Shown piece by piece: positions 1 through 64,000 of a stretch of DNA of 64,000 bases. The notes under the pieces were generated by a model, which did not search any database, had not been told where the DNA came from, and saw nothing but the letters and a program-made list of their open reading frames with translations. Made by a program: the position numbers and the translations under genes. The DNA comes from Nocardiopsis ansamitocini (lineage in GTDB: Bacteria; Actinomycetota; Actinomycetes; Streptosporangiales; Streptosporangiaceae): NCBI RefSeq assembly GCF_030268225.1, contig NZ_BSQG01000003.1, positions 158,991 through 222,990 on the forward strand. Direction: 5' to 3'. Position 1 is the stretch's first letter; each line of letters begins with the position of its first letter.

Positions 1-286
1 GTCGCGCCGTCGGGGGCCGCGTGGTCGCTGAGGTCCGCGGTGGGTTCGTCGTCCAGGTCGGTGGTTGCGGGGCCGGTGCCCAGGTTGACGGTCGCGCCGT
101 CGGGGGCCGCGTGGTCGCTGAGGTCCGCGGTGGGTTCGTCGTCCAGGTCGGTGGTTGCGGGGCCGGTGCCCAGGTTGACGGTCGCGCCGTCGGGGGCCGC
201 GTGGTCGCTGAGGTCCGCAGTGGGTTCGTCGTCCAGGTCGGTGGTTGCGGGGCCGGTGCCCAGGTTGACGGTCGCGCCGTCGGGGG
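1..286. repeat. 90-bp tandem repeat inside the DUF2510 gene
   Basis: Units at 1-90, 91-180 and 181-270 are identical except for one A/G difference near position 219, which is synonymous on the minus strand (Thr). A fourth unit begins at 271 and diverges after about 16 bases. The period of 90 is a multiple of 3, so the repeats stay in frame. Near-identity points to recent expansion or ongoing homogenisation. Confidence 0.95.
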
Positions 287-506
287 ACTCCTCGGCCGGA
301 ACACGGCCGAGGAGCCCGCTCAGGTCGGTTGTGGCCTCGATGTCGGATTCGCCCTGGCGGTCCCCCGGTGCGGGGGAGCCGGGTTCGCCGCTGAGTTCGG
401 CCAGCGAGCGGACGTGCTGCGTCCAGTCACCGCCGTCCCACCAGCGGAGCTGATCCTTCGCTCCCTCGGGGTCCGCATACCAGCCTGGTTCGATCGATCC
501 ACCCAT
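1..506 (-). CDS. DUF2510 protein with 30-residue tandem repeats (partial)
   Basis: Partial gene: it runs off the left edge with no stop codon. Translation on the minus strand from the ATG at 504-506 opens with a DUF2510 domain at about residues 6-34 (GWYADPEGAKDQLRWWDG, then a WTQHVR-type end). A short acidic Pro/Ser/Gly linker follows, then 30-residue units beginning VNLGTGPATTDLDDEP and ending in PDGAT. Three complete units and the start of a fourth lie in the window. DUF2510 is a short Trp-rich domain of actinobacterial membrane or envelope proteins with no settled function. The strongly acidic repeats suggest a flexible spacer (inference). No strong ribosome site precedes this ATG, so the exact start is uncertain. 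It lies 71 nt downstream of the amidase-like gene on the same strand and could share its transcript. Confidence 0.8.
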   Translation of the reverse strand, partial: MGGSIEPGWYADPEGAKDQLRWWDGGDWTQHVRSLAELSGEPGSPAPGDRQGESDIEATTDLSGLLGRVPAEESPDGATVNLGTGPATTDLDDEPTADLSDHAAPDGATVNLGTGPATTDLDDEPTADLSDHAAPDGATVNLGTGPATTDLDDEPTADLSDHAAPDGA

Positions 507-577
507 GCGCGACAGACTAAACGGTTTTCGGTCCCAAAAGGACCTCGGGGCAGGATCGCCTCGACCGTGACGTCCGA

Positions 578-1240
578 TCAGGACGGGCTGGTCGTCGCAT
601 GTGGACGCGTGCCGTTGTGGCTGCGCCAGACCGGTTGGGGCGAGGTGCTCGGGGCCTGTTCCGGGCGGGGCCGGGGGATCGCCGCACCGCGCATCCGCTC
701 GATGTCGATGGCCCCCGGCCCGTCCGCCTTTGAGCCGGGAACCTGCGACTGGCCGAAATGCCCTCCCTGGGCCCACAGCCGCACGCTTCTCGGACGAGGG
801 AGCGAAGCGGGCCGGGGGATCGGGGACCCGGCCGGCCAGTGGCGCGGGACGCCCCAGGAGTCGAGCCATTCGAGAATACGATCCAGGCCGATGAGCGGGC
901 CGTTCGTGAAGGGGAAGGCAGAATGTCCCAGGACCAGCACCCGCACGCAGACGCGTCCTTCCTGGGCCCAGTCGGTTGCGGTGCCCTGAGGGCGCCTGGT
1001 CGCCGCGGCCGTCGCGGGAAGCAGTTGCACGATCTCACCGTTGACGGGATTCCAGACCAGGTGAGCGGCTCGCTCGTCGTCGCCCAACTCTCGGGCGATT
1101 GCTCTCGCGGACAGTTCTTTCGGGTCCGATTCGGTTGTGTGCCAGACGGCTCTCGGCGCGCCGCCGTGCAGGCGGCCTCCAGTGATCGTGCCGTCCGCCC
1201 GTTCGACACCAGGCATCCACGCGTTGGCCACAGCGGCCAC
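578..1240 (-). CDS. Phage-lysin-like N-acetylmuramoyl-L-alanine amidase homologue, zinc site altered
   Basis: The 220-residue protein resembles Amidase_2-type endolysins of actinobacteria and their phages: an AVWHTTES motif at residues 31-38, LVWNPVNGEIVQLLPA near 61-76, a GLDRILEWLDSWGVP helix near 118-132, and a C-terminal GGHFGQSQVPGS...GPGAID block at about 159-179. As I recall the family, that block reads GHSQVPxxxHxDPG and carries zinc ligands. Here the His after HFG is Gln164 and the Asp before PG is Gly, so the metal site is probably lost and the protein may only bind peptidoglycan. There is no signal peptide. The GTG at 1240 abuts a GAGAGG ribosome site; the in-frame GTG at 1231 has better spacing and may be the real start. 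Family assignment is firm; activity is doubtful. Confidence 0.72.
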   Translation of the reverse strand: MAAVANAWMPGVERADGTITGGRLHGGAPRAVWHTTESDPKELSARAIARELGDDERAAHLVWNPVNGEIVQLLPATAAATRRPQGTATDWAQEGRVCVRVLVLGHSAFPFTNGPLIGLDRILEWLDSWGVPRHWPAGSPIPRPASLPRPRSVRLWAQGGHFGQSQVPGSKADGPGAIDIERMRGAAIPRPRPEQAPSTSPQPVWRSHNGTRPHATTSPS

Positions 1241-1426
1241 CTCTCAGCGAGTTCCCAAGTTCCTGTTCCGCACCGCACCCTTTTGCGTACGCGAATAAGT
1301 CGGGTAAGTCCATAGGCGGCACTCGATGGGCAAGTATGATCTATCTGTCCGGTATGGCTGATTGCCTCTTCGCCCAGTACCCGCGGCCGGATCCGGCCAT
1401 TCGTCGTCCCCCGGCGCGCAATGGGG

Positions 1427-3202
1427 TCAGGGCGTCTCCTCGCCTCCGATCCGCAGGGCGAAGGACTGGAGGAAGATGTCCCCGATTTCGGTGGGGTCGT
1501 TCGTGAAGTAGGCCGCGCCGTTGGTCGCCGCGGCGATCTTCTGGAGGGGTTTCGGGTCCAGGCCCGGCCCGAAGGAGATCGAGACGACGGCTACCGGACG
1601 GTCCTCCATGAACTCCGCTTCCAGGGTGCTCAGCAGCTCGTTCAGGGAGATGCTGTTGTCGTCGTCGTTGTTTCCGTCGCTCAGCACCAGGATCGTGTTC
1701 ACCCGGTCGGGCTTGTAGGTACGCGACATCTCCCGGTGCGCGGCCAGGATCGAGTCGTAGAGTCCGGTGTCCCCATCGGGTTCGGGGGTGATCCGGTCCA
1801 ACGCCTTGGCAAGGGCTTCCTTCTGGGTCTGCTCGCCGACTTCGGCCGAGAGCGGCCTGATCGGAACGGTTTCCCGGTAGTCCAGGTCGTTGTTGATCCG
1901 GACCGAGAACTCCCATACCCCGATTTCGGAATCCGGTTGGAACAGGCTGAGCCCTTGGGCCGCGGCCTTGGTGGTCACCTCCATACGGTTCAGCCCGGTG
2001 CCCGGGACGGGTTCGGCCATCGAACCGGACACGTCGACCAGCGTCAGCAGCCGGGTGCTGAGTTTGAGCTGGTTCCATGACGAGGTCAGCGACCCCAGGG
2101 CCGTGTCGCTGGGAGCGGGCAGGCTGTCGGGGGCCTCGGCTTGGAAGCCGGCATCGGGGTGGAGAGTCCCGGAGTCGGCGCCACCGTCGGGCGAGCGGAA
2201 CCCTTCGGCGCGGATCGCCGCGTGTGCTTCGTCCGTCACGAGCGATTCGCGGAAGAGTTCGATGGCGCGCAGGGTGAGCGCGTCGCCGGAGCGGACCACA
2301 TAGGGGTAGTCGAGGACGTAGGTCCCGCTCTCGGGGTAGTTGACCCGGACCGGGGCGTCGGCGTGTTCGACGTTGTAGCGCCAGGCCGCCTGTTCGCTCA
2401 GGACCAGCACCGGATCGGGGCCCTCTTCCTCGCTGTCGCTGAGCGTGTTGAAGGCGCTCTCCTCGTCGATGGAGACGGTCTGCTGGAGATTTTGCAGCGC
2501 GGCGATGAGTTTGGGCTTGCTGGCCTCGTCACTGCCGATCGCGTCGCTGATCAACGCGAGTGTGGCCAATCCGGACGCGCTGCGCCCGGGGTCCACCAGG
2601 CGCACCCGATAGGCGGGGGTCTTCCCGGAGCCGGGGGCTGCCGTCGGAACCAGGGTCTGCCACGAGAAGGCTTCTCCCGCCTCCTCCGCGTCGGCCGCGG
2701 CCTCGGCCGGCATCGTCAGCACCAGGGGCGAACGGGCGACCGATGTCCCGGTGTCGGTCAAGGTGGTGCTGCCTGCGTCGCGCTTGGCGATCCTGGGCCA
2801 CAGGTTGGAGTCGGGGATCCACACATCGGAGTCGGTGTCGCCAATGGTCGGCCCGGCACCGGTGATCCCGTAGGCGACGTTGGCCGAGTCGATGCCGCGC
2901 ACGTCGACGCGCACACAACGGCCGTCCACGACGCGCTTCTCCCCGTTGAAGGTCCCGGCGAGTTCGGTGAGGACAGGGGCGATCTCGGGGGAGGCCGCGA
3001 CACCGACCGGTAGCTCCTGACCGCGGCACCCGTCCTGACCGCCGAAGACGAACCAGCCGGTCACCCCGAGGCCGAGGAGGATCGCGACGGCACCCGCGAG
3101 TGCGACGAACGCGCGACCCCTGCCGCGATTGCGTCGCTTCCTGCTCGAACGAGGGCGGGGATCGTAGGCGTCGTCGTCGCCGTTTTCGCGGTGGCGTCCC
3201 AA
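1427..3202 (-). CDS. Membrane-anchored substrate-binding/VWA domain protein
   Basis: About 591 residues. A short basic cytoplasmic tail is followed by one transmembrane segment (about 31-54), an extracellular region resembling a periplasmic solute-binding fold (about 60-350), and a C-terminal von Willebrand factor A domain starting near 388 with the metal-binding DVSGSM motif at about 390-395. Proteins with this layout are common in actinomycetes; the binding partner is not evident. I prefer the TTG at 3202 (protein begins GRHRENGDDD after the initiator) because GTGAGG sits 5 nt upstream. The reading frame stays open to a GTG at 3259, which has no good ribosome site. The gene stands alone: the neighbours are the amidase gene downstream and a divergent secreted protein upstream. 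Confidence 0.82.
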   Translation of the reverse strand: MGRHRENGDDDAYDPRPRSSRKRRNRGRGRAFVALAGAVAILLGLGVTGWFVFGGQDGCRGQELPVGVAASPEIAPVLTELAGTFNGEKRVVDGRCVRVDVRGIDSANVAYGITGAGPTIGDTDSDVWIPDSNLWPRIAKRDAGSTTLTDTGTSVARSPLVLTMPAEAAADAEEAGEAFSWQTLVPTAAPGSGKTPAYRVRLVDPGRSASGLATLALISDAIGSDEASKPKLIAALQNLQQTVSIDEESAFNTLSDSEEEGPDPVLVLSEQAAWRYNVEHADAPVRVNYPESGTYVLDYPYVVRSGDALTLRAIELFRESLVTDEAHAAIRAEGFRSPDGGADSGTLHPDAGFQAEAPDSLPAPSDTALGSLTSSWNQLKLSTRLLTLVDVSGSMAEPVPGTGLNRMEVTTKAAAQGLSLFQPDSEIGVWEFSVRINNDLDYRETVPIRPLSAEVGEQTQKEALAKALDRITPEPDGDTGLYDSILAAHREMSRTYKPDRVNTILVLSDGNNDDDNSISLNELLSTLEAEFMEDRPVAVVSISFGPGLDPKPLQKIAAATNGAAYFTNDPTEIGDIFLQSFALRIGGEETP

Positions 3203-3768
3203 GATGTCCTCACTGGGGGAAGTTAGGTATCCATTGGTGTGGGATGGAACGGTACCCACGCCCGCATCCGCGTGGAAGGGCCGAAAGGCGGGTTCGGATC
3301 CCTTGGGGGGAAGACCCGGACGGGGCGCGGACGTGGGACGGGTGACGTGCCGATGGGGTCGGGGAGGAGGGTGAGCGCGGCGGGGAGAGCCCGACCCCCC
3401 CTCTTCTCGTGATTCGATTGTGATCTGCGGGTGGGGTCCGCCGCCGTCCTCCGGTCGGGCCGCGTCGTTTCGCGGACGTCGTCCTGGCTGCGACGGAGCG
3501 GGGGAGTGCGTCGGACGGCTCGGGTGTCGTCCCCGTCCGGCCGGCTTGATCTCAAGGTGCCGCTGTCGGGCAACGCCGCTAGAATGTCGCCGCTCGCGCC
3601 AGTTGTTTCTGGAACGCGCGTGCCGGATGTGTGGTCGTTGTCGACGTGCCGCGGGGGCGGCCGGACGACCCGTCGCACCGGGGCGTGCCGGGGGTCGCGG
3701 GATCGGAGAACGGACGGGGATCCCCGTCGACGTTCTCCGCGATCATCTGACTTCGTAGAGCGGCGGCC
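3203..3768. other. Intergenic region between divergent genes
   Basis: About 560 bp separates the VWA gene (minus) from the SSI-like gene (plus). Several frames are open here, but none shows the strong third-position GC bias of the neighbours or a recognisable motif. I see no convincing gene. It should carry the two divergent promoters, though I could not pick clear -35/-10 pairs. Confidence 0.5.
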
Positions 3769-4275
3769 ATGTCCAAGCTGAACCCCCGTCGAGGCTTCCT
3801 CGGCACGATCGGCACCGTGGTGCTCGGATCACTCTGCCTCGGAGGCGCGGTTGCCTACACCGCTGTTGTGGGGACCTCTCTGGTGGGTCTCCCCGAGACC
3901 ATGCCCGAAGCACAGGAGCTGCACACCATCAGTGGTCTCACCGACCTTCCTCCCGCCCCGGTGGCCTTCCTCAGCGTAGAGGTGGTCGACGGTGAGGACA
4001 GCTACGAGCGGACGCTCAGCTGTTTCGGTGATCCCCTCAGCGACCCCGCCTCCTGCGGAGAGCTCGCCCAGGCCGCGGAACAGGAAGACCCGGCGGGGCC
4101 CTTCGAGGAGGTCTCCAGCGGTTCCATCTGCACCGACGTTGTTTACGGTGCCGAGCATGCCACCATCACCGGGACCTGGGAAGGCGTGGAGATCGCCACG
4201 GAGGTGACCCGTGAGGGCTCCTGCCACGAGGCCCGCTGGCAGCGGCTCACCGCGCTGACCGACCGCCCCGAGTAG
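3769..4275 (+). CDS. Membrane-anchored subtilisin-inhibitor-like (SSI) protein
   Basis: The 168-residue protein has a basic N-terminus and a hydrophobic segment (about 10-38) acting as signal or anchor, a short linker, then a domain matching the Streptomyces subtilisin inhibitor fold. Cysteines at 85, 96, 121 and 152 are spaced as in the two SSI disulfides, and a GTWEG...SCHEARW pattern follows. In classical SSI the reactive loop is Cys-Pro-Met-Val-Tyr; here it reads Cys-Thr-Asp-Val-Val-Tyr, one residue longer and lacking the usual P1. It may therefore not inhibit subtilisins. It is secreted or membrane-tethered and is not in an operon with the TrmH gene 35 bp downstream in any obvious functional sense. 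Confidence 0.68.
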   Translation: MSKLNPRRGFLGTIGTVVLGSLCLGGAVAYTAVVGTSLVGLPETMPEAQELHTISGLTDLPPAPVAFLSVEVVDGEDSYERTLSCFGDPLSDPASCGELAQAAEQEDPAGPFEEVSSGSICTDVVYGAEHATITGTWEGVEIATEVTREGSCHEARWQRLTALTDRPE

Positions 4276-4310
4276 CGCGGCGCTCCGCCGGAGTCGGCGA
4301 GAATGGGGCG

Positions 4311-5153
4311 GTGAACGTCATCGAGGTCCCAGACGCAGCCGACGAACGGCTTGCCGACTACGTCCGACTGCGCGACGTCAACCTTCGTAAGAGCCTGGAG
4401 TCCGAGCACGGCCTCTTCATGGCCGAGGGGGAGAAGGTCGTGCGTCGCGCCCTGCGCGCCGGATACCGCCCGCGCTCGTTCCTGCTGACTCCCCGTCGCC
4501 GTGCCGCTCTGGCCGACCTGGTCGAACAGATGACGGCTCCGGTCTACGTCGTCGCCGAGGAGGTCGCCGAGGCGCTGGTCGGTTTCGACCTTCACCGCGG
4601 CGCTCTCGCTTCCTTCGAGCGCAAACCCCTCCCGGGGATGGACCAGGTACTCGACGGTGCCCGTCGTGTGGTGGTGTTGGAGGACATCGTCGACCACACC
4701 AATGTCGGGGCGATCTTTCGCAGCGCTGCCGGACTGGGGATCGATGCCATCGTGCTCGCGCCCCGTTGCGCCGATCCCCTCTACCGGCGTTCGGTGAAGG
4801 TCTCCATGGGAGCCGTCTTCACCCTGCCCTACACGAGGCTGCACGATTGGTACGGCGGTCTTGCGGATCTGCGCGAACGCGGGTTCCAGCTGTTGGCGAT
4901 GACGCCCGCCCCCGGCTCCGTCCTGCTCGCCGATGCACTGGCCGCCGCCGACGGCGACCGGCACGCCCTGCTGCTGGGAACCGAGGGCGACGGGCTTTCC
5001 TCCCGCTGGATGGAACAGGCCGACGTCCGTGTGCGCATTCCGATGGTCCAGCGTGACGTCGACTCCCTCAACGTCACCGCGGCCGCGGCCATCGCCTGTT
5101 ACGAGATGGTGCGGGGGCACTCGGTGGATCGTGCGGACGCGGGGACGGTCTAG
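4311..5153 (+). CDS. TrmH/SpoU family RNA 2'-O-ribose methyltransferase
   Basis: 280 residues, usual length. The N-terminal part (about 20-105) is a SpoU substrate-binding domain. The C-terminal part is the SPOUT catalytic domain with all three motifs: NVGAIFRSAAGLG (131-143), LLLGTEGDGLS (about 222-232) and DSLNVTAAAAIACYE (about 253-267), which form the trefoil knot that binds S-adenosylmethionine. Family members 2'-O-methylate rRNA or tRNA riboses; the exact nucleotide cannot be read from sequence. It starts at GTG 4311. The 3' end overlaps the convergent lipid kinase gene by 4 nt. Confidence 0.9.
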   Translation: MNVIEVPDAADERLADYVRLRDVNLRKSLESEHGLFMAEGEKVVRRALRAGYRPRSFLLTPRRRAALADLVEQMTAPVYVVAEEVAEALVGFDLHRGALASFERKPLPGMDQVLDGARRVVVLEDIVDHTNVGAIFRSAAGLGIDAIVLAPRCADPLYRRSVKVSMGAVFTLPYTRLHDWYGGLADLRERGFQLLAMTPAPGSVLLADALAAADGDRHALLLGTEGDGLSSRWMEQADVRVRIPMVQRDVDSLNVTAAAAIACYEMVRGHSVDRADAGTV

Positions 5154-6055
5154 ACAGAGGAACCGTGCGGTGCGCCGGAGGGGACGACGAACGTCCATGC
5201 GCCGGGCAGCACATGCCAACTGCGTGCGGTGACGTTCTCGAAGAGCTCACCGTCGTTGCTGGCCGTCACCGATTCGCAGACGAGTGTGACGCTGCGGGCC
5301 TGGCGCCGGTAGACGTCGATCTCCATGGGGTGGGTGCCCCGGTGGAGCCGCACCGCGTGTGCGGCCCGTCGCCAGAACCCGCGCGAGCGCGAGACCACCA
5401 GGTTGATCGTTCCGTTGTCGGCCCGCGCGTCGGGATCGAGCGTCCCCGAACCGCCGCCGATGAACCGGCCGTTGGCCAGCCCCGCCATGAGGACCTTGTG
5501 GCGCGGGCCGATCACCAACTCGTCGTCGGCTTCCACCATCATGCGGTAGCCCTGCGCCGCCCACCCCGCGATCAGCCCGCCCACCGGGAAACTGACCGGG
5601 CCGAGGACCTTTTTCCACTTCGCTGCTTCTTTGGTGGAGTCCGCGCCTATCCCCACGTGCACCGCGTTGACGGTCACCTCTCCGGTGTCGTCCACGAACA
5701 GGTCCAGGGGGGTCGGCGTCCCGGCGAGGAACGCCCGGGCCGCGCCCACCGGGTCGAGCGGGATTCCCAAGCCGCGCGCGAAATCGTTGCCGGTCCCCAG
5801 AGGCAACAGTCCAACGGTGCGTTCGCCCAGCTCGCCGCGGCGGTAGAGGGCGTTGGCCAGGGCGTGCAGACTGCCGTCGCCGCCCGCTACCAGAAGTGTC
5901 TCGTGCCCGCCGTCCAGCACCTCTTCGAGCTCCTTGGCGTCGCTCGAGTAGGCGACCTCCACCGCTTCTGCTCCGGCGATCGTGAGCTCGCCCACCGCGA
6001 TGCGCAGTTGGGTGTCCTCGTTCGTTCCTGCCTTGGAGTTGCTGATTACGAGCAT
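5150..6055 (-). CDS. Diacylglycerol kinase family lipid kinase (YegS/DagK-like)
   Basis: 301 residues. The ATP-binding catalytic domain shows ISNSKAGT at 4-11, the GGDGS loop (about 58-62) and LLPLGTGNDFARGLG (about 83-97), the signatures of DAGK/sphingosine-kinase-type lipid kinases. A second beta-rich domain with NAVHVGIGAD and ANGRFIGGG follows. It would phosphorylate diacylglycerol or a related lipid with ATP at the inner membrane face, recycling lipid for phospholipid synthesis. The ATG at 6055 has GAGGAACGACCTC upstream. It is convergent with the TrmH gene and shares a 4-nt overlap, with no room for a separate terminator. Confidence 0.9.
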   Translation of the reverse strand: MLVISNSKAGTNEDTQLRIAVGELTIAGAEAVEVAYSSDAKELEEVLDGGHETLLVAGGDGSLHALANALYRRGELGERTVGLLPLGTGNDFARGLGIPLDPVGAARAFLAGTPTPLDLFVDDTGEVTVNAVHVGIGADSTKEAAKWKKVLGPVSFPVGGLIAGWAAQGYRMMVEADDELVIGPRHKVLMAGLANGRFIGGGSGTLDPDARADNGTINLVVSRSRGFWRRAAHAVRLHRGTHPMEIDVYRRQARSVTLVCESVTASNDGELFENVTARSWHVLPGAWTFVVPSGAPHGSSV

Positions 6056-6270
6056 GAGGTCGTTCCTCGGGGTGCGAAAGTGAGCCGGCGGAGGCCGGTT
6101 GAGGGGAGACGGACACGCTTCGCGTGGGACGGCGTTCCCCTGGACTTCCTCATACTCCCCCGGAGCGGGCGGATCACACGCCCGAGCAGGAACGGACGCG
6201 TTCCCTGCTGGTAGTTTCGGTCCGATCGTGGTCCAAGCGTGGGTGAGTCGGAGAACGAGGTGGGTGCGGC

Positions 6271-7176
6271 GTGACCGGACGGGTGCTGGTTCCGTGGACG
6301 CAGAACCGGGACAACGCTCCCGACGGACTGCGGGTCGAGGTCTACGACGGAAGCGCCGAACCTCCCGTGGATCTCGACGACGTCGTCTTCTACGTGTTGC
6401 CCTACGGGGCCGAGCCGGTGGACCTGATGCGGCGGATGCCCCGGTTGCGTGCCGCGCAACTGCTCACCGCCGGCTACGAGCACGCGGTGAACGCGTTGCC
6501 CGAGGGGGCCTCCCTGTACAACGGTCGCGGCCTGCACGACGCCAGCACGGCCGAGCACGCACTCGGCCTGATCCTGGCGGCCCAGCGGGAGCTTCCGCTG
6601 TGGGCGGCCGAGCAGTCCCGGCACTCCTGGGACCCGCACTACACCCGCTCGCTCGCCGATTCCCGGGTGCTGATCGTTGGGTACGGCAGCATCGGGGAGG
6701 CGATCGAGGCCAGGCTGCTGCCCTTCGAGACCGATGTGGTCCGCCTTGCCCGCCGGCCCCGCCCCGACGCCGACGTGTACGGCATCGACGCGTTGCACGG
6801 GCTGTTGCCCGAGGCCGATGTCGTGGTGATCGTCGCGCCGCACACACCGGCCACCGAAGGACTCGTCGGAGCGGCCGAGCTCGCGTTGCTGCGCGATGAC
6901 GCACTCGTGGTCAACGTCGGCCGCGGTCCGGTCCTGGACACCGCCGCGCTGCTGGCCGAGAACGGTCGGATCCGCGCCGCGCTGGACGTCACCGACCCCG
7001 AGCCGCTTCCCCCGGGCCACCCCCTGTGGGATGCCCCGGGCGTCTACCTCACCCCGCACGTGGCCGGCGGCTCCGCGACCTTCTATCCCCGGGCGAGGCG
7101 TTTCGTGGACGAGCAGTTGCGCCGGTGGTCCGTCGGCGAGCCACTGCTCAACCGGGTGGCCCTCGACCACGGGTGA
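6271..7176 (+). CDS. D-isomer-specific 2-hydroxyacid dehydrogenase, NAD-binding
   Basis: 301 residues starting at GTG 6271. The NAD-binding Rossmann domain has VGYGSIGEAIE (about 136-146). The active-site triad typical of the family is present: Arg in NVGRGPVLD (about 214-222), Glu in DVTDPEPLP (about 237-245) and His in TPHVAGGSA (about 261-269). It should reduce a 2-keto acid or oxidise a D-2-hydroxy acid with NAD(P); the substrate is not evident. It is a single gene between the lipid kinase (divergent) and an MBL hydrolase (convergent). Compare the dehydrogenase-like protein at 24959, where these residues are lost. Confidence 0.88.
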   Translation: MTGRVLVPWTQNRDNAPDGLRVEVYDGSAEPPVDLDDVVFYVLPYGAEPVDLMRRMPRLRAAQLLTAGYEHAVNALPEGASLYNGRGLHDASTAEHALGLILAAQRELPLWAAEQSRHSWDPHYTRSLADSRVLIVGYGSIGEAIEARLLPFETDVVRLARRPRPDADVYGIDALHGLLPEADVVVIVAPHTPATEGLVGAAELALLRDDALVVNVGRGPVLDTAALLAENGRIRAALDVTDPEPLPPGHPLWDAPGVYLTPHVAGGSATFYPRARRFVDEQLRRWSVGEPLLNRVALDHG

Positions 7177-7241
7177 CGTCGCGTCGTCGAGGGGCGCTCT
7201 CCTCACCCGCGGTCCTGACCGTCGGGACGGGGGATCTGTGC

Positions 7242-8000
7242 TCAGGGGTGCAGCCGGGCCCGTTGCTTCTCGCTCTCCCGGACGAGCCAGGGCTCCGTCA
7301 GTCGCGCGTCCGCGCAAGGGCTGTTGCGCCGTAGCCCGTCGAGGTAACGGCGGTCCGCCGCCACCCGCTCGTGGAACGCCGTGGCGTCTCCCACCGATCC
7401 GTGGCCGCACACCACGTGGCGCACCGGCAGTGCGGCCAGCCGGTCCAGGCCGGCCGAGTAGTCGCCGAGCGGGTCGGCCCCGGTCAGGTCCAGCAAGGGG
7501 ATCTCGATGTCGGAGCACATGTCCCCGCAGATCAGCACCCCCGTATCGGGGAGAAACAGTGCGGCGTGTCCGGCGGAGTGCCCGTCATGAGCCACGACGA
7601 CCGCCTCCGTGCCCGGCCAGGGAAGGCGGTCGGCCCCTTCGGGCAGTGGGGTGAGCGCGCCCACCAGCCGCAGGTCATGGCCCGGCGCGTCCGCCGCCAG
7701 TTCGGCGAGCAGTTCCGCGCGGTTGGTGTGTGCGGCTTCCACGGCCCGCGCGGTCGCGTACCGTGGGACCTCTCCCAGGTCGGAGTGCCAGAGCACGTGG
7801 TCCCAGTGCGCGTGTGTGGAGAAGCCCGCGGTTACCGTCAGCCCGTGTCCGCGCACCGCAACGCCCAGTGCCACTATCTCGGCCACCGCGACCCCGGGGT
7901 CCACCACCAGGCACTCGTTCCCGGAGACGATCACTGTCGAATTCGTCCGGCACCACGGGGAGGTGCCCACCAGCACACCGGGTGCGATCTCGCTCAGCAT
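7242..8000 (-). CDS. MBL-fold metallo-hydrolase
   Basis: 252 residues with a complete metallo-beta-lactamase metal site: THAHWDH (HxHxDH) near residues 62-68, a further His in HDGHSAGHAALF, Asp in LICGDMCSD and His in VVCGHGSVG. This is a glyoxalase-II-like or general thioester/lactonase-type hydrolase; the substrate cannot be assigned. The ATG at 8000 has AGGATGG upstream. It is divergent from the polymerase gene, with 80 bp between the starts for both promoters. Confidence 0.87.
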   Translation of the reverse strand: MLSEIAPGVLVGTSPWCRTNSTVIVSGNECLVVDPGVAVAEIVALGVAVRGHGLTVTAGFSTHAHWDHVLWHSDLGEVPRYATARAVEAAHTNRAELLAELAADAPGHDLRLVGALTPLPEGADRLPWPGTEAVVVAHDGHSAGHAALFLPDTGVLICGDMCSDIEIPLLDLTGADPLGDYSAGLDRLAALPVRHVVCGHGSVGDATAFHERVAADRRYLDGLRRNSPCADARLTEPWLVRESEKQRARLHP

Positions 8001-8080
8001 GACGCCATCCTGGCATCCGCGCGTGTGGCGGCCTGCGATCCGACCGGGCGATTGTCACCGGCGCACAGCAGACTGGGGGC

Positions 8081-9784
8081 ATGCGCATCGCGGTGGTCCC
8101 CGACTTCGAGGGTGGGGGCCGGTTGCAGGAGATCAGCTCCGACGGAGGCTCCGTCGGTCCGGTCCGAGAGGTCGCCGACCTCGTCGGTACCGTCGCCGAC
8201 TACGAGCGCGCGTCCGGTCCAGCGCCCCGCTGGGTGTGGGCGGCGACCGACGAGGTCTATCCGCCGCTGGTCGAACGGGCGTCGCGGGTGGGGCGCTGCC
8301 ACGACATCGGCCTCGTCGAGACACTGCTGTTGGGCTACCACGGCAGATTCGGCGAGGCCAGGTCGCTGGGCGCTGCCTGGGCCCGATTGCGCGGTCTGGA
8401 GGTTCCCCCCGATCCTCCCACCCGTTCGGGCACGGGGGCCGAACCCCCGCTGGCTCTTTTCTCGGTGGACCGGTCCACCCTGCCCTCCGGCACCGATCAG
8501 CTCGATGCGCTGGTCCAGGTGCACGCTGACCAGCAGCGCCGGATCGGTCGGCTGCCCGAGCCGGAGAAGTTCGCCCTCCTGGCCGCGGTGGAGTCCGCTG
8601 GTGCGCTCGCCGCTGTGGAGATGGCGCACGACGGTGTCCCGTGGCGCGCCGAGGTCCACGACGAGGTCCTCACCGCTCAGCTCGGCCCGCGTCCCGTAAG
8701 GGGAGTCCGCCCCCGGGTGCTCGCCGAACTCGCCCGTGCCGTCGGGGAGGCGTTCGGCCGCGAGGTGAACCCGGACTCGCCCGCCCAACTGCTCAAGGCG
8801 TTCGCTGCGATCGGCCACCCGGTGGCCTCGACCCGTTCCTGGGAGATCGGCCGGATCGATCATCCGGTCGTGCCGCTGTTGCTGCGCTACAAGGAACTGG
8901 CCAGGTTGTACTCGGCGAACGGCTGGACCTGGCTGGACGCCTGGGTGCGCCAGGGCCGCTTCCGCCCCGACTACGTGGCCGGCGGCGTGGTCTCCGGTCG
9001 ATGGGCCACCCGCGGCGGAGGCGCGCTTCAGATCCCCAAGATCGTGCGCCGCGCGGTGTGCGCCGATCCGGGGTGGACACTCGTCACCGCCGACGCCGGG
9101 CAGCTGGAGCCCCGAATCCTCGCCGCGGTCTCCGGCGACCGCGCCCTGGCGGCCGCGGCCGGGAGCGAGGATCTCTATGCCCGGCTCGGTGCGGTCTTCG
9201 GCGCGCGCACCGTCGGCGACGAAGCGGGCCGTCAACGGGCCAAGATCGGCATGCTTTCCGCGATGTACGGCCAGACCGGCGGGGACGCCGCACCGTTGTT
9301 GCGCACGATGCGGCAGGCGTTTCCCCGGGCGCTGGACTACGTGGACGCAGCGGCACGGCAGGGGGAGCAGGGGCGGTTGGTCCGCTCCTGGTTGGGACGA
9401 ACCTGCCCGCCGCCCTCACCCGCCTGGCGGCGCGCGGTCGCCGGGGACGGCGGGGAGGATGACGCGGCGACCCGGCGGAGCGTCCGGGATCGTGGCCGCT
9501 TCACCCGCAACTTCGTCGTCCAGGCGACCGCAGCGGAGTGGGCGCTGGTCTTCCTGGCCGGGGTCCGGCGTCGTCTCGCGGCAGCGGCCCGCAACGACGG
9601 TGAGGCGCAACTGGTGTTCTTCCAACACGACGAGTTGGTCCTGCACGCCCCGGTGTCGATGGCGGGTGAGTGCGTGGAGTTGCTCAAGGAAGCGGAGGCC
9701 GAGACCCGGTCGTTGCTCTTCGGGAAGACAGAGGTAAGATTTCCGCTGGATATCGCTGTGGTCGAGTGTTATGCCGATGCTTGA
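8081..9784 (+). CDS. Bifunctional 3'-5' exonuclease/DNA polymerase (PolA-like)
   Basis: 567 residues, much shorter than PolI. The N-terminal half is a divergent 3'-5' exonuclease-like domain. The C-terminal half is a family A polymerase: O-helix and template-binding region SGRWATRGGGALQIPK (near 307-322), motif A TADAGQLEPRILA (Asp near 336), motif B RQRAKIGMLSAMYGQTGG (near 382-399) and motif C FFQHDELVLHAP (near 513-524). There is no 5' nuclease domain. Proteins of this type are conserved in actinobacteria and presumed to act in repair; their role is not settled. In motif A, Gly replaces the usual Tyr/Ser before Gln, as I recall for this subfamily. Confidence 0.88.
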   Translation: MRIAVVPDFEGGGRLQEISSDGGSVGPVREVADLVGTVADYERASGPAPRWVWAATDEVYPPLVERASRVGRCHDIGLVETLLLGYHGRFGEARSLGAAWARLRGLEVPPDPPTRSGTGAEPPLALFSVDRSTLPSGTDQLDALVQVHADQQRRIGRLPEPEKFALLAAVESAGALAAVEMAHDGVPWRAEVHDEVLTAQLGPRPVRGVRPRVLAELARAVGEAFGREVNPDSPAQLLKAFAAIGHPVASTRSWEIGRIDHPVVPLLLRYKELARLYSANGWTWLDAWVRQGRFRPDYVAGGVVSGRWATRGGGALQIPKIVRRAVCADPGWTLVTADAGQLEPRILAAVSGDRALAAAAGSEDLYARLGAVFGARTVGDEAGRQRAKIGMLSAMYGQTGGDAAPLLRTMRQAFPRALDYVDAAARQGEQGRLVRSWLGRTCPPPSPAWRRAVAGDGGEDDAATRRSVRDRGRFTRNFVVQATAAEWALVFLAGVRRRLAAAARNDGEAQLVFFQHDELVLHAPVSMAGECVELLKEAEAETRSLLFGKTEVRFPLDIAVVECYADA

Positions 9785-9897
9785 ACGTGGGCTTTCAAGG
9801 GCAACTCGTCGATTCTTGTTTGCTTAGCACGCTTGAAACAAACGGACTTAAGCCCCATTGTTGTACACGACAAAACAGGCCACTGAAAGGTGAGACC

Positions 9898-11088
9898 GTG
9901 GCGGTTCGGCAGCGGCTGACGGTTTGCACGGGAACGACAGTGGCCTTCGTGGTGGCCTTCAGTGCTTTCGGTGCACCTGCCTGGGCCGACCCCCGGCCCA
10001 ACGTGGCGGACCGGCCCCCGGTCAGCGTCTCCGTCCCTTCCGGTGGGGGAGTCGACCGCGACCAGACCCCCGCTCCGCGTTCCTCGCCCCCGGTCGCCGA
10101 CGAGGACGCGCTCACGCGCGACATCCGCGTCGAGGACTTCGCGGAGGCGCGTTCGCGCGAATACTTCGTTGCCGCTCCCGATTCCCTGGACGACGCGATC
10201 GTCGCGAAAGTGCGCGCGCTGAAAGCAGTGGACGCGGTCGAGGTCGTCGACGCGGCCCGGGTCGAGGTCGACGGCAAGGCGACCTCGGTCCTGGGCGTCG
10301 ACCCCTCCACGTTCCGCAACTACGCCCCCGAGCCGTCCGCCAAGTCCGATGAGATCTGGCAGGGCATCGCCGAGGGGCGGATCGCGCTGTCCGACGAGGT
10401 CGGAAAGCAGCGCAAGCTCGAACTGGGCAGCACCGTCACCATTGCCGGCGGCAAGGGGCGGGTGGACAAGGAGGTGTGGACGCACGCCACCTCCGGGGTT
10501 GCCGGTATCGACGCGCTGATCTCCAGGGATTCCGCTGAAGAGCTCGGCTTCCCCACCGGGAACGGACTGGTCGTCTCCGCGCCCGATGCCGACCTGTGGG
10601 ACCTCAGGGACGAGCTGGAGAAGGTCCTCGGCGAGGACGCCGGGCTTCAACTGCTTGCCGAGGAGCCGGAGCCGCGTCCCTCTGACGCCGCCGGCAGCGC
10701 GGTGGGCGACGCGATCGTCGAGGACATGATCTCCGCCGCGCGGACCCAACTCGGTGTTCCCTATGTCTGGGGAGGGATGACCCCCGAGGGCGGGTTCGAC
10801 TGTTCCGGCCTGGTGCAGTGGGCGTTCGGCCAAGCGGGGGTCGCGGTGCCGCGCGTCACCCACGACCAGTGGTGGGCCGGCGAGCACGTCGACTACGCCG
10901 ATGCCAAGCGTGGGGACCTGATCTTCTGGCGCAGCGACCCCAGTGCCCCCGACTACATCTCGCACGTGGCGATTCTGCTGGGCGACGGCACGATGATCGA
11001 GGCGCCGCGCACCGGTGACGTCGTGAAGGTCACCGACGTCCGGCTGCGCAACCTCGCCGGTGTGGTCCGGGTCCACGTCGGCGACTAG
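9898..11088 (+). CDS. Secreted NlpC/P60 peptidoglycan endopeptidase
   Basis: 396 residues from the GTG at 9898, which has AAAGGTGAG just upstream. The frame is open further 5' into the polymerase gene, but that part is a shadow. A signal peptide ends near ADPRP (about residue 28). A unique middle region (about 70-255) is followed by a C-terminal NlpC/P60 domain. The catalytic Cys lies in GGFDCSGLVQW (about 301) and His in SHVAILLG (about 355). It would cut D-Glu-to-diaminopimelate-type stem peptide bonds in the wall. The 113-nt leader has AT-rich patches, but I see no c-di-AMP riboswitch consensus of the kind that precedes some actinobacterial wall hydrolases. Confidence 0.9.
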   Translation: MAVRQRLTVCTGTTVAFVVAFSAFGAPAWADPRPNVADRPPVSVSVPSGGGVDRDQTPAPRSSPPVADEDALTRDIRVEDFAEARSREYFVAAPDSLDDAIVAKVRALKAVDAVEVVDAARVEVDGKATSVLGVDPSTFRNYAPEPSAKSDEIWQGIAEGRIALSDEVGKQRKLELGSTVTIAGGKGRVDKEVWTHATSGVAGIDALISRDSAEELGFPTGNGLVVSAPDADLWDLRDELEKVLGEDAGLQLLAEEPEPRPSDAAGSAVGDAIVEDMISAARTQLGVPYVWGGMTPEGGFDCSGLVQWAFGQAGVAVPRVTHDQWWAGEHVDYADAKRGDLIFWRSDPSAPDYISHVAILLGDGTMIEAPRTGDVVKVTDVRLRNLAGVVRVHVGD

Positions 11089-11115
11089 CGCCGGGGCCGA
11101 CCGGCCGCAACAGAG

Positions 11116-11146
11116 ACGGGGCCGCACCGCGCCGGTGCGACCCCGT
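11116..11146 (+). terminator. Hairpin terminator after the NlpC/P60 gene
   Basis: ACGGGG-C-CGCACCG at 11116-11129 pairs with CGGTGCG-A-CCCCGT at 11133-11146 around a 3-nt loop, 28 nt after the stop codon. It has no T-run, as is usual in high-GC actinobacteria. Confidence 0.75.
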
Positions 11147-11373
11147 ACTGTCTCCTGGCGTTGAGACCAGCCGGGAGGGGAGGGCTGGCTCGGCAGGAGG
11201 GGAAGGCAGGGAGTGGCTCGCTGAGGGAGGGGGTGTTCAGCGGGACGATCCCTGCGTAAGGCTCATTCGATTATCGGTCGATGCCTTCGTATATGGAACA
11301 GCTGTTTCCCATGCGCAAACATAAGCCGCGAGTGGTCTTTTTGGCAAGGCCGAGTCGGCATCACCACTATGGA

Positions 11374-11397
11374 TCTTAAAATAGCCGAAAAAGCGGC
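11374..11397 (-). terminator. Small terminator after the IclR gene
   Basis: On the minus strand GCCG-CTTTTT-CGGC (11397-11384) is followed by TATTTTAAG, immediately after the IclR stop codon at 11401-11403. The short stem with a T-rich tail fits a weak intrinsic terminator. Confidence 0.45.
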
Positions 11398-11400
11398 AGC

Positions 11401-12126
11401 TCATGGCAAATCAAGCATGATCTCGCGGGCTGCGGCCCGGACCCGGAGCCCCAGTTCTGCGCGTTCCTCGGGGGTGAGCGCAGGTGCTTCCAGGTAAACC
11501 ACCGACACGGCGGCCGGACCCGCCGTCGAGGTAATCGGAGCCGCTACCGACGACATGCCGGGTAGGACCTCGCTGCGGGAGTAGGCCCACCCCTGTTCGC
11601 GCGCGCGGGCCACCTCGGGGCGCTCGCCCTGGCGCGGCGGCCAGGCGGACAGCAACGCCATACCGGGGGCGCCCTGTTCCAGGGGGTGGCGCATACCCGG
11701 TGCGTAGGCGATGTGGGCAACGGACTGGCGGGGTTCCACCGACAGCAGTGTGATCGCCTCGCCACCACTGGGGACGACCAGGAAAGCCGTCTTGCCGGTT
11801 TCGTTGGCCAGGAGCGACATCGCCGGCAGTGCCGCCGACTGCAGACCGGGGGAGACGCCACGGGCCAGGACGGGGAGTCCGAGCCCCAGTTCGTAGGAGC
11901 CTTCGCCGGTCCTGCCGACGAGGCGGTGGTCCTCCAACGTGCGCAGGATCCGATAGATGATGGATCGGTGCACCTTGAGTTCGCCGGCCAGGCCGGCGAT
12001 GGTCATCGGAGCCCCGGCCTCGTGCAGAATCTCCAGGACCCGGATTCCCCGGTCGAGCGTTTGGGACCGGGTTCCGGGGAAGTCCGGCCGCGGACCACGG
12101 TCGCCCCCTGGGGCGGGTTCCGTCAT
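11401..12126 (-). CDS. IclR-family transcriptional regulator
   Basis: 241 residues from the ATG at 12126, which has GAGGAG 7 nt upstream. The N-terminal winged HTH (about 20-85) contains TIAGLAGELKVHRSIIYRIL. A C-terminal IclR effector domain (about 90-241) includes a GMRHPLEQGAPGMALLSA segment. IclR regulators usually control a neighbouring catabolic gene set in response to a small organic acid. It lies 146 bp downstream of ggt on the same strand and about 2 kb from the divergent homogentisate operon, either of which could be its target. An inverted repeat at 12190-12208 may be its own operator. Confidence 0.88.
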   Translation of the reverse strand: MTEPAPGGDRGPRPDFPGTRSQTLDRGIRVLEILHEAGAPMTIAGLAGELKVHRSIIYRILRTLEDHRLVGRTGEGSYELGLGLPVLARGVSPGLQSAALPAMSLLANETGKTAFLVVPSGGEAITLLSVEPRQSVAHIAYAPGMRHPLEQGAPGMALLSAWPPRQGERPEVARAREQGWAYSRSEVLPGMSSVAAPITSTAGPAAVSVVYLEAPALTPEERAELGLRVRAAAREIMLDLP

Positions 12127-12189
12127 GCGCGTTCTCCTCAGCACTCTGGTCCGGTCCCCGTGGGGCGAACCTTGCTCGGTTAACGAGTC

Positions 12190-12208
12190 GTGCGATCAAT
12201 AGTCGCAC
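12190..12208. promoter_or_regulatory. Candidate operator upstream of the IclR gene
   Basis: GTGCGA-TCAATAG-TCGCAC is a perfect 6-bp inverted repeat with a 7-nt centre, 64 bp upstream of the IclR start. It is plausible for autoregulation; not proven. Confidence 0.4.
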
Positions 12209-12234
12209 AGCGCAAGAACCTCGGAAGGTTTCAT
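12196..12234 (-). CDS. Possible 12-residue leader peptide
   Basis: Minus-strand ATG at 12232-12234 encodes MKPSEVLALCDY then TGA. AGGA sits about 5 nt upstream (CAGGACACC-ATG). It lies between ggt and the IclR start, so it could be a translated leader on the regulator transcript. There is no run of regulatory codons or obvious attenuator. Chance is a real alternative. Confidence 0.25.
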   Translation of the reverse strand: MKPSEVLALCDY

Positions 12235-12272
12235 GGTGTCCTGAATCACATTTTCTGCTGTTGTCGGGCAGC

Positions 12273-14051
12273 CTATCGACCCACCGCGTACCCCTGCGAA
12301 CCCCGCGGATTCGCCGCCGCGGAGAGCGCACCGGTATCGGGGTCGCGGCGCACGGCACTGAGCCGGCCCAGTGACCAGGGGCCCGACTCGACTACTCGGT
12401 GGCCGCGGCGGCGCAGCTCGGCGATCTCCTGGGTCCCCATCCTCGACTCCGCCACCATCTCGCCCGGCACGGTCTCGCGCGGGTGGAAGGAACTGGGGAA
12501 GGCGTTGGTGTGGAACATGGGAGCGTCGATCGCCTCCTGCAGGTCCATGCCCCCGTGCGCCAGACGCAGGAAGAACGTCAGTGACCATTGATCCTGCTGG
12601 TCGCCGCCCGGGGTTCCCAGTGCGAGCACACCCTCTCCCTCCCGGGTGACCAGGGTGGGCGTCAGCGTACTGCGCGGTCGTTTTCCCGGTGCCACCACGC
12701 TGGGCGAACGGGGGTCCAGCCAGAACATCTGCGCCCGGGTCCCCAGGGGAAAGCCCAGTTCCTCGATCACAGGGGAACTGGCCAGCCATCCGCCGCTCGG
12801 GGTGGCCGAGACGAGGTTGCCGTTTCGGTCGACCACGTCGACGTGGCAGGTGTCGCCGCGGTGCTCGCCGGTCGCCCCGAGCGTCGGCTCGCCGCCGGCG
12901 CGGTCGATCGCCGCGGTACTGCCGCTCAGGTAGCGCTCGGGCAGGTACGGCACCCGCCCATCGGGGGACCCCGGGCGCAGTTCCAGCGATGCGGTCTCGC
13001 CCACCAGGGTGGCCCGTTGCTCGGCGTACTCGGTGCTCAGCAGCGTTGCGAGCGGTACGTCGGTGAAAGCGGGGTCGCCGTACCACGCCTCCCGGTCGGC
13101 GAAGGCCAGCTTGGCGGCCTCGGTGACAAGGTGGGCGAACTCGGGCGAGAGTACGTCCGCCTTGCCGGTTTCCAGCGCCTCGGCCAGTGTGAGTTGTTGA
13201 AGGAACACCGGCCCCTGCCCCCACGGTCCGGTCTTGTGCACCGTCAGCCCGTTGTGCTGCACGCGGGTGGTCTCTTCGTAGCCGGCCCGCCATTGGGCCA
13301 GGTCGGCTCCGGTGAGCAGGGCGCGGCGCGGTATCCCCGAAGCGTCGGGTACGGGGGCGGAGAGAAAACCGGTGATCGCCTCTGCCACGAAGCCCTCGCG
13401 CCAGATCCGGCGGGCCGCGTCGATCTGCCCTTCCCGGGTCCGCGCCGCCGACCGCGCCTCGCTCGCGATCCTGCGATAGGTCGCGGCCAGTACGGGGTTG
13501 GTCTGCCAGGTCCCGGGGGCGGGGGCCCGGCCGTCCCGCAGGTACAGCCGGGCCGATCCGGGCCACCAGCGGGTGAACACCTCCGACAGCTCGTTGATCT
13601 TCGCCGAGATCTGCGCGAGAACGGGGAAGCCGTGTGCGGCGTAGCCGATCGCCGGTTCCAGGACGTCTTCCAGCCGCATCGTGCCGTAGTCGCGCAACAG
13701 GAGCATCCATGCGTCGAACGCGCCGGGCACGCACGCGGCCAGTACACCGCTGCCGGGGATGCGATCCAGCCCGTCGAAGGCGGCCGGGACGGCCGCTGCC
13801 GGAGCCGGTCCCTGGCCGCACAGCACCTGGGGAGACTCCCCGGCCTTGTGGAAGAGGACGGGCACTTCACCGCCCGGGCCGTTCAGGTGCGGTTCGACCA
13901 CCTGCAGGGTGAAGCCGGCGGCCACTGCCGCGTCGAAGGCGTTTCCGCCCCGCTCCAATGCGGCCATTCCCACCGAACTCGCCAGCCAGTGTGTGCTGGC
14001 GACCATGCCGAACCTGCCGCGCAGCTCCGGTCGGGTGGTGAATCCGGGCAT
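12273..14051 (-). CDS. ggt: Gamma-glutamyltransferase family protein
   Basis: 592 residues from the ATG at 14051, with GGAGG 5 nt upstream. This is an N-terminal-nucleophile hydrolase precursor that normally self-cleaves before a Thr. Here the autocleavage/nucleophile Thr is in HRGDTCHVDVVDRNGN (about residue 400), giving a large subunit of about 399 and a small one of about 190 residues. The substrate loop reads TPSGGWLASSP and the glycine pocket LGTPGGDQQDQ. No signal peptide is seen, so it is probably cytosolic, unlike the periplasmic E. coli enzyme. It could hydrolyse gamma-glutamyl amides; Cys rather than Thr/Ser after the nucleophile is a subfamily feature. An IclR gene follows it and the aromatic operon is divergent. 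Confidence 0.85.
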   Translation of the reverse strand: MPGFTTRPELRGRFGMVASTHWLASSVGMAALERGGNAFDAAVAAGFTLQVVEPHLNGPGGEVPVLFHKAGESPQVLCGQGPAPAAAVPAAFDGLDRIPGSGVLAACVPGAFDAWMLLLRDYGTMRLEDVLEPAIGYAAHGFPVLAQISAKINELSEVFTRWWPGSARLYLRDGRAPAPGTWQTNPVLAATYRRIASEARSAARTREGQIDAARRIWREGFVAEAITGFLSAPVPDASGIPRRALLTGADLAQWRAGYEETTRVQHNGLTVHKTGPWGQGPVFLQQLTLAEALETGKADVLSPEFAHLVTEAAKLAFADREAWYGDPAFTDVPLATLLSTEYAEQRATLVGETASLELRPGSPDGRVPYLPERYLSGSTAAIDRAGGEPTLGATGEHRGDTCHVDVVDRNGNLVSATPSGGWLASSPVIEELGFPLGTRAQMFWLDPRSPSVVAPGKRPRSTLTPTLVTREGEGVLALGTPGGDQQDQWSLTFFLRLAHGGMDLQEAIDAPMFHTNAFPSSFHPRETVPGEMVAESRMGTQEIAELRRRGHRVVESGPWSLGRLSAVRRDPDTGALSAAANPRGSQGYAVGR

Positions 14052-14175
14052 GGACGCCTCCAGGGGGTGCGGGGACGGGCGTTTCTCGTGGGCGAGCGGC
14101 CAGGTTACGCAACCGTGCCGCGGGCGCGGCAACCCCGCCGACACCCCCTTGTCGGTGTTCCATGTCACATCTATG

Positions 14176-14196
14176 ATCGTTCTAAATAAGAATGAT
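14176..14196. promoter_or_regulatory. Operator-like palindrome between ggt and the aromatic operon
   Basis: ATCGTTCT-AAATA-AGAATGAT, an 8-bp inverted repeat with one mismatch, lies in an AT-rich patch 33 bp upstream of the MBL gene start and 125 bp upstream of ggt. Position and composition suit a regulator site for the divergent promoters. Its half-site differs from the repeat at 12190-12208, so two regulators may be involved. Confidence 0.55.
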
Positions 14197-14228
14197 GTGT
14201 TCGATATCCGATCTAAGGGTGGCCGCAC

Positions 14229-15188
14229 ATGGGTAAGCCGTTCGCGAGTTCAGCCGATCTGGAAGACAAGCAGCAGACCCTGGAGGTCCTCGCCGAAGGC
14301 GTGTACACGCTCACCGCAGAGGGGGACCCCAACGTCGGAGCCGTCGAGGGGGAGGACTTCCTGGTCTGCTTCGAGGCACTGGCCACTCCTGCCGCAGCCC
14401 GGGACTGGCTGGCCAAACTGCGCGAGCACACCGACAAACCCATCCGCTACCTGGTGCTCTCCCACTACCACGCGGTCCGCGTCCTGGGGGCCAGTGCCTT
14501 CGACGCCGACGTCGTCATCGCCCACGACAACACCCGCCTGCTCATCGACGAGCGCGGCAAACAGGACTGGGACAGCGAGTACGGGCGCATGCCGCGGCTG
14601 TTCAAGGACCCCTCCTCCATTCCCGGCACGACCCACCCCGACGTCACCTTCGACGACCGCCTCACCATCGATCTGGGCGGCGATCGCGGCGACCTGGTCC
14701 TGCAGTACTGCGGCCGGGGCCACACCGAGGGGGACGTCGTCGCTTGGCTTCCCCGCCACCGCATCCTCTTCGCCGGTGATCTCGTCGAGGCCGAGGCCGC
14801 GCTCTACACCGGTGACGCCTTCCACCACGACTGGGCCGGGGCCACCCTCGACCGGGTCGCCGCCTTCGAGGCCGAGGCACTGATCGGGGGCCGCGGCCCG
14901 GTCGTCAGGGGGCGTGCGGCCGTGGACGCGGCCATCGCCCAGACCCGCGGTTTCCTGGACACCATGCGCGAGCAGGTCGGTGGCGTGCATCGGCGCGGGG
15001 GCACCCTCAAGGAGGCGTTCACCGCCGCTCACGCCGCGCTCGCTCCGCGTTTCGGCGGATGGCCCATCTTCGAGCACTGCCTTCCCTTCGACGTGGCCCG
15101 CTTGTGGGAGGAGTACGAGGGGCAGGAGCGGCCCACGATCTGGACCGCCGAACGCGACCGGGAGGTGTGGGAGCAGTTGCAGGGATGA
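14229..15188 (+). CDS. MBL-fold hydrolase of the homogentisate operon (HxHxVR variant)
   Basis: 319 residues. The MBL fold is clear: VLSHYHAVRVLGAS near residues 78-91, a GRGHTEGD His (about 161), Asp in LFAGDLVE (about 180). The usual HxHxDH metal motif is HYHAVR here, so the Asp and third His of the canonical site are replaced; metal use is likely altered. I recall the same SHYHAVR variant in MBL proteins next to homogentisate genes in other bacteria. Its reaction is unknown; a hydrolytic step on a pathway lactone or thioester is possible. First gene of a five-gene plus-strand run; the next start is 40 bp downstream. Confidence 0.8.
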   Translation: MGKPFASSADLEDKQQTLEVLAEGVYTLTAEGDPNVGAVEGEDFLVCFEALATPAAARDWLAKLREHTDKPIRYLVLSHYHAVRVLGASAFDADVVIAHDNTRLLIDERGKQDWDSEYGRMPRLFKDPSSIPGTTHPDVTFDDRLTIDLGGDRGDLVLQYCGRGHTEGDVVAWLPRHRILFAGDLVEAEAALYTGDAFHHDWAGATLDRVAAFEAEALIGGRGPVVRGRAAVDAAIAQTRGFLDTMREQVGGVHRRGGTLKEAFTAAHAALAPRFGGWPIFEHCLPFDVARLWEEYEGQERPTIWTAERDREVWEQLQG

Positions 15189-15228
15189 CGGTGACCGCCC
15201 GCTGTCCAGCGACCGAACGGGAGGAACC

Positions 15229-16947
15229 ATGACCCCCGCCGTGCCCGCCCCCGCTTCTCACCGGTCCCGTCGTCCGCCCGTCCTCATCAGCGGTGCCGGC
15301 CCGGTCGGACTGGCCACTGCCTTGACCCTCGCCCGGTTCGGTGTGCCCAGCACCGTCTTCGAGGCCCGCGCCGAACCCGACGCCGAGCACGCCGTCCGCA
15401 GCGGTTCCAAGGCGATCTGCTTCCAACGCGACGTCCTCGACGTCCTCGCCCGCCTGGGGGTGGCAGAACCACTGCTCGCCGAGGGCACCACGTGGACGAC
15501 CGCGCGCACCTACTACCGCGGGCGCGAGGTCCGCACGGTCGCCTTCCCCGGCGCGCCGGCGCGCGCCGGCCTTCCGGCCCCGCTGCCGCCGTGGATCAAC
15601 ATCTCCCAGGCCAGGGTCGAACAGGAACTGCTGCGCGCGGCAGCGGTGCAGCCACTGGTCACGGTCCACTACGACCACCGCGTCACCGCGGTCGACCAGG
15701 ACACCCGCGGAGTGACCGTGCGCACCACCGGTGGCGGCGGCGCCCGGCTCGCCCACGGCACCCACCTGGTGGGAGCGGACGGGGCGGGCGGCGACGTGCG
15801 CAAGCTCCTGGGGGTCGGCTTTCCCGGTGGCTCCTTCGACGACCGATTCCTCATCTGCGATATCCGCGCCGGGCTGCCGTTTCCCAACGAACGCCGGTTC
15901 TATTTCGACCCCGAGTGGAACCCAGGACGCCAGGTCCTCGTGCACCAGTGCCCCGACTCGACATGGCGTATCGACTGGCAGGTGCCCGCGGACTACGATC
16001 TCGATGCCGAGCGCGACAGCGGAGCCCTCGACCAGCGGATCCGCACGATCGTGGGGGACCGGCCCTACGATCTCGTATGGTCCTCGGTCTACCGGTTCCA
16101 CGAGCGCTGCGCCGAACGTATGCGTTCGGGACGGGTGCTGCTCGTCGGGGACGCCGCCCACCTCTACGCGCCGTTCGGGGCACGCGGCCTCAACTCCGGC
16201 ATCCACGACGCCGAGAACGCCGGATGGAAGATCGCCGCAGCCCGTGGAGCACGCCCCGGCCCGGCCGATGCCCTGTTGGAGAGCTACCACATCGAGCGCT
16301 GGGCCGCCGCCCAGGAGAATCTGCGGGTCACCGGCGCCACCATGCGTTTCCTCGTACCGCAGGACGAGCAGCAGGCCCGGTTGCGGCGAACGACACTGGA
16401 ACTGGCCGTGACCGATCCCGCTGCGCGCGATCGCATCGACTCCGGGCGACTGGCCGAGCCCTACTGGTACCCCCGATCGCCGCTGATCACCCCGCCTGCG
16501 GTGCCGTCCGCTCCGATGGCGACCGGCGGTCAGCACCCGCCCGTTCCAGGAGTGATATGCCCCGACGGTCCCTACTTCCCGTCGGGAGAGACCGAGCCGG
16601 TTCGGATGCGCAGCGTGCTCGGGCCGGGCCTCACCGTCATCGTGGCCCGTGCGGACCAAGCCCGCGCACTCGCCGACGTGGGAGTCGGACTGCCCGTTGC
16701 GGTGCGCATCTTCGTTCTGGACGACATCGACCCCACCGGCACCCTCGCCGCGGCGTTGCGCTGCGACGGCAGTACCGCCCACCTGGTCCGTCCCGACGCG
16801 CACCTGTGCGCGGTGCTGCCGGCCGGTGACGGCGCCGCGGTCCGTGCGGCTCTGCGGCGAGTGTGCGGGGACCCGCCCGAGGGCCCGCCGCGGCCCGGAA
16901 CCGGAGAGCGTTCGGCAGGGCAGGCCCCTGCCCCCGTGGAGCACTGA
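15229..16947 (+). CDS. FAD-dependent aromatic monooxygenase (PHBH/MhpA class)
   Basis: 572 residues from the ATG at 15229, preceded by GGGAGGAACC. The dinucleotide motif SGAGPVGLATALTLARFG lies at about 20-37 and the second FAD motif GDAAHLYAPFGARGLNSG at about 306-323, typical of single-component class A hydroxylases. The C-terminal 150 residues resemble the thioredoxin-like tail of phenol-hydroxylase relatives. Placed before homogentisate dioxygenase, it probably ring-hydroxylates a phenolic acid to homogentisate; 3- or 4-hydroxyphenylacetate are candidates (inference). No separate reductase or coupling protein is adjacent. Confidence 0.85.
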   Translation: MTPAVPAPASHRSRRPPVLISGAGPVGLATALTLARFGVPSTVFEARAEPDAEHAVRSGSKAICFQRDVLDVLARLGVAEPLLAEGTTWTTARTYYRGREVRTVAFPGAPARAGLPAPLPPWINISQARVEQELLRAAAVQPLVTVHYDHRVTAVDQDTRGVTVRTTGGGGARLAHGTHLVGADGAGGDVRKLLGVGFPGGSFDDRFLICDIRAGLPFPNERRFYFDPEWNPGRQVLVHQCPDSTWRIDWQVPADYDLDAERDSGALDQRIRTIVGDRPYDLVWSSVYRFHERCAERMRSGRVLLVGDAAHLYAPFGARGLNSGIHDAENAGWKIAAARGARPGPADALLESYHIERWAAAQENLRVTGATMRFLVPQDEQQARLRRTTLELAVTDPAARDRIDSGRLAEPYWYPRSPLITPPAVPSAPMATGGQHPPVPGVICPDGPYFPSGETEPVRMRSVLGPGLTVIVARADQARALADVGVGLPVAVRIFVLDDIDPTGTLAAALRCDGSTAHLVRPDAHLCAVLPAGDGAAVRAALRRVCGDPPEGPPRPGTGERSAGQAPAPVEH

Positions 16948-16983
16948 GGTGCCGTTCGACGGCACTGACGAAAGGAGCGTCCG

Positions 16984-18150
16984 ATGCCCTACTACCGCGC
17001 GGTCGGGGAGATCCCCCGCAAACGCCACATCGTCTTCCGCAAACCCGACGGTGGTGTCTACGCCGAAGAGCTGATGGGAGAAGAAGGCTTCTCCTCGGAC
17101 TCCTCACTGCTCTATCATCGCCATCTCCCCACCGCCATCGTCGGCGCCGAACCGGTTGCCGAGGCCGGGGACGGGGCGGCACAGCCCAACCTGCCGCTGT
17201 CCCCGCGGCACTTTCGTACCGGGGACCTGCCTGCGGGAGGGGACCTGGTGACAGGGAGGCGCCTGCTCGCGGCCAACGCCGACGTGCGCATCTGTCTGGC
17301 CACCACCGGTCAACCGAGCGAGCTGTACCGTAACTCGATGGGCGACGAGACCGTGTACGTCCAGTCGGGGGCGGCCCGGTTCGAGTCGACCTATGGTGTG
17401 ATCGATGCGGTCGAGGGCGACTACGTCGTCATCCCCACCGGAACCATTCACCGCTGGGTCCCCCGCGAAACGGTCACCGCGCTGGTCATCGAGGCGGCAG
17501 GGCACGTCCGGCCGCCCAAGCGCTACCTCTCCGCCAACGGTCAGCTCCTGGAGCACGCGCCTTACTGCGAGCGGGATCTACGCGGCCCGGTGGAACCGTT
17601 GGTGGTGGAGGGTGACGAGGCGGTGGCCCCCACCCCGGTACTGGTCCGGACCCGCGGCGGCCTCACCCGGCTGACGTTCGCCCACCATCCCTTCGACGTG
17701 GTCGGCTGGGACGGCTACCTCTATCCCTACGCCTTCAACATCAACGACTTCGAGCCCGTGGTGAAGAAGACGCACGCGCCGCCGACGGTCCACCAGACCT
17801 TCGAGGGGCCGGGGTTCGTGGTGTGCTCGTTCTGCCCACGCCCACTCGACTTCCACCCCGATGCGGTCCCCATCCCCTACAACCACCACAACGTGGACTC
17901 CGACGAGTTCATGTACTACGTCGGCGGGGACTACGCGGCCCGCAAGGGCTCGGGAATCGACGTCGGATCGGTGTCCCTGCACCCCGCCGGGTTCACCCAC
18001 GGCCCGCAGCCGGGTGCGGTCGAAGCCGCGCTGGGCGCCGCCCGGACGACGGAGATGGCCGTGATGATCGATACCTTCCGGCCACTCGACCTCGGTCCGG
18101 CGGCGCTTGAGTGCGAGGACCCCGGTTACGCCTGGAGCTGGGCCCGCTGA
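16984..18150 (+). CDS. hmgA: Homogentisate 1,2-dioxygenase
   Basis: 388 residues. Opens the ring of homogentisate with O2 to give 4-maleylacetoacetate. The cupin core carries the iron-binding residues expected: PYNHHNVDSDEFMYY (His and Glu near 300-307) and HPAGFTHGPQPG (His near 338). The N-terminal strand MPYYRAVGEIPRKRHI and NSMGDETVYV are also family-like. The cytosolic enzyme would be Fe(II)-dependent. The stop codon overlaps the next start (TGATG), showing translational coupling. There is no maleylacetoacetate isomerase in the window, so isomerisation may be glutathione/mycothiol-dependent and encoded elsewhere, or spontaneous. Confidence 0.92.
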   Translation: MPYYRAVGEIPRKRHIVFRKPDGGVYAEELMGEEGFSSDSSLLYHRHLPTAIVGAEPVAEAGDGAAQPNLPLSPRHFRTGDLPAGGDLVTGRRLLAANADVRICLATTGQPSELYRNSMGDETVYVQSGAARFESTYGVIDAVEGDYVVIPTGTIHRWVPRETVTALVIEAAGHVRPPKRYLSANGQLLEHAPYCERDLRGPVEPLVVEGDEAVAPTPVLVRTRGGLTRLTFAHHPFDVVGWDGYLYPYAFNINDFEPVVKKTHAPPTVHQTFEGPGFVVCSFCPRPLDFHPDAVPIPYNHHNVDSDEFMYYVGGDYAARKGSGIDVGSVSLHPAGFTHGPQPGAVEAALGAARTTEMAVMIDTFRPLDLGPAALECEDPGYAWSWAR

Positions 18151-19014
18151 TGGCAGGAACCGCCGTCCTGTTGCGCGGCCTCGTCGACGACGCGGGCCTG
18201 TTCCCCCCCCACCGCACTGCCTATGGGGCAGGCGTTGGCACGCCACCGGGCGGACCGCATCGTGGCCGACCCCATGCTCACCGGGCGTTTTCTGTGCCCG
18301 GTGAGCCGGTGGGACGAGTTGTGCGCGGGACTCGGGCCCGGGGAACAGGTGGACGTCGGGCTGATCCTGGACACCGAGCAGGCGCTGCTCGGCGGGGTCG
18401 CCGTCGCCGATTCCCGGGTTCGGGTCACGCACTACGAGGTCAGGGCCCCCGGAGCCGGCATCGGCAAGGCGCTCCGTCCCCTCGTGCGTACCGGTGCCGA
18501 CGGGCGGGGCACGCCAGGAGAGGGCCGGGTGCGGCTCCCGGTCTATTTCGAGTTCGACCGGGGACCGGAGGGCCGCGGCAACCTCGCGGGGCTGGCCGGC
18601 GCCGCCGGTCTGCGGGCCAAGGTCCGGTGCGGCGGAGCACGCGCCGACCTGTTCCCCGGCGCTACGGAGCTCGCCGCGTTCATCGGCGCGTGCGCCGAAC
18701 ACGGGGTGCCGTTCAAAGCCACCGCGGGGTTGCACCACGCTGTACGCCACACCGATCCCTCGACCGGGTTCGTGCACCACGGCTACCTCAACCTGCTGTC
18801 GGCCACTGCCGCGGTGCTGGTCGGGGAAGGCGAGGAGGGGGCCCGCCGGGAACTGCTCCGCGATGACCCCGCTGCTCTCGCCGAGCGGGTCCTGGCACTG
18901 GACGAGGACACTGCCGTCGAGGTCCGGGAACTGTTCATCGGGTACGGCTCGTGCAGTACGCGCGATCCGGTGACCGATGCCCGCGAACTCGGCCTCCTCG
19001 ATCCGCCCCGGTGA
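18150..19014 (+). CDS. Conserved actinobacterial protein of the aromatic operon, frameshifted at a C8 tract
   Basis: Reading from the ATG at 18150 (overlapping the hmgA stop) gives MAGTAVLLRGLVDDAGLFPP, then the frame fails at eight consecutive C at 18203-18210. Removing one C continues as TALPMGQALARHRADR into the long open frame that ends at 19014. I recall homologues starting with RGL(V/L)DDA..FPP and containing VPFKxTAGLHHAVRHTD, as here near 18710-18755, so both parts belong to one gene of about 288 codons. An in-frame ATG at 18223 could give a 263-residue product lacking the N-terminus. Function is unknown; its place between hmgA and fahA suggests a pathway role. Either sequencing error, a real mutation, or slippage. 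Confidence 0.75.
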
Positions 19015-19149
19015 CCGGAAGCCGGCGGTCGCCGGTCCGCCGTCCAGCCGGCATGCCCGACCCAGCAGACTGGGCTGACCCGCGGTCGGCGAGCGCGGGC
19101 TCCCGGCGGCCCGCGGAGCGGCCGGCCGCAACGACTACCAAGGAGAATC

Positions 19150-20343
19150 GTGACGAACAGTTGGGTTCCCGGAGCCGACGCGTCGGGTTTCGGCGCCGAC
19201 AACCTGCCCTACGGGGTGTTCTCCCGTGCGGGTGCCCCGCCCCGGGTGGGGGTGCGTATCGGTGACTACGTCCTCGACCTCGCCGGGGCGCTGGGCGATT
19301 CCGAGTTCTTCGCCGCATCCCTCAATCCGTTCATGGCCCGTGGTTCCACGGTGTGGCTGGCCACCCGGGCCAAGGTCGCGGGGATGCTCACCGCCGAACA
19401 GGGCCGGGCCGTGGCCGAACCGAATCTCGTTCCCCTCGGCGAAACCGTGCTGCGTCCGCCGTTCGAGGTCGCCGACTACGTCGACTTCTACTGTTCACTG
19501 GAGCACGCCTCCAACGTCGGGGCGATCTTTCGCCCCGGTGACGAGCCGCTGAAACCCAACTGGCGTCACCTTCCGGTCGCCTACCACGGCCGATCCGGCA
19601 CCGTGGTCGCCTCCGGAACCGACATCGTCCGGCCTTCCGGCCAACGGCTGCCTCCCGGCGCAAAGGAACCGGTGTTCGGGCCCAGCACCCGCCTCGACAT
19701 CGAGGCCGAACTCGGGTTCGTGGTGGGCACCAGGACCGCTTTGGGGCGGTCGGTCTCGGTCTCCGACTTCGCCGAGCACGTGTTCGGCGTCGTCCTCGTC
19801 AACGACTGGAGTGCCCGCGACATCCAGGCGTGGGAGTACGCCCCGCTGGGACCGTTCCTGGGCAAGTCCTTCGCCACGTCGGTCTCGCAGTGGGTGGTTC
19901 CCCTGGACGCTTTGGGGGCGGCCCGTTGCGCGGGTCGGGAACAGGATCCCGCGCCTCTGCCGCACTTGCGTCGGCTCGCGGACTGGGGGCTCGACATCAC
20001 CATGGAGGTGCGGCTCAACGGGCAGGTGGTGTCGCGCCCGCCTTTCGGCGCGATGTACTGGACGGCCGATCAGATGCTGGCCCACCTCACCAGCAACGGC
20101 GCCGCGCTGCGCACCGGCGACCTCTACGCCTCGGGAACGGTCTCCGGTCCCCGGAAGGACCAGCGGGGTTCCCTCCTGGAGCTCACCTGGGGCGGCAGCG
20201 AGCCGATCACCCTGGGCGACGGGAGTACGCGCACCTTCCTGGAGGACGGTGACACCGTCACCGTCACCGCTCGCGCTGCGGGTATGGCCGGGGCGACCAT
20301 CAGTCTGGGGGAGGTTACCGGGACCGTCCGGGCCGCACTCTGA
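19150..20343 (+). CDS. fahA: Fumarylacetoacetase
   Basis: 397 residues from the GTG at 19150, with CAAGGAGAATC upstream. It hydrolyses 4-fumarylacetoacetate to fumarate and acetoacetate, the last step of homogentisate breakdown. It has an N-terminal SH3-like domain (about 1-110), then the FAH catalytic fold: VDFYCSLEHASNVG (about 115-128), the metal-binding DIEAELGFVVG (about 183-193), and VLVNDWSARDIQAWEYAPLG (about 215-234). In many family members the catalytic segment has HH where EH occurs here; the His is kept. It is followed by a strong hairpin that ends the operon. Confidence 0.92.
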   Translation: MTNSWVPGADASGFGADNLPYGVFSRAGAPPRVGVRIGDYVLDLAGALGDSEFFAASLNPFMARGSTVWLATRAKVAGMLTAEQGRAVAEPNLVPLGETVLRPPFEVADYVDFYCSLEHASNVGAIFRPGDEPLKPNWRHLPVAYHGRSGTVVASGTDIVRPSGQRLPPGAKEPVFGPSTRLDIEAELGFVVGTRTALGRSVSVSDFAEHVFGVVLVNDWSARDIQAWEYAPLGPFLGKSFATSVSQWVVPLDALGAARCAGREQDPAPLPHLRRLADWGLDITMEVRLNGQVVSRPPFGAMYWTADQMLAHLTSNGAALRTGDLYASGTVSGPRKDQRGSLLELTWGGSEPITLGDGSTRTFLEDGDTVTVTARAAGMAGATISLGEVTGTVRAAL

Positions 20344-20359
20344 ACCCGCCCCGAGAACG

Positions 20360-20390
20360 AGGGCCCCGCCGGCTGTCGCGACGGGGCCCT
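20360..20390. terminator. Terminator after fahA
   Basis: AGGGCCCCG (20360-20368) pairs with CGGGGCCCT (20382-20390) 17 nt after the fahA stop, followed by GCTGATTTCT. It lies 23 bp from the convergent secreted-protein gene and may serve both. Confidence 0.8.
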
Positions 20391-20412
20391 GCTGATTTCT
20401 CGGGTCACCCGG

Positions 20413-21870
20413 TCACAGCCACGGCAGGAGGTCCCACAGTCCCCGGCCCTGCTGCGGTTCCGCGGCCGGTTTGCCGCTCGCCTCCGGCTTGTTCGCTTCC
20501 GGCTTGTCCTGCGGTGCGTTCGCCTCGGGCCTGCTGGCCTTGGTCGATGGGGAGGGGCTCGCCGCGGGCTCCTTCGTGTCCTCCCCGCTCAGGTTCAGCA
20601 CCATCTCGTCGATCTGCCACTTCTGTACGTCGAAGGCCGCGGCGCACTCGGTCACCGCCGCGGTGCGCGCCGACTCGTCGGTCCGCAGCCACGTCTGTGT
20701 GTCCCACCCGGGGATGGTCGCCCCGCTGGAGGTCACCACGCTGGAGACACCACCCGGGTCGTCCGTCTCGTCCTCGGTGGTCTCCTCGGACGGGCTCACC
20801 CCACTGATCAGGCAGCTGGAGATCTCGGCGATCATCGCTTCCGAGAGTTCTTTCTCCCCGTCCTTCTGAGGCTGCGTGGAGGGTCCTCGCGACGGCTGGG
20901 CGCCCGGCCCGCTCGGAGCGGGAGCGGCCGGGGACGGCTTGGCCACCGGTGCCCCCGTATTGCCCGGCGGGACGACCGGAGGCTCCAAGGGCGGTTTGGC
21001 GACGGGTGCGGCCGGTGCCGCAGGAGCCTCGGCCGGGGGTTTCGGCGCAGTGGCCTCGACGGGTTCGGCCGGCGTGGCCGGCTCGGCAGGTTCCGCCGGC
21101 ACAGCAGGCTCGGCGGGCTTCTGCTGGACGGGCTGCTGGGCACCCGGCGGTTGCGCGGGTTCGGCCGGCTTCTCGGACTGCCCGTCGCCCGGCCCCGCGG
21201 ACGGCCGTGCCGAGGGCACCGCGGAGGGAAGAGTGGAAGGAGCCGCCGAAGGAGTCGGCTGGCCGAATTCGAACGGGAGCGTGAACGGAGGGATGAGGCC
21301 CGGGAAGATGTCGACGGGAGTGGCGGTGCTGCCGCTTTCCCGCGCGGTCACGCCCTCGGCCATCGCGGTCAGCTCGGCGCGCTTCCACCGCTCGGGCTGG
21401 AGGAAGAGTGTGACCGCGACCCCCTCGCGGTCCAGCCAGAATGCGTCCCCGGTGGCCTCTGAGACGTAGGCGTCCCGGCCGTTGACGGCGGTTTTCTCCA
21501 GGTGTTGGGGTGCCAGGTGCGAGTAGCGCGCGTCGCGCACCTTGTCGAGTTCGGTGAGCTTGTCGTCTCGGACCACGGTCACTTTGCCGTAGACGACGCC
21601 CGGCCCCTGGACCCAGGAGACGTGCGAGGTCCGGTTGCCCCGGCGGTCGGTCGAGCTCTCGGCACTGATGCCGTACCGGTCCAGTCCCGGGGGCAGGTAG
21701 TTCACGTCGAACCCGTCGAGCGAGTAGGACGATGCTTTCTGTTGGACGACTGGCCAGGGCAAGTGCGGCGGCTGGTCGCCGGCCGCCGCAGTATTGCCTG
21801 CGGCGCCGAACGCGGCCAGGGAAACAGTGGCCGCGCCCGCCAGCGCGGTCCACCTCTGGGGCTTGCGCAT
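20413..21870 (-). CDS. Secreted protein with Pro/Ala-rich linker
   Basis: 485 residues from the ATG at 21870, with AGGAGAGG 6 nt upstream. A signal peptide (about 1-31) precedes a globular domain (about 35-195) containing YSLDGFDVNYLPPGL, then a long Pro-Ala-Glu linker (about 200-345) with many PAEPA-type repeats. A second small domain (about 350-435) contains two Cys and WQIDEMVLNLSG, then a charged tail with PEA/KPEA repeats and a hydrophobic end (LWDLLPWL). It is extracellular or wall-associated; no enzyme motif seen. The linker may span the peptidoglycan (inference). Family not recognised beyond actinobacterial hypotheticals. Confidence 0.78.
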   Translation of the reverse strand: MRKPQRWTALAGAATVSLAAFGAAGNTAAAGDQPPHLPWPVVQQKASSYSLDGFDVNYLPPGLDRYGISAESSTDRRGNRTSHVSWVQGPGVVYGKVTVVRDDKLTELDKVRDARYSHLAPQHLEKTAVNGRDAYVSEATGDAFWLDREGVAVTLFLQPERWKRAELTAMAEGVTARESGSTATPVDIFPGLIPPFTLPFEFGQPTPSAAPSTLPSAVPSARPSAGPGDGQSEKPAEPAQPPGAQQPVQQKPAEPAVPAEPAEPATPAEPVEATAPKPPAEAPAAPAAPVAKPPLEPPVVPPGNTGAPVAKPSPAAPAPSGPGAQPSRGPSTQPQKDGEKELSEAMIAEISSCLISGVSPSEETTEDETDDPGGVSSVVTSSGATIPGWDTQTWLRTDESARTAAVTECAAAFDVQKWQIDEMVLNLSGEDTKEPAASPSPSTKASRPEANAPQDKPEANKPEASGKPAAEPQQGRGLWDLLPWL

Positions 21871-22141
21871 CTTCGACCTCTCCTGGGACTACTCTGGGTA
21901 TTCAAGATGGGACCCTCTGTGGTTTTAGGTGCCACCTGACCCAAAAATCTCACACGAAGTGACCAATTGATGACAGTAGGTCGCCCGTGTCGCTTAAAGG
22001 AAGTGCGCGGATTGAGTTGGGTGGAGGTGTGGTTCTTCGTGTTTTCGACATCGGATGCTCTCCTCGTGGGGAAGTATTCGTAACCAACAGTCACGATCGT
22101 TGAGCCTGACGTGACGCCGGTCGTGACTATCGAGGAGCGCA

Positions 22142-23002
22142 ATGTTCACGCGTTTGTGTGTGGCCGCCGCTGTTTTCGCTATCACCCTTGCTGGAACCGC
22201 CCCCGCTGAAGCAGCCGCACTCCGTCTCGGCGGGGAGGTGGTGGCCGTTGCCCACCGGGGGGCGTCCGCCTACGCCCCCGAGAACACCATCGCCGCCATC
22301 GACGAGGCCCGGGCCCGCGGAGCCCGAACGGTCGAGCTGGATGTCCAGCAGACCAAGGACGGTGCACTCGTGCTCGTCCACGACACGACGCTTGTGCGCA
22401 CCACCGATGTCAAGAAGGTCTTTCCCGGCCGGTCCTCCTACCGGGTCTCCGACTTCACCCTCGCCCAGATCCGCCGCCTCGACGCCGGGGCCTGGTTCGA
22501 TCCCGCCTACGCGGGTGAGCGCGTCCCCACCCTCAAACAGGGCCTGGAGCGGCTGCGTCGTCACCGGTTGAGCCTGCTCCTGGAACTCAAGTCCCCCGCC
22601 AGTTATCCGGGGATGACCGAGCAGGTCGCCAAGCTGCTGCGCAGTGAGCAGTGGTGGACGGGGCCCGGGGCCACGGCCCGCGGACGCCTCGTGGTGCAGA
22701 GCTTCGACCACGAGGCCACGTATCTTTCGCACACCCTGCTGCCGGGGGTCGCGCACGGTGTCCTGGGGAAGGTGCCTCGGGAGCAGATCGCGGACTACGC
22801 GACCTGGGTCGACCAGATCAACCCCAACCACACCTCCATCGACGCCGCGTACGTGCGGGCCGTGCACGACGAGGGGGTGGAGGTATTCGTCTACACCGTC
22901 AACGAGCCGGCGCAGATGCGGTCCGCGATCGCGAAAGGGGTCGACGGGATCATCAGCGACCGGCCCGACGTGCTGCTCAAAGTGATCGGGGAGAGCGGCT
23001 GA
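22142..23002 (+). CDS. Secreted glycerophosphodiester phosphodiesterase
   Basis: 286 residues; ATG at 22142 after GAGGAGCGC. A signal peptide ends at EAAA (about 25). The GDPD TIM barrel shows AHRGASAYAPENT (about 37-49, catalytic His), VELDVQ (about 63-68, metal Glu/Asp), and LVHD (second catalytic His near 79). VFVYTVNEPAQMRSAIAKG and GIISDRPDVL near the C-terminus are also characteristic. It would release sn-glycerol-3-phosphate from deacylated phospholipids or teichoic acids outside the cell, feeding phosphate and carbon uptake. I see no clear PHO box upstream. The 271-bp region upstream is free of genes and AT-richer than average. Confidence 0.92.
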   Translation: MFTRLCVAAAVFAITLAGTAPAEAAALRLGGEVVAVAHRGASAYAPENTIAAIDEARARGARTVELDVQQTKDGALVLVHDTTLVRTTDVKKVFPGRSSYRVSDFTLAQIRRLDAGAWFDPAYAGERVPTLKQGLERLRRHRLSLLLELKSPASYPGMTEQVAKLLRSEQWWTGPGATARGRLVVQSFDHEATYLSHTLLPGVAHGVLGKVPREQIADYATWVDQINPNHTSIDAAYVRAVHDEGVEVFVYTVNEPAQMRSAIAKGVDGIISDRPDVLLKVIGESG

Positions 23003-23028
23003 CCGGGGCCGCTCCGAGCGGCCCCGGT
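23002..23028. terminator. Bidirectional terminator
   Basis: ACCGGGGCCGCT (23002-23013) pairs perfectly with AGCGGCCCCGGT (23017-23028) across a 3-nt loop, between the convergent GDPD and hexosaminidase genes. Confidence 0.85.
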
Positions 23029-23038
23029 CGTGGGAGGG

Positions 23039-24607
23039 CTAGTCCCGGCCGGGAATCCCGGGGCGCCGCTGCCAGGGCAGCGGGCCCTCCAAGGGCCGGT
23101 ACTCCACGCCGATGGCGTCCAGTCGGTCCAGGTGCCCCTGCAAGCGGGGCAGGAACTCCGCGAAATCGCGTTTCTGCGCCGACCACACCGTCTCGGCGAA
23201 CGCCGACAGTCGTGGGAAGACCATGAAGTCCACCGTGCGCGGGGAGTCCATGTGCTCGGTCCACACGTTCACCTGGGCGCCCAGGACGTGTTCCGCTTCG
23301 GTCGGGGAGAGCTCCACCGGGACCGGCTCGACGGCGTAGACATCGGCCAGCGTCAAGACGGTCCCCACCGGGATCGGCTCGTCGGGCGAGTCGGACTGGC
23401 GGTAGTCGAGGTAGGAGGTCCGGGTCGGGCACATCACCACGTCGTGTCCGGCCCGCGCGGCGGCGATACCGCCTTCGGTGCCCCGCCAGGAGAGCACCGT
23501 CGCCCCCGGGGCCAACCCGCCCTCAAGGATCTCGTCCCAGCCCAGCAGGCGTCGGCCCCGGCCGGTCAGGTATTCGTCGAAGTGCCGGATGAACCAGCTC
23601 TGCAACCCGTCCTCGTCCGAGAGTCCTTCCGCCGAGATCCGCTCCTGCGCCGACTCGCTGGCTTGCCACTGCCCCTTGGGGCACTCGTCGCCGCCCACAC
23701 AGACGTAGCGGCTGGGGAACAGCTCCAGCAACTCGTCGAAGACGTTGCGGTAGAACTCCAGCGTCGTGTCGGAGACGTTCAGGACGTTCTCGATGACCCC
23801 CCACTCGCGTCCGACTTCGAGGCGTTCGCCTTCGCCGAGCTCGGGATAGGCGGCGATGGCGGCCTGGGAGTGGCCTGGGACGTCCACCTCCGGGACCACT
23901 GTGATGTGCCGGGCGGCGGCATAGGCGACGATCTCGCGGATGTCGTCCTGGGTGTAGAACCCGCCGTGCGGCCTTTTGTCGAACGCCTTGGGCCCGGCCG
24001 CCCCGACCTGGCTCTCCCGCCGCCAGGAGGCGACCTCGGTCAGTTTCGGGTAGCGCTTGATCTCCACGCGCCAGCCCTGGTCATCGGTCAGGTGCAGGTG
24101 CAACACGTTGAGCTTGTGCAGGGCGAACAGGTCGATGAGGCGCAGCACTTCCCGTTTGGGCAGGAAGTGCCGGGCCACGTCGATCATGCATCCGCGCCAC
24201 CGGAAGCGCGGCTGGTCGGTGACGTGTACGGCGGGCAACGTCCAGCCGGTGTCCGTCGGGGAGCGCCGGTAGGCGGCCGGAGGAAGCAGCTGGCGCAGCG
24301 TCTGCGCGCCGTAGAACACTCCGGCCGCGTCGTTGCCGACCACCAGCGCGCGTTCGGCGTCCACGCTCAGCCGGTACCCCTCGGCGGCGAGCCCGGAGCG
24401 GGCGTCCACCCGCAACTCGATCCGGGGGCCCTCGGTTCCGGGGGCGAGGCCCAGCCCGGTCGCGGCCCCGAGTTCGGTGCGCAGCCAGGCCGCGGCGCCC
24501 GCCGAGGCGTCGTCGGCGGCGATGCGGGTGTCAGGGGTGAGGGCCAGCCCGGGCTCGTCGGTCACGACGAGTTCGGCGGGGCGCGGCACCAGTGAGTGCA
24601 CAGGCAC
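23039..24607 (-). CDS. Beta-N-acetylhexosaminidase, GH20
   Basis: 522 residues from the GTG at 24607, 8 nt after AGGAG; the frame stays open to 24655. A GH20b N-terminal domain (about 5-135) precedes the GH20 barrel. The barrel has RFRWRGCMIDVARHFLP, LHLHLTDDQGWR, VVPEVDVPGHSQAA and the catalytic Asp-Glu pair in YVCVGGDECPKGQW (about 304-305), the acid for substrate-assisted cleavage. No signal peptide is seen, so it likely acts on imported chitobiose or wall-derived GlcNAc glycosides in the cytosol. C-terminal WTEHMDS and FPRLSAFAETVWS are typical. Confidence 0.92.
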   Translation of the reverse strand: MPVHSLVPRPAELVVTDEPGLALTPDTRIAADDASAGAAAWLRTELGAATGLGLAPGTEGPRIELRVDARSGLAAEGYRLSVDAERALVVGNDAAGVFYGAQTLRQLLPPAAYRRSPTDTGWTLPAVHVTDQPRFRWRGCMIDVARHFLPKREVLRLIDLFALHKLNVLHLHLTDDQGWRVEIKRYPKLTEVASWRRESQVGAAGPKAFDKRPHGGFYTQDDIREIVAYAAARHITVVPEVDVPGHSQAAIAAYPELGEGERLEVGREWGVIENVLNVSDTTLEFYRNVFDELLELFPSRYVCVGGDECPKGQWQASESAQERISAEGLSDEDGLQSWFIRHFDEYLTGRGRRLLGWDEILEGGLAPGATVLSWRGTEGGIAAARAGHDVVMCPTRTSYLDYRQSDSPDEPIPVGTVLTLADVYAVEPVPVELSPTEAEHVLGAQVNVWTEHMDSPRTVDFMVFPRLSAFAETVWSAQKRDFAEFLPRLQGHLDRLDAIGVEYRPLEGPLPWQRRPGIPGRD

Positions 24608-24958
24608 GGAAGGGGCTCCTAGCGGTCCAGGCCACGGTCGCGACAATGCTGTCACGGCCGACGATAAAAGGACACCTTCTTTACAGTTCGATCGTGGGGT
24701 CGCTCGACCTGCTGTGCCGGTGGTCCGGGCGCAACGGTCGCGATTCGGTCCGGTTGCCTATTGCTTTAGGGGAGTGACACAGGGTTGTGTGATGTAGATC
24801 TCAGTCACGCCTCTCGTGGCTCGCGAAGCTGGTGGACAGCGCGATTCGGGACTGACTTACCTCTTGGGGGCATTCTTCGGCACTGTTCTCCGCCCGTTGC
24901 AGGAGGTACTTTTCTGAAGTGTTGACCGTTGCTTGACCTGGCTCGATGGAGGTGGCTA
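24608..24958. other. Divergent intergenic region
   Basis: 351 bp between the hexosaminidase and the dehydrogenase-like gene. It includes an AT-rich patch near 24660-24690 and short symmetric stretches near 24775-24810 (ACACA-GGGT-TGTGT). I found no DasR-type site and no coding signal. The two promoters should lie here. Confidence 0.5.
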
Positions 24959-25918
24959 GTGCCTGATCCCCGCGTGGTTATCACTGACACCGGTTCCTTC
25001 GACCCAGAGCCCGCGCTCAAGCTTCTCGGTGACGCCGGTTTTCAGACCCGGGTGCTGGGCACTCGCGACCCGAAGCGCATCGCCGCAGAGGCTTCGGACG
25101 CCATCGCGCTCATCGTGAACGAAACCCGGGTGGACGCCGAACTTCTGGACGCCCTGCCAGGGCTCCGCCTGGTCATGGCCATGCGCCCGGGCTCTTCCCG
25201 GATCGACATGGTCGAGGCGGAACGCCGTGGCCTGTGGGTGTCGGAGCTGCCCCGCCGAGAGAACGTCGAACAGGCTGCCAACCGCGCGCTCGCGCTGGCC
25301 CTGGTCCAGTTGCGGCGCATCGCCCACCACCGCGAGACCTCGTTCGCCCCGCCCCCGCGCGCCCGTGACCTCACCCTGGGCCTGGTTGGGATGGGACAGG
25401 TGGCCACCAGACTCGCCGACTGTGCAGCGCCCCTGTTCAAGCAGGTCATCGGCACGGGATCACGGCTGAGGCAATGGCCGCGTGGCGTGGGTCGCACCGG
25501 CTTCCGCGAGCTTCTGCGCACGGCCGACGTCATCTCGCTGCACGTCCCCCTCACCCCCGGGACCAAGAGCCTGATCGGTGCCCCGGCCCTGGCCGCGATG
25601 CGTCCGGGGACGGTGCTCATCAACCTCTCCAGCCCCGGACTGGTGGACCGCCGGGCGTTGCTCACGGCCTTGGACACCCACCACCTGGCCGGGTACTCCG
25701 CCGGCTACGCCCTTGAGGACGACCGCACCCACTTCACCACGCGCTGTGCGCTGCGCAACCACCCGGCGGTGCGCTTCGCCCCCGACAACGCCGACCAGTG
25801 CCAGGATCGCCTCGCAGTGCTGGCCCGCAATATCGTGACCTGGCGCGATCGCGGTTTCCCGGTGGCCACGGTGGCCAGGACCGGACCGTTCTTCCCGGAC
25901 GCGGCGCGGTCGGACTAG
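24959..25918 (+). CDS. 2-hydroxyacid dehydrogenase-like protein lacking catalytic residues
   Basis: 319 residues from the GTG at 24959, 6 nt after GGAGG. The fold is that of D-2-hydroxyacid dehydrogenases: an N-terminal flavodoxin-like part and a Rossmann domain with GLVGMGQVATRLAD (141-154) and HVPLTPGTKSLIG. The family's active-site Arg (NxxRGxxVD) is Ser225 in INLSSPGLVD, the His of TPHxAG is Asp276 in FAPDNAD, and no Asp-x-Phe-x-x-Glu-Pro segment is present. It probably binds NAD but does not catalyse the usual reaction, so a sensory or structural role is possible (inference). It ends 4 nt inside the convergent coiled-coil gene. Confidence 0.75.
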   Translation: MPDPRVVITDTGSFDPEPALKLLGDAGFQTRVLGTRDPKRIAAEASDAIALIVNETRVDAELLDALPGLRLVMAMRPGSSRIDMVEAERRGLWVSELPRRENVEQAANRALALALVQLRRIAHHRETSFAPPPRARDLTLGLVGMGQVATRLADCAAPLFKQVIGTGSRLRQWPRGVGRTGFRELLRTADVISLHVPLTPGTKSLIGAPALAAMRPGTVLINLSSPGLVDRRALLTALDTHHLAGYSAGYALEDDRTHFTTRCALRNHPAVRFAPDNADQCQDRLAVLARNIVTWRDRGFPVATVARTGPFFPDAARSD

Positions 25919-26244
25919 CCTTCGGCCGGTCTGTCCAACGGAGCGGTCCGTCTGCGTTGCGCCCGGTCGATCCGCCGACGAAGTCGCCGCGCCAGGTGCA
26001 GTGCCCGGTCGCGATCCTCTCGGGCGTTCCACCATCGGGTGTACGCCTCGATGCGCGCCTGCCTGATGGTCTCAAGCTGCGCCTCTAGTTGCCGTACCTG
26101 CTGTTCGAGTTCGATGCGGTCGCGCTCGTAGCCGACCAGCACCTGACCACAGGCCTCCACCTGGTGTTCGACACGATCGGCCTCGGCGGCCAACCCGTCC
26201 AACACGAATGGCCTCCGGGGTCGATTTTCTCCGACGAACCACAT
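25915..26244 (-). CDS. Small coiled-coil protein
   Basis: 109 residues from the ATG at 26244 (AGAGGGAC upstream); the frame continues open to 26301. Residues about 20-95 are charged with heptad-like spacing (DRVEHQVEACGQVL, ELEQQVRQLEAQLETIRQ) predicting a long coiled coil, then a basic RRLRRRIDRAQRRR tail. No signal peptide or known domain. It follows the GT4 gene by 127 bp on the same strand and overlaps the previous gene by 4 nt. Function unknown. Confidence 0.55.
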   Translation of the reverse strand: MWFVGENRPRRPFVLDGLAAEADRVEHQVEACGQVLVGYERDRIELEQQVRQLEAQLETIRQARIEAYTRWWNAREDRDRALHLARRLRRRIDRAQRRRTAPLDRPAEG

Positions 26245-26371
26245 GTCCCTCTGTTTATCCCGAATGGCGCCGGAGTCAGCAAAACGGAGGGCAAAAAGCA
26301 TGGAAAGCGACTTAAAGTCGACGGTGCGGGCAGAATTAGGACCGATCTACCCGCACCAGTATTTTCTCGGC

Positions 26372-27655
26372 TCAGGCGGCTATTGCATTGCGTCGCCGCG
26401 TTTGGGCGGGACGCTGGATCGCTCGGCTCGACAGCGCCGGCGCCGGGTCGGGCCGCACCTGGTCGTAGATCTCCTCGAACCGGTCGAGCGAGCGCCGGTG
26501 GTCGTGGGTCTGGGCGATCTCCCGGCTGGCAGCGCCCATCGAAGCGGTGCGCTCGGGAGACTCCAGTACGGCCAGCAGCCGCTGGGTCAGGGTCGCCACG
26601 TCGCCCGGCGGGTACAGGTAGCCGTTGCGTCCGGAGCGCACCAGGTGGGGGAGCGCCAGCGCGTCGGCGGCCACCACCGGCAGCCCGGTGGACATCGCCT
26701 CCAACGTCGCGATGCTCTGCAGCTCCGCGACGCTGCCGATCGCGAACAGGTCGGCGGCGACGTAGACCAGCGGCAGCTCCTCGTCGGAGACGAACCCCAG
26801 GAATCGCACGCGCTCGGCCACTCCCAGGTCATCGGCGAGCTGCTGGAGCTCGGCGCGACGCTGCCCGGTCCCCACCAGCGCCAATTGGACATCACGGTGG
26901 TTGAGCAGCCGGGGAAGAGAACGGATCAGGTCGTCGATCCGCTTCTCCTCGTCCAGGCGCCCCACGAACACCATGGTCTCGCGGTTGGGGAGGCCCAGGT
27001 GCAGACGCGCCGCCGCGCGCTCCCGCGGGCGCGGCTGGAAACGCTCCAGGTCGATACCGCAGGACACCGACTCGATGGGGCGGTCGAACCCCTTTCCCGA
27101 GAGGAGCTGTGCCGCCCGGTCGGTGGGGGTGGTGACGTAGTCGGCCTCATAGGCCACCTGGATCATGTCGCGCCACGCCAGCGAGCCGGTGACGGTGTGC
27201 AGGGGCGCCGGGATGTGGGCGTGCGCGAACAGGTTGTCGGGCATGAAGTGGTTGGTCAGCACGACGGGCGTGCCCGATCGGCGCCCGCAGCGAATGGCCG
27301 CCCGGCTGATGGTGAAGTGGCTCTGGGCGTGGACCACGTGGGGGGCGAGCCGGTCGATCAGCCGGGCCACGTGCCCGGTCACCCCGAGCGGGACCGCGGT
27401 ACGCATCGTCGGGTGGACCAGTACCGAGGCGGAGCGGAGCCGGTGCAGCGTCACCCCGTCCTGGTACTCGATGCGGGGGGCGCCGGAGGCCGAGGCACAG
27501 ACCACGTGCACGTCGTTGCCGCGTTCGGCCAGTCCCGTGGCCAGCCGGTAGGTGAAGTACCCGGCCCCGTTCACATCCGGTGGGTAGGTGTCGGTCCCGA
27601 TCAGGATGCGCCGGGGTTTGCTGGACGTGCGCACGCGATTGGTCGGCAGGCTCAT
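26372..27655 (-). CDS. GT4 glycosyltransferase
   Basis: 427 residues from the ATG at 27655, 6 nt after AGGAGA. GT-B fold: the N-terminal acceptor domain begins RILIGTDTYPPDVNGAGYF (about 16-34); the C-terminal donor domain has VFVGRLDEEKRIDDLI (about 233-248) and the EX7E-type motif ELQSIATLEAM (about 321-331) followed by GLPVVAAD. These match retaining GT4 enzymes acting on GDP-mannose or UDP-sugars for phosphatidylinositol mannosides or other glycolipids. The start overlaps the stop of the upstream transporter gene by 4 nt, so the two are co-translated; the permease may supply or export the lipid or sugar (inference). Confidence 0.85.
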   Translation of the reverse strand: MSLPTNRVRTSSKPRRILIGTDTYPPDVNGAGYFTYRLATGLAERGNDVHVVCASASGAPRIEYQDGVTLHRLRSASVLVHPTMRTAVPLGVTGHVARLIDRLAPHVVHAQSHFTISRAAIRCGRRSGTPVVLTNHFMPDNLFAHAHIPAPLHTVTGSLAWRDMIQVAYEADYVTTPTDRAAQLLSGKGFDRPIESVSCGIDLERFQPRPRERAAARLHLGLPNRETMVFVGRLDEEKRIDDLIRSLPRLLNHRDVQLALVGTGQRRAELQQLADDLGVAERVRFLGFVSDEELPLVYVAADLFAIGSVAELQSIATLEAMSTGLPVVAADALALPHLVRSGRNGYLYPPGDVATLTQRLLAVLESPERTASMGAASREIAQTHDHRRSLDRFEEIYDQVRPDPAPALSSRAIQRPAQTRRRNAIAA

Positions 27656-28572
27656 TTGGCGTCTCCTGAAGAAGTCGTGTCGACGAGTTCGGGCCCGGGG
27701 CCGTTCCCGTGCCGGTTTCCCGCTTCGGGGTTGCGGTTCTTGGCCCGTGCCAGCACGGCCGTTCCGGCAATGGCCAGCGCGGCGGCGCCGGTGGCCAGGA
27801 GCTGGTCGGCCAAGGTCGTGGGCAGCCCTTCGCCCAACACCAGCGCGCCGATCCCCGCCCCTGTTATGGGGTCGACGACCAGCAACGTTGCGTAGGCAGC
27901 GGCGAAGTGGCCGGTGCGATAGGCGTTCTGCTGGAGGAGGCCGCCGAACAGGGCGACGGCCACCGCCAGTACGGTCAGCCAGCTGAGTACCGCGATCGGA
28001 TTCGATGCCGCGGCGGCGGCGACCACCCGGGCCAGGGCCGAGGTGGTACCCAGCGCGATGCCCCCCATGGTGGCCAGCAGTACCGCCCGTGCGCCCACAG
28101 GGACCCAAGGGGCAGCGAAGTAGACGGCCAGCCCCACGACGGCCACCGTTCCGGTGAGCGCCAGTGCCGCGGGCAGCGGCAGTTCAGGGGCCGACGAGGT
28201 GTGGTGCGGGAAGAGGAACAGGACACCGGCCAGACCGACCATGACGGCCAGCCCCGCGAGGATCTGACTGGACCGCACCCGTGTGCGGTTGAACACCGCC
28301 GACAACACGATCGCGAACAACAGGCCGGTGACACCGATGGGTTGGATGATGGTCAGTGGAGCACCGCTGAGCGCCACCAGGTGCAGGCCGACCCCGGCTC
28401 CCACCGCCAGTGTGCCGAGCACCCACCGCGGGCTGCGTGCCAGATGCAGCAGGAAACCCAGCCTGGCGACACTGTGCCCGGGAGCGCGCACCGTGTCGCG
28501 TTCCTGGAGTGCCGACCCCAGTGCCATGCAGAACGCCCCGCACAACGCGATTCCGACGGACCAGAACATCAT
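27652..28572 (-). CDS. DMT/EamA-like multispan membrane transporter
   Basis: 306 residues with about nine or ten hydrophobic segments, beginning MMFWSVGIALCGAFCMALGS, and an internal pattern LTIIQPIGVTGLLFAIVL followed later by ATLLVVDPITGAGIGALVLG, the paired half-repeat typical of drug/metabolite transporter (EamA/DMT) proteins. The hydrophilic C-tail is Asn/Gly/Pro-rich. Substrate unknown. It lies upstream of and overlaps the GT4 gene by 4 nt. Two adjacent ATG codons make the start ambiguous by one codon. Confidence 0.8.
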   Translation of the reverse strand: MMFWSVGIALCGAFCMALGSALQERDTVRAPGHSVARLGFLLHLARSPRWVLGTLAVGAGVGLHLVALSGAPLTIIQPIGVTGLLFAIVLSAVFNRTRVRSSQILAGLAVMVGLAGVLFLFPHHTSSAPELPLPAALALTGTVAVVGLAVYFAAPWVPVGARAVLLATMGGIALGTTSALARVVAAAAASNPIAVLSWLTVLAVAVALFGGLLQQNAYRTGHFAAAYATLLVVDPITGAGIGALVLGEGLPTTLADQLLATGAAALAIAGTAVLARAKNRNPEAGNRHGNGPGPELVDTTSSGDAK

Positions 28573-29048
28573 GAGGAGACCACTCCCCGGCCGTCCGCTC
28601 GCGGAGTGGTCGCCACGGTGCGTCTCCTCTTCCTCGGTGCGGCGTCCGAGACACGCCGCGCATACTGATGACGGTACGGATCGGCTGCTGCCCCGATCGA
28701 TAAGGCCAACACCCGAACAGGGGTGGTGGCAGCTCTACCGGTAGCGGGATGGGTGGCCACATATCCGCACCGTGCGTGTGCCGGTAATGGCGTCGGACCT
28801 GCGCGCATTTCAGCCTCCTGTCGGCAGGTCCGCCGTTTTTGCGTGAATGCCGGTGGAATCGACGAGGTTTTCCTTCTCCGAACCGTAGATATCCCCAGTT
28901 GGTTTCGCGTCGCCCAAAATTCTGGGATTCCGTGGAGAAATCTTCGCCAAAAGTTGGCAATAGGCGTACTCTTCGCAGCCCTCGCCGTTCGGAGGGCACG
29001 GCAGGGCGACGGGACGGCGGGGGAGGCCGTTGAGCGGGCGCTGCCCGA
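28573..29048. other. Long intergenic region upstream of the transporter-GT4 operon
   Basis: 476 bp. The right part (28830-28980) is AT-richer and has short inverted repeats on the minus strand (GCCAA-CTT-TTGGC). It probably holds the promoter for the transporter gene and the end of the spermidine-synthase-like transcript. No coding signal. Confidence 0.5.
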
Positions 29049-30524
29049 TCAGGTCAGGTAGGGGGTGAGGAGCTGGTCGACCGGTGCGTAGTCGTCGGTG
29101 AGGACCTGGCCCTGCGCCGACCAGCGGTCCAGGAGCGCGGGACCGGCGAGGGCGCCGGGCTGTTCGGCCCCGGCCAGCAGCGGTTCCAGCGACGCGGTGT
29201 CCAGCGGGGTGTTGGAGGCGATGACCACGTGGTTGCCGCCCACCGCCGAGTCGAGGCCGTCGCGGTCGGCCACCACGGCCACGTGCGCGAAGACCTCTTC
29301 CAGGGTCGCCACCTCGGCGGCGACGAAGGAGCGCGGGCCCCGATCGATGATGTTGGCCAGGTAGAGACCGTCCGGGCGCAGCACCCGGTCGATCTGCTCG
29401 GCGAATTCCAGGGTGCTCAGGTGCCAGGGCACACTCAACCCGCCGAACGCGTCACCGATGACGACGTCACGGCTTGCGGTGGGCGCCGCGGTCATGGCGG
29501 TGCGCGCGTCCCCCTCGACGACCTCCAGGTCCGGCCCGGTGCGCAGATCCAGTTCGTCACGGGCCATCCGGGTCACCGCCGGGTCCACCTCGAACACCAG
29601 GCTGGTCGAGCCCGGACGCGCGCTCGCCAGCCAGCGGGGCATCGTGTAGGCCCCGCCTCCGACGTGCAGGGCGGCCAGCGGTCCTTCGGGCGGCAATGCC
29701 TCCAGGGCCGCGCCGAACCACTGCGTGTAGCCGAACTCCAGGTGCAGTGGGTCGGACACGTCCACGTAACCGTGCCGTAGATCGTCCAGCAGGAGAACCC
29801 GGCCGCTCGCGCGCTCGGGGTCGGGGAGCACCCGCGCGCAGTAGTACGCGGTCTCGGCGTCGCAAGGGGACTGCACGCGTACCAGCATCGTGGCGCCCAG
29901 GGCGCAGACCAGCAGGGCGCACAGCGTCTGGCCTGGCGTGGTCACCAGCCGTCCGCCGCGCACCAGGAACGGTGCGCCCAACAGGACGAGGGCCCCGCCG
30001 GTCACCAGCAGTACCATCGACACCGGTAGGGCGGCGATCAGGACGTAGCCGGTCAGGAAGGTCCCGGCCAGCGCACCCAGCGTGCCCCACGCGCTGAAGC
30101 GTCCGATGATGCTGCCGCTGTGCTCCAGGTCCGCCAGCTGGGTTTTGACCACGACCGGGGTCACGGCGGACAGCAGTGCAACCGGTACCGCGATGCTCAA
30201 CGCCACGAGGAAGAGGGCGGTGAAGGGGCCGGCCCCGCTCAGCGAGGGACCCAGCAGCAGCACCAGGGGACGGGCCAGCAGGGTCGTCCCGCCTCCGAAG
30301 ACCAGCAGCACGCCCAGGACCGGTCCGGTGCTCCAGCGGTCGGCCGCGTCTCCGCCGGCTTTGGCCCCCAGGGCGATCGCGCCGAGTGCCACTCCGATGG
30401 CCGCGGTGTAGGTCTCCAGGGTGTCACCGGCGTAGGGGGCGACGAGCCGGGTCACCGCCACCTCCAGGACCAGTACGACCGCTGAGGAGAAGACGACGAC
30501 CACCGTGGCGAGGATTCGGTTCAC
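29049..30524 (-). CDS. Membrane protein fused to spermidine-synthase-like domain
   Basis: 491 residues. The N-terminal half (about 1-220) has seven or more membrane segments, opening MNRILATVVVVFSSAVVLVLEVAVT. The C-terminal half is a spermidine-synthase-type Rossmann methyltransferase fold with ALHVGGGAYTMPRW (about 276-289), VFEVDPAVTRMA and VIGDAFGGLSVPWHLST (about 350-366). Such fusions are common in actinobacteria; whether they make polyamines is unclear and the polyamine-site residues are not obviously kept. Single gene; the next minus-strand gene upstream is a GT4 ending in a terminator. Confidence 0.85.
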   Translation of the reverse strand: MNRILATVVVVFSSAVVLVLEVAVTRLVAPYAGDTLETYTAAIGVALGAIALGAKAGGDAADRWSTGPVLGVLLVFGGGTTLLARPLVLLLGPSLSGAGPFTALFLVALSIAVPVALLSAVTPVVVKTQLADLEHSGSIIGRFSAWGTLGALAGTFLTGYVLIAALPVSMVLLVTGGALVLLGAPFLVRGGRLVTTPGQTLCALLVCALGATMLVRVQSPCDAETAYYCARVLPDPERASGRVLLLDDLRHGYVDVSDPLHLEFGYTQWFGAALEALPPEGPLAALHVGGGAYTMPRWLASARPGSTSLVFEVDPAVTRMARDELDLRTGPDLEVVEGDARTAMTAAPTASRDVVIGDAFGGLSVPWHLSTLEFAEQIDRVLRPDGLYLANIIDRGPRSFVAAEVATLEEVFAHVAVVADRDGLDSAVGGNHVVIASNTPLDTASLEPLLAGAEQPGALAGPALLDRWSAQGQVLTDDYAPVDQLLTPYLT

Positions 30525-30581
30525 GCCAAGCGAGCGTAGTGGAGTTGCGCTCCCGGCGGGGTGCCGACCGGTCGAGGCGAG

Positions 30582-30616
30582 GGCGGGCCGCTCGAAGCGG
30601 AAGGGAGCGGCCCGCC
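30582..30616 (-). terminator. Terminator after the GT4 gene
   Basis: GGCGGGCCGCTC (30582-30593) pairs perfectly with GAGCGGCCCGCC (30605-30616) around an 11-nt loop, starting 28 nt beyond the GT4 stop. Confidence 0.8.
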
Positions 30617-30643
30617 CCGCCGTCAGGGTCAGCGTAACGCGGA

Positions 30644-31810
30644 TCAGGGGTGCGAAGGGGAGACGGGGACGAGGCTGTCACTGGGGGCGGTTACCGCACG
30701 GTAGTGCCGGATCAGCAGTGCGTTGACCGATTCCCAGGTCCGCGCGCTCACGCTGGGCCGGGCGGCCGCGGCGAGCCTGGACCGCACGTCCGTGTTGTGC
30801 ACCAGACGCCCCGCGGCCAACCGCAACCCGCGCACCGAGTCCGGTGCGTAGCGCAGTCCGTTGCAGCCGTCTTCCACCAGGTCCAGGGGGCCGCCCGCCG
30901 CCGGGGCCACCACCGGTACCCCCGAGCTCAGCGCTTCCTGGAGGGCCTGGCAGAAAGTCTCGTCGGCACCGGTGTGCACGAAGACGTCCATGCTGGCGTA
31001 GAGCCGGGACAGGTCGCTGCCCGTACGCTGCCCGGTGAAGACGGCCCCCGGGAGTCTGCGCCGCAACCGCGCGCGGTCGGGGCCGTCCCCCACGACGACC
31101 AGCCGGACACCGCGAAGTTTCGCCACCTCCGCGAGCAGTCCCACCCGCTTGTCCCGGGACAGCCGCCCCACGTATCCCACGATCACCTGCCCGTCAGGGG
31201 CGAGCCGGCGGCGCAGTGCCTCGTCCCGGTGGGCGGGGTGAAAGCGTTCGGTGTCCACTCCGCGCGGCCACAGACTCAGGCGTGGAAAGTCCCGCGCGGT
31301 CAGCAGCTCCAGCGTGGCGGTGGAGGGGACCAGGGTGCGGTCCACCGCCGAATGGAGCCGGCGCAGGTAGGGCCACAGCGTGCCGGCCCCCGGGATGTTG
31401 TAGCGGCCGGCGAAGCCGACCAGGTCGGTCTGGAAGACCGCGACGGTGGGAAGCGCCCACCGCCGGGACACCTCTACCGCGGTGTGTCCGAGCAGGGCGG
31501 GCGAGGCCAGGTGGACGACATCGGGGGAGAACCCGCGGAGCGCGGTGGTCATCAACCGGCGCGTGGGAAGTCCGGCGGAGAAGGACCGGTAGCCGGGCAG
31601 GGGGACGCCGGGGAGCCGGATCACGGGAAAGCCCGCGTAGTGGGCCGGTCCGTGGCCCGGAGCGATGATCACCGCCTCGTGGCCGTCTGCGGCGAGGTGG
31701 TCGGCGACCCGGCAGACCGAATTGGTCACGCCGTTGACCTGGGGCAGGAAGGATTCGGTGACGATGGCCACGCGCAATGGCGCGCCACCGTCGGCGGGAA
31801 CGGGAGGCAT
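30644..31810 (-). CDS. GT4 alpha-mannosyltransferase-like protein
   Basis: 388 residues from the ATG at 31810 (GGGGAGAAGCC upstream). A much longer open frame continues upstream but is a shadow of the symporter and thiD genes. GT-B fold: LRVAIVTESFLPQVNGVTNS (about 12-31) is the hallmark start of MgtA/PimB-like GDP-mannose-dependent mannosyltransferases. The donor domain has IVGYVGRLSRDKRV (about 200-213) and the EX7E motif ETFCQALQEALSSGVPVV (about 288-305). It is likely to add mannose to a lipid or lipoglycan at the cytoplasmic face. It is divergent from the DUF6457 gene. Confidence 0.88.
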   Translation of the reverse strand: MPPVPADGGAPLRVAIVTESFLPQVNGVTNSVCRVADHLAADGHEAVIIAPGHGPAHYAGFPVIRLPGVPLPGYRSFSAGLPTRRLMTTALRGFSPDVVHLASPALLGHTAVEVSRRWALPTVAVFQTDLVGFAGRYNIPGAGTLWPYLRRLHSAVDRTLVPSTATLELLTARDFPRLSLWPRGVDTERFHPAHRDEALRRRLAPDGQVIVGYVGRLSRDKRVGLLAEVAKLRGVRLVVVGDGPDRARLRRRLPGAVFTGQRTGSDLSRLYASMDVFVHTGADETFCQALQEALSSGVPVVAPAAGGPLDLVEDGCNGLRYAPDSVRGLRLAAGRLVHNTDVRSRLAAAARPSVSARTWESVNALLIRHYRAVTAPSDSLVPVSPSHP

Positions 31811-32032
31811 TGGCTTCTCCCCACGGGAGCGAGGGTCCGGCCGGGCCGCGCCCGGCCTTGCGCTCCCGACGTTAAGCGGCTGTCGTGAACCCGGCCCGCG
31901 CGCGGGGTGAACACCGGATTGAGTCCGGTGAACGCCGGCATCGCTTTCCGCCGTGCCGCCTGTCCGATCGGTCGCCTTCCAAGGCAGTATTGTGCCCGCT
32001 ACCTGCCCGTCGTCGTGAAAGGAGTCCGTACG

Positions 32033-32284
32033 GTGACACTCACCGAATGGGCGCGGATCGTCTGCGCCGAACTGGGGATGCCCGACGAGATGGACCGGTC
32101 CGATGTGGACCGCATCCTCGACCTCGCCCGGGACGCGGCGCATTCGGTGGCCCGCCCGGCGGCGCCGCTCACCACCTACCTGCTGGGTATCGCGGTGGGC
32201 CGGGGCGCCGACCCGGCGCAGGCCGCTGCCGTGCTGAGCAGGCTGGCACTCGAACAGGCATCCGATCCCGATGCGGATCGGTAA
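32033..32284 (+). CDS. DUF6457 protein
   Basis: 83 residues from the GTG at 32033, 8 nt after AAAGGAG. The whole protein is a DUF6457 domain: LTEWARIVCAELGMPD at 3-18, RILDLARDAAHSVARPAAPL near 32-51, TTYLLGIAVGRG at 52-63. This is a small helical domain of unknown function, in my memory often near molybdenum cofactor genes. None are seen here. Length and start fit the family well. Confidence 0.8.
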   Translation: MTLTEWARIVCAELGMPDEMDRSDVDRILDLARDAAHSVARPAAPLTTYLLGIAVGRGADPAQAAAVLSRLALEQASDPDADR

Positions 32285-32473
32285 CCGGCCCCGAGACCGT
32301 CGTGCTGACCGAACGTGACTCGACGGTGACGAATCGGTGGGACTCTGGACGCTTGCCCCAGTAGGCCACCGGCGACGTCCCCGACATCCGGTCCGACCCC
32401 CGCCCCCGGTCAGGGCCGCACACGAACCGGGTGCGGACGGTGTATCCGCGCCCGTAGAACAGGAATCCAGACC

Positions 32474-33868
32474 GTGCAAGAACTTCAGAAGATCCTCGAT
32501 ACGGCGGTCGACACGATTTGGGGGCCGCTCGTCCTCATCCCGTTGTTGCTGCTGACCGGACTGTTTCTGACGATCAGGCTCGGCGGCCTGCAGTTCCGGA
32601 CGCTCTTCCACGCGTTGTGGCTGGCGCTGGTGCGCCGTGAGGAGAAGGGCTCCGCCGAGGGCGACGTCTCGCACTACAAGGCACTGGCCACCGCAATGGC
32701 CGCCACCATCGGTGTGGGCAACATCGCCGGTGTGGCCACCGCCATCGGCATCGGCGGCCCGGGCGCGCTGTTCTGGATGTGGATGACCGGCCTCGTGGGC
32801 ATGGCCACCAAGTACAGCGAGGGCCTGCTCGGCGTGATGTACCGCCGCCCCGACGCGAAGGGCGAGATGAGCGGTGGCCCGATGTTCTACCTGAGCCGGG
32901 GGGTCGGCGGTAACTTCGGGAAGATCCTGGGCGCCGCGTTCGCCGTCTTCGGCGCCGTCGCCGCGTTCGGCATCGGCAACATGGTGCAGTCCAACACCGT
33001 GGCCGCCCAGTTGGAGTCCACCTGGCAGGTCGAGCCGTGGATGACCGGCGCGGCCCTGGTGGCGGCCACCGCCATCGTGGTCCTGGGCGGGATCAAGAGC
33101 ATCAGCAACTTCGCCGCCGCGTTCGTGCCGTTCATGTGCGTCGCCTTCATGCTCAGCAACATCGTCGTCCTGCTGGTGTTCGTCGACCAGCTCCCCTCCG
33201 CGCTCGCCCTCGTCGTCACCGACGCGTTCACCGGCACCGCGGCGGTCGGCGGTTTCGCCGGCTCCGGTGTCCTGATCGCCATCCAGATGGGGGTGGCGCG
33301 CGGGATCTTCTCCAACGAGTCGGGTCTGGGCACCGGGGCGATCGCCGCGTCCGCCGCCAAGACCAGCCAGCCGGTGCGCCAGGGCATGGTCTCCATGACC
33401 CAGACCTTCATCGACACCCTGATCATGGTCACGCTCACCGCGCTGGCCATCATCGTCACCGGGGCGTGGAAGGTCGAGGGCCTGGCGGGAGCCCCGATGA
33501 CCTCCTGGGCACTGGACCAGGCGCTCCCCGGGAGCTGGGGCAGCTACACCATCGCCGTGGGCGTCCTGGTCTTCGCCTTCACCACGATCCTGGGCTGGTG
33601 CTACTACGGCGAACGCTGCATGGACTTCCTCTTCGGCCGGGCCGCGGTCCTGCCCTACCGGCTGATCTTCGTGGGCGCGGTGTTCGTCGGCGCGGTCTGG
33701 GAGCTCGACGTGGTGTGGGCGTTCAGCGACATCGCCAACGGACTCATGGCGCTGCCCAACCTGGTGGGCCTGCTCCTGCTGTCGCCGGTCATCGTGGCCG
33801 AGACCAAGAAGTACTTCGCCAACCCCAATTGGCGCGACCCCGACAACCTGGTGGACGTGCGCTCCTAG
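32474..33868 (+). CDS. Sodium/proton:alanine or glycine symporter (AGCS family)
   Basis: 464 residues starting at GTG 32474 (AGGAATCC upstream), about 11 membrane segments. AGCS signatures: ATAMAATIGVGNIAGVATAI (about 76-95), GPGALFWMWMTGLVGMATKY (about 98-117), and GIFSNESGLGTGAIAASAAK (about 277-296). It imports alanine or glycine with Na+ or H+. The LGWCYYGERCMDFLFG and LPNLVGLLLLSPVI segments near the C-terminus are typical. It ends in a strong terminator at 33893. Confidence 0.92.
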   Translation: MQELQKILDTAVDTIWGPLVLIPLLLLTGLFLTIRLGGLQFRTLFHALWLALVRREEKGSAEGDVSHYKALATAMAATIGVGNIAGVATAIGIGGPGALFWMWMTGLVGMATKYSEGLLGVMYRRPDAKGEMSGGPMFYLSRGVGGNFGKILGAAFAVFGAVAAFGIGNMVQSNTVAAQLESTWQVEPWMTGAALVAATAIVVLGGIKSISNFAAAFVPFMCVAFMLSNIVVLLVFVDQLPSALALVVTDAFTGTAAVGGFAGSGVLIAIQMGVARGIFSNESGLGTGAIAASAAKTSQPVRQGMVSMTQTFIDTLIMVTLTALAIIVTGAWKVEGLAGAPMTSWALDQALPGSWGSYTIAVGVLVFAFTTILGWCYYGERCMDFLFGRAAVLPYRLIFVGAVFVGAVWELDVVWAFSDIANGLMALPNLVGLLLLSPVIVAETKKYFANPNWRDPDNLVDVRS

Positions 33869-33892
33869 CGCCGCTCGCTGTCGGATGGCAGG

Positions 33893-33931
33893 ACGGCGGC
33901 GGCGCACCCCAATGGGGTGCGCCGCCGCCGT
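33893..33931 (+). terminator. Strong terminator after the AGCS gene
   Basis: A perfect 18-bp stem: ACGGCGGCGGCGCACCCC (33893-33910), loop AAT, GGGGTGCGCCGCCGCCGT (33914-33931). Confidence 0.9.
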
Positions 33932-33932
33932 T

Positions 33933-33980
33933 GCGTTCGCCCCGCCGCGCGTTCGCCCCGCCGCGCGTTCGCCCCGCCGC
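33933..33980. repeat. Three 16-bp tandem repeats
   Basis: GCGTTCGCCCCGCCGC occurs three times without a gap (33933-33948, 33949-33964, 33965-33980), directly after the AGCS terminator and before the thiD stop at 34026. Non-coding; may arise by slippage. Confidence 0.9.
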
Positions 33981-34025
33981 GCGGACGGGGCGGGGAGCGT
34001 TCGGGACCGGTGCCGGACGAAGCGG

Positions 34026-34850
34026 TTAGGAGCCCGACGCCTTCTTCTCCTGCCACCACGCGTAGAAGTGGTGTACGGGGCCCTTGCCGTGACCCACGTC
34101 GAGTTCGTCGGCGTGCCGCAGGGCCTCGGTGAGGTAGGACTTGGCGTCGCGCACCGCCGAGGACCAGTCCGGACGCTGGGGGCGCAGCGCGGCGATCGCC
34201 GAGGACAGCGTGCACCCGGTCCCATGGGTGTTCGTGGTGTCGACCCGGGGTGCGGTCAGTGTCTCGGGGGGCGCGTCCGGGGCGAGCAGCAGATCGGTGC
34301 TGGTGGCACCGCGGAGGTGTCCGCCCTTGAGCAGCACTCGTGCGGGGCCCAGCTCCACCAAGCGGTGTGCCTGCTCGGCCATCTCCGCCAGGTCCACGGC
34401 CTCGGTGCAGCCGAGCAGGTCGGCGGACTCGGGAAGGTTCGGCGTGATCAGGTCCGCGCGCGGCAGCAGCTGCGAGCGCAGGGCACCGACGGCTTCCTCG
34501 GCCAGCAGCCGGTCGCCGCTCTTGGCGACCATCACCGGATCCAGGACGACGTTGGGCAGCCGGTAGGCGTCGATGGCGTCGGCCACCGCGCCGATCACCT
34601 CCGCGTTGGAGAGCATCCCGATCTTGACGGCGTCCACGCGCACGTCCCGCAGCAGCGTGTCCAACTGGCTGGTCACGAAGCGCGCGGGAACGTCGTGGAC
34701 TTCCGTCACCCCGGTGGTCGTCTGCGCGACCAGGGCCGTCACCACGGTCATCCCGTAGCCGCCCAGCGCCGAGAACGCCTTGAGGTCGGCCTGGATGCCC
34801 GCGCCCCCACTGGGGTCGGTCCCTGCGATGGACAGGATGTTGAAGCTCAA
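34026..34850 (-). CDS. thiD: Hydroxymethylpyrimidine/phosphomethylpyrimidine kinase
   Basis: 274 residues from the TTG at 34850 (GAAGGG upstream); no ATG or GTG in frame gives the right N-terminus. A ribokinase-like enzyme phosphorylating HMP and HMP-P for thiamine. NILSIAGTDPSGGAGIQADL at 3-22, VLDPVMVAKSG near 106-116 and the anion hole with catalytic Cys in TNTHGTGCTLSSAIA (about 204-218) are all present. Length is normal. The thiamine genes usually near thiD are absent, so this may be a standalone salvage copy. It is followed upstream on the same strand by DUF368, with 71 bp between. Confidence 0.9.
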   Translation of the reverse strand: MSFNILSIAGTDPSGGAGIQADLKAFSALGGYGMTVVTALVAQTTTGVTEVHDVPARFVTSQLDTLLRDVRVDAVKIGMLSNAEVIGAVADAIDAYRLPNVVLDPVMVAKSGDRLLAEEAVGALRSQLLPRADLITPNLPESADLLGCTEAVDLAEMAEQAHRLVELGPARVLLKGGHLRGATSTDLLLAPDAPPETLTAPRVDTTNTHGTGCTLSSAIAALRPQRPDWSSAVRDAKSYLTEALRHADELDVGHGKGPVHHFYAWWQEKKASGS

Positions 34851-34921
34851 GGGGACGTCCCTTCGCCAGGTGGTGCCGGCATCGACTGCGGTATCGGTGG
34901 AGCGGCCGCGCGGGCCGGCCG

Positions 34922-35869
34922 TCAGGAACTGCGGTGCTGACCGGAATCGACCGGTTCGGACTCCACCGCCGCCGGAGCGGGCTTCTTGACCAGGTGTTCG
35001 AGCACCATGATCCCCACCACGACCACGAATCCGACGGCCATCAGGCCGAAGGTGACCGCCGCTGCCTCGGTGGGGAGGGTCAGGCCGCGGGCATCGTCCT
35101 GCCAGGGCCACAACGCGCGCAGCGAACCGGCCATGACACCGGTCATGATGACCAGTGTCATGTGCCTGCGGTTGTCCAGCAGCCATTGCAGCAGTTTCAC
35201 GAAGCAGGCCAGCCCGACGATGGCGCCCGCGGCGAAGGTGGCGATGTAGCCGAGGTCGCGCTCGTTCAGGGCGTTCATCGTCGGTCCGTACAGGCCGAAG
35301 GTCAGCAGGATGAACGACCCGGACATGCCCGGGATCACCAGGGCGCAGATCGCGACCGCCGCGGCCACCGCGACGACCAGCGGGACCGGCTCCACGTGCG
35401 CCGGCGGAACCCCGGTGAGGATGAACGCGATGACCGCGAAGAGTAGCGCGACGGCGTAGTCGTAGGAGCCCCAGCGCCGGCCGGACATGGAGTAGGGCAC
35501 CCAAAGCGAGGCCAGTACCAGGCCGAAGAACAGACCGTAGGACTCGATGGCGTAGGTCTCCACCAGCGGTGCGACGAATCGGGCGGCCAGGACCACCGCC
35601 ACGGCCATGCCGGCGAGGACGGTGAGGATCAGCGTCCAATCGGCCTGGCCGAACTCCGCCTTGGCCCGTCCCAGCCCCTGCTTGCGGGGCAGGTCCGCGA
35701 CGGCCAACCGGATTCCGCTGATCGTGTGCCCCGCGGACTTGACCAGCCCCTCGTAGACCCCGACGATCAGCGCGACGGTGCCGCCGCTGATTCCCGGGAC
35801 GACCTCGGCGGTGCCGATGAGAGCGCCGCGCACGGTGTTGAACAGATGGGTGACAGGGGAGTTCGCCAT
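34922..35869 (-). CDS. DUF368 (PopT-like) polyprenyl-phosphate translocase candidate
   Basis: 315 residues, about eight membrane segments. The two signature repeats are present: GTAEVVPGISGGTVALIVG (about 19-37) and IPGMSGSFILLTFGLYG (about 178-194). DUF368 proteins have been shown in other bacteria to help recycle undecaprenyl phosphate across the membrane (PopT), alongside DedA-family UptA. That function is plausible here but inferred. The C-terminal tail is hydrophilic. It lies upstream of thiD on the same strand. Confidence 0.85.
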   Translation of the reverse strand: MANSPVTHLFNTVRGALIGTAEVVPGISGGTVALIVGVYEGLVKSAGHTISGIRLAVADLPRKQGLGRAKAEFGQADWTLILTVLAGMAVAVVLAARFVAPLVETYAIESYGLFFGLVLASLWVPYSMSGRRWGSYDYAVALLFAVIAFILTGVPPAHVEPVPLVVAVAAAVAICALVIPGMSGSFILLTFGLYGPTMNALNERDLGYIATFAAGAIVGLACFVKLLQWLLDNRRHMTLVIMTGVMAGSLRALWPWQDDARGLTLPTEAAAVTFGLMAVGFVVVVGIMVLEHLVKKPAPAAVESEPVDSGQHRSS

Positions 35870-36021
35870 AGTCTGCGTTTCGTGTGGGGGTCGTGGAGCG
35901 TCGCGGTCGCACGCGGCGGGTGAGCCGGGGCCGGGTCCGCGTGGCCCGCGCGGTCCCCAAGTCTAGGGCCGATCGTCATGGGCCCAGTGGCCGCGCGCCC
36001 GCGGCCGGTGTGCCGGGCGGG

Positions 36022-37692
36022 TCAGCGCTGTTCGGAGACCGGCGACGGACCGCGCGCCACGCGCGCCGCCCAGCGGTAGTCCTGCTTTCCCACGGCCGTT
36101 CGCTTGACCTCGGAGACCACGTGGATGCGGCGCGGTACCTTGAACCCCGCCAGCCGGGTGCGGCAGTAGTCGCGCAGTTGGTCGTCGGTGGGCCGCTGCT
36201 CCGATACGAGCGAGACCACGGCGGTGACCCGTTGGCCCAGTCGCTCGTCGGGGGCGGAGACCACGATGGAGTCGCTGATGTCGGGATGCGATTTCAGCAC
36301 CGACTCGACTTCCTCCGGGTAGACCTTCTCGCCGCCCGTGTTGATGACCGCGGATCCGCGGCCCAGCAGCTCGATGGATCCGTCGGTGGCGATCGTGCCG
36401 AAGTCGCCCGACATCGCCCAGCGCCGACCCTGCTCGTCGACCGGGAAGGTCGCGGCCGTCTTGACGGGGTCGTTGTAGTAGCCCATCGGGATGCGTCCGG
36501 TGCGCGCGATCCGGCCGACCTGTTCGGACCCCGGAGGCAGCGGGCGCAGCCGGTCGTCCAGCACGCAGACGCTCGCTCCCATCGCGAAGCGCCGGGCCCC
36601 GCTGGTCGACCCCTTCGCCGAGCCGGCGACCGAGGCGCCGCACACCCCTGTCTCGGACCCCCCGTAGCTGTCGTTGAGGGTGATCGAGGAGCGCCAGAGC
36701 CGCCACATCTCGCGCACCGCCGGCGTCAGGGGAGTGCCGCCCGAGTTGACCGCCGAGAGCCGCGGGCAGTGCTCGGGGTCGGACAGGAGCGCGTGGGCGA
36801 GGGGGCGGGCCATGGCGTCGCCGACGCACTGCACGATCTCCACGTCCTCACGGTCCGCCAGGTCCACCACCCGGCCGGGATGGAAGGTGCGGTCGGTGTT
36901 GAGCACCACGGTGGAACCCTTGAACAACATGCTCAGCGCGTTCCACTGGCCTGCGGCGTGCATCAGCGGACCCAGGACCAGCATGCGTCGCGCAGAGCAC
37001 TCCGCCGCGCGTGCCCCCACCTCGGCGCTTCCGGTGGACCGGGGCCGGTCGGGGCTTCGCCGCTCCAGCGCGACCCGGAAGATGTCCTCGTGGCGCCACA
37101 TCACGCCCTTGGGGTAGCCCGTGGTGCCGCCGGTGTAGAGCATGTAAAGATCGTCGCCGCAGGTGGGGGGAAGGGCCGCGGTCGATTCGGCTGCCGCCTC
37201 CACCGCCTGCTCGTAGTCCGCGCCGGGCAGTGCGGCCGGGCCCGAGCCGTCGTCGAGCAGGAGGACGTGGCGCAGCAGGGGGAGGCGTCCGCGTACCGCG
37301 GCCACCGGTGCGGTCAGGGAGTTCTCGGCGATCAGCGCCACCACGTCGGCGTCGTCGAGCACGTAGTGCAGTTCCGCGGCCACGTAGCGGTAGTTGACGT
37401 TGACCGGGACCGCGCCCGCACGCCAGACCCCGAAGACGGCTTCCAGCCACTCGGCCCGGTTGAAGGAGAGGATCGCGACATGCTCGCCAGGGGTGATGCC
37501 CGCGTCGACCAGGTGGCGGGCCACCCGCGTGGCGCGTGCGTCGAGGGAGGCGTAGGACAGTCGGTGCTCACCGGCGACGACGGCCAACCGGTCCGGCACG
37601 GCGGCGGCCACCGAGCTGAGCAGACCGGGCAGCGAGAAGTCCGCCCCCGTGGAGTCGGTGGCGGTGCTGTCAAGACATCGCGGTTCCGTCAT
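36022..37692 (-). CDS. Acyl-CoA synthetase (FadD-like)
   Basis: 556 residues. AMP-forming ANL enzyme: P-loop-like MLYTGGTTGYPKGVMWRHED (about 179-198), the acyl-binding SYGGSETG motif (about 336-343), hinge-region GDFGTIATDGSIELLGR (about 419-435), and the C-terminal catalytic Lys in RTAVGKQDYRW (about 537-547). It activates a fatty, steroid or aromatic acid as CoA thioester via an adenylate. It resembles FadD3/FadD17-type enzymes in general layout; substrate unknown. Single gene, with a 515-bp non-coding region upstream. Confidence 0.87.
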   Translation of the reverse strand: MTEPRCLDSTATDSTGADFSLPGLLSSVAAAVPDRLAVVAGEHRLSYASLDARATRVARHLVDAGITPGEHVAILSFNRAEWLEAVFGVWRAGAVPVNVNYRYVAAELHYVLDDADVVALIAENSLTAPVAAVRGRLPLLRHVLLLDDGSGPAALPGADYEQAVEAAAESTAALPPTCGDDLYMLYTGGTTGYPKGVMWRHEDIFRVALERRSPDRPRSTGSAEVGARAAECSARRMLVLGPLMHAAGQWNALSMLFKGSTVVLNTDRTFHPGRVVDLADREDVEIVQCVGDAMARPLAHALLSDPEHCPRLSAVNSGGTPLTPAVREMWRLWRSSITLNDSYGGSETGVCGASVAGSAKGSTSGARRFAMGASVCVLDDRLRPLPPGSEQVGRIARTGRIPMGYYNDPVKTAATFPVDEQGRRWAMSGDFGTIATDGSIELLGRGSAVINTGGEKVYPEEVESVLKSHPDISDSIVVSAPDERLGQRVTAVVSLVSEQRPTDDQLRDYCRTRLAGFKVPRRIHVVSEVKRTAVGKQDYRWAARVARGPSPVSEQR

Positions 37693-38207
37693 GAAGCGCC
37701 CCTTGATCGCGGTCTTACCCTCGCGTGGGTATGAGGACCGATCCTGCAGGTATGGGCCACGTCACTCGCAGGCGGGGGTCGGTATCGCCAAAAGCCCTTC
37801 CCGGTGAACAAAAGCCCAGCTCAGAGAGTTTTAACCTGCCGGAAACATTGGGTGGCGGTCAAGGATCGGGAGTGGTGTCGGGCCGACATGTGTCCGAGCT
37901 CACCGAAAGGGCAAGGGGACGGTTGCCCTGCCCGTCCCCTTCGTGCCTGGTGCGACCCGTGGCCGGATCGGGCGGTGCGCTCGATCACCGTGGACCGAGA
38001 GCGGCACCACCGTGCCGATCTCCCGCACATCCGACCTTTCGGCGCAAGGGCGTGAACCGCCAACCCGCCCGGCCCCACTTGGGCACCGCGCCTCCCTTGT
38101 ATCCCGGTCGGCCCGTCTGTTCCACTTCTTGAGGTCACCTGCTTTGTGCGTTATCCGAGCGGGTATCCAAAGATCGAACAACGGTCAATGGCGATCGGAG
38201 CAACTGG
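37693..38207. other. Long divergent intergenic region
   Basis: 515 bp between acyl-CoA synthetase (minus) and rocD (plus). It contains a perfect hairpin AAGGGGACGG-TTGCCCTGC-CCGTCCCCTT at 37913-37941. Open frames here have no family signal or convincing codon bias. Confidence 0.55.
37913..37941. other. Isolated hairpin in the rocD upstream region
   Basis: 10-bp perfect stem with a 9-nt loop. It is 250 bp from either gene start, so it does not end a known transcript; it may mark an unannotated small RNA or a leader structure. Confidence 0.5.
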
Positions 38208-39485
38208 ATGAGCAATACGCGCAGTCTGGGATCCGACACGGTGCACAGCGGCGATCCCGCGAAGCCCGTCGTCTCCACCACCCGTCACATCGAACTGGCC
38301 GGAACGCATTCGGCCCACAACTACAACCCCCTGCCGGTCGTCATCGCCGAAGGGGAGGGGGCCTGGGTGACCGACGTCGAGGGCCGTCGCCTCCTGGACT
38401 GCCTGGCCGGGTACTCGGCGATGAACTTCGGCCACCACAACCCCGAACTGCTGGCCGCGGCCCACCGCCAGCTCGACCGGGTCACGCTCACCAGCCGCGC
38501 CTTCTACAACGACCAGTTCGCGCCCTTCGTCACCGCTCTGTCCGGGCTGGTCGGCAAGGAGCAGGTCCTTCCGATGAACACCGGCGCCGAAGCGGTCGAG
38601 ACCGGCATCAAGGTCGCGCGGAAATGGGGCTACCAGGTCAAGGGAATCCCCGCCGACCAGGCGACCATCGTGGTCGCCGGCGGCAACTTCCACGGCCGCA
38701 CCACCACGGTCATCTCCTTCTCCGACGACCCCGAGGCCTACGGCGGCTTCGGCCCCTACACCCCCGGTTTCCGGGTCGTGCCCTACGGGGACGCGGACGC
38801 CGTCGCGGCCGCGATCGACGCCACCACCGCTGCGGTACTGATCGAACCGGTCCAGGGCGAAGCCGGGGTCATCGTGCCCCCGCAGAGCTACCTGCCGCGC
38901 GTGCGCGAGATCTGCGACCGCGAGAACGTCCTCTTCATCGCCGACGAGGTGCAGTCGGGGCTGGGGCGTACCGGAACCGTCCGGGCCTGTGAGCACACCG
39001 GCGTGGTGCCCGACCTCTACCTGTTCGGCAAGGCGCTGGGCGGCGGGATCCTCCCGGTCTCGGCGGTCGTGGCCGACGCCGATGTCCTCGACGTGATCGA
39101 GCCCGGGCAGCACGGCAGCACCTTCGGAGGAAACCCGTTGGCCTGTGCCATGGGGTCGACCGTTGTGGGCATGCTGCGGGAAGGCCCCTACCTGGACAAC
39201 GTCCACAGGCTCGCCCCTGTGCTCGACAGCCGGCTCAAGGAGTTCGTCGGCAAGGGGGTGGTCGCCGCGCGCAGTATCGGCCTGTGGGCGGGCATCGACG
39301 TGGACGAGTCGTTGGCCACCGGCCGGGAGCTGTGCGAGCGTCTGTTGAAGAGGGGGGTCCTGGTCAAGGACACCCACGGTTCGACCATCCGGCTCTCTCC
39401 GCCGTTGGTGATCACCGAGGACGACCTGAACTGGGCGCTCGACCAGGTCGGCGAGGTCCTCGCCGATTTGCGGGCCGGTCGCTGA
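38208..39485 (+). CDS. rocD: Ornithine-oxo-acid transaminase
   Basis: 425 residues, class III aminotransferase. It converts ornithine plus 2-oxoglutarate to glutamate semialdehyde. HNYNPLPVVIAEGEGAWVTD (about 37-56) is diagnostic of ornithine aminotransferase. The PLP phosphate site MNTGAEAVETGIKVARKWGY (about 124-143), LIEPVQGEAGV, LFIADEVQSGLGRTG, and the Schiff-base Lys in LYLFGKALGGGI (about 274) are all there. The usual partner arginine-degradation genes are absent. Confidence 0.93.
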   Translation: MSNTRSLGSDTVHSGDPAKPVVSTTRHIELAGTHSAHNYNPLPVVIAEGEGAWVTDVEGRRLLDCLAGYSAMNFGHHNPELLAAAHRQLDRVTLTSRAFYNDQFAPFVTALSGLVGKEQVLPMNTGAEAVETGIKVARKWGYQVKGIPADQATIVVAGGNFHGRTTTVISFSDDPEAYGGFGPYTPGFRVVPYGDADAVAAAIDATTAAVLIEPVQGEAGVIVPPQSYLPRVREICDRENVLFIADEVQSGLGRTGTVRACEHTGVVPDLYLFGKALGGGILPVSAVVADADVLDVIEPGQHGSTFGGNPLACAMGSTVVGMLREGPYLDNVHRLAPVLDSRLKEFVGKGVVAARSIGLWAGIDVDESLATGRELCERLLKRGVLVKDTHGSTIRLSPPLVITEDDLNWALDQVGEVLADLRAGR

Positions 39486-39492
39486 TCCGGTT

Positions 39493-39521
39493 GCCGGGGT
39501 CCGCTGCTAGCGGGCCTCGGC
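39493..39521. terminator. Bidirectional hairpin between rocD and the SGNH gene
   Basis: GCCGGGGTCCGCT pairs with AGCGGGCCTCGGC (two wobble positions), 8 bp after the rocD stop and overlapping the SGNH stop codon. Confidence 0.65.
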
Positions 39522-40619
39522 GGCCAGGACGTCCTGGCTGGCGTTGCGCACGGTTTCGCGGGTCGCGTAGAAGGGGCGGTCGGGCCCCTGGGCCAACTGC
39601 GCCCCCACGAGTTCACCGACCGCGCCCTGCCCCTGGGCGTTGGGGTGGAAGGTACTGCGGTCGATGGCGACGCCCCTGCTCAGGTCGCGCAGCAGGACCC
39701 CGTTCACCCACGGCTTGTCCGCGCCGATCTCGTGGCCTTCGAGAGCGTCGTAGGCGTCCACGAACTCAACACTTCCCACCTGCCCGGAGTCGGCGATCTC
39801 GGCGTCGGCCTCGGCCACCGCCTCGCGCAGCTGCTTGTTGAACCCGAGAATGGTCTTGTTCAGCCAGCGCTGATCGCTGGGGGTCAGCGTGTAGTACATC
39901 CCGGTGGGTTCCTGGGGGAAGAGCCGCGGATACCCCACGACGACGATCCGGGCGTCGGGTGCGCGGTCGCGCACCTCCTGCACGACCCCGTCGAACGTCG
40001 CCTCGAACGTGCGCATCCGTTTGGCGACGGTGTCCTCCTGGCCGATGCACGCGCCGCTCTCCAGCAGCGGGACCCGCATCATGCAGGTTTTGAGCACCGA
40101 GGTGAAGCCCAGGTCGTTGCCGCCGATGCCGACCGTGACCAACGAGGTGTGCGGGGTGACCTCGTCCAACTGGGACTCCGCCGACTCCAGGGACTCCAGC
40201 AGCTTGTTGCCGCGTTGGCCGCTGCAGGCCAGAAAGTTGAGACTGCCCGCGAAATCGTAGGACTCGGCGAGTCGTTCGGGGTAGGCGTTGGCCGAGCGCC
40301 AGCACCCGCCCTGCACCCCGGTACCGGCGAGGTAGTCCCCCGCGCCGTCGCCCGAGGAGTAGGAGTCCCCCAACGCGTAGTAGTTGCCCCAGGTCGCGGC
40401 CTCGACCGGCCCCAGGTGCAGCCGCCAGCCGCCGCCGTCGGCGCGATCCTCGGGGTCGACCGGGACGTTGGCACACCACGTCCGGGTGACATTGCACCAC
40501 ACCTGTTGTACGGCGATCCGACTGGTCGGTACCGCCAGTGTCGCTCCGACGGCCACCACGAGCACCGCGGCGATCGTCCCCAACAGGAGTGTCCGTCTCT
40601 TGGCGGCTGGTCTGCGCAC
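39507..40619 (-). CDS. Secreted SGNH/GDSL hydrolase
   Basis: 370 residues from the GTG at 40619. A basic N-terminus and hydrophobic segment (about 8-30) serve as signal anchor. The SGNH fold carries ALGDSYSSGDGAGDY (about 81-95, catalytic Ser), VGIGGNDLGF (about 164-173) and the Asp-His pair in AIDRSTFHPNAQGQ (about 325-338). The family includes secreted esterases and lipases of Streptomyces-like bacteria acting on lipids or acetylated polymers. It has Cys pairs likely forming disulfides. Single gene. Confidence 0.88.
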   Translation of the reverse strand: MRRPAAKRRTLLLGTIAAVLVVAVGATLAVPTSRIAVQQVWCNVTRTWCANVPVDPEDRADGGGWRLHLGPVEAATWGNYYALGDSYSSGDGAGDYLAGTGVQGGCWRSANAYPERLAESYDFAGSLNFLACSGQRGNKLLESLESAESQLDEVTPHTSLVTVGIGGNDLGFTSVLKTCMMRVPLLESGACIGQEDTVAKRMRTFEATFDGVVQEVRDRAPDARIVVVGYPRLFPQEPTGMYYTLTPSDQRWLNKTILGFNKQLREAVAEADAEIADSGQVGSVEFVDAYDALEGHEIGADKPWVNGVLLRDLSRGVAIDRSTFHPNAQGQGAVGELVGAQLAQGPDRPFYATRETVRNASQDVLAAEAR

Positions 40620-40979
40620 GGCCCCGCCAACTCCCCACCACGCTTGTCAACCTGCGATTACCGGCCAAAGAGTACCCGCAGCGCCGGCTCGGGCGCTGAC
40701 GGGCGGTCCTCACCGCTTCCGAGGTTATCCGCCTCCCACCGGTGGTTGCCGGTGCGGTGCGGGCCCTGGTGGCGGCCCCGGCACGATGTGCCGCGTTGCG
40801 GCCATGACCGGATCCCACAAAGATCGGGACCGCTTCTCTGGGGGATCCGGCCTGTCCGCTTCCGGGCCAGGTCGGCAGCATTGGTCCCGTGCCCCTTCGG
40901 GAACGGACCGTTGGCCGGGGCCCACGGCGGCAGGAATACCGGCCGCGATGCGAGGACGGTGGGGAAGGTGCGCGAAGAA
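40620..40979. other. Divergent intergenic region
   Basis: 360 bp between the SGNH gene and the MocR stub. An open frame crosses it in phase with the stub but has no family features. No convincing promoter motif or hairpin found. Confidence 0.45.
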
Positions 40980-41279
40980 ATGGTGTCGGGTGCTCCGATA
41001 GCGGTTTCCTCACCGGGCGGGACCGATGCGTTGACCGGCCGGCTGAAGGGATGGTCGGCCGGCCCCGGAGCCCTCTACCGCAAGCTCGCCGCCGCACTCG
41101 CCCGGTTGGTGGAGGAGGGTTCCCTTGCGAAGGGGGAGCGGCTTCCGTCCGAGCGGGTGTTGGCCACGGCGCTCGGGATCAGTCGCACCACCGTCGTCGC
41201 CGCCTACAACGAACTGCGTGCCGCCGGGGTCCTGGACGGACGCAAGGGAAGCGGGGCCCGGGTCGACCGCCACCGGTGA
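40980..41279 (+). CDS. MocR/GntR-type HTH stub without aminotransferase domain
   Basis: About 99 residues; start uncertain (ATG 40980 or GTG 40968). Residues from about 30 match the N-terminal winged HTH of MocR/PdxR regulators: LYRKLAAALARLVEEGSL, GERLPSERVLATALGISRTT, VVAAYNELRAAGVLD and GSGARV. In full MocR proteins a 350-residue PLP-binding aminotransferase domain follows. Here a stop codon comes right after the HTH linker and convergent genes lie just beyond, with no trace of the missing domain. It could be a truncated remnant or an HTH-only DNA-binding protein. GC use remains host-like. Confidence 0.65.
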   Translation: MVSGAPIAVSSPGGTDALTGRLKGWSAGPGALYRKLAAALARLVEEGSLAKGERLPSERVLATALGISRTTVVAAYNELRAAGVLDGRKGSGARVDRHR

Positions 41280-41310
41280 GCACCCGCCACCCGGCGTCGG
41301 GCAACCTCCC

Positions 41311-41352
41311 GACGGGGTCCCGTCCCGCGCTACGGCCGGTCAGGACCCCGTC
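41311..41352. terminator. Inverted repeat between convergent genes
   Basis: GACGGGGTCC (41311-41320) and GGACCCCGTC (41343-41352) form a 10-bp stem with a 22-nt loop, ending 5 bp before the stop of the small membrane protein gene. Confidence 0.6.
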
Positions 41353-41356
41353 CCGG

Positions 41357-41614
41357 TCAGTCGGAGTCGTCGGTACCGGCCTGCGCCGGGGCGAGGTAGC
41401 CGCCGATGAACCCGAACAGGCCGAACGTGGCCGCGGCCGCGATCGTGGGAACGAAGAACAGCGCCTCGCTGCCCTCGATCCAGGCCGGCCGGGCGGCCAG
41501 CACGCCGGCCAACTGCCCCAGGACCAGGAGCGTGCCCAGGATGAAGCAGACGATGAGACTGATCTTGAACAGCAGCCTGACGCCGAGATATGCGCGGTTC
41601 GTTGTCTCGTTCAT
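41357..41614 (-). CDS. Small two-span membrane protein coupled to the permease
   Basis: 85 residues from the ATG at 41614, 2 nt after the permease stop codon. Two membrane segments: about 13-40 (LLFKISLIVCFILGTLLVLG) and about 50-73 (FFVPTIAAAATFGLFGFIGG). An acidic tail follows. By position it would be the small (DctQ-like) subunit of a TRAP-type transporter, but DctQ proteins are normally about 160 residues with four spans. It is either a reduced subunit or an unrelated accessory. Confidence 0.72.
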   Translation of the reverse strand: MNETTNRAYLGVRLLFKISLIVCFILGTLLVLGQLAGVLAARPAWIEGSEALFFVPTIAAAATFGLFGFIGGYLAPAQAGTDDSD

Positions 41615-41616
41615 TG

Positions 41617-42963
41617 TCAGACTCCGAAGATCGGGAGGACGCCCCAGCCGATGAGGCAGCCGATGAGGAAGATGGGGATCATGTAGTAGCCGATGAGCGG
41701 CATGAAGGTGCTTTCGGGGCGCGCCCCCGTGAGGCCGGCGGCGACGAAGATCGACCCCGACGCCGGAGGGGAGGCGCCTTCGGTGGAGGCGAACACCAGG
41801 ATCGCGATGACGGCGAGGAGCGGGTCGACCCCGACCCCGACCAGCGCGAGGAACGAGATCTGGCCGACGGCGGTCAGTGTCGCGGTGGAGGAGAGTGGGC
41901 CGGCCACCAGGGTGACCACGAGGCCCACGACCACCACCATGAGGTAGCGGTTGACCGGCAGGCTCGCCAGGACGCCGTTGACGTCGTCGGCAAGGCCCAG
42001 GTCTCCCAGGATCTCGCTGGCGGCGATGGCGAAGAACAGCAGCGCGCCGATGGTGGCGAACCTGGGCATGGCCCCGTCCAGCAGCGCCGACCAGCCCCGC
42101 AGCGATCCCGGCAGTCGGCGCCGGCCCGCGATCAGCGAGAATCCGATGATCATGATCGGAATCCAGGTCAGCAGTGAGATCGATCCGAGCGCGTCGCCGA
42201 TCGGGGTGGACTCGGTCAGGAAGTCCGCCAAGGGGCCGACCGTGACGAGGATCGGGATGAGCGCGCCGAGGAAGATGCACAGCGCGCCGCCGCCCTCCCT
42301 GAGCGACTGGCGCAGGGGGACGATCTCCTCGTCGGAGGCCTTCGCGATCTTGTCCTTGCGGGTGAAGTAGGTGACCAGCAGGACGCGCAGCACGACCTGG
42401 TAGGCGCCGGCGGCCAGCAGCCCCATGTAGACCCCGCCGGTCGAGACGAGACCCCCGGCGAAACCGATCATGATGACCATGGAGGCGCTCGGCGGCAGGG
42501 CCGCCCCCATCCCGCCGTTGCCGGCGAGGACGGTCGCCGCCCGGGTCGGGGTCCACCCGGTGCGCACCATCCACGGACCGGTGAAGGAGCCGCTCGACGC
42601 GGTGTTGGCGGAGTTGGACCCGGACAGGGAGCCGAAGACGGCCGATCCAGCGGTGTCGATGTAGGCGGGGCCGCCCCGGATACGCCCGAACATCGAGTTC
42701 AGGATCGCCAGGATCTTCTGGATCAGACCCGTGACGTCGATCAGGTAGGCCATGAAGACGAAGGCCAGGGCGGCGTAGAGGACGTCGTGGGTGAGGGCGT
42801 CGGTGAGTCCCCGGAGCAGGTACTGCGGTGCCTGGGCGCCGGCGAACAGGGAGGTGACGATCAGGCCGAGGAGCATCGCCTCGCCCATGTTGCGTTTGAT
42901 CACCACGTTCCACACGATGATCACGGTGATGAACGCGAGTAGGGCTATCAGTCCGGTGGGCAT
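41617..42963 (-). CDS. TRAP-like large permease subunit
   Basis: 448 residues, about 12 membrane segments. The signature loop FGSLSGSNSANTASSGSF (about 101-118) and ALPPSASMVIMIG (about 145-157) resemble the DctM/TRAP large permease; a mirrored half GPLSSTATLTAVGQ and FASTEGASPPASGSIFVAAG occurs near 340-410. It probably imports an organic acid anion with Na+ or H+. No solute-binding protein gene (DctP/TAXI) is nearby. ATG at 42963 with GAAGG upstream. It follows the dehydrogenase-RraA fusion by 67 bp on the same strand, implying the fusion enzyme acts on the imported substrate. Confidence 0.8.
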   Translation of the reverse strand: MPTGLIALLAFITVIIVWNVVIKRNMGEAMLLGLIVTSLFAGAQAPQYLLRGLTDALTHDVLYAALAFVFMAYLIDVTGLIQKILAILNSMFGRIRGGPAYIDTAGSAVFGSLSGSNSANTASSGSFTGPWMVRTGWTPTRAATVLAGNGGMGAALPPSASMVIMIGFAGGLVSTGGVYMGLLAAGAYQVVLRVLLVTYFTRKDKIAKASDEEIVPLRQSLREGGGALCIFLGALIPILVTVGPLADFLTESTPIGDALGSISLLTWIPIMIIGFSLIAGRRRLPGSLRGWSALLDGAMPRFATIGALLFFAIAASEILGDLGLADDVNGVLASLPVNRYLMVVVVGLVVTLVAGPLSSTATLTAVGQISFLALVGVGVDPLLAVIAILVFASTEGASPPASGSIFVAAGLTGARPESTFMPLIGYYMIPIFLIGCLIGWGVLPIFGV

Positions 42964-43030
42964 TGGTCGGCCTTCACGTCAGGGGTCTCGATAATCGGGG
43001 AACGGGCCGTGGAAACGGTTCCGGAGCAGG

Positions 43031-44380
43031 TCATCGGCGTTCTGCCAGGATCGCGGTCTTGCGCTGCCGCTCGTCGGCGACGACCGCGCGGGCCGCCCGC
43101 AGGGTCTGCTCGGCCTGGAGGAGCGGGACGATGATGACGCCGTCGCCGTCGGCGACGACGATGTCCCCGGTGGCGCAGACGGTGTTGCCCACCGCGATGG
43201 GTGCGCCGATGCGGCCGGGGCCGGTCTTGTACGGGCCGGCGGGCGAGACGCCGGCGGCCCATACCGGGAAGCCGGCCGCGCGCAGCTCCTCCGCGTCGCG
43301 CACCGCGCCGTCGATCACCATCGCCGCGATGCCCTTGTTGATGGCGCGCTCGGCGATCAACTCGCCGATGAGGGCGCGTGAGGTGTCGCCGCCGCCGTTG
43401 ACGACGATGACGTCGCCCTTGCCCGCGACCTTCAGCGCGTCGTGGATCGCCAGGTTGTCACCGGGACGGGTCAGGACGGTCAGGGCCCGCCCGGAGACGT
43501 GCGGCCCCGGCCACACGCTGCGCACCCGGCTGTCGACGAACCCCAGCCGATCGAGGCCGTCGCCGATGGCGGCGGTCGGGACGTCGGCGAACGCCTCGGC
43601 CAGGGACGCCCCGTCGCCCGCGGCCTTGCGGGCCAGCGCGAGGTGGCGTTCGGCGGCGGCGCTGCTGACCGGTGTCTCCACGCCGAGGCCGGTGAGGAGG
43701 TCGATGCTGGCCCGGAGTTCGTGCGCCCGGCGCAACGCGTGCAGGCGGGTCCCGTTGTCCAGCCGGTCCAGGGCGGCTTCGCCGTCGGTGATCGCCTCCG
43801 CGATCTGGGCGCGCATCCACTCCGTCTCGCCCGCCGCGGCGCCCGCGTCCATGCCCTCGGTGATCAGTGCGCCGAGGCCCTTCATGAAGACGCTGCGCAG
43901 TAGTTTGCGCCTGGAGGCGTCCCCGACCGCGCCGCCGATGGCCGTCGCGTCCGAGCCGACCGGGGCGAGGAGCGCGGCGGCCCGTTCGGAGCCCGGCCCC
44001 GACAGCAGCACGGTGACCGCCGCCCCGTACTTGACCACCGAGCCGATGATCGCGCCGTCCACGGTCTGGCCGGTGCCGCCCAGCTCCGCGGCGACCAGGG
44101 CCTTCAGTTCCGGGGAGCCGGCGTTGAGGTCGATGTAGACCGCTTCGGCGCTCAGGGCGGGGGCGGCGTCCCGGGCGGCGGACACGGCGTGGGCGGCCGT
44201 GGTCAGTGCGAGGACCAGGTCGGCCCCGTCGACGGCGTCCGCCGTCGAGGTGGTGCGCTCCACTCCTTCGGGGGTCGGTGCGCCCCCCGGGTCGAAGCCG
44301 GCGACCGTGCACCCGGCGCGGGCGAACGCCGCCGCGTAGGTGGCGCCGGCCTCGCCGAGTCCCAGTACCGCAACCTTCAT
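43031..44380 (-). CDS. Fused beta-hydroxyacid dehydrogenase-like and RraA-type aldolase
   Basis: 449 residues from the ATG at 44380 (GAGGATG upstream). Residues 1-230 are a 6-phosphogluconate/3-hydroxyisobutyrate-dehydrogenase-like protein: AVLGLGEAGATYAAAFARAG (4-23) then a helical DUF1932-like domain with LLRSVFMKGLGALI. Residues about 235-449 are an RraA-like fold: GDGLDRLGF, NGGGDTSRALIGELIAERA (about 358-376) and GIAAMVIDGAVRDAEEL (about 380-396), where Arg-Asp is the catalytic pair of class II aldolases such as HMG/CHA aldolase. The fusion would oxidise a hydroxy acid then split the product. The substrate is unknown. It is divergent from an IclR gene. Confidence 0.85.
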   Translation of the reverse strand: MKVAVLGLGEAGATYAAAFARAGCTVAGFDPGGAPTPEGVERTTSTADAVDGADLVLALTTAAHAVSAARDAAPALSAEAVYIDLNAGSPELKALVAAELGGTGQTVDGAIIGSVVKYGAAVTVLLSGPGSERAAALLAPVGSDATAIGGAVGDASRRKLLRSVFMKGLGALITEGMDAGAAAGETEWMRAQIAEAITDGEAALDRLDNGTRLHALRRAHELRASIDLLTGLGVETPVSSAAAERHLALARKAAGDGASLAEAFADVPTAAIGDGLDRLGFVDSRVRSVWPGPHVSGRALTVLTRPGDNLAIHDALKVAGKGDVIVVNGGGDTSRALIGELIAERAINKGIAAMVIDGAVRDAEELRAAGFPVWAAGVSPAGPYKTGPGRIGAPIAVGNTVCATGDIVVADGDGVIIVPLLQAEQTLRAARAVVADERQRKTAILAERR

Positions 44381-44390
44381 CGCACATCCT

Positions 44391-44431
44391 CGCTATCATT
44401 GAGTGATAGTTAATCTTGCCAGTTGATAGCG
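44391..44431. promoter_or_regulatory. IclR operator candidate with TGATAG half-sites
   Basis: CTATCA-TTGAG-TGATAG at 44393-44409 is a perfect palindrome; a further TGATAGCG at 44424-44431 is the inverse of CGCTATCA at 44391-44398. It lies 10 bp before the fusion gene start and 157 bp before the IclR start, in an AT-rich stretch. Well placed for repression of the fusion-permease operon. Confidence 0.7.
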
Positions 44432-44587
44432 AGTGTGACCTGCGTCGCTTGGGCTGTCAACCGGCCTTCAACGCCTTCGATACGTTGTTGACGTACTGGT
44501 GATGGCGGGAAGCCCACCGCGGCAGGCCCAGCCGACGCGGACGGCCTCCGCGCGGCGCCGAAAAAAACAGACGGGAGCGGGTTCTAC

Positions 44588-45346
44588 GTGAGTACAGCGA
44601 CCGGTGGGTCGAACCAGGGCCGCACGATCGAGCGCGCACTGGACGTCCTGGAGTCCCTGGAACGCGCCCGCGGCCCGCTCCGGCTCAGCGAGATCGCCAG
44701 GAGCGTCGACCTGCATCTGGCCACCACCCAGCGGACGGTCAACCTGCTGGTGCGCCGCGGATACATCCAGCAGGACCGCCACGGCTACTCCCTGGGACCG
44801 GTCGCCCTCTCCCTCGCCCACGCGTTCGTCCTCAACGACAGGCTGAGCACCGTCGCCACCCCCATCCTCGGCGAACTGTCGGCCACGACCGGACTCACCT
44901 CCTCGATCTTCGTCCGCTCCGGCGACGAGCGGATCCTCGTCGCCCGCGTCGACGGCGCCAACCCCCTGCGCTACCAGTTCCCCATCGGGCGCCGCGTCCC
45001 GCTGAACCTCGGCGGGGGCAAGGTCCTGCTCGCCGACCTCGACGCCGCCGACCTGGACGCCTTCAACGAACGCGTCGGTCCCGCACGACTGGCCTCCGGT
45101 GCGCTCCAGGACTCCGCCGACCTCGCGGCCCAACTCGCGACGGTGCGCCGCAACGGCTTCCACCTCGCCCAGTCCGAGCGCGAACTCGGCGCCTTGAGCC
45201 TCACCCGGGCCATCCACACCGAGAGCCGCGAGGCGATCGGCGCCGTCAACCTGGTCACCACCACCGAGCACACCACCCCCGACGCCCTCGTCGCGCTCCT
45301 GCCCGAACTCGCCCGCGCCTGCGCGGCCATCGCCGAACGCGTCTGA
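44588..45346 (+). CDS. IclR-family regulator of the RraA-fusion/TRAP cluster
   Basis: 252 residues from GTG 44588. The winged HTH (about 10-70) contains LRLSEIARSVDLHLATTQRT; the effector-binding domain covers about 80-250 with GRRVPLNLGGGKVLLADLD. IclR proteins bind small organic acids. Divergent placement opposite the fusion enzyme and permease and the palindrome array at 44391-44431 suggest it controls them. A hairpin-like palindrome follows downstream at 45428-45444. Confidence 0.9.
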   Translation: MSTATGGSNQGRTIERALDVLESLERARGPLRLSEIARSVDLHLATTQRTVNLLVRRGYIQQDRHGYSLGPVALSLAHAFVLNDRLSTVATPILGELSATTGLTSSIFVRSGDERILVARVDGANPLRYQFPIGRRVPLNLGGGKVLLADLDAADLDAFNERVGPARLASGALQDSADLAAQLATVRRNGFHLAQSERELGALSLTRAIHTESREAIGAVNLVTTTEHTTPDALVALLPELARACAAIAERV

Positions 45347-45420
45347 GGAGGGCCGCACCGCCCCGACCCGGCGCCCCGGTGCATGTCGCCCTTGCTGTTA
45401 GATGGCAGCATCCGTAGCCG

Positions 45421-45457
45421 GGGGCGCGCCGACCTCAGGTCGGCCCGGTAGCGCCCC
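45421..45457. promoter_or_regulatory. Nested inverted repeat before acetoacetate-CoA ligase
   Basis: The outer arms GGGGCGC/GCGCCCC (45421-45427, 45451-45457) enclose GCCGACCT-C-AGGTCGGC (45428-45444). It ends 24 bp before the ligase start. It could be the IclR terminator, an operator, or a leader RNA stem hindering translation. Confidence 0.45.
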
Positions 45458-45480
45458 GACACGACGTGGAAGGCGCGAGA

Positions 45481-47442
45481 ATGTCCCAACGCCCGCAGCC
45501 CCCCGTGCTCTGGGAGCCCGACGCCGCCCAGATCGAGCGCGCCAACATCACCGCGTTCGCCCGTTGGGCCGCTCGCAACCGGGGGGTGGAGGCAGCCGAC
45601 TACGACGCCCTGTGGCGCTGGTCGGTCACCGACCTGGACGGTTTCTGGTCGGGGATCTGGGACTACTTCGGTGTCCGCGGCGCCACCCCCTACGAACAGG
45701 TCCTGGCGGCCGAGACGATGCCGGGGGCGGTGTGGTTCCCCGGCGCCACCCTCAACTTCGCCCAGCACGTCTTCCGCGACCGCGACCCCGCGACCGTGGC
45801 CATCCGCCACTCCTCGGAACTGCGGGTCCTGGGGGAGTGGACCTGGGGCGAACTGCGACGGCGCACCGCCGCGATCGCCGCCGGCCTGCGCCGGCTCGGG
45901 GTGGGGCCCGGCGACCGCGTCGTCGCCTACCTGCCCAACATCGCCGAGGCGGTCGCGGCCTTCTACGCCTGCGCCGCGATCGGCGCCGTGTGGTCCTCCT
46001 GCTCCCCGGACTTCGGCGTGCGCAGCGTCACCGACCGCTTCGCCCAGATCGAACCCAAGGTGCTCCTCGCGGTGGACGGCTACCGCTACGGCGGCAAGGA
46101 CTTCGACCGCAGGGACGTGCTGTCGGCGCTGCGCACCGGGCTGCCCACCCTGGAACACACCATCGTGCTGTCCTACCTCGACGACGACCCGGTCGAGGGC
46201 GCGCTGGACTGGGCGGAGTTCGAGGCCGCCGGGGAGGGCGCCGAACTGACCTTCGAGCAGCTGCCCTTCGACCACCCGCTCTGGGTGCTCTACTCCTCGG
46301 GCACCACCGGCCTGCCCAAGGCCATCGTGCACGGGCACGGCGGCACCCTGCTGGAGCAGCTCAAGAACCTCAACCTCCACCTGGACGCCCACGCCGACGA
46401 CCGCGTCTTCTGGTTCACCACAACCGGCTGGATGATGTGGAACTTCCTGGTCAGCGTGCTGCTGACCGACGCCTCCATCGTCCTTTTCGACGGCAGCCCC
46501 GGCCACCCCGACCTGGGGGCACTGTGGGACCTCGCGGAGCGCACGGGGACCACCGTCTTCGGAACCAGCGCCGGCTACCTGGCCACCTGCATGAAGGAGG
46601 ACGTCCACCCCGCCCGGGGACGCGACCTCTCCGCCCTGCGCGCCATCGGCTCGACCGGCTCCCCGCTGTCACCGGAGGGCTTCGCCTGGTGCTACCGCGA
46701 GTTCGGCGCCGGGCTGTGGCTGTTCTCCACCAGCGGTGGAACCGACGTGTGCAGCTGCCTGGTCGGCGGGGTGCCCACCCTGCCCGTCTTCGAGGGGGAG
46801 ATCCAGGCCCGCTCCCTGGGGATGGCCGTGGCCGCGTGGGACCCCGACGGCAACGAGGTGCGCGGTGAAGTGGGGGAGCTCGTGGTCACCCGGCCGGCCC
46901 CCTCCATGCCGATCTACTTCTGGGGCGACCCCGACGGCGAGCGCCTGCGCGACAGCTACTTCTCGACCTACCCCGGTGTCTGGCGCCACGGCGACTGGAT
47001 CGAGATCACCGAGCGCGGCACCGCCGTCATCTACGGGCGCTCCGACTCCACCATCAACCGCGGCGGCGTGCGCATGGGGACCAGCGAGATCTACCGCACG
47101 GTCCTGGCCATCGAGGAGATCACCGACGCCCTCGTCGTGGACGTGCCCCAGCACGACGGCGGGTCGCGCATCGAACTGTTCGTGGTGCTGCGCGCAGCCG
47201 CCTCCCTCGACGACGAACTGGTCAAACGGATCGCGCGCGGCATCCGCGCCGACTGCTCCCCGCGCCACGTCCCCGACGCCGTGCGGGTCATCGACGCGGT
47301 GCCGCGCACCCTCTCGGGCAAGGTCCTGGAGGTCCCGGTCAAGCGGATCCTCATGGGCGAGGCGCCCGAACGGGTCGCCAGCAGGGACTCCCTGGCCAAC
47401 CCCGAGGCGCTGGACTACTTCGCCGGCCTCGCGAAGGACTAG
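45481..47442 (+). CDS. Acetoacetate-CoA ligase
   Basis: 653 residues from the ATG at 45481. AMP-forming ligase, acetoacetate plus ATP plus CoA to acetoacetyl-CoA. The N-terminal [20 protein letters not shown] (about 44-63) and [16 protein letters not shown] are characteristic of acetyl/acetoacetyl synthetases of this length. The P-loop [18 protein letters not shown] (about 276-293), TTTGWMMWN (about 319-327), and the C-terminal Lys in [15 protein letters not shown] (about 610-624) are present. It would scavenge acetoacetate, including that from the homogentisate operon. Confidence 0.92.
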
Positions 47443-47450
47443 CGGGCCCG

Positions 47451-47468
47451 CCCCGATCCGGGGGTTTT
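47451..47468 (+). terminator. Intrinsic terminator after acetoacetate-CoA ligase
   Basis: CCCCG-ATC-CGGGG then GTTTT, 9 nt after the stop codon: short stem plus T-run. Confidence 0.7.
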
Positions 47469-47505
47469 AGGGCGTACCGACACAACACGCCTTAACCTGG
47501 ACGGC

Positions 47506-48819
47506 GTGTCGTACGCAACGCCCGGGACGGGCTTCCCACAGGCGGCCCCGCCGAGGGCCGATCGGATCACCGGGGTCGACCTGGCCAGGGCCCTGGCGGT
47601 GTTCGGCATGTTCACCGTGCACCTGGGGGTCGGGGCGATCGGCCTGCTCGGCGGCGAGGCCGCCGAGACCTTCCACGCCCTGACCCGGGGGCGCTCCTCG
47701 GCGCTGTTCGCGCTCCTGGCGGGGGTGTCGCTGGCGCTGCTGTCGGGCAGGACCGTCCCCCTGCCGACGCCTGAGCGCCGCCGCGCCGGCACCAAGATCC
47801 TGGTGCGGGTGGTCGCGCTGGCGCTGATCGGCGCGATCGTGGACCTGCTGGGCGCGCCGATCGCGATCATCCTGGTCTACTACGCCGGGTTCTTCCTGCT
47901 GGCGCTGCCGCTGCTGCGCCTGCGCGCGCCCGCGCTCGGGGTGATCGCGGCGGCCGTCGCGGTGCTCGGGCCCCTGCTGTCCTTCGTGCTGCGGACCCTG
48001 CTGGGCGACCCGGGGACCCCCACGGGCTCCATCGACGGATTCACCGCCTTCTTCCTGTCCGGGTACTACCCCGCGTTCAGTTTCATGGCCTTCGTCGTGG
48101 CCGGGATGGCGGTGGGCCGCCTCGACCTGCGCTCCGGCGCGGTGCGGGCCGGGCTCGCCGGGGGCGGCGCCTTCCTGGCGCTGCTGGGGTACGGGGGGTC
48201 GTGGCTGTTGTTGAACCCGCTGGGCGGGATCGACCGCATCACCGAGGCGACCGCCGCGCAGGTCTACGGCACTCCCGCCCAGGGCGCCCTCGACGCCGAG
48301 ACCCTTTCCCTGCTGCGCGACTACACCGTCTCCCAGATCGACTCGTTGCACGGAAACGTGCCCACCGACACCCCCTACTGGCTGCTGGTGGCCTCCCCGC
48401 ACAGCGGCACCGGGTTCGAGATCGCGGGCGCGGTGGGCACGGGGCTGATGGTGCTCGCGCTGTGCCTGGTGCTGGGGGACCTGCTGGGCCGGGCCCTCTT
48501 CCCGCTGGCGGCGGCGGGCTCGATGGCGCTGACCGTCTACGTGGGCCACATCGTGGTGATCGCCGGGCTCGGCGGTTCCGCGCAGGACCTCGCCCCCTTC
48601 CGCCTGGAGTCGTTCGTCCTCGGGGCCCTGCTGTTCGCGACGCTGTGGCGTCTGCTGCTGGGCCGGGGGCCGTTGGAACGCCTCCTGGGCTGGACGGCCG
48701 ACGCCGTGGTCGCGCGCGCCCTTCCCCCGCAGCCCGTTCCCTCCCCGCCGCGCGTCGCCCCCTGCCCCGACCCCGCCCCCGAACAGGTCTGCACCCCAAG
48801 GGAGGGCCCGCCCGCCTGA
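47506..48819 (+). CDS. DUF418/heparan-glucosaminide-acetyltransferase-like membrane protein
   Basis: 437 residues from the GTG at 47506, about 10-11 membrane segments. DRITGVDLARALAVFGMFTV (about 19-38) is the conserved start of the DUF418/DUF1624 acyltransferase-like family, related to heparan-alpha-glucosaminide N-acetyltransferases; SYYPAFSFMAFVVAGMAVGR-like sequence occurs near 186-205. The Cys- and Pro-rich cytosolic tail (about 405-437) is unusual. An acetyl- or acyl-transfer role across the membrane is likely; substrate unknown. Confidence 0.82.
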   Translation: MSYATPGTGFPQAAPPRADRITGVDLARALAVFGMFTVHLGVGAIGLLGGEAAETFHALTRGRSSALFALLAGVSLALLSGRTVPLPTPERRRAGTKILVRVVALALIGAIVDLLGAPIAIILVYYAGFFLLALPLLRLRAPALGVIAAAVAVLGPLLSFVLRTLLGDPGTPTGSIDGFTAFFLSGYYPAFSFMAFVVAGMAVGRLDLRSGAVRAGLAGGGAFLALLGYGGSWLLLNPLGGIDRITEATAAQVYGTPAQGALDAETLSLLRDYTVSQIDSLHGNVPTDTPYWLLVASPHSGTGFEIAGAVGTGLMVLALCLVLGDLLGRALFPLAAAGSMALTVYVGHIVVIAGLGGSAQDLAPFRLESFVLGALLFATLWRLLLGRGPLERLLGWTADAVVARALPPQPVPSPPRVAPCPDPAPEQVCTPREGPPA

Positions 48820-48867
48820 CGGGCCGGGCCGGAGCGCGGCGAAGAGACGAGGAGCGCACCCTGTCCG

Positions 48868-48935
48868 GTTTGCCGGTTTCTCGGGAAGTGAATGAAAAGG
48901 CGGTTACCCGCTGGTAGAGTCCCAGGTCAGTAAGT
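48868..48935 (+). promoter_or_regulatory. CRISPR leader
   Basis: The segment before the first repeat includes an AT-rich part (AAGTGAATGAAAAGGCGG) and GGTAGAGTCCCAGGTCAGTAA directly abutting the repeat. I recall this leader end from type I-E arrays of related actinobacteria, which fixes the array orientation as plus. Confidence 0.65.
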
Positions 48936-49084
48936 GTGCTCCCCGCGTACGCGGGGATGGTCCCGAAGGCGGCCGGGGGCCGATCTCCTAGGGTGGGTGC
49001 TCCCCGCGCACGCGGGGATGGACCGGCGTTATCGGTGAGCCAGGGGCCTTCCCCGGTCGTGAGCCCCACGCGCGGGGTCGACCG
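48936..49084 (+). CRISPR. Minimal type I-E CRISPR array
   Basis: Two 29-bp repeats at 48936-48964 and 48997-49025 start GTGCTCCCCGCG and end in a GCGGGGATGG-type segment; they differ at one loop base (T/C) and near the 3' end. Spacer 1 (48965-48996) is 32 nt, giving the 61-nt period of type I-E. A degenerate repeat begins at 49059 (GTGAGCCCCACGCG), giving a second spacer of about 33 nt; a further decayed copy may begin at 49117. No cas genes in the window. Confidence 0.85.
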
Positions 49085-49346
49085 AGGGTGAGGCCGACGC
49101 CATCGCGGTGATGCGGGTGAGCCCCTCGCGGAGGGCAAAGCCTCCGTCGCTCCTGGATTGACAGGAGTCGGAGTGGCGGGGATCACACGAATAGTTCTTG
49201 CGGTGGCGGGTGGTTTGCGGCCTAACCTTGGTTTTCTCGGGACAACCGCAGGTTTTCCCGCTTTCGATTCGAGGCTGAGTCCACTCGCCCCGAACTGCTC
49301 GGGTCCGGATGTCGTCGGTGCGCAGGATAGGGGGCTTCGCGAAACC

Positions 49347-49571
49347 GTGAGTGCCTTCGCCCCCGCCAATAAGGCGATTCCCGCGCCGATCGGCCCGGCC
49401 CGCCCCGCTGCACGCGATGCGGTTGCCGCCGCCCACCGGCGCGCCTGGTTCACCGAACGGCACAAGCTGCCCGTCGGCAACCCCCGCCCGCACGGCACCA
49501 ACGGCTACACCACCTCGTGGGGCACCAACGCCCACGGTGAGTTGAGCGCGTGCCCGCCGGGACCCGCCTGA
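49347..49571 (+). CDS. Orphan 74-residue ORF
   Basis: From the GTG at 49347. Nearly every codon from about 49350 to the stop ends in G or C, a strong coding signal, while the same open frame upstream of 49340 loses this bias. The N-terminal third is Ala/Pro-rich; then RRAWFTERHKLPVG (about 31-44), NGYTTSWGTNAHGELSACPP (about 52-71). No signal peptide or known domain. The Gly/Asn/Thr-rich C-terminus with one Cys could be a precursor-like tail, but no RiPP enzymes are nearby. It is 211 bp upstream of the Mrp operon. Confidence 0.5.
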   Translation: MSAFAPANKAIPAPIGPARPAARDAVAAAHRRAWFTERHKLPVGNPRPHGTNGYTTSWGTNAHGELSACPPGPA

Positions 49572-49782
49572 CCTCTTCACGCGTTTTCAGCTGACCGTGG
49601 TCTCCGCGCCGCCTTGATACGTCCTGCCCTCCGGCCGGTCGTGGTCGAGGCGTGCCGGTGGCGCCGCGTCGCTTCTTCCTGACCTCTTGCCGCCTCACGC
49701 CCGTGCCCTTCGAGCGCGGGTGGTCGAGGTGCTGCGCCGTGCGCCCCTGAGGCCACGGCCCATGTCGTGAAAGGACAGTGGC

Positions 49783-52629
49783 ATGGTGCTGCCGCTGGTC
49801 ATTGCCGTGCTCGCCGTGGCGGCGTCGAGCACGCCTTTGCTGGACCGGGTTCTCGGACGCGCTGCGGGATGGCCCCTGGCCGCGGTGTTCGCGGTCCTGT
49901 TCGGAGTGGTCGCCGCCCAGGCACCGCTCGTCCTGGCGGGTGGGGTGGTCGAGTTCTCCCGGCCCTGGATGCCTGCGATCGGCGTCGGCTTCCACCTGGT
50001 CCTGGACGCCACCGCCTGGCTGTTCTGCATGCTGGTGCTGGGGGTCGGCGCGCTGGTCATGGCCTACTCGGCCCGCTACTTCCCGTCCGGGAGCCGCACC
50101 GGTTTCTACCTGCTGATGACGGCGTTCGCCGCGGCGATGCTGGGGCTGGTGCTGGCCGACGACGTGGTGCTGCTCTTCGTGTTCTGGGAGCTGACCACCA
50201 TCTGCTCCTTCTACCTGATCGGTCTCTCCGGGCCGGCCGCGCACCGGCCGGCCGTGCGCACGTTCCTGCTCACCGCCCTTGGCGGCCTGGCGCTGCTGAC
50301 GGCTGCGGTCCTGCTGATGGTGCGCACCGGCACCAGCCGCGTGAGCACGATCCTCACCGACACCACCTGGACGACCGATCCCGTGTTCACCTCGGTGGTG
50401 GCGCTCCTGCTGGTCGTGGCGGTGTTCACCAAGTCGGCGCAGTTCCCCTTCCACTACTGGCTCCCCGACGCGATGGCCGCCAGCACCCCCGTCAGCGCCT
50501 ACCTGCACGCCGCGGCCATGGTCAAGGCCGGGATCTACGTGCTGATGCGCTTCTCCCCGGCGTTCGGCTCCGTTCCGGTGTGGAACGCCATGCTCATCGG
50601 TTTCGGTCTCCTGACGGCGGTGATCGGGGCACTGTTCGCGTTGAGGCGCCACGACCTCAAGGAACTGCTGGCCTACTCCACCGTCAGCCAACTGGGATTC
50701 CTCGTCGCGGTCATCGGCGTGGGAACCCCGGCCGCGCTGGCCGCAGCCGCGGTGCACACCCTGGCCCACGCGCTGTTCAAGGCGGCGCTGTTCATGCTCG
50801 TGGGCGTCATCGACACCCACAACGGCACCCGTGACATCCGTGAACTGCGCGGTCTGCGCGGCCGTATGCCGGTCACCGCCGCCCTGACGGTCCTGGCCGC
50901 GGCGTCGATGGCGGGCATCCCGCCGCTCCTCGGGTTCGTCAGCAAGGAGAGCGTCTTCGCGGCCCTGTTGGATGCACCGGGCGCAGCCTGGACGGGTGTC
51001 GCGGCCGCGGCGGTCGCCGTCGCGGCGGCCGGACTCACCGTCGCCTACGCCGTTCGCATCGTGCTCGGCGCGTTCGGCGGCCCCACGGGGCAGGGGCCGC
51101 GCGAGGAGCCGTCGGCGGCGTTCTTGTCCGCCCCCGCTCTCGCGGCCCTGGGCGGTCTCGGGTTGGGGTTGGCGGCGCCGTTGCTCAGCCCTGTCGTCGA
51201 CCGTGTCGCGGAGGACTCCACGCACCGGCGGGTCGCGAGCGACCTCGCGTTGTGGCACGGGTTCACCCCCGAACTGCTCATGTCCGCACTCGCCGTCTCC
51301 ATCGGCGCATTCCTCGCCTGGCGCGGCGCCCACGTGCACCGCCTTCTCTCCCGTCGTCCGCTTCCAGTCGCAGGCATCACCGTCTTCGAGGCGCTGCACC
51401 GGGGAGTCATCGCGTCCGGGGTGCGGGTGGGGGCGATCACCCGCACCGATTCCCCGGGGGCCCACCTCGCGGTCCCGCTGGTGGTGGTCGGCGTGCTCGC
51501 CGCAGCCGTGCTCTCCTCGGCGCCGGTGCTCCCGCCGCTGCCCTCGGCGGCCACCCGCCCCCTGGACTGGCTGCTGGTCGCCCTCACGGTGGTCTCCGTC
51601 GCCGGGGCCGTGACCAGAGCCTCACGGCTGGCCGCGCTGGTACTGGTCGGGGCGGCCGGCTTCACCGTCGCCCTGTGGTTCTTCTTCCTCGGGGCCTTCG
51701 ACGTCGCGCTGACCCAACTGCTCGTGGAAGTCCTCACGGTGGTCGTGGCCGTTCTCGTCCTGCGGCGCCTGCCCCGCCGCTTCCACCCGGTGAGCCGCGG
51801 CCGCAAGGGCATCGCCGCGCTGATCGCGCTGGTCGCGGGTGTCAGTGCCGCACTGGCCGCCTACGCCCTCACCGGGCGCCGCGACATCTCCACCGCGGCC
51901 CAGTACTTCCTGGACGAGGCCGAGAACGAGACCGGCGGCACCAACGTCGTCAACACGATCCTGGTCGACTTTCGAGCGCTGGACACACTCGGGGAGCTCA
52001 CCGTCCTGGGGGTGGCCGGGCTCGTGATCATCTCTGTTCTGAACTCCAGCGGTCTCACCCCCGGACGCCTGCCGTCCACGGTCCGCTCCTTCACCGGTAC
52101 CGCGGTCCACCCCGCCGGGGACAACTCGCTGCTCGTGCGCACCGTGGGCCGCCTGCTCATCCCGCTTCTCGTGATCTGGTCGGTCTACCTGCTGCTTCGG
52201 GGACACAACGAACCGGGCGGCGGGTTCATCTCCGCGCTGGTGGGCGGTTCCGGGTTCGCGCTGGCCTACCTGATGGCTCCCGACGCGGCGCGCGCCCCCG
52301 TCAGATGGCCCTATCCGCTGCTCATCGCTGTCGGAATCCTCATCGCCGTTGCCACCGGCTTCGCCGGCTACGCCGACGGATCGTTCCTGCGTCCCCTGCA
52401 CGCCGACATCTGGCTGCCCGGCGGCGGCTTCCACTTCACCACCGCCCTGGTCTTCGACGTCGGCGTCTACCTCGCCGTGGTCGGTGTGCTGCTCACCGCG
52501 CTCAACCGCCTGGGGACCGAGGACGACATCGTTCCCGGTCCGCAAGCCGACCTCCTGCCGTCAGCCCCGTCTCAAGCCGCGTCCGAAACCGCGGCCCCCA
52601 CCGACCCGGTAACCGGAGGAACCCGATGA
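49783..52629 (+). CDS. mnhA: Mrp Na+/H+ antiporter subunit A (A/B fused)
   Basis: 948 residues from the ATG at 49783 (GAAAGGAC upstream). The N-terminal 500 residues are a complex-I NuoL-like domain: VFWELTTICSFYLIGLSG (about 134-151), KSAQFPFHYWLPDAMAASTP (about 219-238) with ion-path Lys, and HALFKAALFMLVG (about 325-338). The C-terminal part contains the MnhA tail and an MrpB-like domain with RGHNEPGGGFISALVGGSGF (about 806-825). There is no separate mrpB gene, so this is the fused A+B type. It is the first of six genes linked by 4-nt overlaps. Confidence 0.92.
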   Translation: MVLPLVIAVLAVAASSTPLLDRVLGRAAGWPLAAVFAVLFGVVAAQAPLVLAGGVVEFSRPWMPAIGVGFHLVLDATAWLFCMLVLGVGALVMAYSARYFPSGSRTGFYLLMTAFAAAMLGLVLADDVVLLFVFWELTTICSFYLIGLSGPAAHRPAVRTFLLTALGGLALLTAAVLLMVRTGTSRVSTILTDTTWTTDPVFTSVVALLLVVAVFTKSAQFPFHYWLPDAMAASTPVSAYLHAAAMVKAGIYVLMRFSPAFGSVPVWNAMLIGFGLLTAVIGALFALRRHDLKELLAYSTVSQLGFLVAVIGVGTPAALAAAAVHTLAHALFKAALFMLVGVIDTHNGTRDIRELRGLRGRMPVTAALTVLAAASMAGIPPLLGFVSKESVFAALLDAPGAAWTGVAAAAVAVAAAGLTVAYAVRIVLGAFGGPTGQGPREEPSAAFLSAPALAALGGLGLGLAAPLLSPVVDRVAEDSTHRRVASDLALWHGFTPELLMSALAVSIGAFLAWRGAHVHRLLSRRPLPVAGITVFEALHRGVIASGVRVGAITRTDSPGAHLAVPLVVVGVLAAAVLSSAPVLPPLPSAATRPLDWLLVALTVVSVAGAVTRASRLAALVLVGAAGFTVALWFFFLGAFDVALTQLLVEVLTVVVAVLVLRRLPRRFHPVSRGRKGIAALIALVAGVSAALAAYALTGRRDISTAAQYFLDEAENETGGTNVVNTILVDFRALDTLGELTVLGVAGLVIISVLNSSGLTPGRLPSTVRSFTGTAVHPAGDNSLLVRTVGRLLIPLLVIWSVYLLLRGHNEPGGGFISALVGGSGFALAYLMAPDAARAPVRWPYPLLIAVGILIAVATGFAGYADGSFLRPLHADIWLPGGGFHFTTALVFDVGVYLAVVGVLLTALNRLGTEDDIVPGPQADLLPSAPSQAASETAAPTDPVTGGTR

Positions 52630-52934
52630 CACTCGCCATCTGCATTGGCGTACTCGTGGCCGGCGGCGTCTACCTCATGCTGCAACGCGGCATGGTGCGC
52701 ATCGTCCTGGGCTTCGTGCTCCTCGGGCACGCCGTGAACCTGCTGCTGATGGCGGCCGGCGGCACGGCCCGCCGCGACCAGCCCCTCATGGACCTGGTCA
52801 GCCCCCGGACCGCCGCCGATCCACTGCCCCAGGCGTTCGTGCTCACCGCGATCGTCATCGCCTTCGCCATCACCGTCTACATGCTCACCCTCGCCGCCAC
52901 CGGTGGCGGCGACGACACCGAGGACGCGTCATGA
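52626..52934 (+). CDS. mnhC: Mrp antiporter subunit C
   Basis: 102 residues, three membrane segments, homologous to NuoK: GVYLMLQRGMVRIVLGFVLL at 16-35 and GHAVNLLLMAAG at 36-47, then DPLPQAFVLTAIVIAFAITV (about 72-91), which is the MnhC hallmark. It starts in the stop codon of the A subunit (ATGA overlap) and ends in that of D. Length is normal for the subunit. Confidence 0.93.
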   Translation: MTLAICIGVLVAGGVYLMLQRGMVRIVLGFVLLGHAVNLLLMAAGGTARRDQPLMDLVSPRTAADPLPQAFVLTAIVIAFAITVYMLTLAATGGGDDTEDAS

Positions 52935-54427
52935 CCGCCGCGCTACTGCCCCTGATCGCGGCCGGGCCCCTGCTGGTGGCCGCACTCCTGGTCCTGGTGC
53001 GCCCACCGATCGTGCGCCGTGTCCTGCTGTTGGCCACCAGCGCCGCCGCCCTCACCGCAGGAATCCTGCTCATCCGGACCACCCGGGACGGCTCGATCCT
53101 GTCCCACAACGTGGGGGCGTGGCCCAACGGCATCGCCATCCCTTTCGTGGCGGACACCCTCAGCGCGCTGATGATCACCACCACGGCGCTGTTGACCCTG
53201 GTGTGCTCGGCCTACGCAGCGGCGACGGCCGAGGACGAGGCACGCTACTTCGCTCCGCTGGTCCTCGTGCTCTCCGCGGGTGTCTACGGCGCGCTGCTCA
53301 CCGGAGACCTGTTCAACCTGTTCGTGTTCATCGAGGTCATGCTTCTGCCCTCCTACGGACTGCTGGCCATGGCCGGAGCCCTCACCCGTCTGCGCGCAGG
53401 CCGCCTCTACGTCACCGTCAACCTCCTCACCTCGACGATCTTCCTGGCCGGCGTCGCGTTGGTCTACGGAGTCACGGGCACGGTCAACCTCGGGGAACTC
53501 GCCGGCGCGGCCAAGGACTCCCCGCTGGTCGCCGCGGCGGTCGGCACGGTCCTGGTCGCACTGTCGGTCAAAGCCGCTGTGGTCCCGGTGCACGGGTGGC
53601 TGACCCGCACCTATCCCTCTGCCTCCCCGGCGGTGACCGCGCTGTTCTCCGGTCTGCACACCAAGGTCGCCATCTACGCGATCTACCGCCTCTACGCCCT
53701 GCTCTTCGACGGCGACGCCACCTACCTGTGGATCGGTGTGGCCGTGGTCTCGGCCACCATGCTCATCGGCGTGCTCGGAGCGGTGGGGGAGGACACCACG
53801 CGCTCGATCCTGGTCTTCCACATGATCAGCCAGATCGGCTACATCCTGCTCGGCGCAGCCCTGTTCACCACGCTCGGCCTCACCGCCGGCATCTTCTACC
53901 TGATCCACCACATGATCGTCAAAGCATCGCTGTTCCTGTCCACCGGCGCCATCGAACACACCTACGGCTCCAACCGCCTCGACCGCCTCGGAGACATCGC
54001 CCGTCGAGAACCCCTGCTGGCACTGGTGTTCATGGGAGCGGCCCTGTCCCTGGCCGGCCTTCCCCCGTTCTCCGGGTTCGTCGCCAAACTCACCCTGGTC
54101 ACCGCCGCCGTCGACGACGGCCAGTGGATCGCCGTCGCCGTTGCCGTGGCCGTCAGCCTCATCACCCTGATGTCGATGCTCAAGATCTGGGGCGGCGCGT
54201 TCTGGGGACCACCGCCCGAAGAACCTCCCGAGAAACATGGCGATTCGCCGGTGACCATCGCCACCGGTGTCCGCGTGCGTCCGGTGGTGCTGGCGCCCGC
54301 CCTGGTGCTGACCGCAACCACTCTGGGGCTGGGCCTGGGGGCCCAGGTCCTCCTGGAACTCAGCGCTCAGGCAGCCGCCGGACTCCTCGACACCACCGGC
54401 TACGTCCAGGCGGTGATCGGCCGATGA
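52931..54427 (+). CDS. mnhD: Mrp antiporter subunit D
   Basis: 498 residues, NuoN/NuoM-like proton-translocating subunit with about 14 segments. LFNLFVFIEVMLLPSYGLLA (about 127-146) and VKAAVVPVHGWLTRTYPSAS (about 215-234) carry the Glu and Lys of the ion path; HHMIVKASLFLSTGAIEHTY (about 324-343) follows. Overlaps both neighbours by 4 nt. Confidence 0.93.
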   Translation: MTAALLPLIAAGPLLVAALLVLVRPPIVRRVLLLATSAAALTAGILLIRTTRDGSILSHNVGAWPNGIAIPFVADTLSALMITTTALLTLVCSAYAAATAEDEARYFAPLVLVLSAGVYGALLTGDLFNLFVFIEVMLLPSYGLLAMAGALTRLRAGRLYVTVNLLTSTIFLAGVALVYGVTGTVNLGELAGAAKDSPLVAAAVGTVLVALSVKAAVVPVHGWLTRTYPSASPAVTALFSGLHTKVAIYAIYRLYALLFDGDATYLWIGVAVVSATMLIGVLGAVGEDTTRSILVFHMISQIGYILLGAALFTTLGLTAGIFYLIHHMIVKASLFLSTGAIEHTYGSNRLDRLGDIARREPLLALVFMGAALSLAGLPPFSGFVAKLTLVTAAVDDGQWIAVAVAVAVSLITLMSMLKIWGGAFWGPPPEEPPEKHGDSPVTIATGVRVRPVVLAPALVLTATTLGLGLGAQVLLELSAQAAAGLLDTTGYVQAVIGR

Positions 54428-54819
54428 CCCCCCACCTGCGCTGGGCGGCACGCCTGCTGTTCTTCCCCTGCTACTACGCCCTCGAAGTACTCAAGTCCAG
54501 TGCCACGGTCGCCTTCGACATCCTCACCCCCGGAAGCCGGATGGCCGCCGGATTCGTCGAACTGCCGCTGCGCTGCACCACCGACCTGGAGATCACCCTG
54601 ATCGCCAACCTCATCTCCCTGACCCCTGGGACCGTCACCGTGGCCGTGCGCGCCGAACCCGCCACCCTGTGGGTGCACGGCATGTACGCCCCCGACCCCG
54701 ACACCTTGCGCGCCGAACTGCGAGCGATGGAGACCCGACTGCTCAGCGCCATACGGCCCAGCGGCGAAGCGGGCTCCGTCCCGGCGGACGGCCACGGCGA
54801 AAGCGGGGCCCGGCCATGA
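54424..54819 (+). CDS. mnhE: Mrp antiporter subunit E
   Basis: 131 residues. A short hydrophobic start, LLFFPCYYALEVLKSSATVA (about 11-30), then the conserved MnhE segment LEITLIANLISLTPGTVTVA (about 55-74) and WVHGMY. It stops just after a charged tail rich in Gly, Pro and Ala. ATGA overlap with D and F subunits. It likely helps assemble the antiporter. Confidence 0.92.
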   Translation: MTPHLRWAARLLFFPCYYALEVLKSSATVAFDILTPGSRMAAGFVELPLRCTTDLEITLIANLISLTPGTVTVAVRAEPATLWVHGMYAPDPDTLRAELRAMETRLLSAIRPSGEAGSVPADGHGESGARP

Positions 54820-55073
54820 TCCTCATCAACATCGCCCTGGCCGCGGTGGTCCTGGCGATGGTCGCCGCCCTCTACCGCATCGCCAAGGGCCCCTCCGATG
54901 CCGACCGCGGAGCAGGCGCGGACCTGGTGTTCTTCGGGTTCGTGGCCGTGGTGGCCCTGATCGGCGTGCGCCTGGACACCGACCTCGTCATCGACATCGC
55001 ACTCGCCTGCGCCCTGGTCGGGTTCCTCGCCGCGTTGTCCACCGCCCGCCTGATCACCGGAGGCAAACGATGA
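54816..55073 (+). CDS. mnhF: Mrp antiporter subunit F
   Basis: 85 residues with three membrane segments: RIAKGPSDADRGAGADLVFF (about 21-40) is the diagnostic MnhF loop, followed by VVALIGVRLDTDLVIDIALA (about 44-63) and ALVGFLAALSTARL. It overlaps E and G by 4 nt, and its length is normal. Confidence 0.93.
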   Translation: MILINIALAAVVLAMVAALYRIAKGPSDADRGAGADLVFFGFVAVVALIGVRLDTDLVIDIALACALVGFLAALSTARLITGGKR

Positions 55074-55489
55074 CCGTGCTCTTCGCCCACCTGGGGACCG
55101 GACTCATCACGATCGGCGCCGCCGCGTTCGTCATCGGCGGTCTGGGATTGTTGCGACTTCCCGACTTCTACGCGCGCCTGAGTGCGGTGACCATCGCCGG
55201 GGGGACCGGCACCTGCCTGGTACTCGTCGGCCTCCTGCTGCACTACCCGGGCCCCGCCAACGCGCTGAAGATCACCCTGGCGGTCCTCATCCAGCTCGCC
55301 ACCGCGGCTGTCGGCGGAAACGCGATGGCCAGAGCCGGATACCTCACCAGGACACCGCAGAGCACCGCCACCAAATTCGACGAATTGGCCGCCGGTACGA
55401 CACGACAGACCCCGCCCCGCCACGATCCCGCCTGCGAGCCGCGCGACCCACTGCCCCCCGCGGCCGACCCCCGCAGCACTCCCGGCTGA
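55070..55489 (+). CDS. mnhG: Mrp antiporter subunit G
   Basis: 139 residues. Three spans with AAFVIGGLGLLRLPDFYARL (about 18-37), the MnhG signature, then HYPGPANALKITLAVLIQLA (about 58-77). The hydrophilic C-terminal 45 residues (Thr/Pro/Arg-rich) extend beyond the usual length. Last gene of the operon; the whole set would expel Na+ in exchange for H+ at high pH or salinity. Confidence 0.92.
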   Translation: MTVLFAHLGTGLITIGAAAFVIGGLGLLRLPDFYARLSAVTIAGGTGTCLVLVGLLLHYPGPANALKITLAVLIQLATAAVGGNAMARAGYLTRTPQSTATKFDELAAGTTRQTPPRHDPACEPRDPLPPAADPRSTPG

Positions 55490-55626
55490 CACTTCCCCGA
55501 AAAACCGGACCTCCCCCGTCATGGAGAACCGCTTCGCGCCCGAACAGCCGCCGATTTCTATCCGCGGTCTTTTCCGCCCGACCGCACCCCCGCTGTTCCC
55601 ACATCCCAGAAGCCAAGGAGAGGGCG

Positions 55627-56385
55627 ATGGACGACCTCTTGGTGCCAGCACAGGTCCTCACACTGCTCGCCGCGGTGCTGAGCCTGTTTCCCCTGAACCG
55701 GGCCATCAAGGCCAGGCGGTTGAGGACCGACCTGCTCCAGACCCCCCACCTGCCCATCGGGTCGCTCGCGACAGCCTGTTCGCGAGAAGGAACGATTCCG
55801 GTGGTGGTCGACGGAAACGCCGAACCGGGGCCCCAAGGCATCCTCCACGCACCCCAAAGCGGTCGGGCCTGCGTGTGGTACCGGGTGGAAGTCTGGTCCC
55901 ACCGGCCCAAAAACGGCCACCCGGGCAATCGCATACACGTCACCCGGACCACCGTCCGCCAGAGCAGCCGCTCCTTCGCCCTTCGCGACCGCACCGGCGA
56001 GGTCGCCTGTAGACCAGGTAGAGCGGAGCCTAGACTGACCGGCTCCATCCACCAGGAATTCGTTCCTGACCCCGGCCGTGTCCCCGACGCCCCCCGCCAC
56101 CTCGGCCCACGCGACCCCGAAAGAACGGAAACGTCCCTCGAACCGGGGAAGTCCTACCGGGAACGGGCCGTCAGCCCTGGTGCGCGCCTGCTCGTCAGAG
56201 GCCATGCCCGCATCGACGGTGAAACCGTCGTCCTGGAGGGCACCGACGAAGAACCGCTGTTCTTCTCCACCCTCAGCGAGCCCCATCTGCTGGAGGCGAA
56301 CCAGCGCCGCGAAATAGTGGGCTTCACCCTGTTGCCCGCCACCCTGGTGGTCCTCGCTGCCCTTGCCGTTGGCGGGCAGGAGTGA
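55627..56385 (+). CDS. GIDE-domain membrane protein
   Basis: 252 residues from the ATG at 55627, preceded by AAGGAGAGGGCG. An N-terminal span (about 5-24), then a cytosolic or external domain including ACVWYRVEVWSHRP (about 80-93) and LRDRTGEVACRPGRAEPRL (about 119-137), an RxxE-type stretch SYRERAVSPGARLLVRGHAR (about 175-194), and a C-terminal span (about 230-249). This is the GIDE domain of mitochondrial MULAN/MAPL ubiquitin ligases, here without a RING finger. Prokaryotic members are uncharacterised; a membrane-stress role is a guess. Confidence 0.72.
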   Translation: MDDLLVPAQVLTLLAAVLSLFPLNRAIKARRLRTDLLQTPHLPIGSLATACSREGTIPVVVDGNAEPGPQGILHAPQSGRACVWYRVEVWSHRPKNGHPGNRIHVTRTTVRQSSRSFALRDRTGEVACRPGRAEPRLTGSIHQEFVPDPGRVPDAPRHLGPRDPERTETSLEPGKSYRERAVSPGARLLVRGHARIDGETVVLEGTDEEPLFFSTLSEPHLLEANQRREIVGFTLLPATLVVLAALAVGGQE

Positions 56386-56621
56386 CCTCCTCCGCAAACA
56401 CGGCACCGGGCCTTTGCTCCGGAAGGGTGGGACGCGGGCCGGTCCCGGTCCAGGGGGCCGCCCGCACCGCTTCCGCGCGAGAACATCGGGGCACGGCGGT
56501 CCTGTCATCGGTGGAACCTGCCTGCGGTGCGGCACGGTGACCGCGCAGGTCCGGCCGCTTGACGAACCCCTTGGTGTTTTTTGGTGGTTTGCAGGGTTTC
56601 GCGAGGGGCAGCGAACAGCAC

Positions 56622-57485
56622 ATGAGTGCTGCGAGCGGTGCCAGAGAAGCGGGTGACAAGGCGCAGAAAGCCGGGCGCCAGGCGGGGCGGGCCGGACGTC
56701 AGGCCGCCAACAACAAATGGCTGTTACGCCTGGCCAGACTCGGTCTGGCGGCAAAGGGCCTGCTTTACCTGATCATCGGCTACCTGGCGGTGCAGATTGC
56801 CTTCGGCAGCTCCGACGAGCAGGCCGACAACTCCGGCGCGCTCCAGATGATCGCCGACAACACCGGCGGCCAGATCGTGCTGTGGGCGGCGGCGCTCGGC
56901 ATGTTCGGGCTGGCGCTGTGGCAGTTCACCGTGGCGGCCTTCGGCAGCCGGCTCGGCCTGGACAAGGCGAGCAAGCGCGCCCTCGCGGCCGGGCGGGCCC
57001 TCACCTATGGCTCGCTGTGCGCCACCATCGTCACCTTCCTCCTCGGCTACAGCCAGCCCAGCTCGCAGGACAGCCAGTCCAAGGAGATGACCGCGACGCT
57101 GATGGAGCTGCCCGCCGGGCAGTTCGTGGTCGGCGCCGTCGGCCTCGGTTTCATCGTCGCCGGTGTGGTGATCGCCTGGGGCGGCGCGACCCGAAAGTTC
57201 GAGAAGGACCTCGCCGTCGGCGCCATCCCGGCCACCGCGCGCAAGGCCGTCATCGGCCTGGGCGTGGCGGGAACCGTCACCAAGGGCATCATCATCAGCG
57301 CGGCCGGCGTCCTCATCGGCTGGGCCGCGGTGACCTTCGACCCCGACAAGGCGCAGGGCCTCGACGGTACGCTGCGCGCGTTGGCCGACACCCCCGCCGG
57401 ACCGTGGCTGCTGGCCCTGGTCGCCTTCGGCGTCCTGCTCTACGCCCTCTTCTGCTTCTGCCAGTCGCGCTGGGCCCGCGTCTGA
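56622..57485 (+). CDS. DUF1206 membrane protein
   Basis: 288 residues, ATG at 56622 (frame open further 5'). Six membrane segments in three DUF1206 repeats of about 70 residues, each with a LxRxGLAAKGLLYLIIG-like start: ARLGLAAKGLLYLIIGYLA (about 38-56), ALAAGRALTYGSLCATIVTF (about 120-139) and ARKAVIGLGVAGTVTKGIII (about 203-222). Basic coiled tail at the N-terminus. Function unknown. Convergent with the RNase H-like gene and overlapping it by 46 nt. Confidence 0.82.
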   Translation: MSAASGAREAGDKAQKAGRQAGRAGRQAANNKWLLRLARLGLAAKGLLYLIIGYLAVQIAFGSSDEQADNSGALQMIADNTGGQIVLWAAALGMFGLALWQFTVAAFGSRLGLDKASKRALAAGRALTYGSLCATIVTFLLGYSQPSSQDSQSKEMTATLMELPAGQFVVGAVGLGFIVAGVVIAWGGATRKFEKDLAVGAIPATARKAVIGLGVAGTVTKGIIISAAGVLIGWAAVTFDPDKAQGLDGTLRALADTPAGPWLLALVAFGVLLYALFCFCQSRWARV

Positions 57486-58321
57486 GCGTCCGGGCCGGTG
57501 CGGGTGCCGCTGTGCCACTGACCGAGGAAGGACGCCACGAAGCCGTCGGCGTGCTCGATCAACTCGCTCGTGGACCGGGCGCCCGGATCGGCCAGTCGGC
57601 GCCGCGCCATTCCGGCCAGTGAATCGGCCGTCTCGTTGAGCAGGTGACCGGAGTGGCCTTTCACGGCCGTCACCTGGATTCCGGGGCGTTCGGCCATCGC
57701 CTGGCCGAGGCGCACCAGGCTGGGGAGCCTGCCCGCGCGGCGCGGCGCGGCGTCGTAGCCGGCGGGCAGCTCCGGGGTCCCGCCCGACTGCCACAGCCGC
57801 AGGTAGCGTCGCGCCACCGCCGAGTCCACCAGGAGGACCGCGGGCGTATCGGCCGCCAGGACCTGAAGGAGCAGCGCGACGGCGCGCAACTCCTGGACCA
57901 GTACCCGTGAGGGGCCGCTTGGGTCATGGGCGCTCGAACCCCAGGAGCGCATCCCCCATCTCCCATCGGAGGTCACGTACCCCATGCCGGCATGGCGTCC
58001 CTTGACGCTGGCGTCGGTGGCGGCGACCAACGGTGTCGTCCCGCTCCACCGCTGCACCCTGCCGTGGTGTCCGCTGAGCGTCCGGGCGGCGCGGCGCGCG
58101 CTGATCTCGGCGTCCAGGGCCTCGGCCCGGGCCAGCATCGACTCCGCCGCCGCGAGGTCGCCCACGTGTGCGGCGTCGAAGGCCAGTGCCATCGCCTCGG
58201 ACACGCTCCTGCGACGCGGTCCGGCGGGGGAGTAGACGACGTGGCCGCGCAGTGCGCGGGCCCGTCCGGCCAGTCGCGGGGGGAGCCGCCCGGCGCACGC
58301 GTCGAACTCGTCCGGAGCCAC
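57440..58321 (-). CDS. RNase H-fold protein
   Basis: About 293 residues from the GTG at 58321 (GGAGGGGACGG upstream); the frame is open to 58423. An N-terminal helical part (about 1-90) precedes an RNase H-like domain with the expected acidic residues: ATDASVKGRHAGMGY (Asp near 101), ELRAVALLL (Glu near 145), LLVDSAVARRYL (Asp near 165) and KGHSGHLLNETADSLAG (near 222-238). It could degrade RNA in RNA-DNA hybrids, but the N-terminal domain is not the usual hybrid-binding one. The 3' end overlaps the DUF1206 coding sequence by 46 nt. Confidence 0.75.
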   Translation of the reverse strand: MAPDEFDACAGRLPPRLAGRARALRGHVVYSPAGPRRRSVSEAMALAFDAAHVGDLAAAESMLARAEALDAEISARRAARTLSGHHGRVQRWSGTTPLVAATDASVKGRHAGMGYVTSDGRWGMRSWGSSAHDPSGPSRVLVQELRAVALLLQVLAADTPAVLLVDSAVARRYLRLWQSGGTPELPAGYDAAPRRAGRLPSLVRLGQAMAERPGIQVTAVKGHSGHLLNETADSLAGMARRRLADPGARSTSELIEHADGFVASFLGQWHSGTRTGPDAQTRAQRDWQKQKRA

Positions 58322-58436
58322 GCCCGCACCACCGTCCCCTCCGCGCCCGGAGAAGAGTCCTTGTCCCTGACTAGGATTTATATGGCCGCACCCCGCGTAG
58401 CGCAAGACCTGCGCGCCGTGCATGCGACCAACGGTC

Positions 58437-59066
58437 CTACCAGTTCGTGGTGATCGCTTCCCCTACCTGGTCGAGATGGTCCAGCATGGTCGCGACCAGT
58501 TCCTTGAGATCGGTGCGCCCGGAGCGGCACCAGGCGGTGTGGCCGTTCTGGACGGTGGCGAAGAAGACCGCGGCCACGAGCCCCGGGCGGGGGTCGGTCG
58601 CCGGGTCCACCCCGGCGCGCTCGGCGAGCAGGGCCGCCAACTGCTCCTGCCGTTCGTGGCAGTAGCGCAGCTGGGCCGCGAGGAGGTCGGTGTTGGTGTC
58701 GATCAGCCGCAGCGCCTCGCCCTGGGCGTGCATCACCGCGGTGTCGGATAGCTCCCATTGGTCGCGCAGCGCGTTGCGCGCGGCGGTGAGCGCGCACTCC
58801 TGGAGGGGGCGCGCGCGTACCGCTTGGTAGAGGAGTTCGTCCATGCCCTCCTGGGCGGCCAGGACGAGCTCCTCCTTGGAGCCGAAGTAGCGGAAGAAGG
58901 TGCGCTGGGAGACGTCGGCGGACGCGGCGATCTCCTCGGTGGTCGTGGCCTGGTAGCCGCGTTCCCCGAAGAGCCGCATCCCGGCTTCGACCAGGGCTTC
59001 CCTGGTGCGGGCCTTCTTGCGTTCGCGCAGCCCCGTGGGCCGGTGTTCGGCGATTGCGGTACCCAT
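58437..59066 (-). CDS. TetR-family repressor
   Basis: 209 residues from the ATG at 59066 (GGGAGGCCGGC upstream). The HTH is near 18-60 with TREALVEAGMRLFGERGYQA and ADVSQRTFFRYFGSKEELVL. The ligand domain follows. Divergent from the MFS pump gene with a perfect palindrome between the genes, the usual TetR/MFS arrangement; the pump substrate is probably the inducer. Confidence 0.92.
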   Translation of the reverse strand: MGTAIAEHRPTGLRERKKARTREALVEAGMRLFGERGYQATTTEEIAASADVSQRTFFRYFGSKEELVLAAQEGMDELLYQAVRARPLQECALTAARNALRDQWELSDTAVMHAQGEALRLIDTNTDLLAAQLRYCHERQEQLAALLAERAGVDPATDPRPGLVAAVFFATVQNGHTAWCRSGRTDLKELVATMLDHLDQVGEAITTNW

Positions 59067-59132
59067 GCCGGCCTCCCGGGTGTCACGTGCTTTACCGGGG
59101 AGGATACACGCGTGGAACATTGGCGTCATAAG

Positions 59133-59161
59133 TTGCCAAATGTCAGTGACTGACATACTCT
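59133..59161 (+). promoter_or_regulatory. MFS promoter with TetR operator in its spacer
   Basis: TTGCCA (59133-59138), 17 bp, TACTCT (59156-59161). The spacer is filled by the perfect palindrome ATGTCAGT-G-ACTGACAT (59140-59156), so a bound TetR would block RNA polymerase directly. Confidence 0.8.
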
Positions 59162-59202
59162 CCATGAGGTTTGCCGGCTCCACGACACCCGCAGGGGGAT
59201 AC

Positions 59203-60774
59203 ATGACGACCACCGCCGCGCCGCCGGTCGCGCAAGCGACGGGCTTGCGTGCCAGCCCGTGGGGGACCCTGGTCGCCATCGCCTTCGGTGTGATGATGGT
59301 GGCCCTGGACGGCACGATCGTCGCGGTGGCCAACCCCGCCATCGGTGCGAGCCTGGGGGCCTCCCTCGCCGAGCTCCAGTGGGTCACCCACGGCTACCTG
59401 CTCGGCCTCGCGGTCTTCCTCATCACCGCGGGGAGACTGGGCGACCGCTTCGGCCACCGCAAGATGTACCTGGTGGGAACGGTCGGCTTCGTGCTGGCCT
59501 CGGTCGCCATCGCCCTGTCCGCCGGTGTCATCATGCTCATCGCGTTTCGCATCCTGCAAGGCGTTTTCGGTGCCCTGCTGCTGCCGTCGGCGATGGGACT
59601 GCTGCGCTCGGTCTTCCCCCCGCACAAGCTCGGCCGCGCCTTCGGCGTCTTCGGCAGCCTGATCGGCGCGGCCACCGCGGGCGGCCCCATCATCGGCGGC
59701 CTCCTCGTCGGCTCCTTCGGCTGGCAGGCGGTGTTCTACATCAACGTGCCGGTCGGCGCGGTCGCCCTGGGACTGGGGCTGTGGCTACTCGCGGCCAACC
59801 GGCCCACCGATCCCGGGTCCCGGCTGGACGTCCCCGGCATCGTACTGCTCAGCGTCGCGATCTTCGCCCTGGTGTGGGCGCTCGTCGAGGCTCCGGCGGT
59901 GGGCTGGACCCACCCCGTCACCCTCGCCTCGCTGGGTGCCGCACTGCTGTTCGGGGCGGCCTTCGTGCTCTGGGAGCGTCGCCCCGCCCATCCGCTGCTG
60001 CCGCTCGGGATCTTCGCCAACCCCTCCGTGTCCATCGGCACCGTGCTCATGGTGCTCATGGCCCTGGGCCTCATGGGCTCGCTCTTCTTCATCACCTTCT
60101 ACCTCCAGGGTGTGCGGGGCATGTCGCCGGCCCAAACCGGTATGCAGCTCATCCCCATGACCGCGATGATGGCGATCACCTCGCCCATCGCCGGGCGGGT
60201 GCTGGACCGCTTCGGCGCGCGCATCCCCACGGCGCTGGGGCTCGTGCTGTCGGCACTGGGGATGTTCCTCCTGTCGCGGCTCGACGCCGACAGCGGAGTC
60301 GCCCACATCTCCATCGGTTTCGTGCTCCTCGGCGTCGGCCTGAGCCTGGTGATGACCGGCGCCACCGCGGCGATCATCGGCAACGCCCCGGTCCGTTTCG
60401 CCGGGGTGGCCTCCGCCGTGCAGCAGGCCGCGATGCAATTGGGCGGTTCGCTGGGGACGGCGGTCCTCGGCGCGGTCATGTCGGCGACCATCGTCTCCAC
60501 CCTCCCCGGGCACTACGCCGCGGCAGGACTGGACGTACCGGCCGGCGAGGAACTGGCCGGGATGCAGAGCCTGGTCGCCCAGGGCGGCGCGGCGCTGCCG
60601 GAGGGCGTCGCCCCGGAGACGGCCCAGGCCATCACCCAGGCCAGCAATCTCGCCTTCCTGGACGGAATGCATCTGGCCTTCGGGATCGCCGCCGTCGTGA
60701 TGACGTTCGCCGCCGTATTGTCGCTGGCGATGCGCTCGGGCACGACCACCGGCGAACCGGCCGTGCACGTCTGA
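59203..60774 (+). CDS. DHA2-family MFS drug exporter
   Basis: 523 residues from the ATG at 59203. Fourteen membrane segments, EmrB/QacA type. Motif A: GRLGDRFGHRKMYLVG (about 80-95); motif C-like: GPIIGGLLVGSFGWQAVFYI (about 164-183). It would export hydrophobic drugs or dyes using the proton gradient, controlled by the divergent TetR. Confidence 0.92.
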   Translation: MTTTAAPPVAQATGLRASPWGTLVAIAFGVMMVALDGTIVAVANPAIGASLGASLAELQWVTHGYLLGLAVFLITAGRLGDRFGHRKMYLVGTVGFVLASVAIALSAGVIMLIAFRILQGVFGALLLPSAMGLLRSVFPPHKLGRAFGVFGSLIGAATAGGPIIGGLLVGSFGWQAVFYINVPVGAVALGLGLWLLAANRPTDPGSRLDVPGIVLLSVAIFALVWALVEAPAVGWTHPVTLASLGAALLFGAAFVLWERRPAHPLLPLGIFANPSVSIGTVLMVLMALGLMGSLFFITFYLQGVRGMSPAQTGMQLIPMTAMMAITSPIAGRVLDRFGARIPTALGLVLSALGMFLLSRLDADSGVAHISIGFVLLGVGLSLVMTGATAAIIGNAPVRFAGVASAVQQAAMQLGGSLGTAVLGAVMSATIVSTLPGHYAAAGLDVPAGEELAGMQSLVAQGGAALPEGVAPETAQAITQASNLAFLDGMHLAFGIAAVVMTFAAVLSLAMRSGTTTGEPAVHV

Positions 60775-60776
60775 CC

Positions 60777-60802
60777 CCGGGGCCGGACGTCACCGGCCCC
60801 GG
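60777..60802. terminator. Bidirectional terminator at the MFS/EIIA junction
   Basis: CCGGGGCCGG, loop ACGTCA, CCGGCCCCGG: a perfect 10-bp stem that starts 2 bp after the MFS stop and covers the last codons of the EIIA gene. Confidence 0.8.
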
Positions 60803-61257
60803 TCGTAGGCGCTCACCAGGGAGCGCACCCGGGCGGGGGTGGTGGCGCCGTGCAGCGCCGCCAACCGCCCGGGGGAGTCCAGCATCGCGGTCAGTTCCGC
60901 CAGCACGGCGCAGTGGCGGTCCCGGTCCACCCCGGCCAGTCCGATCACCAGCCGCACCGGATCGTTCTCGGGGTGACCGAAACGCACGGGGGCGGCCAGC
61001 CCGGCCAGTGACAACCCGGTACGCAGCACGGCGCGGCACGGGCGGGCATGGGCCAGCGCGAGGCCGGGGGCGACCACGATGTAGGGCCCGTGCGTCTCGA
61101 CCACCCGCTGCATGCGCACGATGTAGTCCTCGGTCACCGCCCCGACGGCCATCAGCAGCCCTCCTGCGGCACTGATGGCGTCGCGCCAGTCAGTGGCTTC
61201 GACACCGGTGGCGACCGCCCCTTGGCAGAGCAGGCCGGACAGTGTGGTTCGGGCCAT
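60790..61257 (-). CDS. PTS EIIA component, fructose/mannitol type
   Basis: 155 residues; PTS_EIIA_2 domain with the phosphoryl-carrier His70 in VAPGLALAHARPCRAV (63-78) and upstream VVETHGPYIVVAPG. It receives phosphate from HPr and passes it to a cognate EIIB; no EIIB or EIIC is adjacent. A free EIIA may supply a permease elsewhere or act in regulation. ATG at 61257. Confidence 0.85.
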   Translation of the reverse strand: MARTTLSGLLCQGAVATGVEATDWRDAISAAGGLLMAVGAVTEDYIVRMQRVVETHGPYIVVAPGLALAHARPCRAVLRTGLSLAGLAAPVRFGHPENDPVRLVIGLAGVDRDRHCAVLAELTAMLDSPGRLAALHGATTPARVRSLVSAYDRGR

Positions 61258-61419
61258 GTGTCCCCCTCCCGGCAGCCGGACCGCCCGCGCTCACGGCGTC
61301 GCGGGAGGTGATCGGGTCAGGCTAGGCGCAAGAGGGCGATTTCGGCCCGGTCCGCCGCCCTATGGCGGGTCCGGATCGGGTGAAATATCGGTAAGCGTCG
61401 CATTACCGCAGGGAGGTAC

Positions 61420-62097
61420 TCATTCCTCACCCTTGGTGATCTTGGCCGCGGTGCGGTCGCGGTGCTCCAGGGTGTTGCTGGTGGTGCGGGCGTGGGCCCG
61501 CATCAGCCGCCGGGCGTCGTCGGCGGCGGCGCGTGCGCTCTCGGGCCGGGCGGCCTGGCCGCGCGGCGCGTCGTCGCGGGGCAGGCCGATCCCCTCGGGA
61601 AGTCCGGAGCGGCCCACTACGCGCAACTGGGCGTTCTCCTGGGAGACCGAAGGACGGATATCACCGGTGGGGGTCTTCCAGTTGCGCAGCCGATGGTCCA
61701 GCCACTCCGGCCCCTGGTAGCCCTCTCCCCGCGCCCAGGGGGCGCCATCGGGCCGCATACTCAACGCGTGCAGCAGGTCGGCGATCGACCAGCCGGCGGA
61801 GAAGAACCGCGACGCCTCGTCGCGCAACCTGGAGAACTCCACGCCGTAGAGCGATGCATCACGCCTGCGCAGCAACTCGCACGCCTCGTGGACGTCGCTG
61901 CGGGTGTGCACCGGCTGGTTCATCGGATCGGCCGCCGTGCGGGTCAACAGCGCGTCCTCGACGGTCAGGATGACCTCTCCGTCGCGCTTGTCCCAGACGC
62001 TGATCCGCTCGCGCGGCCAACCCTGGGACTCGGCAAGAGCAGTGGCGAGCTTGCGCAGGTCAAAGCCGTCACCGGAGGAGATTCGCAACTCCGCCAT
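61420..62097 (-). CDS. Actinobacterial hypothetical protein
   Basis: 225 residues. Two regions: a compact N-terminal part (about 1-60) and a helical segment DEASRFFSAGWSIADLLHAL (about 91-110), MRPDG, then EWLDHRLRNWKTPTGDIRPS (about 130-149). I recall related FxxAGWTxxDxLHALxxxPDG sequences in actinobacterial hypotheticals. The C-terminal 60 residues are Arg/Ala-rich and probably disordered. No signal peptide. Function not assigned. Confidence 0.65.
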   Translation of the reverse strand: MAELRISSGDGFDLRKLATALAESQGWPRERISVWDKRDGEVILTVEDALLTRTAADPMNQPVHTRSDVHEACELLRRRDASLYGVEFSRLRDEASRFFSAGWSIADLLHALSMRPDGAPWARGEGYQGPEWLDHRLRNWKTPTGDIRPSVSQENAQLRVVGRSGLPEGIGLPRDDAPRGQAARPESARAAADDARRLMRAHARTTSNTLEHRDRTAAKITKGEE

Positions 62098-62293
62098 GGG
62101 GTGCCTCCCGACTTCCTCGTCACACCGGTCGGGCCCAGCCTAGGACACCCCGGGGACAGGAACCGGGCCCGCGTGAGCAGGCCGGTTCCTCGGCCTTGTC
62201 TTTTGCGTCCGAGTGGATTAGACCGATTCGTGACTGCGTGAACCGGAAAAAGTGGCCGCTGGGGACAGCGGTCGACGATGAGGCGGGGTGGAC

Positions 62294-62839
62294 ATGGCCG
62301 ACGGCAGGGTCTGCGGACACCGGTCCGACGTGCTCCCGGAGGTGGGGCTGGTGGACCTGGACGGCGACACGCCCGTTGTGGCGGCGCTGCGGGCGGCAGT
62401 CATGCGGCACCGGCTCGGTCCCGGCCAGCACCGCTTCGTGCAGTCACCGGTCAGCACCCTGCCCCGAGCCGACGCCGACCCCAACCGCACCCCCTTCGCG
62501 GTCGTGCACGAGGGCGCCGCGGTGGGTTTCGGCATTATCGACCGGGACGGTCAGCTCCGCGAGATCGCCACGGACCCGGTCCACTCCGTGCTCCTGCGCG
62601 CCTTCTACATCGCCCCCCGCTGGCAAGGGCGCGGCCTGGGCCGCGCGGCCTGCGTCGCGGTCCCCGCACTGGTGACCGCCATCGTCCCGCACGCCAGGGC
62701 CGTGCTGCTCACCGTCAACGAGGCCAACCCGGCCGCCTACCGGACCTATACCGCTGCGGGCTTCGTCGACACCGGCCGCCGCTACCTCGGCGGCGACGCC
62801 GGACCCCAACACGTCCTGCTGCACACCATCGGTGGCTGA
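62294..62839 (+). CDS. GNAT N-acetyltransferase
   Basis: 181 residues from the ATG at 62294 (a GTG two codons earlier is also possible). The acetyl-CoA-binding A motif is FYIAPRWQGRGLGRAACVA (about 107-125), then VLLTVNEANPAAYRTYTAAG (about 139-158), the B motif. Substrate unknown; single gene. The last strand with HVLLHTIGG is typical for GNAT enzymes. Confidence 0.82.
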   Translation: MADGRVCGHRSDVLPEVGLVDLDGDTPVVAALRAAVMRHRLGPGQHRFVQSPVSTLPRADADPNRTPFAVVHEGAAVGFGIIDRDGQLREIATDPVHSVLLRAFYIAPRWQGRGLGRAACVAVPALVTAIVPHARAVLLTVNEANPAAYRTYTAAGFVDTGRRYLGGDAGPQHVLLHTIGG

Positions 62840-63080
62840 GAACGGCCCGCGCCGTGCGTCGGGCACCGCGTCGAGCGTGTCCGGCCTCAGACCGCCTACC
62901 CGTTTGCGACCGGCCGATAGGGTGTGACCCCGCGGATCGACAGCGGCCGACGCCGCGCAGGTCACGGTTGCGGCTGGTTATCGAGTCCCCCGCGGTTCGG
63001 CGTTGCGACCGGGCCCCGCGCCGGACAGGATCGGTCGCACGGTCCGCACCGCCATAGAGCCACCACGAGGAGAGCCGCCT

Positions 63081-63881
63081 GTGAGTACCACCGCCCACGA
63101 CCGCGCCCGGGAAGCCGCCGACGCGCTGCGCTCCCGCACCGGTGTGGACTCCTACAAGGTCGCGCTCGTCATGGGTTCGGGCTGGGCCCCGGCCGCCGAC
63201 CAGTTGGGGGTCGAGGGGGAGGAGTTCGAGGTCAGCGAACTCCCCGGGTTCCTCGCGCCGACCGTGCAGGGGCACAGCGGCAAGGTGCGCAGCATCATGG
63301 ACGCCCAGGACGGGGCGCTCCTGGCCTTCCTCGGCCGCACCCACCTCTACGAGGGCCACGGCACGGACGCCGTCGTGCACGGGGTGCGAACGGCCGTCGC
63401 GGCGGGCGCCACCACCGTCATCCTCACCAATGCCGCGGGGTCCCTCAACACCGACCTCGGGGTCGGCCAACCGGTTCTGATCAGCGACCACCTCAATCTC
63501 ACCACGCGGTCGCCGATCGTGGGCGCCAATTTCGTCGACCTCACCGACACCTACGCGATCCAGCTGCGCAAACTCGCCCACGAGGCGGTGCCGGACCTGC
63601 CCGAGGGCGTCTACGCCGCCATGCCCGGTCCGCACTACGAGACCCCGGCCGAGATCCGCATGCTCCGCGCGATGGGCGCCGACCTGGTCGGCATGTCCAC
63701 CGCGCTGGAGGCCATCGCAGCCCGTGAGCTGGGCGCCTCCGTCCTCGGCCTCTCCCTGGTCACCAATGTCGCCGCCGGACTCACCGGCCAGCCGTTGAAC
63801 CACCAGGAGGTCCTGGACACCGGCCGCGACGCCGCAGCCGATGTCGGCCAGCTCCTCGCGGCCATCGTCGAGCGCATCTGA
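63081..63881 (+). CDS. Purine-nucleoside phosphorylase
   Basis: 266 residues from the GTG at 63081, with GAGGAG upstream. It splits inosine or guanosine with phosphate. Family II PNP: VALVMGSGWAPAAD (about 27-40), LPGFLAPTVQGHSGKV (about 54-69), GRTHLYEGHG (about 84-93), ILTNAAGSLN (about 114-123), MPGPHYETPAEIRMLRAMGA (about 180-199) and LVTNVAAGL. The next gene starts a phospho-sugar mutase, the usual partner for ribose-1-phosphate. Confidence 0.92.
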   Translation: MSTTAHDRAREAADALRSRTGVDSYKVALVMGSGWAPAADQLGVEGEEFEVSELPGFLAPTVQGHSGKVRSIMDAQDGALLAFLGRTHLYEGHGTDAVVHGVRTAVAAGATTVILTNAAGSLNTDLGVGQPVLISDHLNLTTRSPIVGANFVDLTDTYAIQLRKLAHEAVPDLPEGVYAAMPGPHYETPAEIRMLRAMGADLVGMSTALEAIAARELGASVLGLSLVTNVAAGLTGQPLNHQEVLDTGRDAAADVGQLLAAIVERI

Positions 63882-63924
63882 CCCCGGCGCTACTCCCCAC
63901 ACAGAGAAAGGGCGGCACGGCGCG

Positions 63925-64000
63925 ATGACGGTGACCCACCAGCGACAGGCCGAGCAGTGGCTTGCCCAGGACCCCGACCCCGAGACCCGGGCCGAGCTCA
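63925..64000 (+). CDS. Phospho-sugar mutase (start only)
   Basis: Runs off the right edge after 25 codons: MTVTHQRQAEQWLAQDPDPE then TRAEL. The WLAxDPDPETRAEL opening is typical of phosphomannomutase/phosphoglucomutase-type enzymes and it lies 43 bp after the PNP gene. It would turn ribose-1-phosphate or hexose-1-phosphate into the 5- or 6-phosphate. Confidence 0.7.
   Translation, partial: MTVTHQRQAEQWLAQDPDPETRAEL

Follow-up and report, generated by a model that had tools for sequence, protein, structure and literature searches.

An operon of Nocardiopsis ansamitocini encoding a candidate hydroxylase, an HmgA-like dioxygenase, and an unnamed barrel protein, with a possible route through homogentisate

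Described homogentisate systems and layout of the operon

Degradation of 3-hydroxyphenylacetate via homogentisate by MhaAB and HmgABC has been described in Pseudomonas putida U and also in Burkholderia xenovorans LB400, in which the gene encoding the FAD monooxygenase, a protein of about 560 aa, is located beside hmgABC (PMC3053370, excerpts). Homogentisate operons that include a dedicated hydroxylase are thus already on record. The hmg genes of P. putida U are controlled by HmgR, a regulator of the IclR type (same excerpts).

The window, i.e. the whole stretch of 64,000 nucleotides that was analyzed, harbors five genes on the plus strand in the order proposed by the first-pass annotation, as established by open reading frames and by Pfam and NCBIfam matches. 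The features of the locus are the following.

11401-12144, minus strand: IclR-family regulator, candidate regulator of the operon (Pfam/NCBIfam; compare the IclR-type HmgR)
12273-14228, minus strand: gamma-glutamyltransferase-family gene, divergent from the operon, also present in locus L034 (Pfam)
14149-14177, plus strand: candidate promoter TTGTCG-17-TATGAT, 5' of the MBL gene (match to a sigma-70-like consensus only)
14229-15188, plus strand: 319-aa metallo-beta-lactamase (MBL)-fold protein, HYHAVR subfamily, opening the operon
15229-16947, plus strand: class A FAD monooxygenase (FMO), candidate phenolic-acid hydroxylase (NCBIfam PRK08132 subfamily)
16984-18150, plus strand: HmgA-like ring-cleavage dioxygenase, Gram-positive clade (weak HgmA_N/HgmA_C, Fe ligands kept)
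18150-19014, plus strand: unnamed predicted-barrel protein, candidate glutathione-independent maleylacetoacetate isomerase, frame-shifted in this genome
18203-18210, plus strand: run of eight C, site of the frame change in the unnamed gene (sequence)
19150-20343, plus strand: fumarylacetoacetase gene fahA (TIGR01266)

The MBL protein matched Pfam Lactamase_B (E 3e-12; 47.3 bits, cut-off 22.7), and the monooxygenase matched Pfam FAD_binding_3 (E 3e-49) and NCBIfam PRK08132 (435.7 bits, cut-off 416). The fahA product scored 431.6 bits against TIGR01266, above the NCBIfam cut-off of 375.3. The monooxygenase and HmgA-like genes are separated by 36 bp. A sigma-70-like promoter scan of positions 14000 to 20500 returned a single match, versus a mean of 0.2 in shuffled sequences, and no operator-like inverted repeat was found in positions 14030 to 14240. 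The arrangement lies beyond chance because it recurs in many genomes: among the 80 MBL loci kept of 89 relatives, a fahA relative was present in 60 and an hmgA relative in 59.

The monooxygenase is encoded beside homogentisate genes, as is MhaA, and this genomic context suggests that it resembles the 3-hydroxyphenylacetate 6-hydroxylase MhaA. In contrast to the MhaAB-HmgABC system, the window has an MBL gene ahead of the hydroxylase gene, its HmgA is divergent, and a glutathione-dependent isomerase is missing. The window also contains no gene for a small coupling protein such as MhaB (60 aa), which we took to be a DUF2783 protein from its size and place alone. DUF2783 was detected with four query sequences in 48 of the 53 proteobacterial MBL loci versus none of the 27 actinobacterial loci, an absence that counts against the parallel.

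We regard it as close to an even chance that the operon encodes a complete peripheral-plus-central homogentisate pathway with its own hydroxylase and a barrel isomerase, a pathway for which we infer every substrate and reaction. The FAD monooxygenase would produce homogentisate by hydroxylating a hydroxyphenylacetate, with C6 of 3-hydroxyphenylacetate as the most likely position, and the MBL protein would help the monooxygenase in some way. The HmgA-like dioxygenase would open the ring of homogentisate to generate maleylacetoacetate, which the barrel protein would convert into fumarylacetoacetate without glutathione. In this conversion, the protein's own Cys (or a lysine imine) may add transiently to the cis-enone, followed by rotation and release, thereby replacing glutathione. 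FahA would then cleave fumarylacetoacetate into fumarate and acetoacetate. The unnamed barrel protein, which the first-pass annotation passed over, is the best lead provided by the operon.

The ring-cleavage dioxygenase and the source of homogentisate

The third gene had been called hmgA by the first-pass annotation. Its product is HmgA-like, with weak matches to HgmA_N and HgmA_C (E 4e-6 and 1e-6, respectively), but its score against TIGR01015 was only 67.7 bits, far under the cut-off of 510.75, indicating that the gene is not a canonical hmgA. Judged from its sequence, the protein belongs to a divergent Gram-positive clade. Residues H301, E308, and H339 align with the canonical His, Glu, and His that we take to be the Fe ligands of homogentisate 1,2-dioxygenase. 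The His of the VVAWHG motif, presumably an active-site residue of that enzyme, is replaced in the alignment by Asp243. Asp was present at this site in 38 of the 39 rows of the Gram-positive clade (36 distinct genes, since L120/L164, L121/L161, and L123/L165 are duplicates; Ala in L116) versus His in all nine canonical rows. An HmgA of the same clade (47%) is encoded by the plasmid operon hppD-hypothetical-fahA-hisC-hmgA of Priestia megaterium (L140), in which a homologue of the barrel protein also adjoins fahA. The latter operon differs in starting at 4-hydroxyphenylpyruvate and in the absence of FMO and MBL genes from the stretch shown.

In the N. ansamitocini genome, no protein exceeded the cut-offs for HPPD (best score of 38.7 bits, cut-off 277), canonical HmgA (TIGR01015), or MaiA. 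Given the HPPD result, homogentisate is likely to be supplied by the monooxygenase, with another phenolic acid as substrate, and tyrosine catabolism was rejected for this genome based on the HPPD and canonical hmgA results. The initial proposal of a route outside standard tyrosine catabolism, starting from another phenolic acid, thus stands for this genome. It does not extend to all relatives, as an HPPD relative was found within 34 of the 80 MBL loci, all of the Bradyrhizobium/Afipia type. The MBL-FMO pair therefore also adjoins the tyrosine route, and the monooxygenase is not everywhere the sole source of homogentisate. A parallel with naringenin (fde) or isoflavone (ifc) degradation was discarded, since the ring is cleaved there by an FdeC-like protein of the glyoxalase type (PMC11069340, excerpts), unlike the HmgA-like protein.

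The MBL-fold protein and its pairing with the monooxygenase

The MBL motif reads HYHAVR (residues 79 to 84), in agreement with the HxHxVR variant reported initially. Its description as unusual is appropriate with respect to HxHxDH. Since class B1 metallo-beta-lactamases carry HxHxDR, the real changes are the substitution of Val for Asp and the loss of the last His. HYHAVR and GRG were both present in 86 of 86 MBL relatives. This conservation marks a subfamily and led us to reject a decayed enzyme. According to the sequence, metal site M1 is intact, its three ligands H79, H81, and H165 being present in all 86 relatives, and site M2 is gone, with Val83 in place of Asp and Arg222 in place of the last His, Asp184 being kept. 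The MBL superfamily protein 8d2z from Burkholderia cenocepacia, a member of another phylum, shares 46% identity over 303 residues and the HYHAVR motif with the MBL protein; no paper on 8D2Z was found in the open-licence literature.

An FMO relative was located on the same strand less than 500 bp from the MBL gene in 75 of the 80 loci. The five loci without an FMO (L046, L065, L077, L080, and L083) were scored as misses, although the sequence of L077 begins 0.8 kb ahead of its MBL gene. The pair accompanied hmgA and fahA on six plasmid records (Sphingobium, Paracoccus, Dinoroseobacter, Neorhizobium, Tropicibacter, and Sinorhizobium), four of which also carried maiA. Stand-alone pairs (L038, L058, L059, L062, and L063) had no common extra pathway gene among 20 neighbour proteins analyzed with Pfam. 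This fixed pairing points to an unrecognized partner of the hydroxylase family in Actinobacteria and Proteobacteria.

The MBL protein may alternatively catalyze the first catabolic step, releasing a phenolic acid bound as an ester, thioester, or lactone before the monooxygenase acts on the acid. This role is compatible with the proposed pathway, and we consider it possible, if on the doubtful side. The MBL gene opens the operon and is linked to the FMO gene, as described above. A VOC-family gene is found close to the MBL gene in Bosea, Sphaerotilus, and Acidovorax, where the genes listed do not include hmgA; these plasmid gene tables are incomplete, and that of Acidovorax shows no FMO. After 8d2z, the structural neighbours of the protein include chlorothalonil dehalogenase (Z 28.4, rmsd 2.9, 277 aligned) and, amid many other MBL rows, PqsE (Z about 21.5). 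However, a shared MBL fold proves no function, and the loss of M2 implies that the usual two-metal hydrolysis cannot operate.

The unnamed barrel protein beside fahA

In this genome, the unnamed gene is split over two frames, that of 18150 encoding the conserved N-terminus and that of 18223 the remainder. The C8 run at the site of the frame change is the only run of eight C or G in the window. With this frameshift, the pathway may be impaired, or the number of bases called may reflect a sequencing error. The window's protein had no NCBIfam match, and thus none to maiA (TIGR01262). For ten members of the family, the best E values were 0.06 in Pfam and 0.14 in NCBIfam (another family), and no match was obtained up to E 10 among PDB sequences.

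The AF2 model of the intact homologue from Actinorugispora (L033; pLDDT 83) is an alpha/beta barrel with conserved Lys and Cys residues. Two conserved lysines are on strands 6 and 7, which we set against the presumed strand positions of the lysines of deoxyribose-phosphate aldolase (DERA). The best VIA-align match of the model was DERA (1mzh; Z 13.8, rmsd 3.7, 205 aligned, 11% identity), and the best Foldseek rows were mostly other barrels (TM 0.2-0.5), DERA being absent from the 50 best. By hhalign, with a barrel profile from which six copies were left out (L164, L185, L188, L192, L195, and L196), similarity to DERA was weak, with E values of 0.084 for an 11-sequence DERA profile and 0.11 for E. 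coli DERA alone, versus 0.24-0.68 for single-sequence controls. At E values of 0.084-0.11, the alignment placed both lysines opposite K167 and K201 of DERA. No barrel-family member matched Pfam DeoC. Sequence kinship with DERA, a class I aldolase, is too weak to be claimed (hhalign E 0.084); the likeness consists of the barrel fold and the two lysines, and the genomic company differs.

The barrel protein shares with MaiA/HmgC, a zeta-class GST (TIGR01262), its proposed reaction and its place before fumarylacetoacetase, but the two proteins have no sequence match and differ in predicted fold. In actinobacteria, the barrel gene usually adjoins fahA, which was its neighbour for 14 of the 15 assessable phylum-sample copies and 13 of the 17 copies of MBL-bearing genomes (L185 is at a contig edge, and the fragment G312:C9 was left out). 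It also occurs with canonical hmgA (L156) or with HPPD (L157, L164, and the Priestia tyrosine operon). Among 29 MBL-bearing genomes (30 of the 80 MBL loci minus L062), 14 had the barrel protein and 15 had maiA over the cut-off, with neither overlap nor gap, none of the 29 having both. This split tracks Actinobacteria versus Proteobacteria exactly and is therefore not independent evidence; in addition, in G364, counted among the 14, the sole copy (L195) is divergent and devoid of the Cys and of one Lys. In the phylum sample, the barrel protein was found in 16 genomes, 11 of which were shared with the HmgA-like protein, itself present in 56 of 296 (Fisher P 9e-6, not corrected for kinship). Both counts refer to 296 genomes, taken as the same set based on the equal number and the genome handles.

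Our combined proposal is that the barrel protein represents a new class of glutathione-independent maleylacetoacetate isomerase, with an aldolase-type barrel and its own catalytic Cys and lysines, filling the missing middle step of homogentisate and tyrosine degradation in many Actinobacteria and in at least part of the Bacillota, bacteria not known to make glutathione, and that the MBL protein, with a single metal, acts as a partner of the hydroxylase, an undescribed component of hydroxyphenylacetate pathways. We hold this proposal tentatively, as somewhat short of an even chance. No description of a non-GST maleylacetoacetate isomerase was found in the open-licence literature, including excerpts of PMC10950700, PMC2694998, and PMC11889516. 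Should the barrel protein prove to be the isomerase, a textbook pathway gap in glutathione-free bacteria would be closed, a new solution to cis-trans isomerization would be added, and the 'hypothetical protein' genes beside fahA would receive a name.

Two other accounts of the operon were considered. That the HmgA-like enzyme cleaves a hydroquinone other than homogentisate, the whole operon serving a different para-diol, appears quite improbable. The low TIGR01015 score and the active-site Asp would fit such an activity, but the Priestia enzyme, of the same clade and with the same Asp, is encoded in an hppD/fahA operon in which homogentisate is the expected intermediate, and the fahA product passes the equivalog cut-off. 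Acetoacetate-use genes, which are consistent with homogentisate, were moreover found nearby on two Rhodococcus plasmids, next to the Rhodococcus versions, and in Neorhizobium and Sinorhizobium.

The other account is a plain hydroxyphenylacetate/homogentisate operon in which the barrel protein is an accessory or a different enzyme, e.g. for an aldol reaction or repair, maleylacetoacetate being isomerized spontaneously, isomerized by a mycothiol-dependent protein encoded elsewhere, or hydrolyzed directly by FahA. We consider this account doubtful. It is favored by the frameshift in the window's gene and by the detection of the barrel protein in only 10 of the 27 phylum-sample genomes with an HmgA-like match of at least 47% identity. 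The 17 remaining genomes, together with the absence of maiA over the cut-off from all 33 genomes tested, indicate that other actinobacteria can do without both. One strain able to grow on homogentisate is Rhodococcus ruber Chol-4, and the legend of its cluster figure names no isomerase (PMC6498646, excerpts). The L164 copy, inside an HPPD-HGD-unknown-FAH operon, is devoid of the Cys and of one Lys, which also counts against an isomerase role, as does the Foldseek result, with barrels other than DERA as best matches and low TM scores. Favoring the isomerase, the central pathway in these operons misses a gene for one step only, and the adjacency of the barrel gene and fahA holds with HPPD or FMO upstream and with either type of dioxygenase. 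In an alignment for which L160 fell short of the hit threshold, the Cys was kept in 39 of 40 aligned copies neighbouring fahA, as well as in L184, located beside MBL-FMO, whereas the Cys and the N-terminal motif were lost in all four copies devoid of an adjacent fahA (L188, L192, L195, and L196).

Operon layout and relation to tyrosine catabolism

The first-pass annotation described a five-gene operon containing a variant metallo-β-lactamase (MBL)-fold protein, and this observation holds, all five genes being consecutive on the plus strand:

14149-14177, promoter-like match to the consensus
14229-15188 (+), MBL-fold gene
15229-16947 (+), FAD monooxygenase (FMO) gene
16984-18150 (+), HmgA-like gene
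18150-19014 (+), gene of the predicted barrel protein, without assigned function
19150-20343 (+), fahA

The intergenic gaps are, in gene order, 40, 36, none (one shared base), and 135 bp, and GGGAGGAA is found before the FMO start. The host is a high-GC actinobacterium, and the nearest named relatives of the MBL protein are from Actinorugispora, Streptomonospora, and Nocardiopsaceae/Nocardiopsis. An IclR regulator gene and a gamma-glutamyltransferase-family gene (12273-14228, minus strand) are divergent from the operon, and both are retained at the homologous locus L034. The product of the latter gene could supply the pathway with a released conjugate. At the Actinorugispora locus, L033, the order is MBL-FMO-unknown-FAH and the HmgA-like gene is absent from the locus. 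A 90-bp tandem unit (3.2 copies, 99% matches) occupies positions 1-286, beginning at the left end of the window.

Searching the genome, an assembly of 42 contigs with a stated completeness of 100, for the tyrosine route revealed no 4-hydroxyphenylpyruvate dioxygenase (HPPD) over the cut-off (best 38.7 bits; cut-off 277) and no match to maiA, the gene of the glutathione S-transferase-type isomerase. The single HmgA-like match was the operon copy, at 67.5 bits, below the cut-off of 510.75. Thus, the operon is not devoted to tyrosine catabolism in this genome, and the earlier suggestion of a route other than the standard one pointed in the right direction here. Homogentisate operons carrying their own hydroxylase are of an already known kind; new here are a candidate isomerase and a fixed, one-site MBL partner.

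The HmgA-like protein falls in a Gram-positive clade that includes a Priestia plasmid copy (47% identical; operon hppD-hypothetical-fahA-hisC-hmgA). The Fe ligands are retained. One active-site His of canonical enzymes (9 of 9 rows) is replaced by Asp in 38 of the 39 clade rows (36 distinct genes) and by Ala in L116. On its own, this substitution is no argument against homogentisate as the substrate, since the Priestia enzyme, encoded in an hppD operon, has the same Asp.

The MBL-FMO pair

The HYHAVR motif and the third metal His were unchanged, and the last metal His was replaced by Arg, in all 86 MBL relatives (80 genome loci and six plasmid loci). This invariance indicates, at the level of sequence, that retention of site M1 and loss of site M2 is a fixed trait. 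The solved structure 8d2z from Burkholderia cenocepacia carries the same motif (46% identical, Z 40.1, rmsd 1.9, 303 aligned). An ORF at 7242-8000 (minus strand) has the canonical motif HAHWDH, in contrast to HYHAVR within the same window; judged by eye, it encodes another, canonical MBL-fold protein.

Among the 80 genome loci, which were recruited with the MBL protein as query, 75 have an FMO relative no more than 500 bp from the MBL gene and on its strand, and the remaining 5 yielded no FMO at the threshold used. Relatives of fahA, hmgA, and the HPPD gene were present in 60, 59, and 34 loci, respectively, the last all of the Bradyrhizobium/Afipia type, indicating that the pair there also adjoins the tyrosine route. 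The pair adjoins hmgA and fahA in six plasmid records from proteobacteria, together with maiA in four of them, and a small DUF2783 gene follows the FMO gene (unnamed in the Sphingobium record, where it matches by sequence). DUF2783 was found in 48 of 53 proteobacterial MBL loci, the other five being those devoid of FMO, and in none of the 27 actinobacterial ones. Its product resembles MhaB, described as the 60-aa coupling protein of 3-hydroxyphenylacetate 6-hydroxylase (PMC3053370), in size and place. In Bosea, Sphaerotilus, and Acidovorax, a VOC-family gene lies near the MBL gene and no hmgA is among the genes listed for the stretch (the gene tables are incomplete), so the role of the MBL protein may lie in hydroxylation and not with homogentisate as such. 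On a Variovorax SRS16 plasmid (L198, 3630-7183), FMO and DUF2783 genes accompany those of a VOC protein and an alpha/beta hydrolase, neither MBL nor hmgA being listed; another type of ring cleavage may also rely on the FMO-DUF2783 unit.

A candidate glutathione-independent isomerase

We infer every reaction of the following pathway. The FMO, with the MBL protein, would convert hydroxyphenylacetate into homogentisate, from which the HmgA-like dioxygenase would form maleylacetoacetate. The barrel protein would isomerize the latter to fumarylacetoacetate, with a Cys of its own, or an imine formed by a Lys, taking the place of glutathione, and FahA would release fumarate and acetoacetate. Genes for acetoacetate use located close to the operon versions of Rhodococcus, Neorhizobium, and Sinorhizobium are consistent with homogentisate.

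Ten barrel-family members gave nothing better than E 0.06 in Pfam or 0.14 in NCBIfam, and no match up to E 10 among PDB sequences. A Priestia homologue adjoins fahA (blastp E 2e-16, 22% over 291 aa). The family was present in 16 of 296 genomes of the phylum and the HmgA-like protein in 56, including 11 of those 16 (Fisher P 9e-6, kinship not corrected). Examination of 16 of the 17 barrel copies left 15 assessable (L185 is at a contig edge), and fahA adjoins 14; the other, L184, adjoins MBL-FMO instead and retains the N-terminal DxAxxFPP motif as well as the conserved Cys. The neighboring dioxygenase varies, being of the Gram-positive type or a canonical hmgA (L156); at L157 none is in the stretch and HPPD is present. 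The Cys is retained in 39 of the 40 aligned copies neighboring fahA, the exception being L164 (L160 was not aligned). Comparison of 29 MBL-bearing genomes (from 30 of the 80 loci; L062 left out) revealed the barrel family in 14 and maiA over the cut-off in 15, with neither overlap nor gap, a split that coincides exactly with phylum. Several actinobacteria whose MBL locus lacks the barrel gene carry it elsewhere (L034, L038, L041-L043, L048, L058, and L061).

AF2 modeled the intact protein of L033 as a barrel (pLDDT 83, pTM 0.84). The 50 best Foldseek rows for this model were all weak matches, mostly to barrels, and included no deoxyribose-phosphate aldolase (DERA). DERA-type aldolases headed the VIA-align ranking (1mzh, Z 13.8, rmsd 3.7, 205 aligned); the homocitrate synthase and PdxJ barrels reached a Z of about 12. 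The two lysines of DERA are on strands 6 and 7, as are, in the model, the conserved lysines K178 and K210 of L033 (K133 and K165 in the window), and the conserved Cys sits just past strand 8. A weak profile alignment sets the lysines opposite those of DERA (E 0.084; controls 0.24-0.68 from single sequences, an uneven comparison). The likeness to DERA is suggestive only.

Counter-evidence and divergent barrel copies

Several observations argue against the isomerase proposal. The barrel family was missing from 17 of the 27 genomes with an HmgA-like match of at least 47%, and maiA exceeded the cut-off in none of the 33 genomes tested, indicating that there are other solutions. Homogentisate supports growth of Rhodococcus ruber, and the legend to its cluster names no isomerase (PMC6498646). 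The divergent L164 copy, in an HPPD-HGD-unknown-FAH operon, is devoid of one Lys and the Cys and is a counter-example to the proposed Cys/Lys mechanism. Finally, the barrel gene of the window switches frame at a C8 run (18203-18210), the sole C8/G8 run in the 64 kb, and no second copy of the family was found in this genome. All 18 relatives checked continue through the motif in a single frame, and intact copies exist in relatives. The frame change could stem from a sequencing error, represent a slippage variant, or mark a dead gene.

Within the MBL-bearing genomes, fahA adjoins 13 of the 17 barrel copies, and in the other four (L188, L192, L195, and L196) neither the conserved Cys nor the DxAxxFPP motif is present. 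Genome G364, counted among the 14 barrel-bearing genomes, has only the divergent copy L195. L188, L192, and L196 correspond to a second paralogue located beside an IclR gene, and its function may differ. The 8 kb around another barrel gene, L193, in the genome of L058, are 84% identical to a Kibdelosporangium genome (L189).
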